Part shown: piece after piece, positions 1 through 55,877 of the stretch
Numbering within the stretch: position 1 is the stretch's first letter
How the letters are laid out: every line of letters starts with the position of its first letter
DNA from: Verrucomicrobia subdivision 6 bacterium
GTDB taxonomy: Bacteria; Verrucomicrobiota; Verrucomicrobiia; Methylacidiphilales; Verrucolacustridaceae
Direction: 5' to 3'
NCBI GenBank assembly: GCA_947466515.1
Contig: CANIEM010000007.1
Coordinates: 1 to 55,877, forward strand
DNA: 55,877 nt
Notes under the pieces: model-generated
The model's input: the letters and a program-made list of their open reading frames with translations, nothing else
What the model was told of the DNA's origin: nothing
The model's database searches: none
Made by a program: the position numbers and the translations under genes

Positions 1-1
1 A

Positions 2-892
2 GCGGAGGTGGTCATAGCCGAGGAGGGGAAGGCCGCTTGTGTGATAGCCTTGTTTGGGGTGGAGGCAGTGGCCGATGAGGGTAAGGGGAGTGGAGAAGGG
101 CCAGCGGCGGAGGAGGGAGGGAACGCGGTGTTCAGGAATAGAGAAGAGGAGTTCGTAATCCTCGCCGCGGGTGAAGGCGAGCTTGGGAGTGGCGCGAGGG
201 GAGAGGGGGATTTGGTCTGGGTGGATTTTAAATCCGATGCGGGAGGCACGGGCGAGGCGAGGGAGATCGGCGCCGAGTCCGTCGCTGAGGTCGAGCATGG
301 CGGAGGGTAATTTGTGGCGGACGAGCCATTGGCCTTCGGCGAGGCGTGGGGTGAAGGTAAGATGGCGGCGGGGCCAAGAGCCACCGAGTTTTCCCGTGAC
401 GAAAAGAAGATGCCCTGGGCGGGCACCGGAGCGGTTTGGGGAGTGGTGTTTTGCTACGGTGCCGAGGAGGGAGACGGAAAGGAGGAGTTGGCGGGTGCGG
501 ATAGTTTCGCCACCGACGATGGGGAGGCGGAGTTTTTTGGCGAGAAGAGAGAGTCCGCAATAGGCTTGGCGTAGACGCTGGGCAGAGCGGGCGTTGGGGC
601 AACCGACGGTGAGGAGGGCGGCTCGGGGAGTGGCTCCGGCGGCGGCGAGATCGCTGAGGGGGCGGGCGAGAGCTTTACGTCCGACGAGAGATGCGGGGGT
701 AGAGCGGGTGAAGTGGATGCCTTCGACCACGGCATCGGTTTTAAGAACGAGATCGAGATTTTTAGAAAAGGAAGAGAGGACGGCACAGTCGTGGCCGATT
801 CCATGCCGCAAGTTGGAGGATGGTTGGGATGAAAGCACGGAGGTCCAGCGTTGGATCCAGAGGTCTTCGGAGGGGAGTGGAAGTTTTCTCAT
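2..892 (-). CDS. thiL: Thiamine-monophosphate kinase (3' end off the window)
   Basis: ThiL phosphorylates thiamine monophosphate with ATP to thiamine diphosphate, the last step of cofactor synthesis, in the cytoplasm. I translated the minus strand by hand and found 297 codons without a stop. Family motifs appear in order: GHDCAV near the start, LKTDAVVEGIHF, the GRKALARPLSDLAAAGA helix, VGGETIRT, LDLSDGLGADLPRLA and GEDYELLFS. The last readable residues are GYDHLR. ThiL proteins normally end close to GYDHF, so only a few residues should be missing beyond base 1. The ATG at 892 overlaps the TGA of the upstream CPBP gene (ATGA), which implies translational coupling. thiE lies elsewhere in this window (about 36 kb), so the thiamine genes are not clustered. 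Confidence 0.93.
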   Translation of the reverse strand, partial: MRKLPLPSEDLWIQRWTSVLSSQPSSNLRHGIGHDCAVLSSFSKNLDLVLKTDAVVEGIHFTRSTPASLVGRKALARPLSDLAAAGATPRAALLTVGCPNARSAQRLRQAYCGLSLLAKKLRLPIVGGETIRTRQLLLSVSLLGTVAKHHSPNRSGARPGHLLFVTGKLGGSWPRRHLTFTPRLAEGQWLVRHKLPSAMLDLSDGLGADLPRLARASRIGFKIHPDQIPLSPRATPKLAFTRGEDYELLFSIPEHRVPSLLRRWPFSTPLTLIGHCLHPKQGYHTSGLPLLGYDHLR

Positions 893-1662
893 GGGAGGGG
901 AGGGCGAGAGAGGAGAAGCAGGATGCAGGTGTTGGCGTTGAAAAGAGAGTGAAGAAGAATGGAGGGCACGAGGCTATTTTTTGTGCGATAGACACCTGCG
1001 AGTGTGGCGCCGAGGAGGGTGAGTGGGATGAGGGTGGGCCCGTGGAGATGGACGGCACCGAAGGCGAGGGCGGAGAGCCACTGCGCTTGGGTGATGGAAA
1101 AGCGGGAGGTGAGCCAAGGAAAGAGAGTGCCACGAAAGAAGATTTCTTCCCAGATGGGGGCGATGATAAGGGCGTAGGTGAGAAAGGGGAGGAGGGTTTT
1201 AGCATCGCGGGCTTCAAGAAAGCGGGTCATGGCAGGTTGGGGTTCGAGAGGGAGATTAAGGGCTAGATAGAAACCTGAGCTGAGAAGGAGTAGAAAAAGG
1301 ATAGGAAAGAAAAGAGTGAGCATGGTTGCAAGGGAAAAGCCGAGATCGCGAAGGGGGTGGGACCGATGGAGGCCCCAGAGAATGAGTGGTTTTTGCCCGC
1401 TGAGGGTGGTGAGGACAATACCGACGGCGAGAGCGGTTCCAGGAAGAAGAGGAGTGGCGAGCCAAGCGCACAAGCCGAGAAGAGATGCGCCGATGAGCAT
1501 GGGCAGCGGAGCGATATTGAGGGAAGGTGATGGGGTGTGGGGTTGGGGCTGGAAGAGAAAGCGGAGGCGGGCAAAGCCACCGAAAAGGAGAAAGGCGAGG
1601 GCGGAGGCTAAAAGGATTGTGCCATAGATAAGAGCGGGGATGGGCGGGGACCAAGGAGACAT
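889..1662 (-). CDS. CPBP family intramembrane metalloprotease (CAAX/Abi type)
   Basis: A 257-residue, strongly hydrophobic protein with about seven or eight predicted membrane segments. The C-terminal half carries the three CPBP (Abi) motifs: EEIFFRG (EExxxR, about residue 170), FGAVHL and HSLFN. These supply the glutamates and histidines of the intramembrane metal site. Relatives are Rce1-like CAAX proteases and bacterial proteins linked to immunity or membrane proteolysis. The substrate here is unknown. Its TGA overlaps the thiL ATG, so the two are co-translated, although no functional link is evident. It is the first gene of the minus-strand pair and sits behind a 246-bp intergenic stretch. 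Confidence 0.88.
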   Translation of the reverse strand: MSPWSPPIPALIYGTILLASALAFLLFGGFARLRFLFQPQPHTPSPSLNIAPLPMLIGASLLGLCAWLATPLLPGTALAVGIVLTTLSGQKPLILWGLHRSHPLRDLGFSLATMLTLFFPILFLLLLSSGFYLALNLPLEPQPAMTRFLEARDAKTLLPFLTYALIIAPIWEEIFFRGTLFPWLTSRFSITQAQWLSALAFGAVHLHGPTLIPLTLLGATLAGVYRTKNSLVPSILLHSLFNANTCILLLLSRPPLP

Positions 1663-1740
1663 ATTGGGAGATTAAGGGAAAAGCGGGGTGATTTGTAATT
1701 TTTAATTTTGGATTCTTTATTTTCGATTGAGGAAGAGATA

Positions 1741-1763
1741 CTCACGCAAAGGACGCAATGGGA
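1741..1763 (+). repeat. CTCACGCAAAGG-type intergenic repeat, short copy
   Basis: A degenerate copy of a repeat seen several times in this window, with core CTCACGCAAAGGACGCAA. Other copies are near 15030, 15175, 15213, 16173 and 32884 (minus), and inside the start of the gene beginning at 15712. It lies in the AT-rich spacer between the CPBP gene and the cyclase. I see no gene in that spacer. Confidence 0.55.
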
Positions 1764-1908
1764 GGTAGGGGGGAGGGGACATTACGGCTTTATGCATAAT
1801 GTCGAAATGTGCTGGAAATTGGATTTCGACCTCTGACCCCAAAATCTGAAAAGGGGGGATGGAATCCTGGGTTGAGGGAGTGAGGGGGGTGAGGCATTGT
1901 GTGGGGGT

Positions 1909-2151
1909 ATGAAACATTCGATTGCCCTAAAGATCTTTGCCTTAGCGGTCGGGATCATTGGGCTTACGGTGCTGGTGGCGATTACGACAAACATTGAGGT
2001 AATTGGATTGGGGGGTGATGTCGAAGCTGTAGCCAGAAAAACTATTCCTTTGGCAGCTAAGATCGCGGATCTGAATGAGGCGGGTCTTTTCCGTCGGGTA
2101 GCCTTTGAGCGTCTGTATCGCGAATATGGGGAGCCGCAGCCCGATGCATAA
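1909..2151 (+). pseudogene. N-terminal fragment of class III adenylate cyclase, ended by in-frame TAA
   Basis: An 80-residue reading frame starting at ATG 1909. It begins with one membrane helix (about residues 6-28) followed by a helical periplasmic stretch typical of a four-helix-bundle sensor. It stops at TAA 2149-2151. The codons after the stop are in the same frame and continue the helical sensor directly into the cyclase ORF at 2206-3627. I read the two parts as one original gene, 1909-3627, interrupted by a single nonsense codon. A sequencing error at this base would give the same picture. Confidence 0.7.
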
Positions 2152-2205
2152 ACAATTGCAGAGGCAAAGGAAAATTTTGAGCAAAATACAACCCGTGTTT
2201 ACGAA

Positions 2206-3627
2206 TTGATCGGGAAGATCCGCGAGAGTCTTCGCGTTTTGCCGGATGAGGTCGAGGAGAGGGAGCTAAATGCTCAAATTCGGGAAGATGTTGGTCGGAT
2301 CGAAAGCTGCTTCCGTTCGACTACGGATCTAGCCCGTTCCACTTTGGCGGCTCGGCAGGCGGGAGATCGGCCAAAGGCAAGAGAGTTATTAGATTATACA
2401 GTCAAAGGACAAACGGAATTGCGGGCGTTGCGATCAAAGTTGCAGGATGTGGGTTTCAATTTGGCGGAGCTTTCTGCGGTTTGTGCAGAAAAGCGAAAAG
2501 CCCGCGTGCTTTTCAGCAGCACGGCTACGACGTTGTTGGCAGTTGTCTTGGGCTTAGGGGCAGCTTGGATTATTTCTCACAATATGGCCAAACCCTTAAT
2601 AGCTCTTTTGACCAGGACGAAGAAGGTACAGGGCGGGGATTTATCGGCCTACGTTGGCAAACTCCCAGAGGATGAGATTGGGCAGTTGGGTGAAGGCTTC
2701 AACCTGATGGTGGACGAGCTTCGGCGGAAACAGGATTTGCAAAAGGCGATTAGTTCGTACATCGATCCAAGGATCGTCGAAAAGGTGATTTTGCCAGGTC
2801 GATCAGAGGATACGATGGGACAGAAGAGGTTGATGACGGTTCTTTTTACGGATCTGGTGGGGTTTACAACTTTAGGAGAGAATTTGACGGCGGGTGGGTT
2901 GGTGCAAGTGATTAATCGTTATTTCACCTTAATGTCGGAGTGTGTGCAGAAGGAGCGGGGAGTGATCGATAAGTATATTGGGGATGCGATTATGGCATAT
3001 TGGGGGGCTCCTTTTGTCTCGGAAGAGGAGCAGGCGGCGACGGCGTGTCGGGCGGCATTGGCGCAGGTGGAGACTTTAACTCGTTTCCGTGCGGAGTTGC
3101 CCGATTTGATGGGGTTACGAAAAAATCTTCCTGAGATTAATCTGCGTATCGGAATTGCGACAGGGGAAGTGGTGGTGGGGAATATTGGGAGTGAAACGGC
3201 GCGAAGTTATACAGTGATGGGTGATACGGTGAATTTAGCATCGCGGTTGGAGTCAGCCAACACGATGTACGGCACGCGGATTCTGATTTCGGAAATGACA
3301 CAGAGGATGGTCGATAAGGAGATGGAATCGCGGGAGGTGGATTTTCTGGCGGTGAAGGGGAAGCAGGATGCTGTAGGAGTTTTTGAGTTATTGGGACGGA
3401 CAGGAGTTGTGGATGCGGGGACTCGCGCTCTGAATGAGGCTTATGGCGCTGCTTTGGCTCACTATCGGAGTCAGAAATGGGATGAGGCGACTGTCGGATT
3501 TCGGCGTTGTTTAGAAATTCGGGGTGAAGACGGACCGTCCTTTGAAATGCTGACACGAATTCCGCACTTCAAAAAGAATCCACCCCCGAACAATTGGAAT
3601 GGTTCTTGGCAAAGTTTATCAAAGTAG
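2206..3627 (+). CDS. Class III adenylate/guanylate cyclase with HAMP domain (main part of the interrupted gene)
   Basis: This 473-residue frame (TTG 2206 is the first usable start after the TAA at 2149) holds the rest of the sensor, a membrane helix at about residues 101-125, a HAMP domain (about 127-180) and a CHD cyclase domain (about 205-390). Catalytic features are visible: FTDLVGFTTL with the first metal aspartate, DKYIGDAIMAYWG with the purine-contacting lysine and second metal aspartate, and the MGDTVNLASRLE segment. The lysine and aspartate suggest ATP rather than GTP, which is inference. The tail (YRSQKWDEA, then PPPNNWNGSW) is TPR-like and closely matches the tail of the partial cyclase at 55302-55877. 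Without its first membrane helix the sensor may not work. Confidence 0.8.
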   Translation: MIGKIRESLRVLPDEVEERELNAQIREDVGRIESCFRSTTDLARSTLAARQAGDRPKARELLDYTVKGQTELRALRSKLQDVGFNLAELSAVCAEKRKARVLFSSTATTLLAVVLGLGAAWIISHNMAKPLIALLTRTKKVQGGDLSAYVGKLPEDEIGQLGEGFNLMVDELRRKQDLQKAISSYIDPRIVEKVILPGRSEDTMGQKRLMTVLFTDLVGFTTLGENLTAGGLVQVINRYFTLMSECVQKERGVIDKYIGDAIMAYWGAPFVSEEEQAATACRAALAQVETLTRFRAELPDLMGLRKNLPEINLRIGIATGEVVVGNIGSETARSYTVMGDTVNLASRLESANTMYGTRILISEMTQRMVDKEMESREVDFLAVKGKQDAVGVFELLGRTGVVDAGTRALNEAYGAALAHYRSQKWDEATVGFRRCLEIRGEDGPSFEMLTRIPHFKKNPPPNNWNGSWQSLSK

Positions 3628-3691
3628 AAGGGAATAAGAAAAGCGACTGAGGCCAGCGGGCAGACGATTCGGTTCGCCGTATGAGGATGTT

Positions 3692-5194
3692 TTAAACCTT
3701 GGCTCGAGCGTCGAGGTCTACCCAGTGGTTGCCGTCGGCTTTAAGCATCTGATCGGATTCTTGTGGGCCCCAGGATCCGGTACGGTAGAGGGCGACGGGG
3801 CTCTCTTGCCAACCTTGGCGGATGGAATCGACAATGCGCCAAGCTTCGAGGACCTCGTCGGCTCGTGTGAAGAGGGTAGAATCCCCAAAAATGGCATCGC
3901 CGAGTAATCTTTCATAGGCTTCGGGAGAGTAGGAACCGAACTCGCTGGCGTAGCAAAATTCCATATCGACGGGCTGCACTGAGCTACGTCCTGGTTGTTT
4001 GGCGTTGAAGCAAAGGTGGACTCCTTCGTCCGGTTGCAGGCGGATGTGCATGGCGTTCCGACTGAGGAGATCGCCGAATTCTGCTCGAAAGAGGGCGGCG
4101 GGTGGACGACGGAAGACGATAACGATCTCGGAGGCACGGGAGGAAAGGGCTTTGCCGGTGCGAAGATAAAAGGGGACGCCAGACCAGCGCCAATTATCAA
4201 TCTGAACTTTGAGAGCGGCGTAGGTTTCCGTAGTGGACTGTGGATTGACGCGGTCGCTTTGGCGGTAGCCTTCGTACTGGGCGCGGACGGTGCTGGCACG
4301 AACGACTTCCACTTTAGGGGTCGGAATCGATCGGAGCACTTTAACTTTCTCGTCGTGGATTGATTGAGAGCTGAGATTGGCGGGGGGTTCCATGGCGGTG
4401 ATGGAGAGAAGTTGCATCATGTGGTTTTGCACCATGTCGCGCATCGCACCGACGCCGTCATAGAAGGCCCCGCGGGTACCAACGCCCTCCTGCTCGGCCA
4501 CGGTGATCTGGACGTTATCGATCAGATTACTATTCCAGATTGGTTCCCAGATCGAGTTCGCAAAGCGGAAGTAGAGCAGATTTTGGACTGTCTCTTTGCC
4601 AAGGTAGTGATCGATACGGAAGAGATTGGTTTCGTCGAGGCAGGCGTGAAGGTCGGTGACGAGTTGGTGGGCGGAGGGGAGGTCGTGGCCGAAGGGTTTT
4701 TCCACAACGACACGTGCGGGAAGATGACGACCGACTAATCCCGCGGCAGCAAGTTGCTGGACGACTGGGGCAAAGTAGTCGGGGGAAGTGGCGAGGTAGA
4801 AAATATGTTGGGTGAGGCCGCGGGTTTTGGCTAGGTCAGCGAGGATCTTCTTGAGGGAGGCGTAGGCGGCGGGGTCGTCGAAGTTGCCTGCGTGGTAGGT
4901 AAGTTTTGGGGTGAAGTTTTTCCAATCGGTTACATCGACGGGGCGGAGGCGGGAAAACTTATCGATGCCTGCTTTCATTTCCTGGCGGAATTCGTCGTCG
5001 GCTTTCGGGCGACGGGCGAAGCCAATAATGGAGTAGTCTGCGGGGAGAGCTCCTTCGTGTTGTAGGCCAAAAAGGGCAGGGACGAGTTTGCGGGTGGTGA
5101 GATCGCCACTGGCTCCAAAGATGACCATGACGAATGGTGGGAGGACGCGGGATGGTGGAGGCGTGGCCTTTGGGGTGGGGGCGGTAGGGCTCAT
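3692..5194 (-). CDS. zwf: Glucose-6-phosphate 1-dehydrogenase
   Basis: A 500-residue NAD(P)-dependent enzyme oxidising glucose-6-phosphate to 6-phosphogluconolactone, the entry to the oxidative pentose phosphate pathway. The N-terminal Rossmann motif FGASGDLTTRKLVPALF is clear near residue 27, and the active-site signature RIDHYLGKETVQNL is present with its conserved lysine and histidine. I chose ATG 5194 because it overlaps the TGA of pgl (ATGA); another ATG lies four codons upstream. The first 20 residues are proline-rich and outside the conserved domain. With pgl it forms a two-gene unit making 6-phosphogluconate. The gene converges with the cyclase across a 64-bp spacer in which I see no clear terminator. 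Confidence 0.97.
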   Translation of the reverse strand: MSPTAPTPKATPPPSRVLPPFVMVIFGASGDLTTRKLVPALFGLQHEGALPADYSIIGFARRPKADDEFRQEMKAGIDKFSRLRPVDVTDWKNFTPKLTYHAGNFDDPAAYASLKKILADLAKTRGLTQHIFYLATSPDYFAPVVQQLAAAGLVGRHLPARVVVEKPFGHDLPSAHQLVTDLHACLDETNLFRIDHYLGKETVQNLLYFRFANSIWEPIWNSNLIDNVQITVAEQEGVGTRGAFYDGVGAMRDMVQNHMMQLLSITAMEPPANLSSQSIHDEKVKVLRSIPTPKVEVVRASTVRAQYEGYRQSDRVNPQSTTETYAALKVQIDNWRWSGVPFYLRTGKALSSRASEIVIVFRRPPAALFRAEFGDLLSRNAMHIRLQPDEGVHLCFNAKQPGRSSVQPVDMEFCYASEFGSYSPEAYERLLGDAIFGDSTLFTRADEVLEAWRIVDSIRQGWQESPVALYRTGSWGPQESDQMLKADGNHWVDLDARAKV

Positions 5195-5871
5195 GATTGA
5201 TCGCAATGGTAGATTTCGACTGTTCCGCGGTCACTACGAACCTTTGCGGCAGGGAAAGTAGCGGTAGGGTCGTCGGCGGCGAGGGCACGGATATAGGGTT
5301 CCTTGGTGGGTCCACGGGTGACGAACCAGATGGCACGAGCATAGCGGAGAAGGGTGTAGGTGGAGGTGACACGCCAGACTCCTAGCTTGGGTACGAAATT
5401 GGGGGCGATGAGGAGTTTTTCCTCTTTGAGGGCGGCGGTATCAGGAAAGAGGGATGCGGTGTGGCCGTCGTCACCGATACCGAGGAGGACGAGGTCGAAG
5501 CGGGGGGGGTCGCCGAGTTGGGTACGCACCCGTTTTTCGTATTCGCGAGCACCGATTTCGGCGGTGGCGATTTCGGTGCGGACTCGTTCAATTTGGACGC
5601 CGGTAGTTTGGAAGATTTTTTGGACCATTCTAAAGTTGCTATCTTTATGATTGGGATCGACCCAGCGTTCATCGCCGAGGTAGAGGCGGGTGGCAGCCCA
5701 AGGCCACTTAAGGGAGGCTAAGCGCTCATAGAAGGGCTTGGGGGTAGAGCCGCCTGAAAGGGAGATATTGAAAGTGCCACGCTCGCTGAGGGCTGGGCCG
5801 CCAAGGGTTTCCCAGGAAGTGATCATGGCATCGAGCCAAGCGCCCGAGTCGGAGAATTCGTGCAAAAGCAT
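5191..5871 (-). CDS. pgl: 6-phosphogluconolactonase
   Basis: A 226-residue protein that hydrolyses 6-phosphogluconolactone to 6-phosphogluconate. Conserved motifs: ISLSGGSTPKPFYERLA (sugar-phosphate isomerase-like phosphate loop), GDERWVDPNHKDSNFRM, and LLGIGDDGHTASLFP with the conserved Asp and His. A longer frame runs up to 6000, but that extension would overlap the divergent gene at 5966 and is not conserved in character. ATG 5871 gives the family's usual length. It is translationally coupled to zwf by a 4-bp ATGA overlap and diverges from the polyphosphate kinase gene across 94 bp. Confidence 0.94.
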   Translation of the reverse strand: MLLHEFSDSGAWLDAMITSWETLGGPALSERGTFNISLSGGSTPKPFYERLASLKWPWAATRLYLGDERWVDPNHKDSNFRMVQKIFQTTGVQIERVRTEIATAEIGAREYEKRVRTQLGDPPRFDLVLLGIGDDGHTASLFPDTAALKEEKLLIAPNFVPKLGVWRVTSTYTLLRYARAIWFVTRGPTKEPYIRALAADDPTATFPAAKVRSDRGTVEIYHCDQS

Positions 5872-5965
5872 AAGACAAAAGAGTGGCGAAATACCGTGCA
5901 GAAGCGACTCACAAATAGGTGGGATGAGGCTGGCAGTTTGGTTGGGGAAGAGGTAGGCAGGGAGG

Positions 5966-6691
5966 GTGAAAACTCGCCTAGAGAAGCTGGATTTGGACAA
6001 GCAGATCCGGGAGAAATCGGATTATCGGGAGAAGTTGCGCTATCTACAGCTGAAGCTCCTGCATGCACAGAGACTATTGCAGGATAGCCCTCGAAGTTTA
6101 ATTTTGGTTTTTGAGGGTCCGGATGCGGCGGGGAAGGGGGGGGTGATCAAGCGGTTGACGGAGCGATTGGATCCGAGGTTGGTGCGGGTGTGGTCGGTGG
6201 TGAAGCCGACGGAGGAGGAGAAGGGCCATCACTATCTCTGGCGGTTTTGGAATAAGATTCCAGGGGCGGGTCAGACGGCGATCTTTGATCGGAGTTGGTA
6301 TGGGCGGGTGTTAGTGGAGCGGGTGGAAAACTTTGCTAAGAAAGAGGAGTGGAAGCGGGCCTATCGAGAAATTAACGAGTTTGAGAGGACGCTAACTGAT
6401 TCTGGGGCGATCGTAATGAAATTCTTCATTCATATTACGAAATCGGAGCAGTTGCGGAGATTTGAGAGGCGGGCGGCGGATCCGTACAAGCATTGGAAGA
6501 TCAGCGAAGAGGATTGGCGGAATCGGAGAAAATGGAACGAGCATCTGGCGGCAGCGGAGGAGATGTTTGCTCGGACGAGTTCCCGATTTGCTCCGTGGAA
6601 CCTGATGGAGGGTAATTACAAGTGGTACACAAGAATCAAGGTAATGAAGGTGTTAGTGAAGCGATTGGAGCAGGAGTTTGGTTCCTTGTGA
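5966..6691 (+). CDS. ppk2: Polyphosphate kinase 2 family protein
   Basis: A 241-residue PPK2 protein, which transfers phosphate between polyphosphate and nucleotides in the cytoplasm. The P-loop reads GPDAAGKGG (about residue 51), the lid/Walker B region contains FDRSWYGRVLVERVE, and the C-terminal segment NYKWYTRIKVMK fits the family. The direction (nucleoside di- or monophosphate phosphorylation, or polyphosphate synthesis) cannot be decided from sequence alone. The start is GTG 5966, with purine-rich sequence just upstream. It is followed by a thioesterase gene that overlaps its stop codon (GTGA). Confidence 0.93.
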   Translation: MKTRLEKLDLDKQIREKSDYREKLRYLQLKLLHAQRLLQDSPRSLILVFEGPDAAGKGGVIKRLTERLDPRLVRVWSVVKPTEEEKGHHYLWRFWNKIPGAGQTAIFDRSWYGRVLVERVENFAKKEEWKRAYREINEFERTLTDSGAIVMKFFIHITKSEQLRRFERRAADPYKHWKISEEDWRNRRKWNEHLAAAEEMFARTSSRFAPWNLMEGNYKWYTRIKVMKVLVKRLEQEFGSL

Positions 6692-7098
6692 GCGGGGGTC
6701 GACCTCAAGCGGAGAGGGAGTTTACGGTTTATTTTTTCGACACGGATGCGGGTGGGGTAGCGCATAATTTGACTTATCTGCGTTGGATTGAGGCGGCGCG
6801 AACCGATTTGGCGGAAGCTATGGGTTGGGGGATTGGGGAAATGGTGGGAGGGGAGCACGGATGTCCCGTACTGACCAAGACGGAGGTAGAGTATTTGATT
6901 CCGGCGCGGTTGGGCGAGAGGGTGAAAGTCATTTCGCGATTGGGGGAGGTGGGAAAGGTTCGATTTTGGGTGGAATCGGAGGTGGTGGGAAAGAAGGGAG
7001 AATTATTTTGTCGGGCGAAGCAGGAGTTGGTTTCGGTGGATTTAAAAACGGGCAAGCCGAAAGGGTTGCGCGAAGACTGGCGTAAAAAGCACGGTTGA
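6688..7098 (+). CDS. Acyl-CoA thioesterase, YbgC/4-hydroxybenzoyl-CoA thioesterase (hotdog) family
   Basis: A 136-residue hotdog-fold protein, likely a cytoplasmic acyl-CoA thioesterase. The signature YFFDTDAGGVAHNLTYLRWIEAARTD matches the YbgC-type motif in which the aspartate of D-x-D/AGxV is catalytic. I place the start at GTG 6688, which overlaps the PPK2 stop codon. A longer frame begins at 6622, but its extra residues lie wholly inside PPK2 and are not hotdog-like. YbgC relatives often sit with tol-pal genes; none is seen here. The acyl substrate is unknown. Confidence 0.85.
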   Translation: MSGGRPQAEREFTVYFFDTDAGGVAHNLTYLRWIEAARTDLAEAMGWGIGEMVGGEHGCPVLTKTEVEYLIPARLGERVKVISRLGEVGKVRFWVESEVVGKKGELFCRAKQELVSVDLKTGKPKGLREDWRKKHG

Positions 7099-7144
7099 TG
7101 GGCGGGGTGCGTGAGGGCTTGAGGGAAATAATGAATGTGGCAGG

Positions 7145-8860
7145 ATGACTGAGATGAGATCGAAAAAGCACGTTGCCAATCCTCGGGAATGGTCGGGTCC
7201 GTTGGTGGACGGAATGGAGCGTGCGCCGAGTCGAGCCATGTTGCATGCGGTGGGTTTTTCGCAGTCTGATTTTAAAAAACCGCAGATCGGAATCGCTTCG
7301 ACGTGGAGTCAGGTGACTCCCTGTAATTCGCATATTGATGTGTTGGCCCGGGAAGCGGCGGCGGGGGCGGACGAGGCTGGGGGTAAGGCAGTGATTTTCA
7401 ACACGATTACGATTTCGGATGGGATTTCGATGGGGACAGAGGGAATGAAGTATTCTTTGGTTTCGAGAGAGGTAATTGCGGATTCGATTGAGACGGTGGC
7501 AGGGTGCGAGGGATTTGATGGGCTGGTGACGCTCGGTGGGTGCGATAAGAACATGCCTGGTTGTGTCATGGCGATGCTGCGACTGAATCGGCCTTCGGTC
7601 TTTGTCTACGGAGGAACGATTCTTCCTGGGTGTATCGGGAAGAAGCAGTTGGATATTGTCAGCGTCTTTGAGGCGGTGGGGCAGCGTGCGAAGGGTTCGA
7701 TTAGTGAGGCGCAGTTAGGGGAGATTGAGCGTTGTGCGATTCCTGGGCCGGGCTCCTGTGGTGGAATGTACACGGCGAACACGATGGCTTGTGCGATTGA
7801 GGCGATGGGGCTGAGTTTGCCGAATAGCTCAGCGATGGCGGCGGTTTCTTCAAATAAAAAGATGGATGCGAGGGAGGCAGGCAAAGCGGTGATGGGATTG
7901 GCGCGAAAAGGGATACGGCCGCGGGATATTCTTACGCGGAAGGCTTTGGAAAATGCGATTGTGGTGATTACAGCTTTGGGGGGATCGACGAATGCGGTGT
8001 TGCATTTCTTGGCGATCGCTCGGGCTGGGGGGGTGAAGTTAGAGATCGATGATATCCACAAAATTGGTCAGAGGGTTCCGGTTTTGGCGGATCTGAAACC
8101 GAGCGGAAAGTATGTCATGGCTGAGTTGGTGCGGATTGGCGGGTTGGTGCCTTTAATGAAGCGGTTGTTAGATCGGGGGCTGCTGCATGGGGATTGCATG
8201 ACGGTGACGGGCAAAACTGTGGCGGAGAATCTGAAGTTTGTTGGGGATTATCCGAAGGGGCAGGATGTGATTCGGCCTTTTTCAAATCCGATTAAGAAGA
8301 CAGGGCATTTAGTGATTTTGAGGGGAAATTTGGCGCCAGGGGGAGCGGTGGCGAAGATTAGTGGGAAAGAGGGGGAGCGGTTTGCGGGTAGGGCGAAGGT
8401 GTTTGGCTCGGAGGAGGAGGCGATGAAATCGATTTTGGCTGGGAAAATTAAAAAAGGGGATGTGGTGGTGATTCGTTATGAAGGGCCGCGAGGTGGGCCG
8501 GGCATGCGGGAAATGTTGGCTCCAACTAGTGCGATCATGGGACGGGGTTTGGGCTCGGAGGTCGCCTTGATTACGGATGGGCGATTCTCCGGTGGAACGC
8601 ACGGGTTTGTCGTGGGGCACATTACGCCCGAAGCGTATGAAGGCGGTCCCTTAGCGCTGGTGAGAAATGGGGATGCGATTGTGATTGATGCGCGGGCGAG
8701 AGAGATTCGCCTCGAGATATCTGCAGAGGAGATGAGGAAAAGGAGGAAAGGGTGGAAGAAACCCAACCCGCGGTATACGCGAGGAGTTTTAGCAAAGTTT
8801 GTTCACTTGGTGTCGGATGCGTCGCATGGGGCGGTAACGGACGAGGGGTTGAGGCTTTAA
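7145..8860 (+). CDS. ilvD: Dihydroxy-acid dehydratase
   Basis: A 571-residue Fe-S dehydratase of branched-chain amino acid synthesis. It converts 2,3-dihydroxy-3-methylbutanoate (and the isoleucine analogue) to the 2-keto acid. The three cluster cysteine regions are visible: TPCNSH near residue 60, [10 protein letters not shown] near 133, and [16 protein letters not shown] near 200. The C-terminal part has [19 protein letters not shown] with the catalytic serine. Length is normal for the family. ATG 7145 is the first in frame; another ATG three codons on is also possible. The downstream gene begins immediately after the stop, so the two are probably cotranscribed. Confidence 0.97.
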
Positions 8861-9517
8861 TTGAAGCGCGGGGGTTGGGGCTCCGCGGTTCTATTTCTGG
8901 TGGTGGTGATGGCGTTGGGAGTTGGGGTGCGGTCTTGTATGAATCTGCCGGCAAAGTTGGCTTCGAGAACGGCGACGGGTGTACGGGAAGGCATCGCGGA
9001 GGTATTTGTGGATCTGCTGCATGTTCGTCCCGAGGTTCGTGAAGGGACTCAAGTGGTTTGGGGCCAGACTTCGGCTCTTTTGGAGATTGTCGTCGCTGAA
9101 AAGAAGATCGAGGTGGGCTATGATTGGGAGCACGTGTGGTTGGGGAGTCGGAAAGTGATTCATTTAACTCAGTCTTATTTAGTGAAAGCGGGGTTTGATC
9201 TACAAAAATCGTTTGTGGTGGAGATTGGGCCGGGTACTGGGGAGGTGACGGCTCGCTTGCCTCCAGCGCAGATTTTGGCGGTGAGTCCCGTGGGGGTGGT
9301 TTCATATCGCGACGAGGAGGGGTGGTGGAATAAGTTGACCGAGCAGGATCGGGAGGGAGCCCTGCGAAAGCTTTCCGATGAGGCGCGAAGAGTGGCGTCG
9401 AGTAGTAGTTTGGTTCGGGATGCGGAGGAGCTGACGGGGAATCGTTTGACCGAGTTGGCTCGGGCCAAGGATATCCGCTTGAAGCTGGACTCAGCCTCGT
9501 CCCTGAATGCAAAATAA
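8861..9517 (+). CDS. DUF4230-like membrane-anchored protein
   Basis: A 218-residue protein of unknown function. An N-terminal hydrophobic segment (about residues 7-25, ending near a cysteine) suggests a membrane anchor with the rest outside the cytoplasm. The central part has VVAEKKIEVGYDWEHVWLGS, then KSFVVEIGPGTGEVTARLPPAQILAVSP, a pattern I associate with DUF4230 (beta-rich, ending in a conserved LPxxxIL stretch), followed by a charged helical tail. The start is TTG 8861, directly after the ilvD stop. The next gene follows after 11 bp, so it forms a small cluster with the vWA-like gene. The family assignment is from memory of the pattern. Confidence 0.62.
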   Translation: MKRGGWGSAVLFLVVVMALGVGVRSCMNLPAKLASRTATGVREGIAEVFVDLLHVRPEVREGTQVVWGQTSALLEIVVAEKKIEVGYDWEHVWLGSRKVIHLTQSYLVKAGFDLQKSFVVEIGPGTGEVTARLPPAQILAVSPVGVVSYRDEEGWWNKLTEQDREGALRKLSDEARRVASSSSLVRDAEELTGNRLTELARAKDIRLKLDSASSLNAK

Positions 9518-9528
9518 AAGGTCCTCCT

Positions 9529-10659
9529 GTGAATACCCTACAAAAGACTGCTAAAAAGAATCATTTGGCTACGAGCCGAGGGGGATTGTCAGGGTTTGAC
9601 TGGAAAGCCTTTTTCAAACGAACAATCGTCTTGGTTTTTCTCATTTCCTTGGCGGTGCATGTGCTTTTATTGGTGGGGTTTGGTGGAGTTGCCATTTTTA
9701 AGGGGCAAATGCCCAAGATGCCTTTTGCGGCGGAGAACATGCCGATTGAACAACCGATTGCGGCACCGCCCCCAATGGATGAGGTGATGCCGGAGGAGAG
9801 TCGTCCTGAAGATATGATGCCAGAGGAGACGCCAGCCGCGGAGGAATCAGCTCCCCCTTTGGAGATGATGACCGTACCTGGCGGGGCAAGTTGGGCTCCT
9901 GCGATACCGAAGGATATGAAAACATCCCTAACTGGAACTGTGGGGGGAACGGGAACAGGGACGGGCACGGGTACGGGAACAGGAAAAGGAACGGGGCGGG
10001 CGGGGGTGAAGTTGTTTGGGATAGAGGTAAAAGCAAAAAAACTTGGAGTGATCGTTAGTGTTAATAAAGGTGTGCAAAGTTCAGGGCGACTACCGGGAAT
10101 CTTCGAAGAGATCTTTAAGCTGTTTCCAGACAGCCTCGTTTTTTTGACCAATGGGGGTGGAATGGAGGATTGGGATAAGGCTCTGGCGGCATTTAATCAA
10201 ACAGTGGAGGAAGGGAAAAAGAAAGAGAAAGAAAGTAAGATACCGTATCGTGGACCAACTAAGATGGAAAAACCGAAAGCGGCTCGCTTCAACTCTGGTG
10301 AAGCTTCGGACTGGGTCTGCGTAAGGGGAAGTACTCTCGTTGCTGATTATCCTGGATTAAGAGAAAAACATCCTGAACTTTTCGAAGATCTGCGAAAACG
10401 CAGTAATGTATGGTTTATTACTAGCTACAAGAACGCCAACGCATCGTATCTGGCTTTCGACGAGTTGCTCAAGAGGGGGGTCGAAGCGATTTATTGGTAC
10501 AATACGTTCGACAAAGATAGTCCCATCGAGGGGAAAGAGTCAGAGAGGATCGCCCAGGAAATTAAGGATTCAAAAACCGAGATTCTAATCCAAAGTCAGG
10601 GAGGGGGTGAAAGCGTTCAGGAGTGGTTGAGTAAGGTCGACGCAAAGTTCGTTAAATAG
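9529..10659 (+). CDS. Membrane-anchored protein with Pro/Glu-rich linker, Gly-Thr repeat and degenerate vWA-like domain
   Basis: A 376-residue protein I cannot name. A cytoplasmic N-terminus (residues 1-32) is followed by one membrane helix (about 33-58). Then come a Met/Pro/Glu-rich linker rich in EE and PP (about 65-125), a Gly-Thr dipeptide run (about 142-163), and a globular C-terminal domain that starts with KKLGVIVSVNKGV and contains FPDSLVFLTNGGG. The position and strand pattern recall von Willebrand A domains found after such linkers, but the metal-site DxSxS is absent. The layout also resembles TonB-like or biopolymer-transport proteins at the N-terminus. The start is GTG 9529 with AAAGG about 8 bases upstream. 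It converges with the MFS gene. Confidence 0.6.
   Translation: MNTLQKTAKKNHLATSRGGLSGFDWKAFFKRTIVLVFLISLAVHVLLLVGFGGVAIFKGQMPKMPFAAENMPIEQPIAAPPPMDEVMPEESRPEDMMPEETPAAEESAPPLEMMTVPGGASWAPAIPKDMKTSLTGTVGGTGTGTGTGTGTGKGTGRAGVKLFGIEVKAKKLGVIVSVNKGVQSSGRLPGIFEEIFKLFPDSLVFLTNGGGMEDWDKALAAFNQTVEEGKKKEKESKIPYRGPTKMEKPKAARFNSGEASDWVCVRGSTLVADYPGLREKHPELFEDLRKRSNVWFITSYKNANASYLAFDELLKRGVEAIYWYNTFDKDSPIEGKESERIAQEIKDSKTEILIQSQGGGESVQEWLSKVDAKFVK
9945..9996 (+). repeat. Hexanucleotide-like tandem repeat encoding a Gly-Thr run
   Basis: About eight imperfect copies of a GGNACN hexamer (variants GGAACG, GGAACA, GGCACG, GGTACG) lie in frame in the preceding gene and encode a Gly-Thr linker. Copy number could vary without breaking the frame. 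Confidence 0.7.
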
Positions 10660-10691
10660 GGGCGAAGTCACCGAGGGTTGGATCATATTAT

Positions 10692-12074
10692 TTAGGCGGG
10701 AGGGACGTAGTTCTTGGGGCCGCCTAGTTTCATGAATTTTGCATGAACGATGAGGCCGATGAAGATGGCCAGGAACGCTAAGGTGGAGGAGGCGATGAAG
10801 GTTAGTTGATAGAACTTCTTTGTTAGATCGATCAGTTGTCCGACGATGGGTCCTGCGGTCATTATGCCAAGGCCAATGAACATATTGAGGGCGGAATAGA
10901 ATTGAGAGAAGTTTTCCTTGGGGAACATTCGGAGGGGTAAGGATGCAGAGCTGGTAAACCAAGCCCCAGAAAGAATCCCATGAAGTACAAAAAAGACGGC
11001 AAAAGATTGTGGATTGGTGGAGAAGATAGCGCCAGCAGCGGTGACGAGGGCGTAGAGTGAAATCACGACGAGGGAAGTGCGGAGGGGATGAAACTTATCC
11101 GCTAGCATTCCGAGCGGGTAGGAGAGGATTAAGGAACAACCGTAAGTGAGGGCGAGACATTTTCCGTAGAAGCCCATATCCATGGCGAGACTTTTGGCGA
11201 AGTAGACACTGAAATGGTTCACGCCGATGAAAGCGATCCAAGGAAGAGCGATGGAGATGAAGACCCAGAGGTAGTAGGGCTTGCTGAAGCATTCGTGGAA
11301 GTAGGTGCGGGCGGCGACAAAGAAGTTGCCAGCACCAGCTTTCGGTTCGGGAGGAGGAGCGTATTCCCCTTCCTTCACCTTGAGACACATCATGGTAAAG
11401 CTGAGTCCATAGACGAGGCCTATACCGAGAAAGACGAGGGGGAAATGTTCTTCCGCTTTGCCGAAGATAAAATAGTTAAAGAGAATGCTGGCGATTAGAC
11501 TGATGGCTCGGAAAACCCCGTAAAATCTGCCAAGAAGAGAGCTCGGGACGACGTCGTTGATTAAGCCGTAGAAAACAGCATTGGCCACGACGGTGGCCAG
11601 TTCGAAGACTCCCCAGCCCAGGGCAATGATGATCAGAGTGCAGGTGGAAAGACCGGGAGAGTATGTTCCAAGGATTTGATGCAGGCCTTGTCCGAGAATG
11701 GGGCTGAAGGCAACCGCAACCATCGAAAGAACAACGAACGGAATATGGATAGCCAAGAAGGGGATTCGGCGACCCCAGCGGCTGCGATATCGGTCGCTCC
11801 GATAACTGACAATTGGTCCGATGAGGAGAATGAGGCCGTAGGGCAGGGTGGCGATGAGTAGACTGGAGACAAAATTAGAAGCGCCAAACTTTTGAAAGAG
11901 AAGCTGCATGACACTCGGAACGGAGCGATCGCGCATGGACCAAGCGACATCCCCCCAAAGTAGCCAGAAGGTGAGGGTGGCGAGTCCAATGCCAGTGTAG
12001 GCGAGGGTTCCCACCTGCCATTTTCCACGGGTGGCGGAAGATAAAGGAGTAGGTGAGGAGGTGGTTTGACTCAC
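10692..12074 (-). CDS. MFS sugar transporter (GPH/SLC45-like)
   Basis: A 460-residue inner-membrane protein with about twelve predicted helices. The loop after helix 2 reads GPIVSYRSDRYRSRWGRRIPF, the MFS loop motif in the form seen in glycoside-pentoside-hexuronide and SLC45-like carriers. It is the last gene of the minus-strand uronate cluster, 9 bp after the KDG kinase gene. Its likely cargo is therefore an unsaturated oligosaccharide, a uronate or ketodeoxygluconate; this is inferred from neighbours. No SusC/SusD pair or ABC transporter is present in the cluster, so this is the only obvious uptake system. Confidence 0.88.
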   Translation of the reverse strand: MSQTTSSPTPLSSATRGKWQVGTLAYTGIGLATLTFWLLWGDVAWSMRDRSVPSVMQLLFQKFGASNFVSSLLIATLPYGLILLIGPIVSYRSDRYRSRWGRRIPFLAIHIPFVVLSMVAVAFSPILGQGLHQILGTYSPGLSTCTLIIIALGWGVFELATVVANAVFYGLINDVVPSSLLGRFYGVFRAISLIASILFNYFIFGKAEEHFPLVFLGIGLVYGLSFTMMCLKVKEGEYAPPPEPKAGAGNFFVAARTYFHECFSKPYYLWVFISIALPWIAFIGVNHFSVYFAKSLAMDMGFYGKCLALTYGCSLILSYPLGMLADKFHPLRTSLVVISLYALVTAAGAIFSTNPQSFAVFFVLHGILSGAWFTSSASLPLRMFPKENFSQFYSALNMFIGLGIMTAGPIVGQLIDLTKKFYQLTFIASSTLAFLAIFIGLIVHAKFMKLGGPKNYVPPA

Positions 12075-12083
12075 AGCAAGAGT

Positions 12084-13184
12084 TTAGCGATCGACTCGTG
12101 CGCCACCGCCACCAAGAAGTTTTTCTACTTCCGCGAGAGAGGCCATCGAAGTGTCGCCAGGAGTGGTCATAGCGAGAGCTCCGTGGGCGGCGCCGTATTC
12201 GACGGCCTTCTGTGGGTCGCCGAATTTCAAAAAGCCGTAGATGAGGCCTGAGGCAAAGCTATCTCCGCCTCCAACCCGATCCATGATTTCGAGATTTGGG
12301 CGCTGTTGAGATTCATAGAATTTTCCGCCGGCCCAGAGAATTGCGCTCCAATCGTTGATGGTGGCCGATTTTACTCCCCGCAACGTAGTGGCGATGGTTT
12401 TGAAATTCGGATACTCCTTGGCGGCTTGCTCGATCATCTTGTGAAAGCTGTCTTTTTCGAGATGGGTAAGATTTGTGTCAGTCCCTTTCACCTCGAGGCC
12501 AAGACAAGCGGTGAAGTCCTCCTCGTTTCCGATCATCACGTCGACGTTCTTGGCGATCTTCTTATTCACTTCTTGGGCTTTTTTCTGGCCGCCGATTCCT
12601 TTCCAAAGAGAGGGCCGGTAGTTGAGATCGTAGGAGACGACCACGCCGTGCTTGCGAGCGGCAGTGGTGGCTTCAATGACAAGCTCGGCGGTGCTTTCAC
12701 TGAGGGCGGCAAAGATCCCTCCGGTGTGAAACCACCGTGTTCCGTGCTTTCCGAAAATCAGATCCCAATCGAAATCGCCCGGCTTGAGTTGGGAGACGGC
12801 GGTGTGACCGCGGTCGGAGCAACCGACAGCTCCGCGGACTCCAAAGCCGCGCTCGGTAAAGTTTAGTCCGTTGCGAACTGTCCGGCCGATGCCGTCGTAA
12901 GTACTCCATTTGAGCAGGGAAGTATCGACACCACCTTGCAGGATAAAATCTTCAACAAGTCGGCCGACATCGTTATCAGCAAAAGCGCTGAGCAAGGCGG
13001 TGCGAAGGCCAAAGCAGCGGCGGAGTCCACGGGCCACATTGTACTCCCCGCCTCCTTCCCAAGCGCGGAAAGAGCGAGCGGTGCGGATGCGGCCTTCGCC
13101 TGGATCGAGACGGAGCATGACTTCGCCCATAGAAATCTCATCGAACCGGCATGATTCGGCGGGTTTCAAATTGAAAAGGCTCAT
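12084..13184 (-). CDS. kdgK: PfkB-family sugar kinase, probable 2-keto-3-deoxygluconate kinase
   Basis: A 366-residue ribokinase-fold enzyme. The PfkB signature DRVGGGDSFASGLIYG (about residues 312-327) contains the catalytic aspartate and anion hole, and the N-terminal glycine pair in AWEGGGEYNVARGL fits substrate binding. The assignment to KDG kinase (KDG + ATP to KDPG) rests on position: its ATG overlaps the TGA of the KDPG aldolase gene, and the unit lies in a uronate degradation cluster. It is longer than typical KdgK (about 310 residues) because of inserted segments around residues 110-130 and 225-260. Another hexose or ketose specificity is possible. Confidence 0.85.
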   Translation of the reverse strand: MSLFNLKPAESCRFDEISMGEVMLRLDPGEGRIRTARSFRAWEGGGEYNVARGLRRCFGLRTALLSAFADNDVGRLVEDFILQGGVDTSLLKWSTYDGIGRTVRNGLNFTERGFGVRGAVGCSDRGHTAVSQLKPGDFDWDLIFGKHGTRWFHTGGIFAALSESTAELVIEATTAARKHGVVVSYDLNYRPSLWKGIGGQKKAQEVNKKIAKNVDVMIGNEEDFTACLGLEVKGTDTNLTHLEKDSFHKMIEQAAKEYPNFKTIATTLRGVKSATINDWSAILWAGGKFYESQQRPNLEIMDRVGGGDSFASGLIYGFLKFGDPQKAVEYGAAHGALAMTTPGDTSMASLAEVEKLLGGGGARVDR

Positions 13185-13828
13185 GATTTAGCTCCGGTGG
13201 TGATTTGGATAGCTTCCTTGGTGAGTCGAGCGATGGTTTCCCATTCTGCCGCTTGAATGTACTTCTTGTCGACAAACCAAGATCCTCCAAGTGCAGCGAC
13301 GGATTTAAGGGCAAGGTAGGGAGCGATGTTGTTGAGCTGTAATCCGCCCGTAGGAATGAAACGCACTCCAGTGTGGCCGTAGGGTCCTTCGAGTGCTTTG
13401 AGGTAGGTGGCGCCGCCTGCCTGCTCAGCGGGGAAAAACTTTTGGATCGAGCAGCCGAGCGAAAGACCTTTCTGGATTTCGCTGGGGGTAATGATGCCAG
13501 GAACAAAGGTGAGTTTTGCCTTTTGGGCAGCGAGGACGACTTTCTCGTCCAAGCCTGGGGCTAATCCGAATTGTGCACCTGCATCGGCGGCTTTTTTGAC
13601 CTGATCGGAATCGAGCAGAGTGCCTGCGCCTACGAGCATCTTGGGACACTGCTTGGCGATTTGGCGGATCGATTCCTCCGCCGCCGCCGTCCGAAAAGTA
13701 ATCTCGATAACTCCGAGACCTGCAGAGAGGAGGGTTTGAGCGAGATCCACTGCACGTGAGGCGTCATCGATAACCACCACGGGAACGAGTCGGCGTTCTA
13801 GAAGGCGGTGCGTGAGGTCAACGCTCAT
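13181..13828 (-). CDS. kdgA: 2-dehydro-3-deoxy-phosphogluconate (KDPG) aldolase
   Basis: A 215-residue class I aldolase that splits KDPG to pyruvate and glyceraldehyde-3-phosphate (the family can also act on 4-hydroxy-2-oxoglutarate). Motifs: VVVIDDASRAVDLAQTLL near the start, VIEITFRTAAAEESI with the conserved glutamate, VGAGTLL, and IQKFFPAEQAGG, where the lysine should form the Schiff base. FIPTGGLQLNN makes the phosphate site. It overlaps the kinase start by 4 bp and follows the Gfo/Idh gene by 11 bp, so the aldolase-kinase pair works as a unit completing uronate breakdown. Confidence 0.95.
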   Translation of the reverse strand: MSVDLTHRLLERRLVPVVVIDDASRAVDLAQTLLSAGLGVIEITFRTAAAEESIRQIAKQCPKMLVGAGTLLDSDQVKKAADAGAQFGLAPGLDEKVVLAAQKAKLTFVPGIITPSEIQKGLSLGCSIQKFFPAEQAGGATYLKALEGPYGHTGVRFIPTGGLQLNNIAPYLALKSVAALGGSWFVDKKYIQAAEWETIARLTKEAIQITTGAKS

Positions 13829-13839
13829 GGGGGATTAGA

Positions 13840-14988
13840 TTAAGCCAGCTTGGGCACATCAAGCCAGCGCCGTTCGGCCCACGATTGCAGGCCGAGTTCC
13901 GCTAGCTGGACACCTTTAGCGCCCTCGTGAAGCGACCAGGGGAAGGGTTCGTTTAGAACGACGTGCCGAAGGAAAAGTTCCCACTGAACTTTGAAGGCGT
14001 TGTCGTAGATCGCATTGCTCGGTTGGGCGGTCCATCCGTCCATGTAGGCGACGGGACTGTCTTGATCGGGGTTCCACAGGCAGCGGGGGGTGGCGGAGTT
14101 GTCCTGGACTGTGCAGTTGCGAAGACCGGCGACGGCGGAGCCATCAGTTCCGTCGACTTGGAGGGTCAGTAGGTCGTCGCGTTTCACTCGGACGCACCAT
14201 GAGGAGTTGAAGTGGCAGATGACTCCGTTCTTGAGTTCGAAGGTGGCGTAGGCGGAGTCATCCGCCGTGCACTTGTATGGTTTTCCGTTTTCGTCCCAGC
14301 GTTCAGGCAGGTGAGTGGCGCCAAGACAGGATAAGGATTTGATGTCGCCAAAAAGATTTTGGATGACGTATTGCCAGTGGCAAAGCATGTCGACGATGAT
14401 GCCGCCGTCGTCTTCCTTACGGTAGTTCCAAGAGGGGCGTTGGAGCTTTTCGAATTTCCCTGGGAACACCCAGTAGCCGAACTCTCCGCGGACGGAGAGG
14501 ATTTTACCGAAGAAGCCGGTGTCGATGAGGTAGCGAAGTTTGAGAAGTCCAGGGAGCCAGAGTTTATCTTGGACTACGCCATTCTTAAGTCCTGCGGCAG
14601 TGACTTCCTTGGCCAAGGCGAGAGCTTCCTTGGAGGTAGTGGCAGTTGGCTTTTCGCAGTAGATATGTTTTTTGGCGGCGATGGCTTTGCGGACTCCGAT
14701 CGGGCGCTGGCCGGTGAGAGTGGAATCAAAGTAGATTTGATTGGCGGGATCTTTGAGGGTGGCATCGAGGTCGGTGGAGACGCGGGTTATACCGTGGGCG
14801 GCGCCCAAGGTGCGGAGCTTTTCCTCGCTGCGACCCACGAGGATGGGATCGGGCATAATGACTTCGCCTGGTTTGATCTGGACGCCGCCCTGTTTACGGA
14901 TGGCGACGATGGAGCGGATGAGGTGTTGATTGGTGCCCATGCGTCCGGTGACTCCGTTCATGATAATGCCGACTTTATGTTCTTTCAT
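13840..14988 (-). CDS. Gfo/Idh/MocA family oxidoreductase
   Basis: A 382-residue NAD(P)-dependent sugar oxidoreductase, cytoplasmic (no signal peptide). The N-terminal dinucleotide loop reads [11 protein letters not shown], and the hallmark HIYCEKPTA lies at about residue 108, with the conserved lysine of the EKP motif. The C-terminal beta-sheet domain includes [19 protein letters not shown]. The substrate is unknown; the cluster suggests a uronate, an amino sugar or a derived keto acid. It is separated from the upstream GxxExxY gene by a 301-bp spacer full of palindromic repeats, so the downstream half (this gene, aldolase, kinase, MFS) may be transcribed separately. Confidence 0.88.
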
Positions 14989-15289
14989 ATTTTTATCTCA
15001 CGCTACGTGGATTATGGTTTTAGGGATTGCTCACGCAAAGGCCGCTAAGGACGCCACGAATTTTTCCCGCGGTTGCGGGACGCGCTTTCGCGCGGATTGG
15101 TTAGGGGTTGGGTTGGAGGAAGAAGTTTAGATTTGAGAATGCTCACGTCCCGCGTTTCCGGGACGCGCTTTCGCGCGCAAAGGTCGCTAAGGACGAGAAG
15201 GGGGTTGGGAATAGTCACGCAGAAGACGCGAGAGAATTGGAGAGAAGTCATACAAGGGACGCTGCACTGATTGAGGTGAAGGAGTGGCT
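14989..15289. repeat. Gene-free spacer packed with palindromic and CTCACGCAAAGG-type repeats
   Basis: No gene is seen in this 301-bp stretch. It holds a CTCACGCAAAGGCCGCTAAGG copy at 15030-15060, then a double hairpin at 15065-15094 (TCCCGC..GCGGGA followed by CGCG..CGCG). A second double hairpin at 15147-15176 interrupts another copy of the first repeat, and a short degenerate copy lies at 15213-15232. These elements divide the minus-strand uronate cluster and may terminate, attenuate or stabilise its transcript. Confidence 0.75.
15141..15196 (+). repeat. Palindromic element nested inside a CTCACGCAAAGG-type repeat
   Basis: CTCACG at 15142-15147 runs into a GTCCCG..CGGGAC hairpin and a GCGC..GCGC hairpin. 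The sequence then resumes with CGCAAAGGTCGCTAAGGACG. Removing the palindrome rebuilds a unit nearly identical to the uninterrupted copy at 15030-15052. The same palindrome type occurs at 15065-15094 and, diverged, near 32770 and 33098. Confidence 0.65.
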
Positions 15290-15712
15290 TCATAGACCGT
15301 TGACCACTCTTTCGATTCCATCTTTGAGATGAGGAACTCCAAAATTGATTAAAAGGCCGAGTTTATGGTGGCTAAGTCGGAGATAGGTGAGGAGCTGCTT
15401 GGCGAAGAGCTTTTTCATTTCCTCGGTGGACTTCAGCTCGACGATTACCTTGTCTTCCACGATTAGGTCGGCTCGGAAACCCTCGGCGATCTCTAGCCCA
15501 TCTACTAGAATGGGGATTGCGACTTGATTTTTAACCTTCCATCCAGCTTTTTCCAGCCGGTGGGTTAAGACTTTCTCATAAACGGTCTCAAGAAGGCCGG
15601 GTCCTAGATCCGTATGAATTTGAAAGGAGGTATCGAGGATTGAGCGGGCAATTTTGTCCTCTTCTGTTTGAAGAAAGACCTTTCCGTCCTTGGCGAACTT
15701 GGCGTGAGTCAT
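15290..15712 (-). CDS. GxxExxY protein (PD-(D/E)XK nuclease-like)
   Basis: A 140-residue protein with the GxxExxY motif in LGPGLLETVYEKVLTHRLEKAGW (about residues 36-58). It is followed by FRADLIVEDKVIVELKS, whose D..E.K arrangement matches a PD-(D/E)XK nuclease core (PDDEXK_3-like), and by LLTYLRLSHHKLGLLINFG. Function is unknown; nuclease activity is only implied by the fold. ATG 15712 overlaps the stop of the cupin gene (ATGA). The first eleven residues (MTHAKFAKDGK) are encoded by DNA matching the intergenic repeat family found on both sides. This suggests the gene arrived with, or is evolutionarily tied to, those repeats and is a recent intruder in the uronate operon. Confidence 0.88.
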   Translation of the reverse strand: MTHAKFAKDGKVFLQTEEDKIARSILDTSFQIHTDLGPGLLETVYEKVLTHRLEKAGWKVKNQVAIPILVDGLEIAEGFRADLIVEDKVIVELKSTEEMKKLFAKQLLTYLRLSHHKLGLLINFGVPHLKDGIERVVNGL

Positions 15713-16155
15713 TGTGGTTTTTTTGTGCACTGGGGTTGGGCACCCGCCGGAAGGGCGGGAACATCGATGCCTGCTTTGGGGAGGGTGCCCTCCAGCTCTT
15801 GTTTCCAATGGGCAACATCTCCCGCTGGGCCGTAAACGTAGATCATTCTCATGGGTTTATCTCCCGTGTTGGTCAACTGGTGAAAAACCTTGGAAGGAAT
15901 GAAAACAGCTTGGCCTGTTCGAACAGCTCGGCGTTCTTCGCCGAGACACATTTCTCCTTCTCCTTCGACGATGAAGTAAACTTCTTCCTGCTCTTGGTTG
16001 TGCCAAGGAACTTGGCCTCCATTGGGTTCGAGGGTGACGTTGCCCATGGAAAAGTTCTTTGCTTGGACAGGGGAAAGACCGCCAACGAGATTCTGAGTAC
16101 GACGACGGGCGGGATAGGTACGGCCTTGGATTTCGTTGAGGTCTGCAATGATCAT
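15709..16155 (-). CDS. Cupin-domain protein, possibly KdgF-like
   Basis: A 148-residue single-domain cupin. The first metal motif is visible as VPWHNQEQEEVYFIVEGEGEM (about residues 50-70: His, Gln, Glu), and the second as FIPSKVFHQLTNTGDKPM with its histidine. Cytoplasmic. Small cupins in uronate loci can be KdgF, which linearises unsaturated uronate monomers released by lyases and GH88; that role fits this position but is inference. A plain sugar-binding cupin is the alternative. The C-terminal 30 residues are proline-rich. It lies 106 bp after GH88, separated by a repeat copy, and its TGA overlaps the next start. Confidence 0.72.
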   Translation of the reverse strand: MIIADLNEIQGRTYPARRRTQNLVGGLSPVQAKNFSMGNVTLEPNGGQVPWHNQEQEEVYFIVEGEGEMCLGEERRAVRTGQAVFIPSKVFHQLTNTGDKPMRMIYVYGPAGDVAHWKQELEGTLPKAGIDVPALPAGAQPQCTKKPQ

Positions 16156-16172
16156 GTGTGGGGCTCCTGAAA

Positions 16173-16212
16173 TCTCACGCCAAGTCCGCTAAGGCCGCGA
16201 AGGACAGAAAGG
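16173..16212 (+). repeat. CTCACGCCAAG-type intergenic repeat
   Basis: TCTCACGCCAAGTCCGCTAAGG and following bases, on the plus strand between the cupin and GH88 genes. This copy is the closest match in the window to the DNA encoding the N-terminus of the GxxExxY protein, which reads ACTCACGCCAAGTTCGCCAAGG on the minus strand just inside 15712. Confidence 0.65.
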
Positions 16213-16261
16213 GTTCTTTGATTCATACACAACATTACGGACGTAGTGTGAAGAGTTTGCA

Positions 16262-17647
16262 TTATGGTTTGTCTCCAAAGAAGGTGAGGTACGGTTTTCC
16301 GTCGGCGAGGCGGAGCAGGTAAAGAGCGAGTTCGCGAAGGTGGTAGTCGCCCCACATGGCGGCCTCGCCACAGGGGACTTTGCGTCCTTTCGGAATATGG
16401 TCCCAGCCGTTGGGGCGGTGATAGACGGTATGGAGGAGAAGGCCCTCGTGCTTGGGATCGGAGGAGAGGTAGGGCTCGGAGAAAAGAGTCCGGGCGGTGG
16501 TCAGTCCAGCGGAGAGATAAGTTTGGGCGGCTTTTTTATCTCCTTTTTTCTCGAGGATGCGGGCGAGGCGGAGAAGGCCTTGGGCGGAGATGGCGGCGGC
16601 GGAGCTATCCACGGGTTCATGTTCATTGAAAGGATCGGCGGGGCGGTTGAGGTAATCGCCGAGATGAACGAGGCCAGGGGCGCCAGTATCCCAGTAAGGA
16701 ATGCCGTCGGTGGGAGTTTCGCGAAGGTAGAAGTCGGCGGTGACGCGGGCGACTTCGAGGTAACGATCGAGGATTTTTTGTTTCCCTCCAAAGTCTTTGA
16801 ATTCGGATTCGGGGAGAAGCTCAAGGAATTCGTACTGTTCAGGGAAACCGCAGAGGAGCCAGGCGTGACCGCGGGTCCAGGTGGTAAAGGCGGAGTAACC
16901 TTGCTGGGTGGAGGGGCAGCGGTAGGCGCCGTCGGTGACATTAAAAATGGATTCATGGACGACACGGCCTGGAACGTCGTAAGTGTCGCGACCTTTGCCG
17001 TAGTAGACATTGTAACGGGCGGTAGTTTCGGCGTGTTGAAGAGAGCGATGGAGGAGATTGATTTTGGCATCGTTTTCTCCCATGAGCCGATGACCCAGAA
17101 TGTGGGCAAGGCTGAGGGCGCGGAGAGAGCGGATGGTATCGGAGAAAAGAGATTGAGGGCCGTTGAAAGAGCGGATGTAGCCGAGGTCGGGGGTGAGTTG
17201 GGTCCAGCGGGAGGCTTGGACGGCGCCGCTGGCTTTGAGGGCGAGATCGTAGAAGTGGGATTCCCAATCGTTGGAGGGGAGACGACCTTCGCGGAGGAGT
17301 CGGCGTAGATTGCCGTAGGTGCTGACATTGTTGAAGCCGTGATCGTGAACCCCGATGTGGGTGACGTGGACGGCCATTCGGCGGAGGGTGGCGTCCCGGC
17401 CGATCTTGAGCATGGATTCATCTCCGGTGGCATCGTATTGAAGGATGGCAGATCCGTAGACGAAGCCTTCGGTCCACTCGGTCCAACCGCGGGAGGTGTA
17501 TTTTCCCTCGATGGTGAAGACGGGGGTACCGTTTGATTCCTTCCAGCGCTTTTGGAGGGAGAGGATTTTTGGAGCGGAGGCCTCAAAGACCTTTTTGGCG
17601 GAAGCTTCGAGACTTTTTGCTGTGAGGGAGGTATCGCTTTGGATCAT
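16262..17647 (-). CDS. Glycoside hydrolase family 88, unsaturated glucuronyl hydrolase
   Basis: A 461-residue (alpha/alpha)6-barrel enzyme that removes the 4,5-unsaturated uronate from lyase products by vinyl-ether hydration. Family features: GKYTSRGWTEWTEGFVYG near residue 50, HIGVHDHGFNNVS near 105 with a conserved Asp in HDHG, and FNVTDGAYRCPSTQQGYSAFTTWTRGHAW near 255, matching the WxRGQAW signature. No signal peptide is convincing when started at ATG 17647, so it is probably cytoplasmic. An upstream ATG at 17722 would run 71 bases into the SDR gene and is less likely. It starts 4 bp after the SDR stop, which indicates cotranscription. Together with the PL8 lyase this points to hyaluronan, chondroitin or a similar uronate polymer. 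Confidence 0.92.
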   Translation of the reverse strand: MIQSDTSLTAKSLEASAKKVFEASAPKILSLQKRWKESNGTPVFTIEGKYTSRGWTEWTEGFVYGSAILQYDATGDESMLKIGRDATLRRMAVHVTHIGVHDHGFNNVSTYGNLRRLLREGRLPSNDWESHFYDLALKASGAVQASRWTQLTPDLGYIRSFNGPQSLFSDTIRSLRALSLAHILGHRLMGENDAKINLLHRSLQHAETTARYNVYYGKGRDTYDVPGRVVHESIFNVTDGAYRCPSTQQGYSAFTTWTRGHAWLLCGFPEQYEFLELLPESEFKDFGGKQKILDRYLEVARVTADFYLRETPTDGIPYWDTGAPGLVHLGDYLNRPADPFNEHEPVDSSAAAISAQGLLRLARILEKKGDKKAAQTYLSAGLTTARTLFSEPYLSSDPKHEGLLLHTVYHRPNGWDHIPKGRKVPCGEAAMWGDYHLRELALYLLRLADGKPYLTFFGDKP

Positions 17648-17651
17648 AAAA

Positions 17652-18440
17652 TTAAAATCGACGCAGGTGGAACCCGCCGTCGATGTTGATAATATCGCCA
17701 GTGCTGAAGGGGAAATCGCCACGGCAGATGGCTTTGGCGGCGAGGCCTACGTCTTCGGGTTTTCCCCAGCGTTTTTGTGGGACGAGGCCTTCGGCGATGA
17801 GTTTGTCGTACTTGTCTTTTACGCCACTGGTCATGTCGGTGGCCATGACGCCTGGGCGAAGTTCGATGACTTGGACGCCTTCGGCGGCGAGGCGGGTAGC
17901 CCATAGTTGGGCGGCCATGGCGAGACCGGCTTTGGAGATACAGTATTCTCCGCGGTTGACTGAAGCGGTGTTGGCGGAGACCGAGGTGACGAAGATCAGT
18001 TTATAGCCACCTGGGAGAAGTGATTTTCCTGGGTTAGCGAGCCAGTATCGGGCGGCGAGTTGGGTAAGGAAGTAGGGGCCCTTGAGATTCACGGTAAGAA
18101 CCTCGTCAAAGATTTCCTCTTTGGCGTCTGGGAGATCGGCGCGTTCGCGGGGGGCGATACCTGCATTGTTGATCAGGGCATCGAGGCGACCAAATCCGTC
18201 GATTACCCGCTGGATCAGGCTGGCGCGGTCTTCAGAGGAGGCAAGTTGGGCGGGAACGGCAAGGAACTTCTGGTCTTTGGTTTTGGCTACGGCTTGGCAA
18301 GCGGCGACGGTTTCCTCGGCAGCTTGGCGGTTGGAGGCGTAGTGGATAGCGAGGTCGTAGCCTTCGGGGGCGAGAGAAAGGGCGACTCCACGACCTAGGC
18401 CACGGCTGGCTCCGGTGATAAGAATGACAGGTCGAGGCAT
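17652..18440 (-). CDS. SDR family oxidoreductase, probable uronate-pathway dehydrogenase (KduD/DEH-reductase-like)
   Basis: A 262-residue classical short-chain dehydrogenase. The cofactor loop is TGASRGLGRG, then NNAGIAP, a serine in FVTSVSA, and the YxxxK pair in GEYCISKAGL. It ends in INIDGGFHLRRF. Such proteins are often named 3-ketoacyl-ACP reductase, but the first-gene position in a uronate cluster favours interconversion of a diketo- or DEH-type acid with 2-keto-3-deoxygluconate. No KduI is present, which leaves the substrate open. It is divergent from the AraC-type regulator, with about 86 bp between starts, and is the promoter-proximal gene of the cluster. Confidence 0.85.
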   Translation of the reverse strand: MPRPVILITGASRGLGRGVALSLAPEGYDLAIHYASNRQAAEETVAACQAVAKTKDQKFLAVPAQLASSEDRASLIQRVIDGFGRLDALINNAGIAPRERADLPDAKEEIFDEVLTVNLKGPYFLTQLAARYWLANPGKSLLPGGYKLIFVTSVSANTASVNRGEYCISKAGLAMAAQLWATRLAAEGVQVIELRPGVMATDMTSGVKDKYDKLIAEGLVPQKRWGKPEDVGLAAKAICRGDFPFSTGDIINIDGGFHLRRF

Positions 18441-18526
18441 GTGGAAAAGAGTACCCCAATGGAAAAAGAAAGAAGATGGAAGAAACCGCTTTCCTTAGCA
18501 CAAAAACGACTTTATTTTATGTCCTA
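18441..18526. promoter_or_regulatory. Divergent promoter region between the SDR operon and the AraC-type gene
   Basis: This 86-bp region must contain the start signals of the minus-strand uronate operon, and probably those of the regulator if its start is ATG 18527. It includes an AT-rich block near 18511-18520 (TTTATTTTAT) that could serve as a -10 region, but no convincing -35 or operator palindrome. The role is inferred from layout. Confidence 0.4.
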
Positions 18527-19354
18527 ATGAAGATTCGCTCTAAAAGCCCATTTCGGGAGGCTCCCTTGCAGCCTTTACTCTTAAGGAACCTGCAGTTGCG
18601 CTGTGGGGACTGGTCGATCCGATCGCTTCGGGTAAACCGACACCTGCAACCGTTCGATCGGGTGGCACCTCACACGCATACCCATGGGCAGCTGCTTTTG
18701 TATTTGCGAGGGAGGGGAGAGCAGCAGGTGGATCAGAAAAAATGGTCGGTGGGAGCGGGTGCGGTTTTCTTTATTCCTCCAGGGAAAAAACATGCGTTTC
18801 GGGAGACGGGGCCGAGGAGGGCGATTTGTCTGGTGGTGGATTTAGGGGGGGGAGGTGTCAGGCGATGGGGTTTTCGGCATGGATTTCTTCCAGCGGAACG
18901 GATGGCGGAGGTGCGGCAGAGGGTGGCGGGGATGGGGGTGGGTCGATCGAGTGGGTTAGAGCTTTCGGCGGGGAGTGCGGCTTTGCTTGTTTTGGAGGTA
19001 TGTCGGCAAGCGTGTCGAGGCGGTGCGGTAAAAAACGAGGCGGGTTCGCCAGTTATTCGGCGATTGGAGCGGGTGTGGAGAATGGATGAAGAGGGGAAGT
19101 GGCCGAGGCCTGGAGAGTTGGCCAAGCGGGTGGGATTGCAGAAAGATTATTTGAATCGGATGGTACGGCTCGCTTCTGGCTTAACTTTAGGGCAGTGGCG
19201 GGCGGGTGAACTTCTGCGATCGGTGGAAGTGGACATCAAAAAAGGGCTACGTGTTTTCGATGTGGCTGGGAGAGCGGGCTTTACCGATCAGAACTACTTT
19301 TCGAGGTGGTTCCGTAAGCAGACAGGTTTAGCACCAACAAAATGGCGTAAGTAG
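18527..19354 (+). CDS. AraC family transcriptional regulator with N-terminal cupin sensor
   Basis: About 275 residues. The N-terminal half is a cupin-like sensor ([22 protein letters not shown], then [11 protein letters not shown]). The C-terminal 80 residues hold two helix-turn-helix motifs ending in the AraC signature [29 protein letters not shown]. It should bind DNA in response to a sugar ligand, probably an uronate product, and control the divergent operon and perhaps the giant lyase genes 83 bp downstream. ATG 18476 lies 17 codons upstream and in frame. I prefer ATG 18527 because it leaves room for a divergent promoter. Confidence 0.9.
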
Positions 19355-19437
19355 TTAGAATAAAGGTATTTAGAGCTTCGTCAAAAAATAACGGGTTAAG
19401 TAAAATAAATCAGCAATATTTTATTTATGGGGCTATA

Positions 19438-22400
19438 ATGGTAAGTGAGGTGAAGAAGGTATTTAGCCAACGTTGCTATCGATCTAAGGTCCTTACGTTT
19501 TTCCGTTTCATTTGCGTTGGATCGATAGCTCTCTTTTCGGTTACTGGTGCAATGGCAACAAGCTATTATGTCGACACAGCTGCTCAGTTTAATTCATGTA
19601 CGGACAAGAGCGGGGCTAGTTTTTCCACATTAAGGGCTGGAGATCGGGTTTATCTCAAAGGCGGTTCATGGGATGGATTAGTTAGCACGCTGACCGGTTC
19701 GATGACCGATGCGGAGGCTCAAGCGAATCCGGCCATAATTCTGGCGTGTGATGGAAATTATAGCCCGACGGTGGGTGGGGTGACTGTCAATGGACTTACC
19801 GCCATCAATTTCAAAGGAACGGGGCTCACTTTTTCTGGGGTTATTTTCAGCTCACAAAGCGGAATGAAAAAAGCCGGCATCTACAACGATTACAGCGGAA
19901 ACGATTCTGCTGCCTACATGATCTCTCTGGATGGAGGTTCGCGATACATGGTGATGTCCCATTTAAAATTCGACCACTGCGGAAGGGATACCGTCGATAT
20001 TCTCAATAACGATCACTATGGTGCGTGGATCTACAGCGAAGGTTACCGTAATACGATCCAGTACTGTGAAATGGAGGGCCGGGACTTCTACCCAAATGAC
20101 ATCAATGTCTCAGATCCCACTCTGCGGAAGTCGATCCGGCAGGCGACAGTCGTGATCTACAAGGACGCCAACGACCTGCAATACGGGTACCACTCCATCC
20201 ATCACAACTACTTCGGCCCGAGAAGAATTCCCAAAAGCAGTGACCCACGTCTACCGACTTCGGCAGACGGTTCGCTGGCAGCGGATCTTTCCAATGGATG
20301 GGAATGTATTCGTGTAGGAAACAGTAGTTTTGTGGAGGTTGATTTTAACTGCACCGTTGAGAAAAACACCTTCTACCAGGCGATCCAGTCTGTTGATTTT
20401 CAGGCAGTCGCTAGCGTCACCGTGAACAGCGGCGGATCAAACTATACCAGCGCACCTACTGTCAGCTTCAGCGGGGGTGGGGGATCTGGAGCGGCGGGGA
20501 CCGCGGCGATCTCGGGGGGGAGGGTGACTGCGGTGACCATGACAAGTGGGGGATCTGGGTACACCAGCGCACCCACGGTGAGTTTTTCTGGAGGAGGGGG
20601 TAGCAGTGCCAGCGGAACGCCTGTCATCGGCGGGCCTGATGACAATACCGGTGAGCCGGAGATGATCTCTAACAAGTCCCGACGGAACATCTACCGTTAC
20701 AACACTCTTCTTAACAACTACGGGCAGCTCTGCCTGCGGCAAGGAGACTACTGCACGATTCAGGGTAACTACTTCCTTGCGGGCGGAGTTTATGATGGAA
20801 ATGGAAATATTGTTTTGACGGAAACTAGAAATAACCAGATGGGCGGCGTTCGCGCCTTCGGATTTGGCCACACCATCGCAAACAACTACTTCTACAAGCT
20901 GAACGGCGACGGGATTCGTTCAGCACTTATCTTGGGCTCCGGCGCCACCACCACAGGGACGCTCTCCAGTCTGATTAATGGAGCCAACGGAGCTGCCTAT
21001 GAAACGGCCAACTATGCTCAGGTCATCGGGAACAGCTTCATCGATTGTAAAGTGCTCACTTTGGATAATGCGAACGGGGAACTTTATCCGGTCTATGGGA
21101 CGACCTTCTTCAATAATTTAGTCTACTACAGCGCCAACATCACCGGCAGTGGTCTGATCGGAAACACAACCGCGGGCTATGGAAGTCTCCTCCTGAGCGA
21201 CCATGGCGGGCGGGCCGCGGGGAACTATGTCTATTCGGCGAGCACTTCTCAGTTGGGAAATGCGGCATCCATCTTAGGAGGCAGCGTTTGGTTGAAAGAG
21301 GCTTTCACCCCTTATAGCAGCGGCCAATCCCTTAACACCACCCTCTCGCCACAATTGATCAACAACGTGAACTTCACAAACTACACGAAGATCACGAACG
21401 ATGGTGGGAATGTGGCCCAATATCTAAAAACAACAACGACCGGTGGGTCGCAGGTGATGTTCGCGTTTTCCCCCACGAACACTATGACGGCAAGAACCAA
21501 TGGCTACGTTTCGTTTCGATTGAAACAGAACGTGAATGCAGCTGTCCCAACCGCCAATACTTTTGATGTCGGAATTGGAAATAACGTGGCCAGCACTACA
21601 ACATCCTCGTCTGGCAACCGGTTGATCGGACTGTCTTTCAAGCAGAGTGGTACTGCTACGAATACTTTAGTGGTGAAGTCTGCCGATACGACTGTAGTCA
21701 GTAGTTTTACCAACTCCACGTCCACATCCTATTCGAAGGCGGAAATCTGGTTTAATGACAATGAAACTGTCTCGATGCCCTATACTGATCCTGTGGGTGG
21801 ATCTCAAATCTTATCCACGAATAGTTTTGTCGTTTACCTTGGAGGAAGGCTCGTCACTCCTTCCGCTTCGGGATCTCCACTAGCAGGGGCTAGTGGCGCC
21901 AGCCTGAATATCGGTAAAATCGGCTTTAGCACCGCCTCCACCACTGCGATTGATTTTTCTTTTGGGGATATCTATGCCGCGGATTCGGAAAATACGAGTT
22001 TAAATGTGATCAGTAGTTTGTCGTCAGATAATCCTCTCTTGAGCGGGACGTACGACGTGCTCACGGTTCCGGCGGGAACAAGTCCTCTCCTTGGAAAAGC
22101 ATCTGCCCTTCCGAGTATCAACGATACTTCCGCATCGGTTTCTTCTACGGGCACGCCTTTTGATCTGGCTGGGACGGTGGCCACTTACGGGGCGCTGGAT
22201 ATGCGTGGATTGTCTCGGCCCTCAACAGGGCGGGATATCGGTAACTATGAGGTGGAGGTAACTGGGGTAGGGAACCGGCCGCTACGGCGAGCGGAAGTCG
22301 GTGTTGTCGCCGCCACTTATCCGAATTCAATTCAGGTGAACAGTATTGCGCAGGGGGTTGCTTTTTCCCAACAGTTGAGTGCTTCCTTTGGCGCGGGCAC

Positions 22401-25400
22401 TTTAAGCTGGTCGGTCATTGGAACTTTGCCCACGGGTTTGAGCCTTACCAGTGGAGGACTGCTTTCGGGGACGGCTTCTGGAGGAGGAACCTATCCCGTG
22501 ACGATTCGGATGACCGATGCGAACGGAAGTTACGCGGAGATATCCACTACTCTGACTGTGGTGGCACCCCTTGCGGCTCCAGTAATCAGTAGTTTGGGCA
22601 GTGCGACTGCCGAGAAGGGCACCGCTTTCAGTTACATCATCACGGCCTCTGGCTCTCCCACTTCTTATAATGCAACACCCATACCTGAAGGGTTGACTTT
22701 CAATACCTCCACTGGAGCCATCACGGGAACGCCAACAGCTGGGGGAACTTTTGCTATTACGCTCTCGGCTACGAATTCGGGTGGTTCGGGAACGAAAGTT
22801 CTCACGCTGACGATCAGCGACGAGTTTGATGCATTACGGTTGAAGTGGAGGACAACACTGACTGACGACGTGAAAAGTTCAAAAACAACCGATAGCATTA
22901 ACTCCCGATCATCTGGCTACCAAACGACGATGCTTTACGCCCTGACGGGAGTTAAAGTGGTGAACGGGGGCTCGGGTTATACAAGTGTGCCGACTGTGGC
23001 TATCAGCGGGGGAGGAGGGACGGGGGCCACGGCGACGGCGACGTTCGCGGCAGGAAAAGTCTCGGCTATTACCGTGACGAGTGTGGGGTCGGGTTACACC
23101 ACGACACCGACGATTACGGTAAGCGGTGGAGGCGGGAGTGGTGTTATTGCGACCCCCATCGTTTCGATTTGGAGTGATCTTCCGCTTGCTGCGCAGACGG
23201 GGGTGAGCGCGGACGTTGCCTCAGGAAATATCGCGGGCTCTTTCAAGCGATTGGAGTACATGGCCCAAGCCTACGCGATACCCGAGTGTGCTTTATACCG
23301 AAACGCATCTTTACTGGCGGCAATTACGGGTGGCTTGGATTGGCTGACTTTGAATGTTTATACTTCAACCGGCACGCTATTCGGGAATTGGTACGATTGG
23401 ATGGTGTCCGCGCCGCAGTCGCTGAACAACGCGGCGGTTCTGCTCCTCTCCAATCCTAGTGCGTTAAGCTCGACCCAAATCGCAAACTACGTCAAAGCGG
23501 TTTATAATTTCGGACCCGACAGTGTGAATCAGAAGGATTATTTCTGGTGGGGAGCTTTGACGGGTGCGAACACTTCCAACGCGGCACTTACCATGGCCAT
23601 TCAGGGTATTTTATTGGGAAACAACACAACGACAGTCACGCGGTTTTGGCACGAAACCACTGGCCATTCGGTTAATCCACAGACTGATTATGTGGTCAGT
23701 GGGACCCTTTTATTGAATGAGGCGCAGGGGAATTTGAGCGGCAACAACCCCTTAGATTTCGACGGCAAAAGTGTGTTTACCACGGTGACCAGTGGGGATG
23801 GTTTTTATGCGGACGGCTCTTTTATCTATCACTCCATCATTCCCTACACGGGGTCGTACGGTCAGGAGTTGGTCGATAATATTGTGATTCTGGTGAAGTT
23901 TCTCGCCGGCTCCCTTTGGGAAATTACCGATCCCGAGGTTACGAATGTATATGACTGGATGACCAACAGTTTCGAACCATTGATGTATCACGGGGCTATG
24001 ATGGATATGGTGCGAGGTCGGGCCATTGCTTCGTCCTCCTCGGATGAGTCTAAAGTGGGAGCCAGGGTGATTGCTAATATCCGATCGGTCGCCGCCTTTG
24101 CCCCGACCGAAATAGCAACCCAGTTGGTGGCATTTGCGGATTCGCCTCAAGTCGCAACGGGCCAATATCAGTTTCCGTCCATGGACCGTGTAGTCGCACA
24201 TCGCAGTGGTTTCAGTTTTGGTCTGAGCATGTCCTCCACCCGAGTGGGGGGGTATGAAATCAACACCACTTCGCCGACTAATCTGAAGGGTTGGTACACT
24301 GGAGCAGGGGCGACCTATCTTTATTTGGGCAATCCGGATACCCAGTATATGGATACCTATTGGGCGACGGTTGACTGGTATCATCTGCCGGGGACGACGG
24401 CCGACTTAGGTGCGACTCCGGGTGATGCCGTGACAGATCAGAGTTGGGCGGGTGGTGCGCAAGTGGGCAATACCTACGGGGTGGCTGGAATGTCGGAGCA
24501 CCCGGCAGGGACCGAACTTTATGCCAAGAAGTCCTGGTTCATGCTGGATGACAAAATTGTGTGTCTCGGAGCTGGGATCAGCTGCACCAGTGGCGGCGAA
24601 GTCGATACCACGGTGGAGAATCGTAGGCTCGGTAAGACGGGCACGACGGCGTTCAATATTGCCGATACGGTTTACTCGCTTTCTGCACCGACAGTCTGGC
24701 CCAATCCTGTGACAGTTAGCACGAGTACAAGTCCATCTTGGTGCGCGTTAGAGGGTGTTGCCGGGTATTATTTCCCGGAGGGTGCCTCGGACCTGCAGGC
24801 TCAATTCGCCGCGGATTCTGGATCATGGAAAACAATCAATCCGACCGATTCTGACTCTGCGACCTACACCGATTATTATCTCAAACTACTGTTCAAGCAT
24901 GGGGCGGACCCGATGTCCGCGAAGTATGCGTATGTGATCCTTCCCAACCGAACGGCGATCAGTACGAAGGCTTACGCGGCCAACCCAGATGTGACGATTC
25001 TTTCGAATACAGAACCCACGAGCACGACCTCTGGCATTCAGGCGGTAAAGAGTCAGATACTTGGCGTGCGGGCGGCGAATTTCTGGGCGAAAACCAGCGG
25101 TTCGGACAACGGCGGCACAGTAGATATCATCACAGTGAACAAGCAGTGTTCCGTCATCGTGAAGGAGACTTATAACAGCATTGCGGTGGGTGTAGCCGAT
25201 CCTACCCAGAGCAACACAGGTACGATCGTGGTCACCCTCAGCGGCCGAGCATCGCTTGGCACACTGTCGGTAGATTCTGGAGTGACAGTCACAGCAATCA
25301 ATCCGATCACGCTTACCGTGAATGTGAATGGATCGAAAGGGAAGTCTTTCAACGCTTCTTTCACTGTGGCTGCAACCCCGGTCATTTCCAGTAGTCTCAA

Positions 25401-27222
25401 TGAAGTGGGCAAGACCGGAACAGCGGTCAATTATCAGATCACTTCCGATAAGTCGGATGCCACCTATGAGGCAAGCGGACTTCCCAGAGGGCTTGTCTGC
25501 AGCCCTTCAGGTATAATTTCCGGAAAACCGACCGAGAGTGGAATGTTCTTCACGACCCTTGCCGCGACCTCTTCGGGAAGGACTGGATATGCGACTTTGA
25601 CGTTTCAGATTTCCGATAGTTTAACTATCAAGAGCACTCCTAGTCTGGTGGCGCAACGTGGCAAACCGGTTACCTATCAGATCACCTCCGATGCGTTGCA
25701 GGCTACCTATACGACAGGGATTCTTCCGTTTGGGCTTATGTTGAACGGGTCTGGATTGATCTACGGGACTCCAACAGGAACTGGAAATTCCACGACGACC
25801 CTTTATGTGACCAACCCGGATGGGGGAACTGGACGAGCGACTTTGACGATCCAAGTGGCAGATAATTTGTCATCCATCTCGACTACGTATGGAGCCACCA
25901 CGACCTGGGTTTGCCCTGCCAATGTGACGGCGGTTCAGGTGGATGCATGGGGTGCGGGCGGTGCGGGAGGAAGCGCTCAAAGGGAAGGCGCCTCGGGAAC
26001 TGTCCAGTATGGTGGAGGAGGGGCTGGTGGAGCTTATGCCAAGAATCTCAGTTACCCTGTCGTTCCTGGTAATACGTATTATATTAATGTTGGAACATGT
26101 GCCTCGAATACCAGTTCGGTGGCAGGAACTGCCATTGCTGGAGGAGATTCTTGGTTCAGTTCTTCTAATGCCCCATCGGGATTGATTTTGGCTAAGGGCG
26201 GGGCGGGAGGAACTAATGCCATCGGTAACACCTCCACAACCGCCTATGCTAAGGGAGGGGTCGGCAGCATCAGCGGAAGTATCGGTAATGTCCTTTATGC
26301 GGGAGGAAGTGGGGCTAATGGCTCGCAAACGAATGCGACCGGTTTTGGAGGAGCAGGCGGTGGAGGTAGTGGCGCGGGTTTTAGTACCAATGGGACTACC
26401 ACCACGAACTGTGTCGGCGCAACAGCGCCAGCTGGAGGCGGCAATGGCGGCACGGGTCCAACTACCGGCTCCGTTAGCGGAACAAATGGTTTTGCTCCCG
26501 GAGGTGGCGGGGCCGGATCTCGAAATTCCAGTGGTACGATTACTGCTGGTGCATCCGGTGGGTCTGGCCAAATCATCCTCACCGTGCAATCCATTGCCAA
26601 GGCCTCACAGGTGATCACCTTTGGTTTGGATTCGGCAACCGCCACCGTTGGGGATTTACCGAAGACGCTGATCGCGACATCTACATCTTCCCTGCTGCCG
26701 GTGACCCTGACCAGTTCCGATCCTAATGTCGCGACGATCACTAGCGGAAACACACTGAACATTGTGCGAGTAGGAACGGTCACCCTCACAGCCACGCAGG
26801 AGGGTAACGAAAACTACGAGGCTGCCATGCCGGTGAGCGTGAGTTTGACGGTGAGTCCAGGCGGATTCAGTAGTTGGAATGGTGGAAGTGCCACGATGAC
26901 CTCGGCTCTCCTTCTGAAATATGCGTTGGGGGGAGCGAGCAGTTCGACGGGGGTGAGTGAAGCCACAACGAGTTCGCTGGGGGCATCGACCTTCACGATG
27001 ACGGCAGTTGTCCGTACCGATGATTCTTCAAAGCTGAGTATTATTCCAAAGGCAACGACTAGTCTGAGCGACACTTGGGATTATCCAGTAACGACGACCG
27101 GAGAGATTGATGGGGTGAGTCAGGCAGGGGTAGGGACAGGATGCGAAAGAAAAGTATTTACGGTGAACCGAGCGTCGAATACGAAAATCTTCATGAAGAT
27201 TGAGGTTAGTTATACGCCGTAA
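19438..27222 (+). CDS. Giant secreted double lyase: PL6 (chondroitinase B/alginate lyase-like) fused to PL8 (hyaluronate/chondroitin lyase-like)
   Basis: 2,594 residues. A signal peptide (about 1-41, ending AMATS) precedes a PL6 beta-helix (about 43-620 plus a tail to about 938). K413 (in ISNKS) and R434 (in CLRQGD) are 21 apart, as are the known PL6 catalytic Lys and Arg. A beta-sandwich of unknown type follows (about 622-852), then two putative-Ig repeats (965-1125). A PL8 lyase (about 1130-1978) has N1378 in LTGAN, and H1465 and Y1474 in [14 protein letters not shown], keeping the known His-Tyr spacing of nine. More Ig-like repeats, a glycine-rich module (2150-2385), a bacterial Ig domain and a shared C-terminal domain (2480-2594) end the chain. 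Near-identical ~70-76-residue Gly/Tyr modules interrupt both lyases (324-399 and 1172-1241). Probable substrates are glycosaminoglycan-like or alginate-like uronates. GTG 19450 is an alternative start. Confidence 0.9.
20407..20634 (+). repeat. Gly/Tyr repeat module inserted in the PL6 domain
   Basis: Residues 324-399 form two half-repeats, each with the pattern V[22 protein letters not shown]. They sit directly before the PL6 calcium/catalytic segment [10 protein letters not shown]. In the PL6 fold the preceding coil (NTFYQA) normally runs straight into that segment, so I read this as an in-frame insertion. Confidence 0.75.
22951..23160 (+). repeat. Gly/Tyr repeat module inserted in the PL8 domain
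   Basis: Residues 1172-1241 repeat the same two-unit pattern ([18 protein letters not shown], then [18 protein letters not shown]). They lie between the first PL8 helix ([11 protein letters not shown]..) and VSIWSDLPL, where PL8 enzymes have a continuous helical N-terminus. Confidence 0.75.
25885..26595 (+). repeat. Glycine-rich domain copy A
   Basis: A module of about 236 residues beginning [18 protein letters not shown] and ending GQIILTVQ. It is rich in GGAGG and GGGG. Copies B and C in the next gene share the same start (WVCPxNVTxVQVxxWG), the [11 protein letters not shown] core and the GQxIL/V end. Confidence 0.75.
26911..27222 (+). repeat. 3'-terminal direct repeat, copy 1 (shared C-terminal domain)
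   Basis: 312 bp ending at the stop codon. It aligns without gaps to 32402-32713, with about 23 mismatches by eye (roughly 93 percent identity). It encodes the C-terminal domain from LLKYALGG to [12 protein letters not shown]. The similarity drops right after the stop codon. Confidence 0.85.
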
Positions 27223-27292
27223 GTCGGATGCGCAGTCTATGTCCTTACAAAGCCATTTAACTTTTCAAGCAATGAAATCCTTCTGATTTAAA

Positions 27293-30200
27293 ATGAAAGC
27301 AACATTCGCGATGTCTTCATTCTTCCGCTTTGTTTTAGTTGTATCCGTTGTTTTGTTTTCTGTGAATCGTGGGTTGGCGGTTACTTATATAGTCAGTAGC
27401 GAAACCGAGTTCAACGCCCTACCTAGTTTGAATGCTGGGGATATTATCAAGATTCAAAGCGGGACTTCCGGATCTATCAACAGGCTAAGTTGGGTTTGTC
27501 CAAGCAATGTCACGGATGTGCAGGTGGAGTGCTGGGGCGGCGGCGGGGCAGGTGGCAGTGCTTATAAGCCGGCTAGCGGATTTGGCGCTTTGGGAGGGGG
27601 AGGAGCTGGTGGGGCCTATGCTAAAACCACTGTGCCAGTTCTTCCTGGCAACAGCTACACGATCAATGTCGGTGCTGGCGGAGTCAGTTCCACCACCGAT
27701 AAAGCCAAGGTGCCCGGCGGGAACTCTTGGTTTGGAAGCAGTTCGGCCACCAACTGTTTGGCAAAGGGTGGGGAGGGGGGGGAGAGCGTGGTCAGTTCGA
27801 GATCCGGCATTACCGCCACGCTTTGCGGCACGGGAGGTGCAGGTAGTTCGGAAGGAAGCTTGGGCAATATTGCATATCAAGGTGGAAACGGTGCAGGCGC
27901 TTCAAACAGCGCTAACACAGGAGGCGGGGGTGGAGGCAGTGGTGGAACATCTAGTGCGGGATCCAATGCTGTTTCCTATTTAGGAGCCTCGGCAGTTCCT
28001 GGTGGAGGAGCGGGAGGAAATGGAAAAAATTTAAACCCCGGGAGTGGTTTGCCAGGTGACTCACCGGGTGGAGGTGGAGGTGGAGCTAGAGGGACGCAAA
28101 TAGGGACACAATTCATGGGGGGATCTGGCGGGACGGGGCAAATCATTCTCCAATTGATAAACAACAAGGCTGATCCGGTGATCAGCCAGGCTCCTGTTGC
28201 TACAATGATTGCGAGCGGGGAAACTCTGGCCTCTTCCTTTTTGAGCGGCGGGACTGCCAATGTGTCGGGAACTTTTGCTTGGACGTCTCCCAGTGCAATG
28301 CCCGGCGTCACTGGGAATCAGAGCGTGACCTTCAGCCCGACGGATTTAGTCAACTACAACTCCGTGACAGTCCTAGTGAATATTGTCGTCACGGAGCCTT
28401 TCCGGCAGGGAAGTTGGGTGAATCTGGCCGACGACGGAAGGTTGCTCTACAAGCGGGATGATTTGGGCAACCGCATTCCCGATTTCACCGCATGCGGATA
28501 CAAGGCCGGGAAAGAAGGAATTCCTTATGTGCCGACACGGGTCGTTGTGAAGCCCGGCGATGGGGACGATCGGGCGCTGATCCAGGCCGCCATCGACCGA
28601 GTGGCGGCGATGACACCGGATGCAGACGGGTTTCGTGGAGCCGTTCTCCTAGCGGCCGGTGAGTACCAGGTTTCCAGTCCGCTGCTGATTGCAACCAGCG
28701 GAGTAGTGCTTCGAGGGGTGGGGGAATCAGAGACCGAAGGTACGAGGTTGAAATCAACCGACCGGTCGGGGGTCTATCTCTCCAACCAGACGATCCTCCT
28801 ACAAATTCAGGGTTCCGGATCTACCACGGGAACGGGCACAGTCCAGGCGATTACTTCCCCGTATGTCCCATCCGGATCGAACAGCTTTGAGGTTGCCAGC
28901 GTTTCTGGTTTTTCTGTGGGTAGCGAGGTTAGGGTTTTTCGGCCCTGCACGACGGGATGGATCACCGCGATCGGGATGGATCAACTTTCGCCGAACGACA
29001 ACGGTACCGACAACCGATGGTATGCGGGGATGAGAGATTTGTATTGGCACAGAACGATCCAAAGAATTGAGGGGAACCGCATCTTCTTGGATGCCCCCAT
29101 TACCACCGCGATCGACCAAACCTACGGGGGTGGGACGGTGCAGAAATACACCTTCGCAGGCCGGATTGAAAAATGCGGGGTGGAGGATATCCGCGGTCTC
29201 TCCAGCTATGATGAGACCAAGCGGGATTCAGCTGGAAATTATATCGATGAAGCCCATGCCTGGAACTTTATCCAGATTGGGGCGGCCCAAAATTGTTGGG
29301 TGCGGCGGGTAACTTCCCGTTATTTCGCCTACTCCTGTGTTTCGCTGCAGAAGGGGGCCAAGTGGGTCAGTGTGCTGAACTGTCAATCCCTCGATCCGGT
29401 TTCCGTTGTGGATGGTGGCCGCCGGTACGCATTCAACATCGATGATTGTGAGCTTTCTCTGGTGAAAGACTGTACGAATGACAGCGACCGGCACCAGTTC
29501 GTCACGCACAGCAACACCTCGGGTCCGAATGCCTTCGTCAATGGGACGTCCACCCGTGCCCTTTCAGAGTGCGGTCCGCACCATGAATGGGCGAATGGAA
29601 TTCTTTGGGATCGGATCATCGTCAGTGGGTCGCTCGCGACTTTTGCCATCCGCAACCGCGGGGATCAGGGAAGCGGACACGGATGGGCAGCGGCTAACTC
29701 CCTGGCGTGGAACTGCGAAGCTCCCGAATTTGACGTGGAAAATCCGCCCACTGCCAAGAATTGGATGATCGGTTGTGTCGGCACCATTGATACTTCCAAT
29801 TTGCAGGCGGTTCCGGCCAATCCGGACTTTGGAACCTATGACAGCAACGGAGCCACTGTTTTTCCCGTCAGTCTTCTCGGAAGGCAAAGGCAGGATACGC
29901 TAGGGACTCCGGGTTCGCAGATCCGTGAATATGTCGTCGGGGATTTTGACGGCTGTACGCCATCCGGAAGCACAGGCGATTCCGCTTCGGTGGATAGCAC
30001 TTGGTTGAGTGCTATCACTACATTGTCATCTAGCCAGATCGGTACGATGGATGACACACGGACCGGTAAATGGATTCCTTGGACGCATAATTTCACGCTG
30101 GATTCGGGAGATACGATTCTCTCAGCCACTTTGTGGGTTGGTCTGAGGTCGACAGGAACTGGGTGGACGGATGATGTAATCTATTTGGATAGCCCTAGCC

Positions 30201-32713
30201 AACCCGTGTCCCTCTCGTCCCTGGGGGCCGCGTTGAGCGGGACCAGCTCCTCGGTCGTCCGCTTGGATCTGGGCCCTTATCTGGCTAATCTTTCCGACGG
30301 GAAACTGAATCTGGCGCTGTCTGGTGATACAGCCTTGGACTGGTCGATGCTGGAACTGCGGGTTGCTTCCTCCTCGGTCTCCTCGGGATCTTTGACCACT
30401 CTGACGCCGGAAGCCGACAGCACTGTCGATGCGGCTAATCCGACCGAAAATTCTGGGACATCAGTTAGCCTCGCGACCTTGGCCAATTCAAAAACATCCT
30501 ATCTCCGTTGGAATCTTCAGGGGGTATCGGGGAAAATCACCCGGGCCCGGGTTCGTCTAGTCCCAAGTTCCGTGGGTGCCACTGCGATCGAAAATTATGC
30601 GGCGCTTGCCGGAAATGGTTGGGAGGAGAACACGATTCAATATGCGAACCAGCCCGTCGCCAATGGTCCGATGGTTTCTTGGAAGGTGCAGATCGGCCAA
30701 GCCGTGGAATTTGATGTCACCCGCGAAGCCCAGGAGGCGCTGACAGCCGACGGCAAGCTTTCGCTGCAAATCGGATCGGCACGGAGCATCGGATCCTCCG
30801 GAACTGCGACATACGCTTCCAGGGAAGGTGGTCAACCCCAGCTGATCCTTACTACCAGTGCAGGGAATACGGCTCCGACCATCGCTTCTTCGGGTGATCA
30901 ATTTGTCGAGTTGGGGGCGGTGGTTGAACCAGTTGTTCTCGGGGTGGCGGATGCGGAGAGTGCGGCCACGGCCCTTGTGGTGACTGCATCTTCCTCCAAT
31001 TCGGCCCTCGTGCCGAATGATTCCGCTCACCTGACACTCGGCGGCGTCGGAGGTGTGCGCAGCCTTCAGATCACCCCGGTGGCCGGCGCCACAGGCACGG
31101 CCACCATCACAGTGACTGTAAGTGATGGGGGTCTTTCTTCCTCCACGACTTTCCTTTTCGCTGTCCGGATGCCTGTCTCCGTGTTCCTGAGCGCGGGGAG
31201 CACGACTTGGGTGTGTCCCAGCAATGTGACGGCGGTGCAGGTGGAATGCTGGGGTGGAGGCGGTGCTGGAGGTAGCGCCCAAAAGGCATCGGGGACGGCC
31301 CAATGTGGTGGAGGAGGGGCGGGGGGTGCCTACGCCAAGGCCAGCAATTATCCCGTGATTCCGGGAAATACTTATTACATCAATGTTGGAGCTTCGGCGT
31401 CGAACAACAGTTCGGTCACGGGAGTTTCCGTCGCCGGCGGGGACTCTTGGTTTAATTCCAATAATGTGACATCGACCTTGGTTTTGGCCAAGGGAGGAGC
31501 AGGTGGAAACAGTGCGATCGGGAGCACTACCACGACAGCCTACGGTTTGGGCGGAAGCGGAACAACGACGGGAAGTTACGGTGACGTCAAATATGCGGGT
31601 GGATCTGGTGCGACCGGATCGGCATCCGGTAGTGGTGGTGGTGGGAGTGGGGCGGGTTATGGGGCCAGTGGGGGAAGTGCAGTCGGCAGTGTGGGCGGTA
31701 CCGCACCATCGGGTGGCGGCAACGGGGGAACCGGAGTCACAAATAGTTCCGTTGCCGGCGGAAGTGGTTTCTCCCCTGGTGGCGGAGGAGGAGGGGCGCG
31801 TTCATCTGTGGCACCCACTTTTGCGGGTGGAGGGGCGGGTGGCACGGGTCAGGTGATCGTGTCGGTCAAAACCATTACGGCGAATCTGAGCTTGGGCGGT
31901 CTTGCCCAGACCTACGACGGCAATCCAAAATCGGCCACTGTCACAACGGATCCCGCCAACCTAAACACGGTCGTTACCTACAATGGTTCGACCAGTTTAC
32001 CAACGGCGGGCGGCAGCTATGCCGTCGTGGCCACGATCAACGAAAACAGCTACTCCGGTTCGGTCAGTGGCACACTGGTCATTGCCAAGATTTCCCAAAC
32101 GATCACTTTCGGGTTGGATTCGGCGACCGCCAAAGTCGGGGATGCTGCACGGACGTTGATTGCGACATCTTCTTCCGAGCTGCCGGTGACCCTGACCAGT
32201 TCGAATCCTAATGTGGCGACGATTGACGGCAATAGGCTGAACATTGTGGGAGAAGGGACGGCTACGATCACCGCCAAGCAGGCCGGCAGTTCGAGCTACG
32301 AGGCGGCTACGGATGTTGAGGTGCTTTTGACGGTCAGCGCGGCACCCGGCACGACCTTTGCCAGTTGGAATGGTGAAAATTCCACCATGACCTCACCTCT
32401 TCTTCTAAAATATGCGTTGGGGGGAGCGAGCAGTTCGACGGGGGTGAGTGAAGCCACGACGAGTTCGCTGGGGGCATCGACCTTCACGATGACGGCAGTT
32501 GTCCGCACCGATGATTCTTCAAAGTTGAGTATAATTCCCAAGGCAACGACTAGTCTGAGTGACAATTGGGATTATCTAGTAACGACGACTGGAAAGATTG
32601 ATGGGGTGAGTCAGGTAGGGGTAGGGACAGGATGCGAAAGAAAGATATTTACGGTTAGTCGAGCATCGAACTCGAAGATCTTTATGAAGATTGAGGTGAG
32701 TTATACGCCGTAA
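27293..32713 (+). CDS. Giant secreted right-handed beta-helix protein (lyase-like) with carbohydrate-binding and glycine-rich modules
   Basis: 1,806 residues. After a signal peptide (about 1-29), a short stretch TYIVSSETEFNALPSLNAGD (30-49) looks like the first coil of a PL6 lyase. It breaks off into a glycine-rich module (66-290). An MBG/Ig-like domain follows (291-367), then a large beta-helix (about 370-870) with GVVLRGVG, DEAHAWNFIQIG, GGRRYAFNIDD, GPHHEWANGI and GSGHGWAAANS. This resembles a family of uncharacterised secreted polysaccharide lyase-like helices; I cannot give a PL number. Next come a beta-sandwich (870-1030), a DNRLRE/CBM96-like domain (1035-1190), an Ig-like domain, a second glycine-rich module (1300-1522), MBG and Ig domains, and the C-terminal domain shared with the upstream gene (1703-1806). 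It starts 70 bp after the double-lyase gene, so cotranscription is plausible. Confidence 0.85.
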   Translation: MKATFAMSSFFRFVLVVSVVLFSVNRGLAVTYIVSSETEFNALPSLNAGDIIKIQSGTSGSINRLSWVCPSNVTDVQVECWGGGGAGGSAYKPASGFGALGGGGAGGAYAKTTVPVLPGNSYTINVGAGGVSSTTDKAKVPGGNSWFGSSSATNCLAKGGEGGESVVSSRSGITATLCGTGGAGSSEGSLGNIAYQGGNGAGASNSANTGGGGGGSGGTSSAGSNAVSYLGASAVPGGGAGGNGKNLNPGSGLPGDSPGGGGGGARGTQIGTQFMGGSGGTGQIILQLINNKADPVISQAPVATMIASGETLASSFLSGGTANVSGTFAWTSPSAMPGVTGNQSVTFSPTDLVNYNSVTVLVNIVVTEPFRQGSWVNLADDGRLLYKRDDLGNRIPDFTACGYKAGKEGIPYVPTRVVVKPGDGDDRALIQAAIDRVAAMTPDADGFRGAVLLAAGEYQVSSPLLIATSGVVLRGVGESETEGTRLKSTDRSGVYLSNQTILLQIQGSGSTTGTGTVQAITSPYVPSGSNSFEVASVSGFSVGSEVRVFRPCTTGWITAIGMDQLSPNDNGTDNRWYAGMRDLYWHRTIQRIEGNRIFLDAPITTAIDQTYGGGTVQKYTFAGRIEKCGVEDIRGLSSYDETKRDSAGNYIDEAHAWNFIQIGAAQNCWVRRVTSRYFAYSCVSLQKGAKWVSVLNCQSLDPVSVVDGGRRYAFNIDDCELSLVKDCTNDSDRHQFVTHSNTSGPNAFVNGTSTRALSECGPHHEWANGILWDRIIVSGSLATFAIRNRGDQGSGHGWAAANSLAWNCEAPEFDVENPPTAKNWMIGCVGTIDTSNLQAVPANPDFGTYDSNGATVFPVSLLGRQRQDTLGTPGSQIREYVVGDFDGCTPSGSTGDSASVDSTWLSAITTLSSSQIGTMDDTRTGKWIPWTHNFTLDSGDTILSATLWVGLRSTGTGWTDDVIYLDSPSQPVSLSSLGAALSGTSSSVVRLDLGPYLANLSDGKLNLALSGDTALDWSMLELRVASSSVSSGSLTTLTPEADSTVDAANPTENSGTSVSLATLANSKTSYLRWNLQGVSGKITRARVRLVPSSVGATAIENYAALAGNGWEENTIQYANQPVANGPMVSWKVQIGQAVEFDVTREAQEALTADGKLSLQIGSARSIGSSGTATYASREGGQPQLILTTSAGNTAPTIASSGDQFVELGAVVEPVVLGVADAESAATALVVTASSSNSALVPNDSAHLTLGGVGGVRSLQITPVAGATGTATITVTVSDGGLSSSTTFLFAVRMPVSVFLSAGSTTWVCPSNVTAVQVECWGGGGAGGSAQKASGTAQCGGGGAGGAYAKASNYPVIPGNTYYINVGASASNNSSVTGVSVAGGDSWFNSNNVTSTLVLAKGGAGGNSAIGSTTTTAYGLGGSGTTTGSYGDVKYAGGSGATGSASGSGGGGSGAGYGASGGSAVGSVGGTAPSGGGNGGTGVTNSSVAGGSGFSPGGGGGGARSSVAPTFAGGGAGGTGQVIVSVKTITANLSLGGLAQTYDGNPKSATVTTDPANLNTVVTYNGSTSLPTAGGSYAVVATINENSYSGSVSGTLVIAKISQTITFGLDSATAKVGDAARTLIATSSSELPVTLTSSNPNVATIDGNRLNIVGEGTATITAKQAGSSSYEAATDVEVLLTVSAAPGTTFASWNGENSTMTSPLLLKYALGGASSSTGVSEATTSSLGASTFTMTAVVRTDDSSKLSIIPKATTSLSDNWDYLVTTTGKIDGVSQVGVGTGCERKIFTVSRASNSKIFMKIEVSYTP
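27475..28160 (+). repeat. Glycine-rich domain copy B
   Basis: The second copy of the glycine-rich module, placed almost directly after the signal peptide and a short PL6-like stub. It begins LSWVCPSNVTDVQVECWGGGG and ends GQIILQL. It is more diverged from copies A and C than those two are from each other. Confidence 0.75.
31183..31875 (+). repeat. Glycine-rich domain copy C
   Basis: The third copy, beginning TTWVCPSNVTAVQVECWGGGG and ending GQVIVSV. It shares long stretches with copy A, including a [14 protein letters not shown] segment. Confidence 0.75.
32402..32713 (+). repeat. 3'-terminal direct repeat, copy 2 (shared C-terminal domain)
   Basis: The partner of 26911-27222, ungapped over 312 bp to the stop codon. 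It encodes the same C-terminal domain. The pair suggests recent duplication or gene conversion, or strong constraint on a sorting domain. Confidence 0.85.
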
Positions 32714-33270
32714 GACATGAAGCAGTGCCAGACGCGGAGCGGATCAGTTTTTTTTTGGGATCAAGGTAAGGTCCCGCATTCCCGAGGCGCGCTTACGCCG
32801 CGGATTGCTCACGCTAAGCCCCGACGCGGGTCGGGGTAGATATGCTGAGGTCGGAAAGAAAATTAACTTTTTTAAAAAAGCCGTTGCGACCTTAGCGACC
32901 GTGGCGTGAGGCATGGAATTGCTCAGGCTAAGCCCCGACGCGGGTCGGAGTAGAAACGCAAACCCTCCTTCGCTCGGTCTCGGTAAACCTCGCTGAGCTT
33001 CGGAGGGCGCTTGGGACGGATAGGAGGGATTATTTTTAATTTTGAATGTTTAATTTTGGATTGGCGGAGAGCGCCTGGGGCGGATGGGGATTTTCGATGT
33101 CCCCCGCAGTAGCGGGACACGCTTACTCGGGGGAATTGAGCGCTTGTTTACGTTCTTTTCCGTTTAGAAAAGAACTAGGACGACCGAGCCTACTACGTTC
33201 CGCCGGCGTTACTTCGAAGGCTAAGGGATAGTCGTCCCTACCGGTGTTGTGGTTTGGAGGTGAGGTGAAG
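32714..33270. repeat. Gene-free region of intergenic repeats downstream of the giant genes
   Basis: No gene is seen in 557 bp. Contents: a run of nine T at 32748-32756; a palindromic unit near 32770-32803; and a 42-bp direct repeat at 32804-32845 and 32918-32959, each with CTCA(C/G)GCTAAG and the hairpin CCCCGACGCGGGTCGG. There is also a minus-strand CTCACGCCACGG-type copy at 32884-32912, an AT-rich stretch near 33030-33060, a CCCCCGCAGTAGCGGGACACGC palindrome near 33101 and a long hairpin element at 33178-33237. Confidence 0.7.
33178..33237. repeat. Hairpin element with GGACGAC/GTCGTCC ends
   Basis: The outer arms GGACGAC (33178-33184) and GTCGTCC (33231-33237) are inverted repeats, with an inner AGCCT/AGGCT pair. 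It contains GAGCCTACTACGTTCCGC (33186-33203), identical to 46081-46098. Confidence 0.65.
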
Positions 33271-34221
33271 TTAGTCCTGCTGGCTGGCGGGGACGGGGAG
33301 GATAATCGATTCTGGCTCTGGATCGGGTTGTGAAGCGAGGCGGGCTTTGATCCGAGTGGGGGAGATAATGACGACTTCTTTGACGAGACCCAGTTTTTCG
33401 AGGAGCCAGATGAGCCAGGCGGAGGAGTCGGGCTGGGTCCAGTGCATGCCGTGGCGGGCGGAACGGGGGAAGGCATGATGGTTGTTGTGCCAACCTTCGC
33501 CCATGGCAAGAATTCCGAAGAGGAAGTTGTTGCGGCTGGCATCGGTGGTTTCAAATGAGCGACGACCGAAGGTGTGACAGATCGAGTTAACCGACCAGGT
33601 GATGTGCTGGTTCATGAAGAGGCGAACGAAACCGCCCCAGACCAAGCCCCCGAAGGCGCCGATGAGGATCGATTTTCCGAAAAAGAACGCGGCGAGGGCT
33701 CCCACTCCTGTGGGGATGAGGAGGCCAGTAAAGACCCAGAGCCACCAGGTGTTGTTGATGGCAACGATGATGGGGTCTTTGAGAAGGGCAGGAGCGTAGC
33801 GTTGGATGTCGGGTTTAAAGTTGTCGAGAATCCAACCCGCGTGGGCATGCCAAAGACTTTTGAGGGGGCTATGGGGATCTTCCTCTTCGTCTGAGTTGGC
33901 GTGGTGTTGAACGTGGGTGGCGGCCCAGTGAAGGGCGGGGCCTTGCATGGCCATGGAACCGCAGATGAGGAGGAAGGTTTTTAGCCAAGGATGAGCTTGG
34001 AAACTTTTGTGGGTAAGCATCCGGTGGTAGCCGATGGTGATGCCGTAACCACAAAGGGTGAAAAAGGTAAGGAGGAGAGCGAGATCGACCCAGGTGACAT
34101 AAGAGTTCCAGAGAAGAACAATAGCGGAGATTACACCGAAGATGGGTAGCCAAACGAGGGCGAGGAGGATGGTTTTGGTAAGAGGATCGGTTGCTTGGGC
34201 GTGGGAGATGGATGAGGACAT
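33271..34221 (-). CDS. Acyl-CoA/fatty acid desaturase (delta-9 type)
   Basis: A 316-residue di-iron membrane desaturase that introduces a double bond into acyl chains and so adjusts membrane fluidity. The three histidine boxes are present: HRMLTH (about residue 66), HVQHH (about 103) and HNNHH (about 247). Four or so membrane segments flank them. The start is ATG 34221 (MSSSISH); an ATG 19 codons upstream adds an unlikely N-terminus. It is transcribed alone, with a 145-bp gap to the upstream small membrane protein and an AT-rich leader that could hold its promoter. Confidence 0.94.
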   Translation of the reverse strand: MSSSISHAQATDPLTKTILLALVWLPIFGVISAIVLLWNSYVTWVDLALLLTFFTLCGYGITIGYHRMLTHKSFQAHPWLKTFLLICGSMAMQGPALHWAATHVQHHANSDEEEDPHSPLKSLWHAHAGWILDNFKPDIQRYAPALLKDPIIVAINNTWWLWVFTGLLIPTGVGALAAFFFGKSILIGAFGGLVWGGFVRLFMNQHITWSVNSICHTFGRRSFETTDASRNNFLFGILAMGEGWHNNHHAFPRSARHGMHWTQPDSSAWLIWLLEKLGLVKEVVIISPTRIKARLASQPDPEPESIILPVPASQQD

Positions 34222-34366
34222 CAGAGAAGACTGCGCTATATTTCCTTGAGGGCAAGGCTTAGGAGTAAGTTTCTTCAATATGTAGGAGATCGTAATCTAA
34301 AATATTGTTAGTAAGTTACTTAAGGCAAGTTTATCTGGATTTTATTATGCTAAGTGGGGTTGGAAT

Positions 34367-34663
34367 CTAGGTGGGACCGCGAGGGGGGTGGCGCATGACG
34401 GTGAAGAAAAAAAGGAGTTCGAGGGTGTAGATGGCGAGGAGGGCGATGAGGAAAAAGTCGAAGCGGGCGAGGGGGAGGGAGGTTAATCCGCGAAGGATGC
34501 CATAGGTGGCTAGAGGGATGCCGAGCATTTTTGCGGAGAGGAGAAGGCGGGGGCGGAGTTGGCGATAGCGAGGGTGGAGGAAGGAGAGAACTAAGGTCAG
34601 GGCGACGGAGCCAATGACTACGAGCAAGAGAAGGACAAGGGTGATTTCTTCTGATTCTTCCAC
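34367..34663 (-). CDS. Small hypothetical membrane protein
   Basis: 98 residues with about three membrane helices (approximately 8-28, 41-60 and 68-90) and a charged N-terminus (MEESEE). I recognise no family. It lies 21 bp after the PfkB kinase gene and is probably the last gene of the ispF-to-PfkB run. Confidence 0.65.
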   Translation of the reverse strand: MEESEEITLVLLLLVVIGSVALTLVLSFLHPRYRQLRPRLLLSAKMLGIPLATYGILRGLTSLPLARFDFFLIALLAIYTLELLFFFTVMRHPPRGPT

Positions 34664-34684
34664 GGGGAAGACCTTAGCACGAAA

Positions 34685-35590
34685 TCAGGGATGAGGATTG
34701 ATGAGACGCAAAAGTTCTTGGCGTCGGGTAGCGAGATCTTGAGTGGAAAGAGATGTGAGGCGGTTAAGGCTGAAATCCTCAACATTGAAGGAGGCTAGGA
34801 GGGTTCCCTCGATGACGCCCATAGCGAGGGAAGATAGATTCACCTCTTTTTGGCCTGCGAGGTAGCCGGTGAGGCCGCCTGCAAAAGTATCTCCTGCACC
34901 AGTGGGATCGACGACCTGATCGAGGGGGACGGCGGGGGCGGCGAAAGCGCCATCGGGTCCGATGAGGAAGCAACCGTGTTCTCCCTTTTTGATGGCGACG
35001 TAGCGGGGGCCCCGGTCACGGAGCCAGCGAGAGGCGCGGAGGAGATTGGGTTCGCCCGAGAGGAGGCTGGCCTCGGAGTCGTTGAGGATGAGCATATCGA
35101 TTCGGGGAAGGAGCTCGAGAAGGCGGGGTTGGGCGATATCGATCCAGAGGTTCATGGTGTCGGCGATGGTGAATTTTGGTTTCTCCATCTGATCGAGAAC
35201 GAGGTGCTGGAGGTCGGGGGCGATATTCCCGAGGAGAACGAAGGGGAGTTTTTTGTGAGAGGCGGCGAGCTGGGGTTTGAAATCGGCAAAGACATTGAGA
35301 TCAGTGGAGAGGGTTGTGCGGTTATTCATGTTCTCTTCGTAGCGTCCGTGCCAGCGGAAGGTTTTGCCTTGGACGACTTGGAGACCAGTCAGATCGATAT
35401 TTCGTTTTTCCCAGACGGCGCGGTGGTGGGCGGGAAAGTCGTTGCCGACGATACCGATGAGGCTGACGGGGGCGTGGAAGCTAGCGGCGAGACCTGCGAA
35501 AGAGGCGGAGCCGCCAAGGAGATCGGAGCGATCTTCTTTGGGGGTTTGCACACGGTCGATGCCGACCGATCCGACGACGAGAACGCTCAT
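34685..35590 (-). CDS. PfkB-family carbohydrate kinase
   Basis: A 301-residue ribokinase-fold kinase. The N-terminal GGSASFAGLAASF and C-terminal signature DPTGAGDTFAGGLTGYLAG (catalytic Asp) are intact; LILNDSEASLL and YVAIKKGEHG fit the family. The substrate is unknown; the sequence is closer in feel to adenosine/ribokinase-like proteins than to ThiD. ATG 35590 overlaps the TGA of thiE (ATGA). A longer frame reaching 35992 is an antisense artefact over thiE. Coupling to thiE could hint at a salvage role, but no direct evidence is seen. Confidence 0.88.
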   Translation of the reverse strand: MSVLVVGSVGIDRVQTPKEDRSDLLGGSASFAGLAASFHAPVSLIGIVGNDFPAHHRAVWEKRNIDLTGLQVVQGKTFRWHGRYEENMNNRTTLSTDLNVFADFKPQLAASHKKLPFVLLGNIAPDLQHLVLDQMEKPKFTIADTMNLWIDIAQPRLLELLPRIDMLILNDSEASLLSGEPNLLRASRWLRDRGPRYVAIKKGEHGCFLIGPDGAFAAPAVPLDQVVDPTGAGDTFAGGLTGYLAGQKEVNLSSLAMGVIEGTLLASFNVEDFSLNRLTSLSTQDLATRRQELLRLINPHP

Positions 35591-36273
35591 GGGCGAAGAG
35601 ACTCCTTGAAAGCTGAGGCTGTGCCAAGCCGAGAAAGGATTTCGCGAGCGGCGGCTGTGGGGTCGGAGGCGAGGAGAAGATGAGAGACGAGACAGACGCG
35701 GGTGGCGCCGTGCTGGGCTGATTCGGTGACGCGATCGGGGGTAAGACCGCCGATACAAAAGAAGGGAAGAGTGACTTGGCGAACAATTGCACGAATTTTG
35801 GCGGGGCCGATGGGGGTGTAATCGGGTTTTGTGCCTGTGGGGAAGAGGGGACCGAAGCCGAGGTAATCGGGGCCGAGGGCTTGGCCGGCGATGGCTTGGC
35901 AGGGAGAGTGGGTGGACAGGCCGAGGAGGATGGAGGAGCCAAGGAGGCGGCGGGCTTCGGGGATGGGGAGGTCGTCTTGGCCAAGGTGGCACCCGGCGGC
36001 GCCAGAGGGAATGACGAGGTCGGGGTGGTCGTTAAGGATAAGGGGGAGGCCGAGTTGGGCTAAGAGGGGGATGAGAGTACGGGCGGCAGAGAGGATTTCT
36101 TCTTTCGAAAGATTTTTGGCACGAAGTTGGAAGATGGTGGCGCCACCTTGGGCGAGTTTGAGGGCGAGGTCGGGCCACGCGGAGGGCGCAGCGTAGGTGG
36201 AATCGAGGATAGCGTAGAGGCGGGCTTGCTGGAGGGCGGCGTGAGCTCGGGCGGGATCGAGAACAGGGGACAT
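35587..36273 (-). CDS. thiE: Thiamine-phosphate synthase
   Basis: A 228-residue TIM-barrel enzyme that joins the HMP-PP pyrimidine and the thiazole phosphate into thiamine phosphate. Motifs: FQLRAKNLSKEE (the usual QLR-K), LILNDHPDLV, GCHLGQDDLP, LGLSTHS, DYLGFGPLFPTGTK and IGGLTPDRV. It starts 3 bp after the accC stop and overlaps the PfkB gene, so it is part of a tight operon. No TPP riboswitch is possible in such short spacing. Confidence 0.94.
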   Translation of the reverse strand: MSPVLDPARAHAALQQARLYAILDSTYAAPSAWPDLALKLAQGGATIFQLRAKNLSKEEILSAARTLIPLLAQLGLPLILNDHPDLVIPSGAAGCHLGQDDLPIPEARRLLGSSILLGLSTHSPCQAIAGQALGPDYLGFGPLFPTGTKPDYTPIGPAKIRAIVRQVTLPFFCIGGLTPDRVTESAQHGATRVCLVSHLLLASDPTAAAREILSRLGTASAFKESLRP

Positions 36274-36276
36274 GAA

Positions 36277-37638
36277 TCAGGCGGGAGATTCGATTTTACG
36301 TTCAAAAAAGCGTTCGAGAAAGTTGGTGGAGTATTTGCCCCGGCGGAAGTCTTGATCGCGGACGATTCGTTGGCCGAGGGGGATGGTGGTTTTAACTCCG
36401 CGGATAATGGTTTCGTCGAGAGCGCGTTGCATCCGCGCGATGGCGGTAGAGCGGTCGGGTCCAGAGGCGATGAGTTTGCCGATCATGGAATCGTAGAAGG
36501 GGGGAACGGTGTAGCCGCCGTAAAGATGGGAATCGAGGCGGATACCGATGCCTCCTGGAGGGTAGAAGAGGTTGATGGTGCCTGGGCAAGGGCGGAAGTC
36601 GTTGGAGGGATCTTCGGCATTGATACGGAATTCGACGGCGTGGCGGAGGGGTCGGAGATTATCGAACTCCGCGCCAAGGCGTTCGCCTGCGGCGATGCGA
36701 ATCTGTTCGCGAACGAGATCGATACCGTAGACTTCTTCGGTCACGGGGTGTTCGACTTGGATGCGGGTATTCATTTCGAGGAAGTAGTAGTGGCCAGCGT
36801 TATCGACAAGAAACTCCATGGTGCCGGCGTTTTCGTAGTGAACGGCTTCGGCAAGTTTGATGGCGGCCTTGCCCATTCGTTTACGCAGATCGTTATCGAG
36901 AAGGGGGGAGGGGGATTCTTCAAGGAGTTTTTGGTGGCGCCGTTGGATAGAACAGTCGCGTTCGCCGACGTGAATAATTTTTCCACGTTTATCGCCCAGG
37001 ATTTGGAATTCGATATGGTGAGGTTCTTCGATGAGTTTTTCTAGGTAGACGTCGGGGTTGCCGAAGGCTTTTTCCGCTTCCATTCGGGCGGCGAGGAATC
37101 CTTTGACGAGGCTGACGTCGTTATGGGCCGGTCGCATGCCTTTGCCGCCGCCACCAGCGACGGCTTTGATCATCACGGGGTACCCGATTTTTTTTGCGGC
37201 TTTGATGGCTTCATGTTCGGTAGAGACGGGGCCATCGCTACCTGGAGGAATGGGGACGCCGGCTTTGCGGGCATTTTCGCGGGCGAGGGATTTATCTCCC
37301 ATTTTACGAATGGATTCGGGAGAGGGACCGATGAAGCGGATGTTACAGGATTGGCAGACTTCGGCGAAGTGGGCGCTTTCCGAGAGGAAGCCGTACCCAG
37401 GGTGGATAGCGTCGACATCGCCGACTTCGGCGGCGGAGATGATGCGATCGATTTTGAGATAACTTTGTGCGCTGGGTCCTGGGCCGATGCATATGGCTTC
37501 GTCGGCGGCTTGGACGTGAAGGGAGTCGTGATCGGGTTCGGAGTAGACGGCGAGGGTACGGATTCCGAGGTCTTTACAAGCGCGGATGACGCGGAGGGCG
37601 ATCTCGCCTCGGTTGGCGATGAGGATTTTGTTGAACAT
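36277..37638 (-). CDS. accC: Acetyl-CoA carboxylase biotin carboxylase subunit
   Basis: A 453-residue ATP-grasp enzyme that carboxylates the biotin on AccB for malonyl-CoA synthesis. The start [17 protein letters not shown] is canonical, and GGGGKGM provides the nucleotide glycine loop (about residue 163). [14 protein letters not shown] holds the metal and catalytic glutamates and arginine. ATG 37638 was chosen over 37746 because the latter adds a non-conserved tail. It follows accB by 46 bp in the usual order. Confidence 0.97.
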
Positions 37639-37684
37639 GTGTGGGAGGTAGGAGGCGGGGAAGCGGGGCTTCCTGCTTGGGGGG

Positions 37685-38146
37685 TTAGGAGGGCCGAATG
37701 CGAAAGAGTGGTTTACCGAATTCAACCGGCTTGCCGCTTTCGGCAAGGATTTCGGTGATGGTGCCTGAGAGTTCGGCTTTGATTTCGTTCATGACTTTCA
37801 TGGCTTCGATGATGCAGACGACAGTTTCGGCGTTGACGACCGTACCTACATCGACGTAGGCGGGGGAATCGGGGGCTGGGGCGGCATAAAATGTGCCGAC
37901 CATGGGGGAGTTAATGGAGGGGAGAAGAACGGGGGTGGGTGGTGGCGTGGACGGGGCTTGAGAGAATTGTGGTTGGGGGATGGAGTGAAGGGCGGGGGCG
38001 GGTGGTTGGGAGGTGGTAAAGATTTGGGGTTCACCGTTGGGGCCACGGCGAATACGGATCTTGGTGCCGTCTTTTTCGTACTCGAACTCGGCGAGGCTAT
38101 TCTTGCGCATCAGATCGATGACCGCCTTAATCTCTTTAATATCCAT
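37685..38146 (-). CDS. accB: Acetyl-CoA carboxylase biotin carboxyl carrier protein
   Basis: 153 residues with a conserved N-terminal helix ([24 protein letters not shown]), a Pro/Ala-rich linker (about 45-75) and a C-terminal biotinyl domain. The EAMKVMNEI motif carries the biotin-accepting lysine. It is the partner of accC downstream; the carboxyltransferase subunits are not in this window. A possible near-leaderless promoter lies just upstream. Confidence 0.96.
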
Positions 38147-38155
38147 AGAACAGCA

Positions 38156-38185
38156 ATATTACTGGAAGAAACGGGCGGAAATCAA
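38156..38185 (-). promoter_or_regulatory. Possible sigma-70-like promoter for accB
   Basis: On the minus strand TTGATT (38180-38185), an 18-bp spacer and TAATAT (38156-38161) lie directly before the accB ATG at 38146, giving a very short leader. An AT-rich inverted repeat (ACTTTA..TAAAGT) lies just upstream and may end holB transcripts. Pattern match only. Confidence 0.35.
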
Positions 38186-38270
38186 AAAGAAAATACTTTA
38201 TCATTAAAGTAGCCTTTAAACCGAGTGGGTTCGATGGGCGTGCTGGGAGCACGAGGGGTGGGTGGGTGGG

Positions 38271-39128
38271 TTAAAGGAGGCCGGCGATGCGGAGGCAGGA
38301 TACTTCAATGGCGAGGGTTTGATCTACGTTACGAGAAAGGGCTGAGCGGAGTTTTTCTAGGGCGTCCACTTCCCGGACGATTTCGGGTTGGAGGGTGGAC
38401 TCTGCTCGAGCCCAAGCCCCGCGGATGAGATGGGCGATGACATCTTCCCGAACACGGACAAGTTGACCCGCAGTCGAGGCAGTGTGGGCTAACTCATTTT
38501 CATCGTCTGCTTCATCGTTCAATTCAGAAGCTTCGGCGCTAAGACGATCGCGGGTGGCAAGAAGGAAGGATTGAAGGAGGGATGCGCGACGATAAGCATC
38601 CAGAGCGTTGGGTTGAGCGGTTTGGTTCCAACGGCCAGCTAACTCTTCCAGCCCCGGAATGGGATCTGGATGCTGGCTGGGAATGATGGGGAAAGTTAGG
38701 CAGCGGGAGCGGACGGTAGATAAAAGTTGTTCGGGCCGATCAGAAGTAAGAATAAGAAGGGTGTGGTCGGGCGGTTCTTCGAGGGTTTTAAGGAAAGCGT
38801 TGGCTGCTTCCGCTGGCGGAATGCACATCCGCTCTGCCTCAAGAATAAGAGCGACCTTGAGGGGGGCACGATGGGGGCGACGAGATAGGGAGTGTTCAAG
38901 CTGGCGGACTTGGGCGATGGAGACGCGACGCGATTTTGATTCAGGGCGGAGGACAAAAAAATCGGGGTGGTCCTCGAGGTCGGCATCGAGAAGATTGGCG
39001 GCGAGCCCACGAGCGAGGGATTCGAGTTCGGCGGGGGGTGCGCCCGTGAGAAGGTGGGCGTGGGCGAGGCGGCCTTCTTTGGAGGCAGCCTGAAAAACCT
39101 CTTCAACGCGGGAGGGTGGAAAAGGCAT
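38271..39128 (-). CDS. holB: DNA polymerase III delta' subunit (clamp-loader)
   Basis: A 285-residue AAA+-like clamp-loader protein. Features: HAHLLTGAPPAELESLARGLAANLL (degenerate P-loop region, as usual for delta'), VSIAQVRQLEHSLSRRPH, KVALILEAERM and NAFLKTLEEPPDHTLLILTSD, followed by the SRC motif in STVRSRCLTF. It lacks the zinc-binding cysteines of DnaX/HolB from some phyla. ATG 39128 gives a conserved N-terminus and a 26-bp overlap with tmk, an order (tmk-holB) common in bacteria. Confidence 0.9.
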   Translation of the reverse strand: MPFPPSRVEEVFQAASKEGRLAHAHLLTGAPPAELESLARGLAANLLDADLEDHPDFFVLRPESKSRRVSIAQVRQLEHSLSRRPHRAPLKVALILEAERMCIPPAEAANAFLKTLEEPPDHTLLILTSDRPEQLLSTVRSRCLTFPIIPSQHPDPIPGLEELAGRWNQTAQPNALDAYRRASLLQSFLLATRDRLSAEASELNDEADDENELAHTASTAGQLVRVREDVIAHLIRGAWARAESTLQPEIVREVDALEKLRSALSRNVDQTLAIEVSCLRIAGLL

Positions 39129-39756
39129 GGCGCAGCTCCTTTTGAATGCGGGCAAAGGTTTCCTCGCGGGAGCCAGAAGCATCGATGAGTCTGACTCGTT
39201 GGGGTTCCCGCTGAGCGAGAGTACGATATCCATCGGCAACTTTTTTGTAGAAATCAAGATCGAGGTCTTCGATCCGATCTTTTTGGCCTACGGGGCGAGG
39301 GCGGCGGAGAGCGCGGCTACGGGCTTCGGCCGGGTCGAGATCGAGGATGAGGGTGATATCTGGTTCGCGATGGGCGATGGCGAAATGGTTGATGAAGCTA
39401 ACTGCTTCGATCGGAAGTCCGCGGGCATTGCCTTGGAAGACGGTGGTGGAGTCGTGAAAGCGGTCGGCAATGATCCATTCTCCTCGGGCGAGGGCGGGAT
39501 GGATGAGTTGGCGAACGAGTTCGGCTCGGCTCGCGGCAAAAAGGAGTAGTTCTGTTTCGGCGGTCATAGACTGTCCGACGGGATCGTGTTTGAGGAGATG
39601 GCGGATGGATTCGCCCACAGGGGTACCACCGGGTTCACGGACTTCGTGAATGGTGAGGTTGGTGGCACGAAGCCAAGTGAGGGTGGAAGCTATTTGGGTG
39701 CTTTTGCCACACCCTTCGCACCCTTCAAAAGTAATGAAACGACCTGGGGAGGTCAT
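39103..39756 (-). CDS. tmk: Thymidylate kinase
   Basis: A 217-residue kinase converting dTMP to dTDP. The P-loop is [12 protein letters not shown] (a cysteine replaces the usual aspartate). [12 protein letters not shown] follows, then [12 protein letters not shown] (DR-x motif, with Phe-His where Tyr-x-x-S is common) and a lid segment [18 protein letters not shown]. Its start overlaps the ispF stop (ATGA), and it overlaps holB by 26 bp, so the three are co-translated. Confidence 0.95.
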
Positions 39757-40232
39757 TCGGGAACGTCGAGGGCGGCGACGGCGAGGGCGGCAATGCCATC
39801 TCCCCGACCAATGAAGCCAAGTTTTTCGTTAGTGGTGGCTTTAATGTTAACGCGATCGACAGACAGCCCGAGGGCGGCGGCAATTTTCACGCACATGGCG
39901 GGAAAGTGGGGGAGAAGTTTTGGGGCCTCGGCGAGAAGAGTGGCATCGACATTGAGAATGGTGGCCTTTTTTTCTTTGGCGAGGCGGGCGGATTCGGCCA
40001 AGAAAAGAGTGCTGGCAACATTTTTCCATTTTGGGTCGGTGTTGGGAAAGTGGGCTCCGATATCTCCTGCGCCGAGAGCACCGAGGATGGCATCGGTCAG
40101 AGCGTGAAGTAGGACATCTGCGTCGGAGTGACCTTCGAGCCCACGTTCGTAGGGAATGGTGACGGCACCGAGTACGAGGGGACGCCCCGCGACCAGAGGA
40201 TGAACATCATAACCAAAGCCAACGCGCAACAT
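39753..40232 (-). CDS. ispF: 2-C-methyl-D-erythritol 2,4-cyclodiphosphate synthase
   Basis: A 159-residue trimeric enzyme of the MEP isoprenoid pathway that cyclises CDP-ME-2-phosphate. The zinc-site motif GYDVHPL, then [38 protein letters not shown] and the C-terminal [22 protein letters not shown] are all family hallmarks. It is the first gene of the minus-strand run ispF-tmk-holB. The partner ispD is not adjacent. Confidence 0.97.
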
Positions 40233-40303
40233 GGGAAGAGAATGTCGCTAGAAGTGGCGCAGGCCAACGGTTTTCGTAAAAGTTCTTCGCAAACTCATGG
40301 TGG

Positions 40304-41767
40304 CTAGGAAGGTTTATTTTCTCGTTTGCCTTGGATATGATAAAGCTGTCTGTGGCCTAGATCCTTTACCTCCTGTTTGCCTGCAGGAGTTAAGATATAA
40401 TGCTTATCAAGCGATTGAAAAACTTCGGATGAAGTTAGAATCGTGTCGGGATGGGCCAATCGCTCTAAGCGGGCGGCAAAGTTTACGGTGTCCCCCCAAA
40501 GGTCGTAGCCAAGTTTCTGTTTGCCGACGACTCCTGCAATGACGGGTCCACGGTGAAGACCCATGCGCAGGGATAAAGGAATTTGAGCTGGGGTGATTAT
40601 CTTTTTGGCATGCTGCAGAAGATGGATAGCAAAGTCTGCGAGCAGGGAAAGATGGATGGGGCGCGCTTCTGTCAAACCGCTGACCGCAAGAAAAGAGTCG
40701 CCGATAGTCTTTATTTTTTCGATGCCGTAACGACTAGTTAGAGATTCCATCCACTCGAAGGTAAGGCTTAGGAAGGCGATGATATCTTTCGGGGTGGTGG
40801 TGTGGGTTAGTCTTGTAAAGCCGACGATATCGACAAAGAGTACGCCGACATCTGGGGCTAAATCTGCGATTGGATTTTCGCCTTTCATTGCGCGGCCTGC
40901 GATGTGGGAGGGAAAAATATTAAGAACAAGATGTCGACGGGATTCTTCCTCACGGCGGAGGCGAGTCATAGCATTCGAGAGGCGCTCTTCAGCCAATTTT
41001 GTGCGCACGGCGTAATCGAGTCGGACAAGAAGTTCTTTTCGGTCGTAGGGCTTTTGCAGGAAATCGACTGCCCCTAAGCGCATGGCATCGAGAAAAACGT
41101 TGCGATCTCCCTCAGCAGAAATGAGAATGACAGGAGCGCGGTGAGCGAGGTTGGTCTCGTGGTAACGACTTAGAAATGTCCGAGCCCCGCCTCCTGGCAT
41201 ATTCCAATCTAAAAGTATGGCGTCGTAGTCTTGGGTGAGCGCTCGCTCGATTCCCTCTTCGAGGGAACCGACCGCGACGCCAACATGGCCCGCATCTTCG
41301 CAAATGCGGGTGGCCATCTCTTGCTCACCGGAATCGTCGTCAACGATAAGAATTGTTCCTTGAGGGCGACCGATTTGGGGGTGGGTTACTGGGGCGGGAT
41401 GATCGACAGTGACGACCGGATCCTCGCGATTTCTAAGAATAACGCCCGCTTTATTGAGGGCTTGCTGAAAGCGGGTAAGGTCTTCGATCGGGGCGTGAGG
41501 CATATGCTTAAGGCCCTGCACGATCTCAATTATCTGGTCTAGGATAGGCAGGCAGAGTTCTGCGAGTGTTTCGCTGGACGGGATAGAATCAGATTCTCGC
41601 TCCCAATTTCTAGCGTGGGCGAGGAGCTTAGCTGAAAGGAATTTAAGCTGAGGTGCGGTATCGGGGGGGGTGGCACCCAGTCGCTGGTAATCCTCGAGGA
41701 TGAAATCGGCGTATCCCTTCATCTGCCCGAAGGCAGTGAAAATATCGTGGCGGAATCTTGATCTCAT
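40304..41767 (-). CDS. Response regulator with HisKA-like N-terminus and class III cyclase output
   Basis: 487 residues, cytoplasmic. The N-terminal RHDIFTAFGQMKGYADFILEDY (H7) resembles a histidine-kinase dimerisation helix but has no ATPase domain after it. A receiver domain follows (about 136-255), with acidic VDDD, phosphoacceptor D187 and K239. The CHD cyclase domain (about 300-487) has FVDIVGFTRL (D313), KIKTIGDSF (K353, D357) and LWGDTVNFAARLE. These residues favour adenylate cyclase activity controlled by phosphorylation. ATG 41767 was chosen because the upstream extension is low-complexity. The lone receiver gene ends 64 bp upstream, so the pair may share a phosphorelay, perhaps with the kinase fusion at 42968. 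Confidence 0.87.
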   Translation of the reverse strand: MRSRFRHDIFTAFGQMKGYADFILEDYQRLGATPPDTAPQLKFLSAKLLAHARNWERESDSIPSSETLAELCLPILDQIIEIVQGLKHMPHAPIEDLTRFQQALNKAGVILRNREDPVVTVDHPAPVTHPQIGRPQGTILIVDDDSGEQEMATRICEDAGHVGVAVGSLEEGIERALTQDYDAILLDWNMPGGGARTFLSRYHETNLAHRAPVILISAEGDRNVFLDAMRLGAVDFLQKPYDRKELLVRLDYAVRTKLAEERLSNAMTRLRREEESRRHLVLNIFPSHIAGRAMKGENPIADLAPDVGVLFVDIVGFTRLTHTTTPKDIIAFLSLTFEWMESLTSRYGIEKIKTIGDSFLAVSGLTEARPIHLSLLADFAIHLLQHAKKIITPAQIPLSLRMGLHRGPVIAGVVGKQKLGYDLWGDTVNFAARLERLAHPDTILTSSEVFQSLDKHYILTPAGKQEVKDLGHRQLYHIQGKRENKPS

Positions 41768-41831
41768 AAGATGAATTACCTGAAAGACATATTCCGTGGG
41801 ATAGAGGGTAGGAAGAACCAGATATCCAGGG

Positions 41832-42251
41832 TCATAGAAGGGATAGCGCTTGGCGGATGGCGGAGATGAGGAGTTCGAAGTCGAGAGGCTTGGGAAAAAA
41901 AGCATGAAAGCCAGCGGTCTTTGTTTTGGCAACGACCTGTTCGGTTTCGGATGCGGAAATAGCAAAAAAGATGATATGCGCTAAACTGGGTTTGGAGATG
42001 AACTGGGCAATAGTTTCGTACCCGCTCCAACCCCCAAGGTGAAGATCGATCAGGGCAAGTTGGGGGGGTTGTTCCAAGGCGGAGCGCATAGCCTCCTCTC
42101 CTGACTCAGCGGTGATGGCAGATAAACCTGCCCGCCGTAATTGCCGGGAAATTAGGTCGCGATTTAACTCGTCATCGTCGACAACGAGAATTTTTGGGGC
42201 ACCTATCGGATCAGGAATTTTGGGCGAGGAGGAATGGGAACTTAACGCCAT
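41832..42251 (-). CDS. Single-domain response regulator
   Basis: 139 residues forming one receiver domain. ILVVDDDELNRDLI gives the acidic pocket, LALIDLHLGG holds the phosphoacceptor aspartate, ISAS supplies the conserved Ser/Thr, and FPKPLDFELL the lysine. There is no output domain, so it likely relays or buffers phosphate, or acts by protein contact. ATG 42251 was preferred over 42323. It is divergent from hpf and upstream of the receiver-cyclase gene. Confidence 0.9.
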   Translation of the reverse strand: MALSSHSSSPKIPDPIGAPKILVVDDDELNRDLISRQLRRAGLSAITAESGEEAMRSALEQPPQLALIDLHLGGWSGYETIAQFISKPSLAHIIFFAISASETEQVVAKTKTAGFHAFFPKPLDFELLISAIRQALSLL

Positions 42252-42351
42252 TGCCTCATTATAGTATAGGAATAACTGTTTTGCTGAAAGGCAATTGAAA
42301 GGGCGGGGTCGATGCATCGACAAATGAATTAAAGGTGGATAGTATTCAGTT

Positions 42352-42705
42352 ATGCATATTCACATTACTCCTCGGCATCTTCCATTAACGGATGGGATCG
42401 AAATGTATGTCCACAACAAGCTCTCTCATCTGGATCACTTTGAGAGCCGAATTCTTGGCGCTCATGTGGTGCTTTGGCATGATCACAGTGCACCCCCAAA
42501 AAAGCAGTTTCGGGTCAAGGTTCACTTGGCGATTCCAGGACCGGATATTTTTGCGGAGGCAGGGGAGGAAGATCTGTATGCGGCGATCGACAAAGCGGAG
42601 GAAAAGTTGAGTAGCGAATTGCGAAAGCGTAAAACAAAAATGGTGGATCGGAAGAGGCATGTGGAAGCCCGGCGCAAGGAGAAGGCGCGGAGGTTTGGAA
42701 AGTAA
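42352..42705 (+). CDS. hpf: Ribosome hibernation-promoting factor (short HPF/RaiA type)
   Basis: A 117-residue protein of the YfiA/HPF family (MHIHITPRHLPLTDGIEMYVHNKLSHL, then the acidic EAGEEDLYAAIDKAEEKLSSELRKRK and a basic tail). It binds the 30S subunit at the mRNA/tRNA channel under slow growth. The length indicates the short form without the dimerisation domain of long HPF. It is divergent from the receiver gene across 100 bp. The 262 bp that follow hold no gene. Confidence 0.93.
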   Translation: MHIHITPRHLPLTDGIEMYVHNKLSHLDHFESRILGAHVVLWHDHSAPPKKQFRVKVHLAIPGPDIFAEAGEEDLYAAIDKAEEKLSSELRKRKTKMVDRKRHVEARRKEKARRFGK

Positions 42706-42967
42706 GAAGATATTCGGAATGGTTTTGAGGCTGGACCGAGGTTGCTTTCGAGAATAGGGCAATCTCGACTACAGGTGAGAAATCGCGGCTGGCTACTTTC
42801 TGATTTCTTCCGTTTCAAATCGAGTTAGCGTAGCTCGATGAGGTGGCATTATTCTCGGGGGTGCTCGGTGGCATAATTTCTTTATAAAAACGGCACCCAT
42901 AGATCCAACTTCAGTCGGGCGCGCGCATCCGCGGACCATCGGGTGGTTTGGTACGACGGCGCTAGCG

Positions 42968-45952
42968 ATGGGTGGAAGTAATCAGATGCTGTTTATTCTT
43001 GGGGCTCTTTTCGTTGGGCAAGGGAGCATCTCGGGTCAGGGGAGCGCGGCAGTTCCTCTACTTATTTTGGGACTGATTCTAAGTTGGATGGCGTTGCCTG
43101 GATGGACGGAGCTGATCCTGATGTGGCCGAATCGCATTGGGGGAATCGCGGCGACTTGTGCTGAGGCATTCCGCCCTTACAGCCCAGTTTTAGCCAATCT
43201 GACGGGAGTTTGTTACTGGTGGGGTTGGGTGCCGACCTGTGGCATCACCGCCTTGCTGTCGGCCTCGGCGATTACCCAGTGGTTTCTTCCGGCAGTTTCT
43301 CCCACCCTTTTGGCGATTGGAATTATATCGGTTTTTACAGGGATCAATATTTGCGGTGTGAAATGGGCAACGCGCTTGGCGATCCCGATTGCCTGTGCCT
43401 CGGGGCTTCTCGCTTTTCTCTCGGCCCTTATCCCGATCTTCGCGGGCAAAGTAGATTGGGTGCAGGCCTCGACTTTTCAACTTACGACTCCGTTTCCAGG
43501 ATTATTCGGACAGATCACAAGTGCGATGGCTGGTTTGTATTTAATTGGATTTGCCGCCCCAGCCTTCGAGCAAGCCTCATGCCACGTGGGGGAGACGATC
43601 GATCCGAATCGAAATGTGCCCCGTGCGATGTATGCCAGTGCGGGCATGGCGACACTCTTTTTTGGGGTTTTGCCTATCGTTTGGTTAGGGACGCTTGGTC
43701 CAGAACCATTGGGAAAAGATTTGGCTTTAGAATTAGGCCCGACCTTTGCCCCGCTCTTCGGGGCAGGCGCTAAGGCGGCGGCGATCGCTTTCATGATGTT
43801 CAACATGTTTCACGGGACGCTGGCTCCTCTGGCGGGTTCCGTGCGTACGCTGTCGCAACTTTCGGAAGATGGGCTACTGCCTCGAATTTTTGCGAATCGG
43901 GCCCGTACGGATACTCCGTGGATCGCCACGCTTTTCACCGCGGGAATGGCAATTGTTTTTCTCCTGATTGGAGACCCTATTTGGCTGATTGCAGCGGCAA
44001 ATTTAACATATTTGATCGGGATTTCCTTGCCGAGCATCGCAGTTTGGTTGTTGCGTCGGGATGCGCCCGATATGGTACGTCCCTATCGAGCTCCACGTGG
44101 CACAATTATGATGGGTGTGGTAGCTGCACTGGTTTGGGGTCTATCGACGGTACTCGGCTTTCAGCAGTTTGGTTTGCCGACGGTTTTGGCGGGAATTACC
44201 CTCGCCTATTCGGGAGCTGCACTTTATGCCTGCCGCTGTTTTTCCGATCGTCGACGGGCGGGGTTACCTGGGATCGCACGGACTCTGCATGTTAAGTTGA
44301 CTGGGGCCATGCTCGCGGTTCTTTTACTCGATGGAGCGGGCTACTACCTCGCGGTACATTTTGTCCCAGGGGATCAAAAAGCACTGGTTGCGGCGCTGGC
44401 TGACATATTCGTGGTGGTGGCCTTACTGACGATCACGGTAGGGCTGGTGCTTCCTGGAATGATCGCTCATTCGGCGGTGGAAGTTTCTAAAGCTGCGGTG
44501 AAATTAGCGACAGGCACACTGATGGATTTCTCTCGAGCGATGTCCGCCTTGGCAGAAGGTAATTTAGATGAGGCCAAGGCTAAGGTAGATTATGCGCCTG
44601 TTTCCGTTCATGGCCGAGACGAAATCGGGCAGATGGCTGCAAGTTTTAATGTGTTGCAGGAAGAGGTAGCACGGGCCGCAGTGGGGCTAAATGGGGCACG
44701 GGAAGGATTGCGGACAGCAAGGACAGCGCTGACGGAAAGTCATAGTCGACTCGAGCAGCAGGTGATTCTGCGTACGGAAGGGCTAAATCAAGCCAAGGAA
44801 GAGGCAGAGCGCGCGAACTGGGAGAAAAGCGCTTTTCTATCTCGGATGAGTCATGAACTGCGGACCCCGCTCAATGCGATTATTGGTTTCGGACAGCTAC
44901 TCCAGATGGACTCGAAGGCCAATCAAGGAGATCGGGAGAGCGTAGAAAATATTCTGACGGCAGGGCGTCATCTTTTGGGATTAATCAATGAAGTACTGGA
45001 TTTGGCGAGAATCGAATCGGGTCATTTAGACTTCTCTCTTCGTCCAGTGAAGTTGAATGAGAGCCTGAACGAAGTGATTGCTCTTCTTGGTCAAGATGCA
45101 GCGCATGCGAACGTACGAATTTTTTGTGAAGGAGCGCAAAATGAGCGCTTGGTGCTAGCGGATCCGAAGCGTCTGAGGCAGGTATTGATTAATCTTTTGG
45201 CTAATGCGGTTAAGTACAACCGTAGTGGAGGTCTTGTGACTGTGGAATATGCTGATTCCGGGCCGAATGAGCTATGCATTCGGATCAAGGATACGGGAAT
45301 AGGAATTCCTGCTGACCAATTGTCTAATCTATTTGTTCCTTTCTCGAGATTAGGGGCTGAAAATACAGATATCGAGGGATCGGGGCTTGGGTTAGCTGTT
45401 TCTAAAAAACTGGTCGACGCGATGGGAGGAGCGATAGAGGTAGAGAGCGTTCATGGGCAAGGTTCCATTTTCTCAGTGGTGTTGCCCACAGTCGAGGCTT
45501 CGGACTTTACCGAGAATTCGGAGAAGAAGGATACTGCTAAGCCGTTTTCCGATCGTGGTGGGGGGCGGCGACAGGCGGTTCTGTATATTGAGGATAACAG
45601 TTCGAATCGGCGGCTGGTGCAACGTGTTTTGGAGCCTCGTTCCGATATTCGACTGATTTTAGCGGCTAAGGGGGAGACAGGCTTGATGATGATGGAGGAG
45701 CATCTTCCTTCGGTTGTCTTACTGGACCTGCAGTTGCCTGATATCTCAGGAGAGGAAGTTCTGGCCCGTCTGCGTGGCAATCCAAAAACTGAAAAAACTC
45801 AGGTGATTGTGCTTAGCGCGGACGCGACCCCCGCGACGATTGATCGCTTGCGAGAAGCTGGGGCGAACGATTATCTGACCAAACCATTCGATGTAGCTAA
45901 GTTGGTGAAAATGATTGATGTGGCCCTGGTGAATTGCGATTCCGCGAAATAG
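42968..45952 (+). CDS. APC-family permease fused to HAMP, histidine kinase and receiver (transporter-type hybrid sensor kinase)
   Basis: 994 residues. Residues 1-515 are an amino-acid/polyamine permease-like membrane region with about 12-13 helices. It carries APC loop features (SCHVGETIDPNRNVPRAMYAS; LSQLSEDGLLPRIFANRARTDTPWIATL; RPYRAPRG). A HAMP domain follows (about 522-575), then a coiled coil, HisKA (H629 in SHELRTPLNAIIGF) and HATPase (NLLANAVKYN, DTGIGIP, GSGLGLAVSKKL). A receiver ends the chain, with D920 in VLLDLQLPD. It probably senses, and may transport, an amino acid or amine at the inner membrane and passes phosphate to its own receiver. The permease reading appears to extend upstream of ATG 42968, because codons 42899-42967 read like the cytoplasmic lead-in of APC helix 1. 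No ATG, GTG or TTG lies in frame there before the TGA at 42839. Confidence 0.88.
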   Translation: MGGSNQMLFILGALFVGQGSISGQGSAAVPLLILGLILSWMALPGWTELILMWPNRIGGIAATCAEAFRPYSPVLANLTGVCYWWGWVPTCGITALLSASAITQWFLPAVSPTLLAIGIISVFTGINICGVKWATRLAIPIACASGLLAFLSALIPIFAGKVDWVQASTFQLTTPFPGLFGQITSAMAGLYLIGFAAPAFEQASCHVGETIDPNRNVPRAMYASAGMATLFFGVLPIVWLGTLGPEPLGKDLALELGPTFAPLFGAGAKAAAIAFMMFNMFHGTLAPLAGSVRTLSQLSEDGLLPRIFANRARTDTPWIATLFTAGMAIVFLLIGDPIWLIAAANLTYLIGISLPSIAVWLLRRDAPDMVRPYRAPRGTIMMGVVAALVWGLSTVLGFQQFGLPTVLAGITLAYSGAALYACRCFSDRRRAGLPGIARTLHVKLTGAMLAVLLLDGAGYYLAVHFVPGDQKALVAALADIFVVVALLTITVGLVLPGMIAHSAVEVSKAAVKLATGTLMDFSRAMSALAEGNLDEAKAKVDYAPVSVHGRDEIGQMAASFNVLQEEVARAAVGLNGAREGLRTARTALTESHSRLEQQVILRTEGLNQAKEEAERANWEKSAFLSRMSHELRTPLNAIIGFGQLLQMDSKANQGDRESVENILTAGRHLLGLINEVLDLARIESGHLDFSLRPVKLNESLNEVIALLGQDAAHANVRIFCEGAQNERLVLADPKRLRQVLINLLANAVKYNRSGGLVTVEYADSGPNELCIRIKDTGIGIPADQLSNLFVPFSRLGAENTDIEGSGLGLAVSKKLVDAMGGAIEVESVHGQGSIFSVVLPTVEASDFTENSEKKDTAKPFSDRGGGRRQAVLYIEDNSSNRRLVQRVLEPRSDIRLILAAKGETGLMMMEEHLPSVVLLDLQLPDISGEEVLARLRGNPKTEKTQVIVLSADATPATIDRLREAGANDYLTKPFDVAKLVKMIDVALVNCDSAK

Positions 45953-46059
45953 GTTGGGTGGGAAGCGCGACGGAAGAAGAACGCGCAGAGGTTCGGAAGA
46001 TAGTCGAATCTGTCTGTTTTTCTCTAAAAGGGTCGGTTTCATTAGGTACTGTTCGCTGA

Positions 46060-46138
46060 GGATGGTCCGCCCTGCCGAGAGAGCCTACTACGTTCCGCAT
46101 TCGCGTAACTACGAAGGCCATGGGGATGGTCCGCCCTA
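46060..46138. repeat. Intergenic element with GGATGGTCCGCCCT direct repeats
   Basis: GGATGGTCCGCCCT occurs at 46060-46073 and 46124-46137 as direct repeats. Between them are GAGCCTACTACGTTCCGC (46081-46098), shared exactly with 33186-33203, and a GCCT/AGGC pair that could form a hairpin. It lies in the 246-bp gap before plsC, which otherwise shows no gene. Confidence 0.65.
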
Positions 46139-46198
46139 CCAAGGGTTGAAGGTGGAGTATTGCTCGGGTTTCTCTTTGAGATGAGATAGAAAGAGGGA

Positions 46199-46876
46199 AT
46201 GGGAGATCTGGCTTATTGGACGGTGGTAGGTTTTCTGCGTGGGATTCTTACCTTGGTCTGCCGGATTGAGGTGACTGAGACGCGGGAGGTCCCTGCGGGC
46301 CCTTGGATTTTAGCCAGCAATCACTTGAGTCACTTTGATCCGCCACTTTTGGCGAGTGCTTTTACTCGGCCGATTGATTTCTTGGCTATGCGGGAGCTTT
46401 TCCAGCCTGCTTGGTTTGGTTTCTTAATGGAAAAATGCAACGTGATCCCGATTTCCCGAGAGCGGGTAGACACGAAAGCGTTTAAGATCGCTCTTGATCG
46501 GTTGAAGGCAGGGCGGATTGTGGGGATCTTTCCCGAGGGAGGATTGCGTGCAGGAAAAACCTCGGTGCTGGAGGGGGCAGAGCTAACCGAGGGGTTTTTA
46601 CTTTTGGCAATAAGATCGGGCTGTGCGGTTCGGCCGGTGGTGCTGGTGGGAAGTGATCAGCTTTATGTGGCAAGAAACTGGTTCCGTCGCCCCCGAGTGG
46701 TGGTAGCGGTGGGAAAGCCGATTCCTGCTCCAATGCGAGGGGAAGCGAGGAAGGAGTGGGCGGAGAAGTTGGCTGAAGCGATGCGGGCTTTATACGTGGA
46801 TGTCAAAAAAAGGTATGCTTTGGAAGCGGTGGTCTTACCCAAAACGCCACAGGAACGGTGGAGGGACGGTAGATGA
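46199..46876 (+). CDS. plsC: Lysophospholipid acyltransferase (PlsC-like)
   Basis: A 225-residue membrane-associated acyltransferase for phosphatidate synthesis or another glycerolipid step. Motif I is SNHLSHFDPPLL (NHxxxxD form), motif II contains the PISRERVDTKAF arginine, motif III is IFPEGGLRAGKTS, and motif IV is VRPVVLVGSD. There is one N-terminal hydrophobic helix. ATG 46199 follows a purine-rich AGAAAGAGGGA. Its stop overlaps the next start (ATGA). Confidence 0.92.
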   Translation: MGDLAYWTVVGFLRGILTLVCRIEVTETREVPAGPWILASNHLSHFDPPLLASAFTRPIDFLAMRELFQPAWFGFLMEKCNVIPISRERVDTKAFKIALDRLKAGRIVGIFPEGGLRAGKTSVLEGAELTEGFLLLAIRSGCAVRPVVLVGSDQLYVARNWFRRPRVVVAVGKPIPAPMRGEARKEWAEKLAEAMRALYVDVKKRYALEAVVLPKTPQERWRDGR

Positions 46877-47868
46877 TGAGGACCTTACACGCGGTTCAAT
46901 CGCGAACTGTGGATATGGGGACATTCTTTGGGATTGGGCTTTGGCAGTTGCTGGGGCGGGCGGGTCGGCATGGGGTGAAGGATTGGGATAGGTACGTAGA
47001 GGAGTGGCTTGGGAAGGGTGGGGAGGAGTTTTACCTAGTTCCGGAGAAACTTCCTGAGGGATTGAGGGAGGGGCGGGTAGATTTTCCCTCGCCCGTGGTG
47101 ACTGATCGGGAGGAGAACAATCGATTCCATTTGCGGGTATGGCCTGGTCCGAAGGGAATGAAATCTCCTGCGATGGTCATGTTGCACTCCCTCTTTTCTG
47201 CAAGCGACGTGGGGTATGCCCATTGGGCGGGTGTTTTAAATCGGCTAGGGTGGACGGCGGTTTTTTATGATTTACCGTACCATTTTCGGAGGCGTCCAAA
47301 GGGTACATGGAGCGGGGAGCTGGTTTTTGGCGGAAATTTGATTCGGAGTGCGGATGCGATTCGGCAATCGGTCACTGAGGTGCGGATGGTGACGAGGATG
47401 CTGAAAGCGGCGGGGGCACCGGAAGTGGGGCTGTGGGGGATGAGTTTGGGTGGGTGGGTAGGTGGGTTGGTGTTGTGTCATGAACCGGAGTTGGCTTGCG
47501 GTTGGTTGGTGCAACCGATTCCGGATGTGGCGACGGCGATATGGGATTCGGAGGGAGGGTGGGTTTTACGAAGGCAGATGGAGCAGAGGGGGTTTGATCG
47601 GGAGCGAGCGGAACGACTTTTCCCGCTGGTCTGTCCTTCGCATGGGAAACTTCGGTTGGCGGCGAATCGGGTTTTGATTGTGGGTGGAACTTATGATTCG
47701 GTAGCGCCACCGATGAAGTTGCGGAGGTTGGCGGAGGGATGGGGTGGAGCACACTATCGAGAGGTAGCGCAGGGTCATATTGGGTATCAGGCGATGCCGA
47801 ATAGCTGGCGGTGGGGCAGGGAACTGATGCCCGAACTCTTTGCAGGTGAGGGAGTGAGGAAGTTTTGA
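46873..47868 (+). CDS. Alpha/beta hydrolase family protein
   Basis: 331 residues. The nucleophile elbow GMSLGG (about residue 182), an acidic residue in VGGTYDSVAP and GHIG near the end form a plausible Ser-Asp-His triad. VMLHSLFSASDVGYAHWAGVLNRLGWTAVFYDLPYH supplies the oxyanion and strand pattern. The substrate is unknown; coupling to plsC (overlapping start) suggests lipid or ester metabolism. There is no signal peptide. Confidence 0.85.
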   Translation: MMRTLHAVQSRTVDMGTFFGIGLWQLLGRAGRHGVKDWDRYVEEWLGKGGEEFYLVPEKLPEGLREGRVDFPSPVVTDREENNRFHLRVWPGPKGMKSPAMVMLHSLFSASDVGYAHWAGVLNRLGWTAVFYDLPYHFRRRPKGTWSGELVFGGNLIRSADAIRQSVTEVRMVTRMLKAAGAPEVGLWGMSLGGWVGGLVLCHEPELACGWLVQPIPDVATAIWDSEGGWVLRRQMEQRGFDRERAERLFPLVCPSHGKLRLAANRVLIVGGTYDSVAPPMKLRRLAEGWGGAHYREVAQGHIGYQAMPNSWRWGRELMPELFAGEGVRKF

Positions 47869-47961
47869 AGTAGGAATTGAAAAGCTGGAGAAGCATGGCA
47901 TAGTGAACTGATTCGGATTCCAGCCACGACAGGTTGGATCAAAAAAAGGAGCCAAAACAGC

Positions 47962-49032
47962 ATGGCATCGTCAGGAGCAAAAAAGGTTCGTTCGAAGGAG
48001 AAGCCGGGCAACTCGCCCGCGATGTTGCCTACCCTGACCCCTTCGGAGAGGGTGGATCTTCTGCGTAAGATGGTGTTGATCCGAAGGTTTGAGCAGAAGG
48101 CGGCGCAGGCTTTCATGCAGGCAAAGATCCGCGGGTTTTGTCACTTGTATATCGGGCAGGAGGCGGTGGCGGTGGGATCAATTTCCACATTACATCCGAC
48201 GGATGCGATAATTACGGCGTATCGGGATCACGGACATGCATTGGCGCGGGGGATGAGTTCGCGGGAGTGCATGGCGGAGCTTTTTGGAAAGATCACGGGT
48301 TGTTCGAGAGGGAAGGGTGGCTCAATGCATTTCTTTAGTAAGGAGAAGCATTTTCACGGTGGGCACGGAATTGTGGGGGGTCAGACCCCATTGGCGGCGG
48401 GGATTGCCTTTGCGCAGAAATACAATGGAACGGGGGAGGTAACTGTTTGTTATTTGGGCGATGGAGCGGTGAATCAGGGGGCGTTCCACGAAGCTTTGAA
48501 TTTGGCGGCCTTGTGGAAGCTGCCGGTGATTTATGTGATTGAGAACAATGAATATTCGATGGGCACGCATCAGTCGCGGAGTTCAGCGGGATATCCTTTG
48601 GTGAAGCGTGCGGATGGGTATGACATGGCTGGGATCACGGCAAACGGGAACGATGTGGATGATGTGAGAGAGAAGATGTGGGATGCGGTTCAGCTGGCAC
48701 GGACGGAGAGTCTTCCCTCGCTGGTGGAGATTAAGACTTATCGGTATCGGGGTCATTCGATGTCGGATCCTGGGAATTACAGGACGAAGGAGGAGATTGC
48801 GGAGCGGAAAAAAGAGTCGGAGCCGATTTCGATGTTTAAAGAGCGATTGTACAAGGAGAAGGTTTTGACGGAAAAGGAGTATGAGGAGATTGAGCGGCAG
48901 GCGGTAGCTGAAGCGGAGGATGCGATTGCTTTTGCGGAAGCCTCGGCTGAGCCTGAGGTGGCGACGGTTTTTGAAGATATCCATGCGCCAGAGGATCAGA
49001 TTGCGGAATTCCGTCCGCCGATTGGGAGCTAG
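47962..49032 (+). CDS. pdhA: Pyruvate dehydrogenase E1 component, alpha subunit
   Basis: A 356-residue thiamine-diphosphate enzyme subunit. The TPP-binding motif GDGAVNQGAFHEALNLAALWKLPVIYVIENN matches the GDG..NN rule. YRDHGHALARG, HFHGGHGIVGGQ and the phosphorylation-loop-like YRYRGHSMSDPGNYR are typical. With the beta subunit 2 bp downstream it decarboxylates pyruvate and passes acetyl to E2 lipoate. The first 20 residues are a basic, low-complexity extension. ATG 47962 follows AGGAGCC. Confidence 0.96.
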   Translation: MASSGAKKVRSKEKPGNSPAMLPTLTPSERVDLLRKMVLIRRFEQKAAQAFMQAKIRGFCHLYIGQEAVAVGSISTLHPTDAIITAYRDHGHALARGMSSRECMAELFGKITGCSRGKGGSMHFFSKEKHFHGGHGIVGGQTPLAAGIAFAQKYNGTGEVTVCYLGDGAVNQGAFHEALNLAALWKLPVIYVIENNEYSMGTHQSRSSAGYPLVKRADGYDMAGITANGNDVDDVREKMWDAVQLARTESLPSLVEIKTYRYRGHSMSDPGNYRTKEEIAERKKESEPISMFKERLYKEKVLTEKEYEEIERQAVAEAEDAIAFAEASAEPEVATVFEDIHAPEDQIAEFRPPIGS

Positions 49033-49034
49033 CC

Positions 49035-50009
49035 ATGGCCGTGATCACGATGAGAGAAGCGTTGAACCAGGCGCTGAGCGAAGAGATGGAGAGGGATGGT
49101 CGCGTAATCCTGATGGGGGAGGAGGTGGCGGAGTATCAAGGGGCGTATAAGGTGAGCTCTGGGCTTTTGCAGAAATTTGGGGCGAAGAGGGTTTTGGATA
49201 CACCGATCAGTGAGTCAGGTTTTGCTGGGTTGGGGGTGGGGGCGGCGATGCAGGGGTTGCGACCCGTGGTGGAGTTCATGACGTGGAGTTTTTCGATGGT
49301 GGCGTATGATCAGATCGTGAACAACGCGGGGGCGATCCGTTATATGAGTGGTGGGCAGTATTCGATACCGATCGTTTTCCGAGGATCCTCGGGAGCGGGA
49401 TTGCAGGTGGGGGCGACCCATTCGCACACTCCAGAGAACTGGTATGCGAATGTGCCTGCGATGACGGTGATCACGCCTGCTTTTCCAGATGACGCCAAGG
49501 GGCTGTTGAAGAGTGCGATCCGTAGTAATAATCCAGTTTGTTTTATTGAGAATGAGAAGTTGTATGGATTCAAAGGGGAGGTGCCTGAAGGTGATGTGCT
49601 GACAACGATTGGGCAGGCGCGGATTTGTCGGGAAGGGAGTCAGGTGACGTTGATTGCGAACAGTGCGTCGACTCATGTGGCGTTGGCCTCGGCCGAGCAG
49701 TTGGCGGCGGATGGAATATCGGCGGAGGTGGTGGATTTGCGAACGATCAAGCCGCTGGATATACCGACGATTCTGGCTTCAGTGGTGAAGACGAGTCGGG
49801 TGGTGATTGTGGAGGAGAATAAGCCTTTTGCGGGATGGGGAGCTCAGGTTGCTTATGAGATTCAGCATCGGGCGTTTGATTCGTTGGATGCACCGATTGA
49901 GCGGGTGACGGGCCTTGATGTGCCTCAGCCGTATGCAAGGGTGTTGGAGCAGGCGGTGATGCCGAGTGCGGAGCGGGTGACGGAAGCGGCGAAGAAAACT
50001 TTGGGCTGA
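49035..50009 (+). CDS. pdhB: Pyruvate dehydrogenase E1 component, beta subunit
   Basis: 324 residues. Motifs: MREALNQALSEEMERDGRVILMGEEVAEYQGAYKVS, DTPISESGFAGLGVGAAMQGLRPVVEFMTWSF, and the C-terminal transketolase domain with VDLRTIKPLDIPTI and PFAGWGAQVAYEI. It starts 2 bp after pdhA. The E2 and E3 genes are not in the window, since the next gene is on the other strand. Confidence 0.96.
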   Translation: MAVITMREALNQALSEEMERDGRVILMGEEVAEYQGAYKVSSGLLQKFGAKRVLDTPISESGFAGLGVGAAMQGLRPVVEFMTWSFSMVAYDQIVNNAGAIRYMSGGQYSIPIVFRGSSGAGLQVGATHSHTPENWYANVPAMTVITPAFPDDAKGLLKSAIRSNNPVCFIENEKLYGFKGEVPEGDVLTTIGQARICREGSQVTLIANSASTHVALASAEQLAADGISAEVVDLRTIKPLDIPTILASVVKTSRVVIVEENKPFAGWGAQVAYEIQHRAFDSLDAPIERVTGLDVPQPYARVLEQAVMPSAERVTEAAKKTLG

Positions 50010-50062
50010 ATTCTTTCTTAGGTGTGGGAGTGGAAAAGGTGAAGTGAGTACGGACGAGTTTG

Positions 50063-52126
50063 CTACCGACGAAGGGCTTCGAGGACAATAGACGGGGTGA
50101 TGATTTCGGGGAGGAGTTGGGGCGTTGAGTCAGGAGAGGGACGGATAAGGACGTAAGTGGGGACCCCCTCGCGGCCGTATTTCTGAAGGGCGGCGGTGAT
50201 GGCAGGATCGCGGCGGGTCCAGTCGGCCACGAGAAATGCGACATTCATTTCACGGAAGGCGGTTTTAATTTCTGCACGAGAAAGGGTGAGTCGTTCGTTG
50301 ACTTGGCAGGTGAGGCACCAGGCAGCGGTGAAATCGATAAAGACGGATCGGCCAGCGGCGAGTTGGCGGGCGACCTCGGATTCGGACCACGCCAGGCGAT
50401 CGGTGGAGGTTGTGGAGGGGGGGGAGGCGGGGGCGGTCTTTAGAAGGAGGGCGGGCAGGAGGCAGGCGAGGAGAGTGAGAGTGACGCCGAGGAGTCGGAG
50501 CAGGCGAGGAGGAGGAAAAGATCGTTGGGATTGACCGTAGAAAAGGAGTCCTAGGGTGAGGCTAAGGAGCCCAAGAAGTACAGGGAGGATGGAGGAGGTT
50601 CCGCTGAGGCGGAAAGCAACCCAGAGAAGCCAAAGAACGGCGGCGAACATTGGGAGAGAGAGAATCTTTTTCAGAGTGTTCATCCATGGGCCTGGTTTTG
50701 GCAGAAAAGAGAGGAGAGCGGGAACCCATGAAAAGAGAAGGACAGGCAGAGCGAAGCCGAAAGCCAGTGAGGTGAAGATGAGGAGAGTATGGAGTGGAGG
50801 AAGGGAGAAAGCGGTGGCGAGGGCGACGCCCATAAAGGGTGCGGTGCAGGGGGAGGCGACGGCGACGGCCAGAAGTCCGGAAGCAAAAGCTCCAGTCCAG
50901 CCCTGTTTTGGGCTTTTGGAGGCAAGATCGCCGAGGAGAACTTGAAATTCGAAGACGCCGAGGAGATTGAGGGCGAGAGCGAAGAGGAGGGCGAGGAGGA
51001 GCCAGACAACGGGAGGAGATTGGAGTTGGAAACCCCAACCGAGGGCTTGGCCTGAAGATCGCAGGATGATGAGAAGTCCAGCGAGGCCGAGAAGGGATAG
51101 GAGAACGCCTGCAAAAAAAGCGAGTCCTTCGCGACGAGCGGCGGTAGGGCTCTCCCCTGAGATCTGAACGAGGTGGAGTGCTTTAAGAGAGAGGATAGGG
51201 AAAACGCAGGGCATAATATTTAGGATGAGTCCGCCAAGGAAAGCGAAGAGCAGCGCGAGGGAGAAGCTGGAGTTTACGCTTGAAGAAGCGGAAGGGAGGG
51301 GTGGGAGCGGAACAGAAATTTTGAGGGCACGGTGTCCAGCGGAGTCCCAGGGTTGATCGGCAAGGAGCACGCCAGTGAGGAGAGAAGGAAGGTGAGCTTT
51401 TTTCTGGAGGGGCAGGATGAGGTGAAGGCCAGCGCTGGAGGATTGCAACTGAGCGGGGGTGAATTCATCGAGCCAGTCGTTGTTGTCTGGGAAGAAAGTT
51501 AAGTTGCCCAGAGCAAACGGAAGACCTTGGAGGAGGAGGTCGACGGAGTGGGTTGAGGGAGTGACGGTAAAGTGAAAGGAGGGTTCGGAGATAGGTAGGT
51601 TGAGGAGGGTCTGAGCGATGCTGGGCAAGAGTTTTGAATTTGGTTTGGCGGGAAGAGCGAGAGAAAGAGTGGCACTTCCTGGAAGGCAGGCTTCTTTACA
51701 GACGAGCCAATCGAGTTGGGCGCGGAGGGTGAAGGGTTTTCCTTTAGGCCAATTGGAGGGAGGAGTGATCTCGGTGAGGAGGATGGTTTCCTCGGTGTAG
51801 CCGTAGCTAACGAGGGGTGGTGTAAGTATTTTGTGGGGGAAGGGAAACTTGAGGGCAGAGGCAGAAAATCCAGGAGGCAGTTTCCAGTCGACGGAAGGAG
51901 GCAGACCGGAGTCTCCTGGATTGGAGGCATAGATGTGCCAACCCGGTTCTGGAAGGAAGCGAAGGCCAACGGTGAAGGGCTGGCCAGGAGATGGGGGGAG
52001 AGGAAGGGGAATGAGCTCGACGGTAAGTTGGGGGGTACGGGCAAGGGGGTTGGCCTGGAGGGAAGCGGCGAGAAAGAGGGAAAGAAGCCAATGGAAAATA
52101 GGCCAAGTGTGAGTTGGGGTGCTCAT
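50063..52126 (-). CDS. DsbD/ScsB-like thiol:disulfide interchange protein
   Basis: 687 residues. A signal peptide (about 1-25) leads to a periplasmic N-terminal domain with a cysteine pair in LVCKEACLPGSA. The membrane domain has about eight helices with redox cysteines in LNIMPCVFPILSLK and AVASPCTAPFMG. The C-terminal thioredoxin domain has FTAAWCLTCQVNE. It should carry electrons from the cytoplasm to periplasmic oxidised proteins. The N-terminal domain resembles ScsB/DsbC-type forms more than classical DsbD-alpha. It converges with pdhB and diverges from uvrC across only 27 bp. Confidence 0.93.
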   Translation of the reverse strand: MSTPTHTWPIFHWLLSLFLAASLQANPLARTPQLTVELIPLPLPPSPGQPFTVGLRFLPEPGWHIYASNPGDSGLPPSVDWKLPPGFSASALKFPFPHKILTPPLVSYGYTEETILLTEITPPSNWPKGKPFTLRAQLDWLVCKEACLPGSATLSLALPAKPNSKLLPSIAQTLLNLPISEPSFHFTVTPSTHSVDLLLQGLPFALGNLTFFPDNNDWLDEFTPAQLQSSSAGLHLILPLQKKAHLPSLLTGVLLADQPWDSAGHRALKISVPLPPLPSASSSVNSSFSLALLFAFLGGLILNIMPCVFPILSLKALHLVQISGESPTAARREGLAFFAGVLLSLLGLAGLLIILRSSGQALGWGFQLQSPPVVWLLLALLFALALNLLGVFEFQVLLGDLASKSPKQGWTGAFASGLLAVAVASPCTAPFMGVALATAFSLPPLHTLLIFTSLAFGFALPVLLFSWVPALLSFLPKPGPWMNTLKKILSLPMFAAVLWLLWVAFRLSGTSSILPVLLGLLSLTLGLLFYGQSQRSFPPPRLLRLLGVTLTLLACLLPALLLKTAPASPPSTTSTDRLAWSESEVARQLAAGRSVFIDFTAAWCLTCQVNERLTLSRAEIKTAFREMNVAFLVADWTRRDPAITAALQKYGREGVPTYVLIRPSPDSTPQLLPEIITPSIVLEALRR

Positions 52127-52153
52127 GGATTTAGGATAGTCTAATTTTCGTTG

Positions 52154-53632
52154 ATGGAAACGGTTTCTGCTGAGCTGTCCAAGCAGTTGCGGGATTTACC
52201 GCATCGGCCAGGGGTGTATCTCTTTCGGGATCGTTTTCATCGGGTAGTTTATGTGGGGAAAGCGAAGGATTTGCATCGGCGGGTGGGACAATATTTTCAT
52301 CCTTCGAGAAAATTTGGAGCAGATCTAAAGACGAGGGCGTTATTGCAAAGCATAGCGGAATTAGAAACCCATGTAGTGAAGAGCGAACCGGAATCGATCT
52401 TATTGGAAGGAAGGTTGATCAAGGAGTATCGACCGCGGTACAACGTAAGTTTTCGGGATGATAAACGATTCCTGTTGGTGCGAGTGGATTTAGCGGAACC
52501 CTATCCCCGGTTTCAGATGACCCGGATGAAGAATGAGGATCAGGCGAAATACTTTGGGCCTTTTGCCCATTCGGGAGCCTTGCGGCAGACCTTGTCACTC
52601 ATTCGGAAAAAGTTTGGGTTACGGTCCTGTCGTCCAGCGTTGCCCGGGGAGAAGGATTATCGGCACTGCATGGATGACATCATTCGCAACTGCAGTGCTC
52701 CGTGTGTAGGCAAGATTACGCAAGAAGCATACGGGGAGAGAGTGAGATTGGCCTGTGAGTTTATGGAGGGGAAAACGCTTGAGATGCGGGAGTCGCTGGA
52801 GGAGGCGATGGTCAAGGCGGCGGGACGAAAGGACTTTGAGAAGGCGGCTTCATTACGAAACCTGGTTGAAGATCTAAAAAAGACGACTCGACCTACGCGA
52901 AAATTCTTTCGCTCGCTGCCAAGCACGGTGGTTCCGGAGAAGGATCTGGAAACATTGCGGGACGCTTTGGGATTAGCGGTGGTGCCTGCACGTATAGAAT
53001 GTTTCGATATTTCAAATATTTCGGATACGCATAGCGTGGCGTCGATGGTGGTTTTCCGTGATGGGAGGCCAGCGAAGGAGGCGTACCGGCGTTTTCGGAT
53101 ACAGGGGGTGCAGGGGCAAGATGATGTGGGGTGCATGGCGGAGCTGATTCGGCGAAGGTGCCAACGATTGAAGTTAGAGGGGCAGAATCCACCCGATCTG
53201 ATGGTGGTGGACGGGGGAAAGGGTCAGTTGGGGGCGGCGGTGAGAGAGTTGAAACTTGTCGGTTGGGAGAGTGTTCCTGCGATTGGGTTAGCGAAGCAGA
53301 ATGAGGAGATTTATCGGCCTGGGCGTCCTGACCCGCTGGTTTTACCGCATGAAAGTGGGGCGATCCGATTATTGCAGAGAGTGCGGGATGAAGCGCATCG
53401 GGTGGCGAACGGGTATCACCAGCTTTTAATGAAGAAACGAATGGAGATGAGTGAGTTAGATTCGATTCCTGGGGTTAGTGGGGTACGAAAGCGGGCGTTG
53501 CTAAAAAAGTTTGGAACGGTGGGAAGGGTGGCGAGGGCCAGTGTGGAGGAGTTGGCGGAAGTAGAGGGTGTGGGGGAAAAGGTGGCGGCGATGATTGCGG
53601 CGTATTTTGTGAAAGGGTGGAGGGTGGGATGA
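52154..53632 (+). CDS. uvrC: Excinuclease ABC subunit C, compact form
   Basis: 492 residues, against about 600 in typical UvrC. The N-terminal GIY-YIG nuclease (PGVYLFRDRFHRVVYVGKA) makes the 3' incision. Four cysteines around CRPALPGEKDYRHC and CSAPC follow, then a UVR motif (AAGRKDFEKAASLRNLVEDLKK, about 222-243). The RNase H-like 5' nuclease keeps its acidic residues and His (IECFDISNISDTHS, DLMVVDGGKGQL, RDEAHRVA). A C-terminal helix-hairpin-helix pair ends it (SIPGVSGVRKRALLKKF, VEGVGEKVAAMI). The roughly 100-residue segment normally between UVR and RNase H is missing, yet both nuclease sites remain. I use ATG 52154; TTG 52151 directly before it is an alternative. Confidence 0.95.
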   Translation: METVSAELSKQLRDLPHRPGVYLFRDRFHRVVYVGKAKDLHRRVGQYFHPSRKFGADLKTRALLQSIAELETHVVKSEPESILLEGRLIKEYRPRYNVSFRDDKRFLLVRVDLAEPYPRFQMTRMKNEDQAKYFGPFAHSGALRQTLSLIRKKFGLRSCRPALPGEKDYRHCMDDIIRNCSAPCVGKITQEAYGERVRLACEFMEGKTLEMRESLEEAMVKAAGRKDFEKAASLRNLVEDLKKTTRPTRKFFRSLPSTVVPEKDLETLRDALGLAVVPARIECFDISNISDTHSVASMVVFRDGRPAKEAYRRFRIQGVQGQDDVGCMAELIRRRCQRLKLEGQNPPDLMVVDGGKGQLGAAVRELKLVGWESVPAIGLAKQNEEIYRPGRPDPLVLPHESGAIRLLQRVRDEAHRVANGYHQLLMKKRMEMSELDSIPGVSGVRKRALLKKFGTVGRVARASVEELAEVEGVGEKVAAMIAAYFVKGWRVG

Positions 53633-54669
53633 GGCAAAAAAAAGGCCAGACTGGGGCGGGGGAGTGGGTAGTGGAGGGTAGGGACGGAGGGATCTACCTT
53701 CCACAGGTGGATTTATGGATGGATCCGAAAAGGCCGCAAAAGCGGGCGGTGGTGACGCATGCGCACTATGATCACCTGGCGGGGCATGAGGAAATTTTGG
53801 CGAGTCCTGCGACGGCTCGGTTATTGAGATTGAGGCTTTCCAAGCGAACGAAGATTCGGGCAATTCCGTTTGGACGTTCATTCTCTTTGAAGGATGGCGC
53901 GAGTTTTACCTTAGTTCCTGCAGGACATATTCTGGGATCGGCGATGGTGTGGGTGAAGCGGCGGGTGGAAAGGAGGGAGAGTCGGCTGCTTTACACGGGA
54001 GATTTTAAATTACGTGGGGGAATGACTTCGGAGAAATGTGAGCCGAAGCGAGCGGAGGTTTTGGTGATGGAGACAACCTTTGGCCGACCCGAGTATCGAT
54101 TTCCTGCATTGAAAAAAGTGGCTGGAGATATGATTTCTTTTTGTCGTGCGGCATTGAAGGAGGGAAAAGTTCCGATCCTTCTGGGCTATTCATTGGGAAA
54201 GAGCCAAGAGCTTTTATCTTTGATGGGAACGGCTGGCATACCGGTTTTGATGGATGCGGGGGGACATCGGATGTGTGAGGTGTACCGAGAGTTGGGTTAT
54301 GCTTTGCCGCCTGCGAAGCGGTTAGGCAGGATCACGCAGGAGCGGGTAAAGGGGCATATTTTAATTGTCCCTCCTTCGATGGTGAGAAGTAAGGGGCTGA
54401 AGGTTTTAGAGAAGCGAAAAGTGGCAGTGGTCAGCGGGTGGGCTCTGGATCGAGGGGCCATTTACCGCTATGGTTGTGATGAGGCGTTTGCCTTATCGGA
54501 TCATGCGGATTATGGAGAGTTGATCGAGATGGTGGAGAGGGTACAACCGAAAGAGGTGCGAACGGTTCATGGGTTTACGAAAGAGTTTGCGATGGAGTTG
54601 CAGGAGAGAGGTTGGAAGGCGTGGTCCTTAGTTGGGTACACGCAGATGGTTTTACCCCTGACCCCGTAA
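53629..54669 (+). CDS. Metallo-beta-lactamase fold exonuclease (ligase-associated/CPSF-SNM1-like)
   Basis: 346 residues. The metal motif is VVTHAHYDHLAGH (HxHxDH), with PAGHILGSAMV, LYTGDFKLRGG and the late SDHADYGELIEMV completing the MBL/beta-CASP-like metal set. METTFGRPEYRFP and GYSLGKSQELL match proteins annotated as ligase-associated DNA exonuclease. No ATP-dependent ligase or Lhr-type helicase lies beside it here. Its ATG overlaps the uvrC TGA (ATGA), which suggests a repair context. RNA processing activity cannot be excluded. Confidence 0.85.
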   Translation: MRQKKGQTGAGEWVVEGRDGGIYLPQVDLWMDPKRPQKRAVVTHAHYDHLAGHEEILASPATARLLRLRLSKRTKIRAIPFGRSFSLKDGASFTLVPAGHILGSAMVWVKRRVERRESRLLYTGDFKLRGGMTSEKCEPKRAEVLVMETTFGRPEYRFPALKKVAGDMISFCRAALKEGKVPILLGYSLGKSQELLSLMGTAGIPVLMDAGGHRMCEVYRELGYALPPAKRLGRITQERVKGHILIVPPSMVRSKGLKVLEKRKVAVVSGWALDRGAIYRYGCDEAFALSDHADYGELIEMVERVQPKEVRTVHGFTKEFAMELQERGWKAWSLVGYTQMVLPLTP

Positions 54670-54749
54670 GAGAGAAGCGGTGTTTGTTGAGGTGAAGGCA
54701 GGGGAAAAGAATTTGAAAAGGCAGACGAACCCCAGCGAGAGTGTTGGGA

Positions 54750-55169
54750 TTAACTGGTGCCGTCGATCGAAGTGGAGTCGGAGCGTGTGGTATTGTTCTC
54801 TGGGTTACGGCCCGAATTGGCATGCTCGGATTTGATTTCCATATCGATGTTGCCTTTGACGCTAGCGCCATCATTGATGATCAGGCGAGGGGCGCGAATA
54901 TCGCCGACGACATAGCCTCCGCTGACGATTTCGATTCTTTCGCTAACGGAGATATTTCCAATGACACCGCCAGCAACATTTACGTTGGCAGCATCGACAT
55001 CTGCTTTGACGATGCCTGAATCACGAACCAAAACAGTGGTCTCGATCATAATTCGGCCTTCGACGGTGCCTTCTATGGTAAGTTGTTCATTCCCAATAAT
55101 TTCACCTTTAACCGTAACGGATTTACCAATGATGGTTTGCGGGATATCTTTGTCTTGGCCTATTTTCAT
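54750..55169 (-). CDS. Bactofilin (polymer-forming cytoskeletal protein)
   Basis: 139 residues. The central part (about 12-110) is a series of short beta-helix turns (GKSVTVKGEIIGNEQLTIEGTVEGRI, VNVAGGVIGNISVSERIEIVSGGYVVGDIRAPRLIINDGASVKGNIDM) typical of bactofilins, which polymerise without nucleotide. The C-terminal tail is polar and disordered (Ser/Thr/Asn-rich). Roles in cell shape, stalk or chromosome organisation vary by species. It converges with the exonuclease gene. Confidence 0.93.
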   Translation of the reverse strand: MKIGQDKDIPQTIIGKSVTVKGEIIGNEQLTIEGTVEGRIMIETTVLVRDSGIVKADVDAANVNVAGGVIGNISVSERIEIVSGGYVVGDIRAPRLIINDGASVKGNIDMEIKSEHANSGRNPENNTTRSDSTSIDGTS

Positions 55170-55301
55170 GGGTGAGGAGCAGTGTTGCTAGGGACTTTGA
55201 TACAGAAATAATGAAGTAAGGTCAAGGGGAGCGTACCGAGTGGATGAAAAACAAATGACGATGGCTAAGATTTATATAATTACGCTTTTAAGAGTAAAAA
55301 G

Positions 55302-55877
55302 CTATTTCGAACTAGTTTGCCAGACCCCGTTCCAGTCCTTGGGAGGGGGTGTTCGGGCAAAGGTGGCGATGCGGGTAAGGAATTCCAATGAGGGACCATC
55401 GTGTTGTTTGATTTGCAGGCAGGCGCGAAAGCCTTGTTCAGCATTTTGCCACTTCTGCTGGCGGTAGTTCTCGAGTGCTGTGTGGAAGGTGTGACAAAGT
55501 TCCGTGGTGGGTCCATCGAGTTTTCCTGCTTTACTGAGGAGTTCGTAAATACGGATCGGTTCTGATTTCCCGTAGACGGTGACGAGATCGAGTTCACGCA
55601 CTTCGACCTCGGTTTCGACAAGGCGATAGCACTCTTCATTGATTAGTAGATCGGTGCCATAGATTTTGTTCACGCCTTCTAGGCGGGAGGCAATGTTGAC
55701 GGTGTCACCGATGACGGTGAACGATTTAGTGGTATCGGAGCCTACCGTGCCGATGAGGGTATCGCCCGTGGCGAGGGCCATGCGCACATGGAACTTTGGG
55801 AGATTGCGGCGTAGGCCAGTGATATTGGAGATATCCTTGGCAATTTCTGCAAAGGCAGCCCGCATTTCCAAACAGGC
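55302..55877 (-). CDS. Class III cyclase, C-terminal part (continues off the right edge)
   Basis: At least 191 residues; the 5' end lies beyond base 55877. Visible parts are the second half of a CHD cyclase domain (VRMALATGDTLIGTVGS, VIGDTVNIASRLEGVNK) and a tail with ENYRQQKWQNAEQGFRACL and PPPKDWNGVWQ. This tail aligns with the tail of the interrupted cyclase at 2206-3627, so the two are paralogs. No metal aspartates can be checked because that half is missing. Confidence 0.88.
   Translation of the reverse strand, partial: ACLEMRAAFAEIAKDISNITGLRRNLPKFHVRMALATGDTLIGTVGSDTTKSFTVIGDTVNIASRLEGVNKIYGTDLLINEECYRLVETEVEVRELDLVTVYGKSEPIRIYELLSKAGKLDGPTTELCHTFHTALENYRQQKWQNAEQGFRACLQIKQHDGPSLEFLTRIATFARTPPPKDWNGVWQTSSK

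Follow-up and report, generated by a model that had tools for sequence, protein, structure and literature searches.

GxxExxY Nuclease Genes Placed Between Inverted Short Repeats: a Proposed Counterpart of REPIN-RAYT

Closest Described Systems

By analogy, the closest functional counterpart of the gene and repeats treated here appears to be the REPIN-RAYT system (PMC3116915), which is built on an unrelated enzyme. The two have in common a gene placed beside or between palindromic repeats, dispersed gene-less inverted doublets with variable spacers, a gene that is usually in single copy per type, and several types per genome, every one paired with a repeat specific to it; the gene-bearing form of RAYT is likewise reported not to multiply like an insertion sequence (PMC3116915). 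The differences regard the enzyme, a PD-(D/E)XK protein in GxxExxY and a Y1 HUH transposase in RAYT, and the repeats, which are iterated 8-10-bp units in the first case and REP palindromes in the second; in addition, the RAYT-type genes of the same genomes lack the GxxExxY-type repeats. Of the hallmarks of REPIN-RAYT, the dispersed inverted doublets that also flank the gene are thus found with GxxExxY, in a different sequence, whereas the Y1 transposase is not.

As for the enzyme, GxxExxY is a very common bacterial nuclease family of uncharacterised role, which shares the fold and the catalytic set (E, D, ExK and QxxxY) of the Cas4/RecB family (SSO0001, AddAB, AdnAB, lambda exonuclease). The known members of the latter occur in CRISPR or recombination operons, whereas GxxExxY is stand-alone and repeat-bounded, with a core of about 120 aa; PD-(D/E)XK with QxxxY is present, while the CRISPR context and the conserved cysteines of Cas4 are absent, and with the latter its iron-sulphur cluster. 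The archaeal Hjc Holliday junction resolvases are similar in size and fold (1gef, Z 7.0, 87 residues, rmsd 3.4), and their structure-specific cutting would fit palindromic substrates; however, no sequence relation appeared in a PDB sequence search, and the likeness is at the level common to PD-(D/E)XK proteins. PD-(D/E)XK homing endonuclease genes are also small nuclease genes at sites that are empty in relatives, but in GxxExxY the arms come with the gene, there is no intron or intein context, and gene-less copies are many. Finally, short non-coding palindromic repeats between genes are known as MITEs or miniature palindromic elements and as Geobacter intergenic multicopy sequences (PMC2700814, PMC2996986); the accessible parts of these reports name no associated gene, whereas the repeats treated here go with one particular nuclease family. 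In the open-access literature searched, GxxExxY is named in passing only, and no earlier account linking GxxExxY/PF13366 to repeats was found.

The GxxExxY Protein

The window, that is, the whole stretch of 55,877 nucleotides that was analysed, contains at 15293-15712, on the minus strand, a GxxExxY gene of about 140 aa, predicted from profile matches and an AF2 model to encode a minimal Cas4/RecB-like PD-(D/E)XK nuclease. The protein matches the full models of TIGR04256 (132.7 bits, cut-off 35) and PF13366 (127.8 bits, cut-off 22), and has the motif and the catalytic residues of the GxxExxY/PDDEXK_3 family; a search of the whole assembly (2.06 Mb, 84 contigs, 88% complete) found it to be the single GxxExxY gene of this genome.

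In 22 diverse members the invariant columns are G39, E42, Y45, D82, K94, Q106, Y110, G119, N123 and F124, with E92 also present, and this conserved set corresponds, as read from the alignment, to a predicted RecB/Cas4-type PD-(D/E)XK site with QxxxY; none of the invariant or nearly invariant columns is a cysteine. For the contig search a tighter alignment was used, these 22 sequences being too diverse. Structure prediction from the single sequence gave a pLDDT of 37.9 and was replaced by the alignment-based AF2 model, with a pLDDT of 91.4 and a pTM of 0.84. The best PDB match of this model is SSO0001 (Foldseek 7e-4, Z 9.3, 101 residues, rmsd 4.4); Hjc and many nucleases match at Z 6-7, a level common to unrelated PD-(D/E)XK proteins. 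At the sequence level, the GxxExxY profile matched nothing in the PDB, and matches to Cas4 profiles were weak, with best E values of 0.19 and 0.029. Regarding selection, a dN/dS of about 0.11 over 18 pairs indicates that the family is under purifying selection.

The Locus and its Repeats

The gene lies between an upstream cupin gene (15709-16155, minus strand; putatively KdgF-like by its position), whose stop TGA overlaps the GxxExxY ATG (ATGA), and a downstream oxidoreductase gene (13840-14988, minus strand; apparently Gfo/Idh-like by its sequence), the latter used as anchor in the empty-site comparison. The minus strand from 12084 to 18440, assigned by eye, resembles an operon for uronate/pectin catabolism, with SDR, glycoside hydrolase, cupin, oxidoreductase, aldolase and sugar kinase genes.

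The repeat has a full unit of about 30 bp, CTCACGCAAAGGCCGCTAAGGACGCAAAGG, with a period of 9 bp, and the 2.06 Mb genome holds 48 copies at up to 3 mismatches versus 1 for a reversed-pattern control. At the same tolerance, shuffles predicted 0 copies in the window and 4 were found, at 15030-15050, 15688-15708, 16174-16194 and 32890-32910, the last a distant copy on the minus strand that emerged from a pattern search of the window; a fifth copy, at 15172-15201, is split by another element. At least 4 copies fall within 14990-16250, where 0.03 were expected (Poisson P 3e-8, a value that ignores the general clustering of copies). The earlier note was right that copies lie on both flanks of the gene, and its coordinates were correct to within a few bases.

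Two of these copies are the arms of the gene. The upstream arm, CTCACGCCAAGTTCGCCAAGGACGGAAAGG, occupies 15679-15708 on the minus strand and is translated here as the N-terminus, while the closing arm, CGCAAAGGTCGCTAAGGACGAGAAGG, is inverted and lies at 15172-15201 on the plus strand, with its CTCACG end displaced to 15142-15147 by a nested second interspersed element of family D2 (TCCCGCGTTTCCGGGACGCGCTTTCGCG; about 15148-15175, up to 15184, the exact edge being approximate), which splits the arm. Farther out, a gene-less repeat block at 15029-15110 (plus strand) joins a repeat copy (15029-15059) to the second element (15065-15101), and beyond the cupin gene the copy at 16173-16203 (plus strand) is inverted relative to that of the start codon, to which it is 83% similar. 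The arms of the window score 27-28, and matches as good occur in 0.2% of random stretches; the window gene was not counted as positive in the surveys described below, since this score falls under their threshold of 30.

The repeat-rich intergenic regions of this genome are composite. The second interspersed element (TCCCGCGGTTGCGGGACGCGCTTTCGCGCGG; 15065-15101 and 15148-15184) often adjoins the first repeat or sits inside it, and at L004, L013, L014 and L028, in other parts of the genome, a similar sequence accompanies repeat copies; a third interspersed sequence, GTTGGAAGCTTAGGTAGGGGCGGCATCTCCGAGGCCG, lies within about 100 bp of repeat copies at L004, L009, L010, L011, L013, L014 and L020. 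When the arms and palindromes were compared with Rfam, no RNA family was matched, and a neighbouring tRNA was the sole hit.

A Start Codon Within the Repeat

Read from 15712, the minus strand is ATGACTCACGCCAAGTTCGCCAAGGACGGAAAGG and encodes MTHAKFAKDGK; the same start, given also as ATGACTCACGCCAAGTTCGCCAAGGACGG, matches the repeat CTCACGCCAAGTCCGCTAAGG with 2 mismatches, and the stretch concerned, CTCACGCCAAGTTCGCCAAGG at 15688-15708 on the minus strand, lies inside the first codons of the gene. The N-terminus is therefore a translated repeat copy, as had been noticed from the window alone. The 15 N-terminal residues are outside the conserved domain and have low model confidence.

It could be argued that the overlap is due to chance, or that the start codon of the window gene is wrongly assigned, and the rarity of translated repeats among relatives (7 of 101 cassettes) would agree with this. 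However, no in-frame ATG, GTG or TTG occurs between the repeat and the GxxExxY domain, so that the start of this gene must be inside the repeat or 5' of it; moreover, the flanking arms and the empty site do not depend on the start call, and the arm surveys of the order, of many phyla and of the independent set contradict an accidental origin, which is accordingly hardly credible.

The emphasis that the earlier note had put on the repeat-coded N-terminus as the linking feature did not survive the comparison with other cassettes. A start codon is available past the upstream repeat in 93 of the 101, at a median of 7 nt, and is found only within the repeat in 7; reading the start from the repeat is incidental, the window gene is of the minority type, and repeat-coded N-termini were rejected as an essential feature. 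At the other end, translation often runs into the closing arm and gives a C-terminal extension, as in L337 and other cassettes (e.g., ...SASSAPLR and ...FAPSRLRDRSSVF), and this is the counterpart of the repeat-coded N-terminus.

Inverted Arms and Protein Subfamilies

The organising feature, which the earlier note missed, is a pair of inverted arms, one at each end of the gene, together with gene-less palindromes elsewhere. In 60-odd GxxExxY genes of the order, purine-rich repeats with a period of 8, 9 or 10 bp stand directly 5' of the start, and their reverse complement directly 3' of the stop. For the surveys, the stretch upstream of each gene was locally aligned with the reverse complement of the stretch downstream, a score of at least 30 being counted as positive; the test is blind to diverged arms and silent on which strand or structure matters, and many of the genomes used are incomplete MAGs.

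Within the order, 78% of 64 genes had cognate inverted arms, compared with 2.7% of 590 control ORFs from the same loci and 4.3% of non-cognate pairs. In a set drawn from many phyla (Acidobacteria, Armatimonadetes, Bacteroidetes, Cyanobacteria, Planctomycetes, Proteobacteria, Chloroflexi, Verrucomicrobia and others) the value was 65% of 77 genes versus 2.7% of 338 control ORFs; here non-cognate pairs reached 20%, because the subfamily concerned has the consensus TCTCACGCAAAGRCGCAAAGRCGCAAAG in common across phyla. Finally, in an independent set, taken from another 10 genomes of the phylum, cognate arms were found at 71% of the 38 genes; among non-cognate pairs the share was 2.8%. Counting against the explanation preferred here, a fifth to a third of the genes have no cognate arms that reach the threshold.

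Arm sequences go with protein subfamilies. The similarity of the arms correlates with that of the proteins (Mantel r 0.45, with 0 of 300 permutations as high), and repeat similarity is 0.21 where the proteins are less than 45% identical and climbs to 0.58 where they exceed 65%; for the nearest protein neighbour from another genome, at less than 70% identity, it is 0.467, whereas permutation gave 0.27 on average and 0.304 at most. A protein that recognises the repeat would be expected to show such tracking. Part of the match is due to common descent of entire cassettes, which still implies that arms and gene stay together. Subfamily YWGPGLIESIYEKSLAHE (L280, L281 and L289) has little or no arm structure, and two of its copies, with 85% identity, occur in one genome; it may be a lineage that lost its repeats.

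At the level of whole genomes, an excess of at least 5 repeat copies was found in 43 of 133 genomes with a GxxExxY gene versus 3 of 106 without it (239 genomes of the phylum); with labels shuffled within families the association is weaker than these raw counts, with P 0.018, or 0.0006 for a capped sum. Within the genus of the window, the own-genome repeat count gave no support to a link with gene presence, congeners without a detected gene having up to 50 copies; this highest count, from G054, in which no gene was detected (the MAGs being incomplete), also weighs against the preferred explanation.

Empty Sites in Relatives

Comparison of orthologous junctions shows that gene and arms change together, although gain and loss are not strictly separable. 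At the site of the window, two congeners, G056 and G060, have a short and empty junction; in their downstream protein, the 201 residues compared show 100% identity. A third congener, G054, has nothing there but the gene-less repeat block, which in the window lies at 15029-15110. Among these genomes, the additional segment of about 15115-15715, with gene and arms, is present in the window alone. No clear target-site duplication was seen at this site, where the relatives have diverged. At the same junction, G005 (L116/L227) has a GxxExxY gene of a different subtype with its own arms, apparently an independent insertion.

Two further sites behave alike: between nuoE and nuoF, gene and arms are carried by G030, G032, G035, G037, G039 and G040, whereas G033, G034 and G041 have an empty junction; upstream of mutL they occur in G011, G012 and G013 and are absent from G014 and G009. 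At all three sites the closest empty relatives lack the arms too, from which it follows that gene and arms appear and disappear together, and the empty sites whose existence in relatives the earlier note had proposed as a check were found in this form. Its suggestion that gene and repeats belong together stands as regards a link beyond chance and gain or loss as a unit, and falls as regards the repeat-coded start as the link. In G031, where relatives carry GxxExxY, the nuoE-nuoF junction (L122) has nested repeats of several types around a different ORF, which encodes about 100 residues, looks membrane-like by eye and is possibly another cargo gene.

These sites bear on the possibility that GxxExxY is a homing-type parasite, which invades pre-existing palindromes by cutting them and is copied in at repair, while the palindromes spread by other means. 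The gene does sit in the loop of palindromes that also occur without it, and at the nuoE-nuoF junction G036 has an 80-bp gene-less palindrome where relatives carry the gene; that palindrome, however, belongs to a different repeat type, homologous repair would have little to work with in arms of about 26 bp, and the absence of arms from the closest empty relatives argues for a unit of gene and arms, so that homing is unlikely.

Gene-less Palindromes and Copy Behaviour

Gene-less repeat copies number in the hundreds across genomes. In G146 and G160, by hand count from the repeat lists, inverted neighbour copies up to 300 bp apart face inward in 10 of 10 cases, forming palindromes of 80-260 bp overall with 26-bp arms and unrelated loops. 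G012 has a dispersed family of near-identical 65-86-bp palindromes (GACAGGATTAACAAGATGGACAGGATTTTC...ATCCTGTGCATCCTGTAAATCCTGTC), and its matching cassette is placed between two of them; the ACAGGAT-type repeat is present in 34 copies in this genome versus 1, 0, 0 and 0 in genus siblings without the cassette. This is the clearest link of one cassette to one repeat family, and it regards one genus only; G033 is a counter-example, with 34 ACAGGAT copies and no intact cassette of that type.

As for the gene-bearing form, each cassette has one ORF only, a nuclease, and copies within a genome are nearly always divergent, which counts against the preferred explanation, with a median maximum identity of 0.51 and at most about 54% in 15 genomes of the order; the exception is one pair at 85% (0.85) in the phylum set. 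The several near-identical gene-bearing copies per genome of an insertion sequence are therefore lacking, apart from this pair, and the cassette is not an IS-like multiplier.

A further alternative is that GxxExxY is a host gene with cis elements, the arms being regulatory hairpins or ribosome-binding or termination signals of a housekeeping nuclease, and the repeats having spread by unrelated means. The repeat ends at the above-mentioned median of 7 nt 5' of an available start codon, purifying selection is strong, and the genes are often within co-directional gene strings, all of which would suit a host function; this reading is nonetheless rather unlikely, given that the distribution is sporadic (21 of 62 genomes of the order), that the empty sites are precise, and that the gene-less copies are so many.

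The repeats might instead be moved by a RAYT/IS200-type or other transposase, with GxxExxY as a passenger. The palindromes resemble REPINs (PMC3116915), and Y1 transposase genes occur in 43 of the 62 genomes of the order, this one included. Nevertheless, 8-10-bp-period repeats flank 0 of 30 Y1 genes, while other inverted repeats are found at 9 of 29, and arms that track the subfamily are not expected of a passenger; RAYT genes are thus not supported as movers of the repeats, and the passenger role is very unlikely. Two small genomes of the order, G025 and G024, lack a GxxExxY gene and have 47 and 15 matches to Y1 transposases, respectively.

Proposed Model and Meaning

The explanation preferred here, and regarded as probable, is that GxxExxY genes and short interspersed repeats are one element, in which the nuclease recognises the inverted arms and acts in trans on spreading palindromes. 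The minimal Cas4/RecB-like enzyme would recognise inverted arms composed of about three 8-10-bp units, probably in a folded or extruded hairpin form, and may cleave the hairpin. The gene would stand between arms, which belong either to a single palindrome, with the gene in its loop, or to two palindromes that enclose it, and its site would often be a junction of co-directional genes; gene-less palindromes would be non-autonomous derivatives, acted on in trans and spreading through the genome, and each protein subfamily would have its own arm sequence. The repeat would often supply the sequence beside or over start and stop codons, and within the model this is why the first codons of the window gene are repeat DNA. 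GxxExxY is proposed as the enzyme that acts in trans because the system does not belong to REPIN-RAYT and the Y1 genes are without these repeats.

More broadly, and with chances judged a little better than even, the GxxExxY nucleases of many phyla would be dedicated partners of a large, unrecognised class of palindromic repeats, similar to REPIN-RAYT and separately evolved from a Cas4/RecB-like nuclease, with arms and protein co-evolving into numerous specific pairs.

In conclusion, if the model is true, a widespread nuclease family of unknown function would gain a role and a testable substrate, and a class of short repeats, dispersed between genes in bacteria of many phyla, would gain an owner. 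For a DNA-cutting protein of very small size, the pairing of subfamilies and arms would offer a natural series of enzymes with their sites, and the odd N- and C-terminal extensions of these proteins would be explained as translated repeat DNA.

Follow-up and report, generated by a model that had tools for sequence, protein, structure and literature searches.

An APC-type carrier domain linked by HAMP to a hybrid histidine kinase in a Verrucomicrobia subdivision 6 bacterium: a portable input module and probable ligand sensor

Introduction

Prokaryotic transporter-receptors are considered rare (PMC11109136), and the SLC5/STAC histidine kinases are so far their main worked example. In these proteins, among them CbrA, CrbS and RpuS, the carrier belongs to the SLC5 family and is linked to the kinase by a STAC domain plus PAS (PMC7096432, PMC9100948, PMC13022988); they occur in many phyla (PMC9100948). 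CbrA transports histidine, yet histidine leaves its kinase activity unchanged and the SLC5 domain is dispensable for the kinase (PMC7096432). Hence, the carrier in a fused protein is not necessarily its sensor. An APC-fold nutrient sensor without a fused kinase is yeast Gap1 (PMC11109136). Here, we describe a gene in which an APC-type carrier domain is fused to a hybrid histidine kinase, found in a stretch of 55,877 nucleotides from a Verrucomicrobia subdivision 6 bacterium (contig CANIEM010000007.1), referred to below as the window.

Domain order, start codon and predicted fold

Positions 42968-45952 of the plus strand form an uninterrupted open reading frame of 994 codons, which in a Pfam scan encodes, in this order and in a single frame, an APC-type permease, HAMP, HisKA, HATPase and a receiver. 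The features of the gene are as follows.

42884 to 45952, plus strand: APC-HAMP hybrid histidine kinase, likely full gene of 1022 amino acids (inferred ATA start; first ATG at 42968)
42938 to 44239, plus strand: APC (LeuT-fold) permease domain with 12 transmembrane helices (Pfam, AlphaFold2, Foldseek)
42971 to 42988, plus strand: TM1 helix break, GGSNQM in the window protein (AlphaFold2 and 75-row alignment)
43214 to 43228, plus strand: TM3 motif YWWGW, invariant in 75 of 75 rows (alignment)
43547 to 43570, plus strand: TM6 helix break GFAAPAFE, near-invariant (AlphaFold2 and alignment)
44285 to 44464, plus strand: additional transmembrane hairpin TM13-TM14, of which TM14 extends as a long helix into HAMP (AlphaFold2)
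44531 to 44668, plus strand: HAMP, second helix with an invariant Asp-Glu (Pfam and alignment)
44825 to 45022, plus strand: HisKA, phospho-acceptor His codon at 44852-44854 (Pfam and motif)
45161 to 45490, plus strand: HATPase_c, N, G1 and G2 boxes intact (Pfam and motif)
45578 to 45916, plus strand: C-terminal receiver, phospho-acceptor Asp codon at 45725-45727 (Pfam and motif)

Within the 994-codon frame, AA_permease_2 matches residues 14-397 (3.8e-31; 108.9 bits, above the gathering score of 27) and HAMP residues 522-567 (1.8e-7); AA_permease (1.3e-13), HisKA (1.3e-19), HATPase_c (1.8e-28) and Response_reg (1.1e-22) are matched as well, whereas Pfam finds no PAS or GAF domain in the protein. 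The H box, the N, G1 and G2 boxes and a C-terminal receiver with its phospho-acceptor Asp are all present and intact, as expected of a hybrid histidine kinase. A preliminary description of this DNA had arrived at the same domain order, and the motifs SEDGLLPRIFANR and RPYRAPRG as well as H629 and D920 are found where it had placed them. It had named an SLC5 or MASE N-terminus as the outcome that would overturn the APC assignment, and profile searches give no match to either. An SLC5 identity of the membrane region was rejected since Pfam returns AA_permease_2 and AA_permease only and the top Foldseek matches are APC/SLC7 carriers, and a MASE or 5TMR-type membrane domain was rejected since there is no Pfam match and the fold is that of an APC protein with 12+2 transmembrane helices.

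The gene starts upstream of 42968, probably at an ATA. In the relatives described below, a near-invariant N-terminal block, HPR-x-IGW-x-GTTALAMGGSNQS, stands ahead of the APC domain, and in the window the block HPR-x-IGW-x-GTTALAM is encoded in frame upstream of the ATG at 42968, which itself falls in the middle of TM1, right at the helix break of the AlphaFold2 model. No in-frame ATG, GTG or TTG is present upstream of 42968. Where the closest relatives (L005 and L006) have their ATG, a base-for-base alignment puts an ATA of the window, at 42884. We take this ATA as the likely start, which would give a protein of 1022 amino acids; it may owe its existence to a start-codon mutation or to a base error. 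Counted from 42884, the phospho-acceptor residues become His657 and Asp948. Site residues below are counted from base 42890, to which 2 is added for numbering from the ATA.

An AlphaFold2 model of the 642-residue module, built with 75 family sequences (pLDDT 90.4, pTM 0.86), predicts a complete APC fold of twelve helices in which TM1 and TM6 are broken as in working APC carriers. It also contains two helices between permease and HAMP that had been overlooked previously: TM13 (466-490) and TM14, one continuous helix (497-555), which are followed by the second HAMP helix and coil (578-641). A Foldseek search of the PDB finds BasC, y+LAT1, LAT1, AdiC, GkApcT and ApcT, with TM-scores by target of up to 0.79. 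The centre of the domain is nearly frozen: G28, G29 and N31 in TM1, Y109-W110-W111-G112-W113 in TM3 and G220, F221, A223, P224, A225 and E227 in TM6 are invariant in all 75 alignment rows, and Q32 is kept in 74 of 75. A GQGxIxGQGS stretch in the TM1-TM2 region (window about 43000-43030) is variable among members and is missing, for example, in L055, L067 and L076.

A portable input module in at least seven phyla

A homologue scan with residues 1-600 of the fusion as query and one genome per species yielded at least 93 related loci with the module, the best 80 of which share 51-73% identity. The search for the APC plus HisKA architecture that the preliminary description had called for thus finds the same fusion at about 80 independent loci, and the fusion is not due to chance. 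What had been presented as a single odd architecture is instead a widespread module joined to several output types, including c-di-GMP enzymes. The hosts span at least seven phyla and belong to the Verrucomicrobiota, Alpha-, Beta- and Gammaproteobacteria, Actinomycetota, Myxococcota, Chloroflexota, Omnitrophota and Dormiibacterota; they include the isolates Glaciimonas immobilis, Roseiarcus fermentans and Verrucomicrobia IMCC26134, and one further relative lies on a Paraburkholderia megaplasmid. Frequency is low and patchy: in the window's class the fusion occurs in 5 of 286 genomes, in the Roseiarcus order in 3 of 199, in the Glaciimonas order in 3 of 300 and in the Actinoplanes phylum in 1 of 297, each count including the genome on which the search was centred. 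Phyla are intermixed on the module tree (at least five changes for Pseudomonadota and at least six for Verrucomicrobiota), where the window sequence groups with two Chthoniobacter MAGs (SH-aLRT 97). No description of an APC-HAMP-kinase architecture was found in the open-licence full-text literature, which is weak evidence as most subscription papers lie outside it.

The module comprises the twelve permease helices and the TM13-14 pair, then HAMP and a coil. HAMP ends it in all 74 full-length members scanned (41/41 and 33/33), in agreement with its earlier designation as the linker, while the output that follows varies. With some classes assigned by motif (by eye or pattern) and not by Pfam match, the outputs of 74 of the 75 tree rows are HisKA (45), GGDEF-EAL (16), HWE/HisKA_2 (5), HisKA_3 (3), a VLHNVGN-type kinase (3), an NtrB-type kinase (1) and GGDEF-HD-GYP (1); PAS, GAF, receiver and Hpt domains occur as optional extras. 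The phospho-acceptor-like motif VLHNVGNVLNS of the VLHNVGN-type kinases was seen in the C-termini of L026, L033 and L045, from Myxococcota, Pseudomonadota and Verrucomicrobiota. Parsimony on the module tree requires at least 15 changes of output type, and for GGDEF-EAL alone at least four are forced by strongly supported branches. Among HisKA members, median pairwise identity is 67% for the APC domain, 63% for TM13-14, 54% for HAMP and 40% for the kinase core, hence the input is constrained far more strongly than the output; over all 75 rows TM13-14 has a median identity of 62%. APC-TM13/14-HAMP is a portable input module that has moved across outputs and between phyla.

Sensor or transporter

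We hypothesize that the protein is a dedicated ligand sensor, a receptor derived from a transporter ('transceptor') that forms one unit with a hybrid histidine kinase, which we regard as probable. The complete APC-fold domain would bind one small ligand at the TM1, TM3 and TM6 breaks, and the resulting conformational change would pass through the TM13-14 hairpin to HAMP and the coiled coil, the state of which would set the autokinase/phosphatase activity at His657. From His657, phosphate would move to the built-in receiver at Asp948 and then to some Hpt or response regulator. The same APC-TM13/14-HAMP unit would act as input where it has been swapped onto other kinases, GGDEF-EAL or GGDEF-HD-GYP and moved between phyla. 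A bolder form of this proposal, to which we give somewhat less than an even chance, is that the module constitutes a receptor class of its own, non-transporting and horizontally moving, which across at least seven phyla reads one and the same ligand and passes the signal to phosphorelays or c-di-GMP turnover.

The main alternative, possible although we would not bet on it, is a bifunctional transporter-kinase in which the APC domain has kept its import function and the kinase monitors substrate flux or occupancy. In its favour, the 12-helix fold is complete, both helix breaks are present and highly conserved, and CbrA is a precedent for transport by a fused carrier (PMC7096432). However, the module was never seen without a signalling part in the genomes searched, where the best stand-alone permease reaches 6e-37 compared with about 1e-235 for the fusions and none is close. 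There is also one copy per genome, and no recurrent catabolic gene was found among the clustered ORFs neighbouring the relatives.

Whichever of these applies, the ligand should not be assumed to be an amino acid. A comparison with one canonical permease sequence shows IGGAIGTGLF in TM1 against MGGSNQS-LF in the fusion family, in which an invariant GG-x-N block and a following Q stand in place of the G-[S/T]-G carboxylate motif. The amino acid flux or binding suggested in the preliminary description is thus unsupported, also since among named NCBIfam models the TMAO permease NF053774 comes closest, matched by 20 of 20 members tested. This model together with several methylotroph hosts led us to consider TMAO or methylamine sensing. 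We keep this ligand as a lead only: the window protein scores 118 bits, far below the cut-off of 690, and most hosts are not methylotrophs. The family shares 23-28% identity with TMAO-permease-like proteins. A Methylotenera MAG carries a true TMAO permease (851 bits; G298:C8:30142-31752; L122, L124) about 26 kb from an APC-kinase fusion on the same contig. The idea that the Trp-rich TM3 forms a quaternary-amine cage was dropped, since YWxxW motifs occur commonly among APC permeases. Clustering of all neighbouring ORFs, aimed at a metabolic operon from which the ligand could be deduced, gave two-component and generic genes such as those for ABC ATPases. From the near-frozen central site we infer that all members may read the same or very similar ligands.

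Neighboring receivers and apparent recent gain of the window copy

Two genes close to the fusion had been put forward as recipients of its signal, and Pfam bears out their identity.

41832 to 42251, minus strand: stand-alone receiver, putative partner (Pfam and motif)
40304 to 41767, minus strand: receiver plus class III adenylate/guanylate cyclase, putative partner (Pfam)

This pair is divergent from the fusion gene, with an HPF-like gene between. Hybrid kinases and response regulators are recurrent neighbors of the relatives, often directly adjoining, and the regulators are of the receiver-EAL, receiver-GGDEF-EAL, receiver-HD-GYP and OmpR types. No relative, in contrast, has a cyclase/receiver pair beside its fusion, so that the proposed wiring to the two receivers is possible but unsupported. 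The cyclase was likewise rejected as a conserved partner, as the relatives' loci gave only two weak matches to the catalytic domain, both in GGDEF-EAL members. Elsewhere in the window, the open frame at 2152-3624 (plus strand) weakly matches the catalytic domain of class III cyclases (2e-8) and may be a second cyclase.

The fusion gene is absent from all 20 congeners, none of which has a full-length match to the cyclase at 40304-41767 either. In two of them, G003 and G012, about 0.55 kb containing HPF alone separates ispF from a PlsC-like gene, and the DNA of both agrees with the window as far as 40291, again at HPF (about 42315-42352 to 42700) and again from 45961. This broken match places the fusion in an insertion between HPF and the acyltransferase gene, and the cyclase-receiver pair in a second insertion before HPF.

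42699 to 45960: insertion carrying the fusion gene; congeners G003 and G012 lack it

Just past the fusion stop, 45968-46003 encodes a remnant, RRKKNAQRFGR followed by a stop, that is homologous to the C-terminus of HPF, which points to recombination at HPF as the way in which the block arrived. The interval from ispF to the PlsC-like gene (40292-46003) is a variable spot, empty in some congeners and filled with other cargo elsewhere: G001 and G004 have, as judged by eye, an unrelated porin-like gene at this spot (L165:1207-2697, L166:1148-2569), with an N-terminus of the signal-peptide type. Hence, the window genome seems to have acquired the fusion recently. Over the whole window, GGAGG is over-represented (307 compared with 231 expected), seemingly mostly on the plus strand.

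Lacking an ATG at the conserved start, the window copy may be poorly expressed. ATA or ATT starts can function at low level. That the gene is a recently acquired copy which is barely expressed or decaying we regard as unlikely: the ATA in place of the relatives' ATG, without GTG or TTG as a substitute, and the absence from every congener at an insertion-prone spot would fit such a copy, but about 1020 codons are free of stops, all catalytic motifs are intact and an ATA start is not necessarily silent.

Less probable still is that the APC domain serves as anchor or scaffold, with the signal being sensed elsewhere, on the cytosolic side, through the state of the membrane or by another protein. 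The CbrA kinase works without its SLC5 domain (PMC7096432) and some members of the present family have PAS or GAF domains, but the window protein has neither, and an anchor would not need a module that is the best conserved part of the protein with central residues invariant across phyla. An assembly or ORF artefact joining a permease gene to a kinase gene can be discarded with near certainty, as the same junction, with conserved TM13-14 and HAMP, recurs in about 80 homologues from unrelated assemblies, isolates included.

Comparison with known systems

If our reading as a sensor is correct, the family described here would be a second, independent one in which to test whether fused carriers sense or transport; several cultured hosts exist, with kinase versions in Roseiarcus fermentans, Actinoplanes palleronii and Verrucomicrobia IMCC26134 and a GGDEF-EAL version in Glaciimonas immobilis, and HAMP is a well-understood, swappable linker for reporters. 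Similar to AdiC, BasC, GkApcT and LAT1, members of AA_permease_2, the proteins have the 12-helix fold with broken TM1 and TM6. Unlike such permeases, they carry GG-x-N-Q in place of the TM1 G-[S/T]-G and add TM13-14, HAMP and a signalling output. With the TMAO permease NF053774 they share the W-x-x-W of TM3 and the FE-x-A-x-C features of TM6; apart from the low identity and score given above, they differ in that the true NF053774 members found are unfused. Yeast Ssy1 and GerAB of spore germination are, like Gap1, APC-fold sensors without a fused kinase. In all three the APC-family fold serves sensing, but none is coupled to HAMP or fused to a bacterial kinase or c-di-GMP enzyme. As in CbrA, CrbS/MxtR and RpuS, an N-terminal carrier of the LeuT superfamily is joined to a (hybrid) histidine kinase. 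The difference from CbrA-like proteins claimed in the preliminary description nevertheless stands, since the carrier is of the APC family and not SLC5/SSS and the linker is a transmembrane hairpin plus HAMP, apparently in place of STAC-PAS; the APC module, in addition, also joins GGDEF-EAL and HD-GYP outputs. The APC-HAMP fusions are analogous to the SLC5/STAC kinases yet lie outside them, and are a variation on the theme of transporter-fused kinases.
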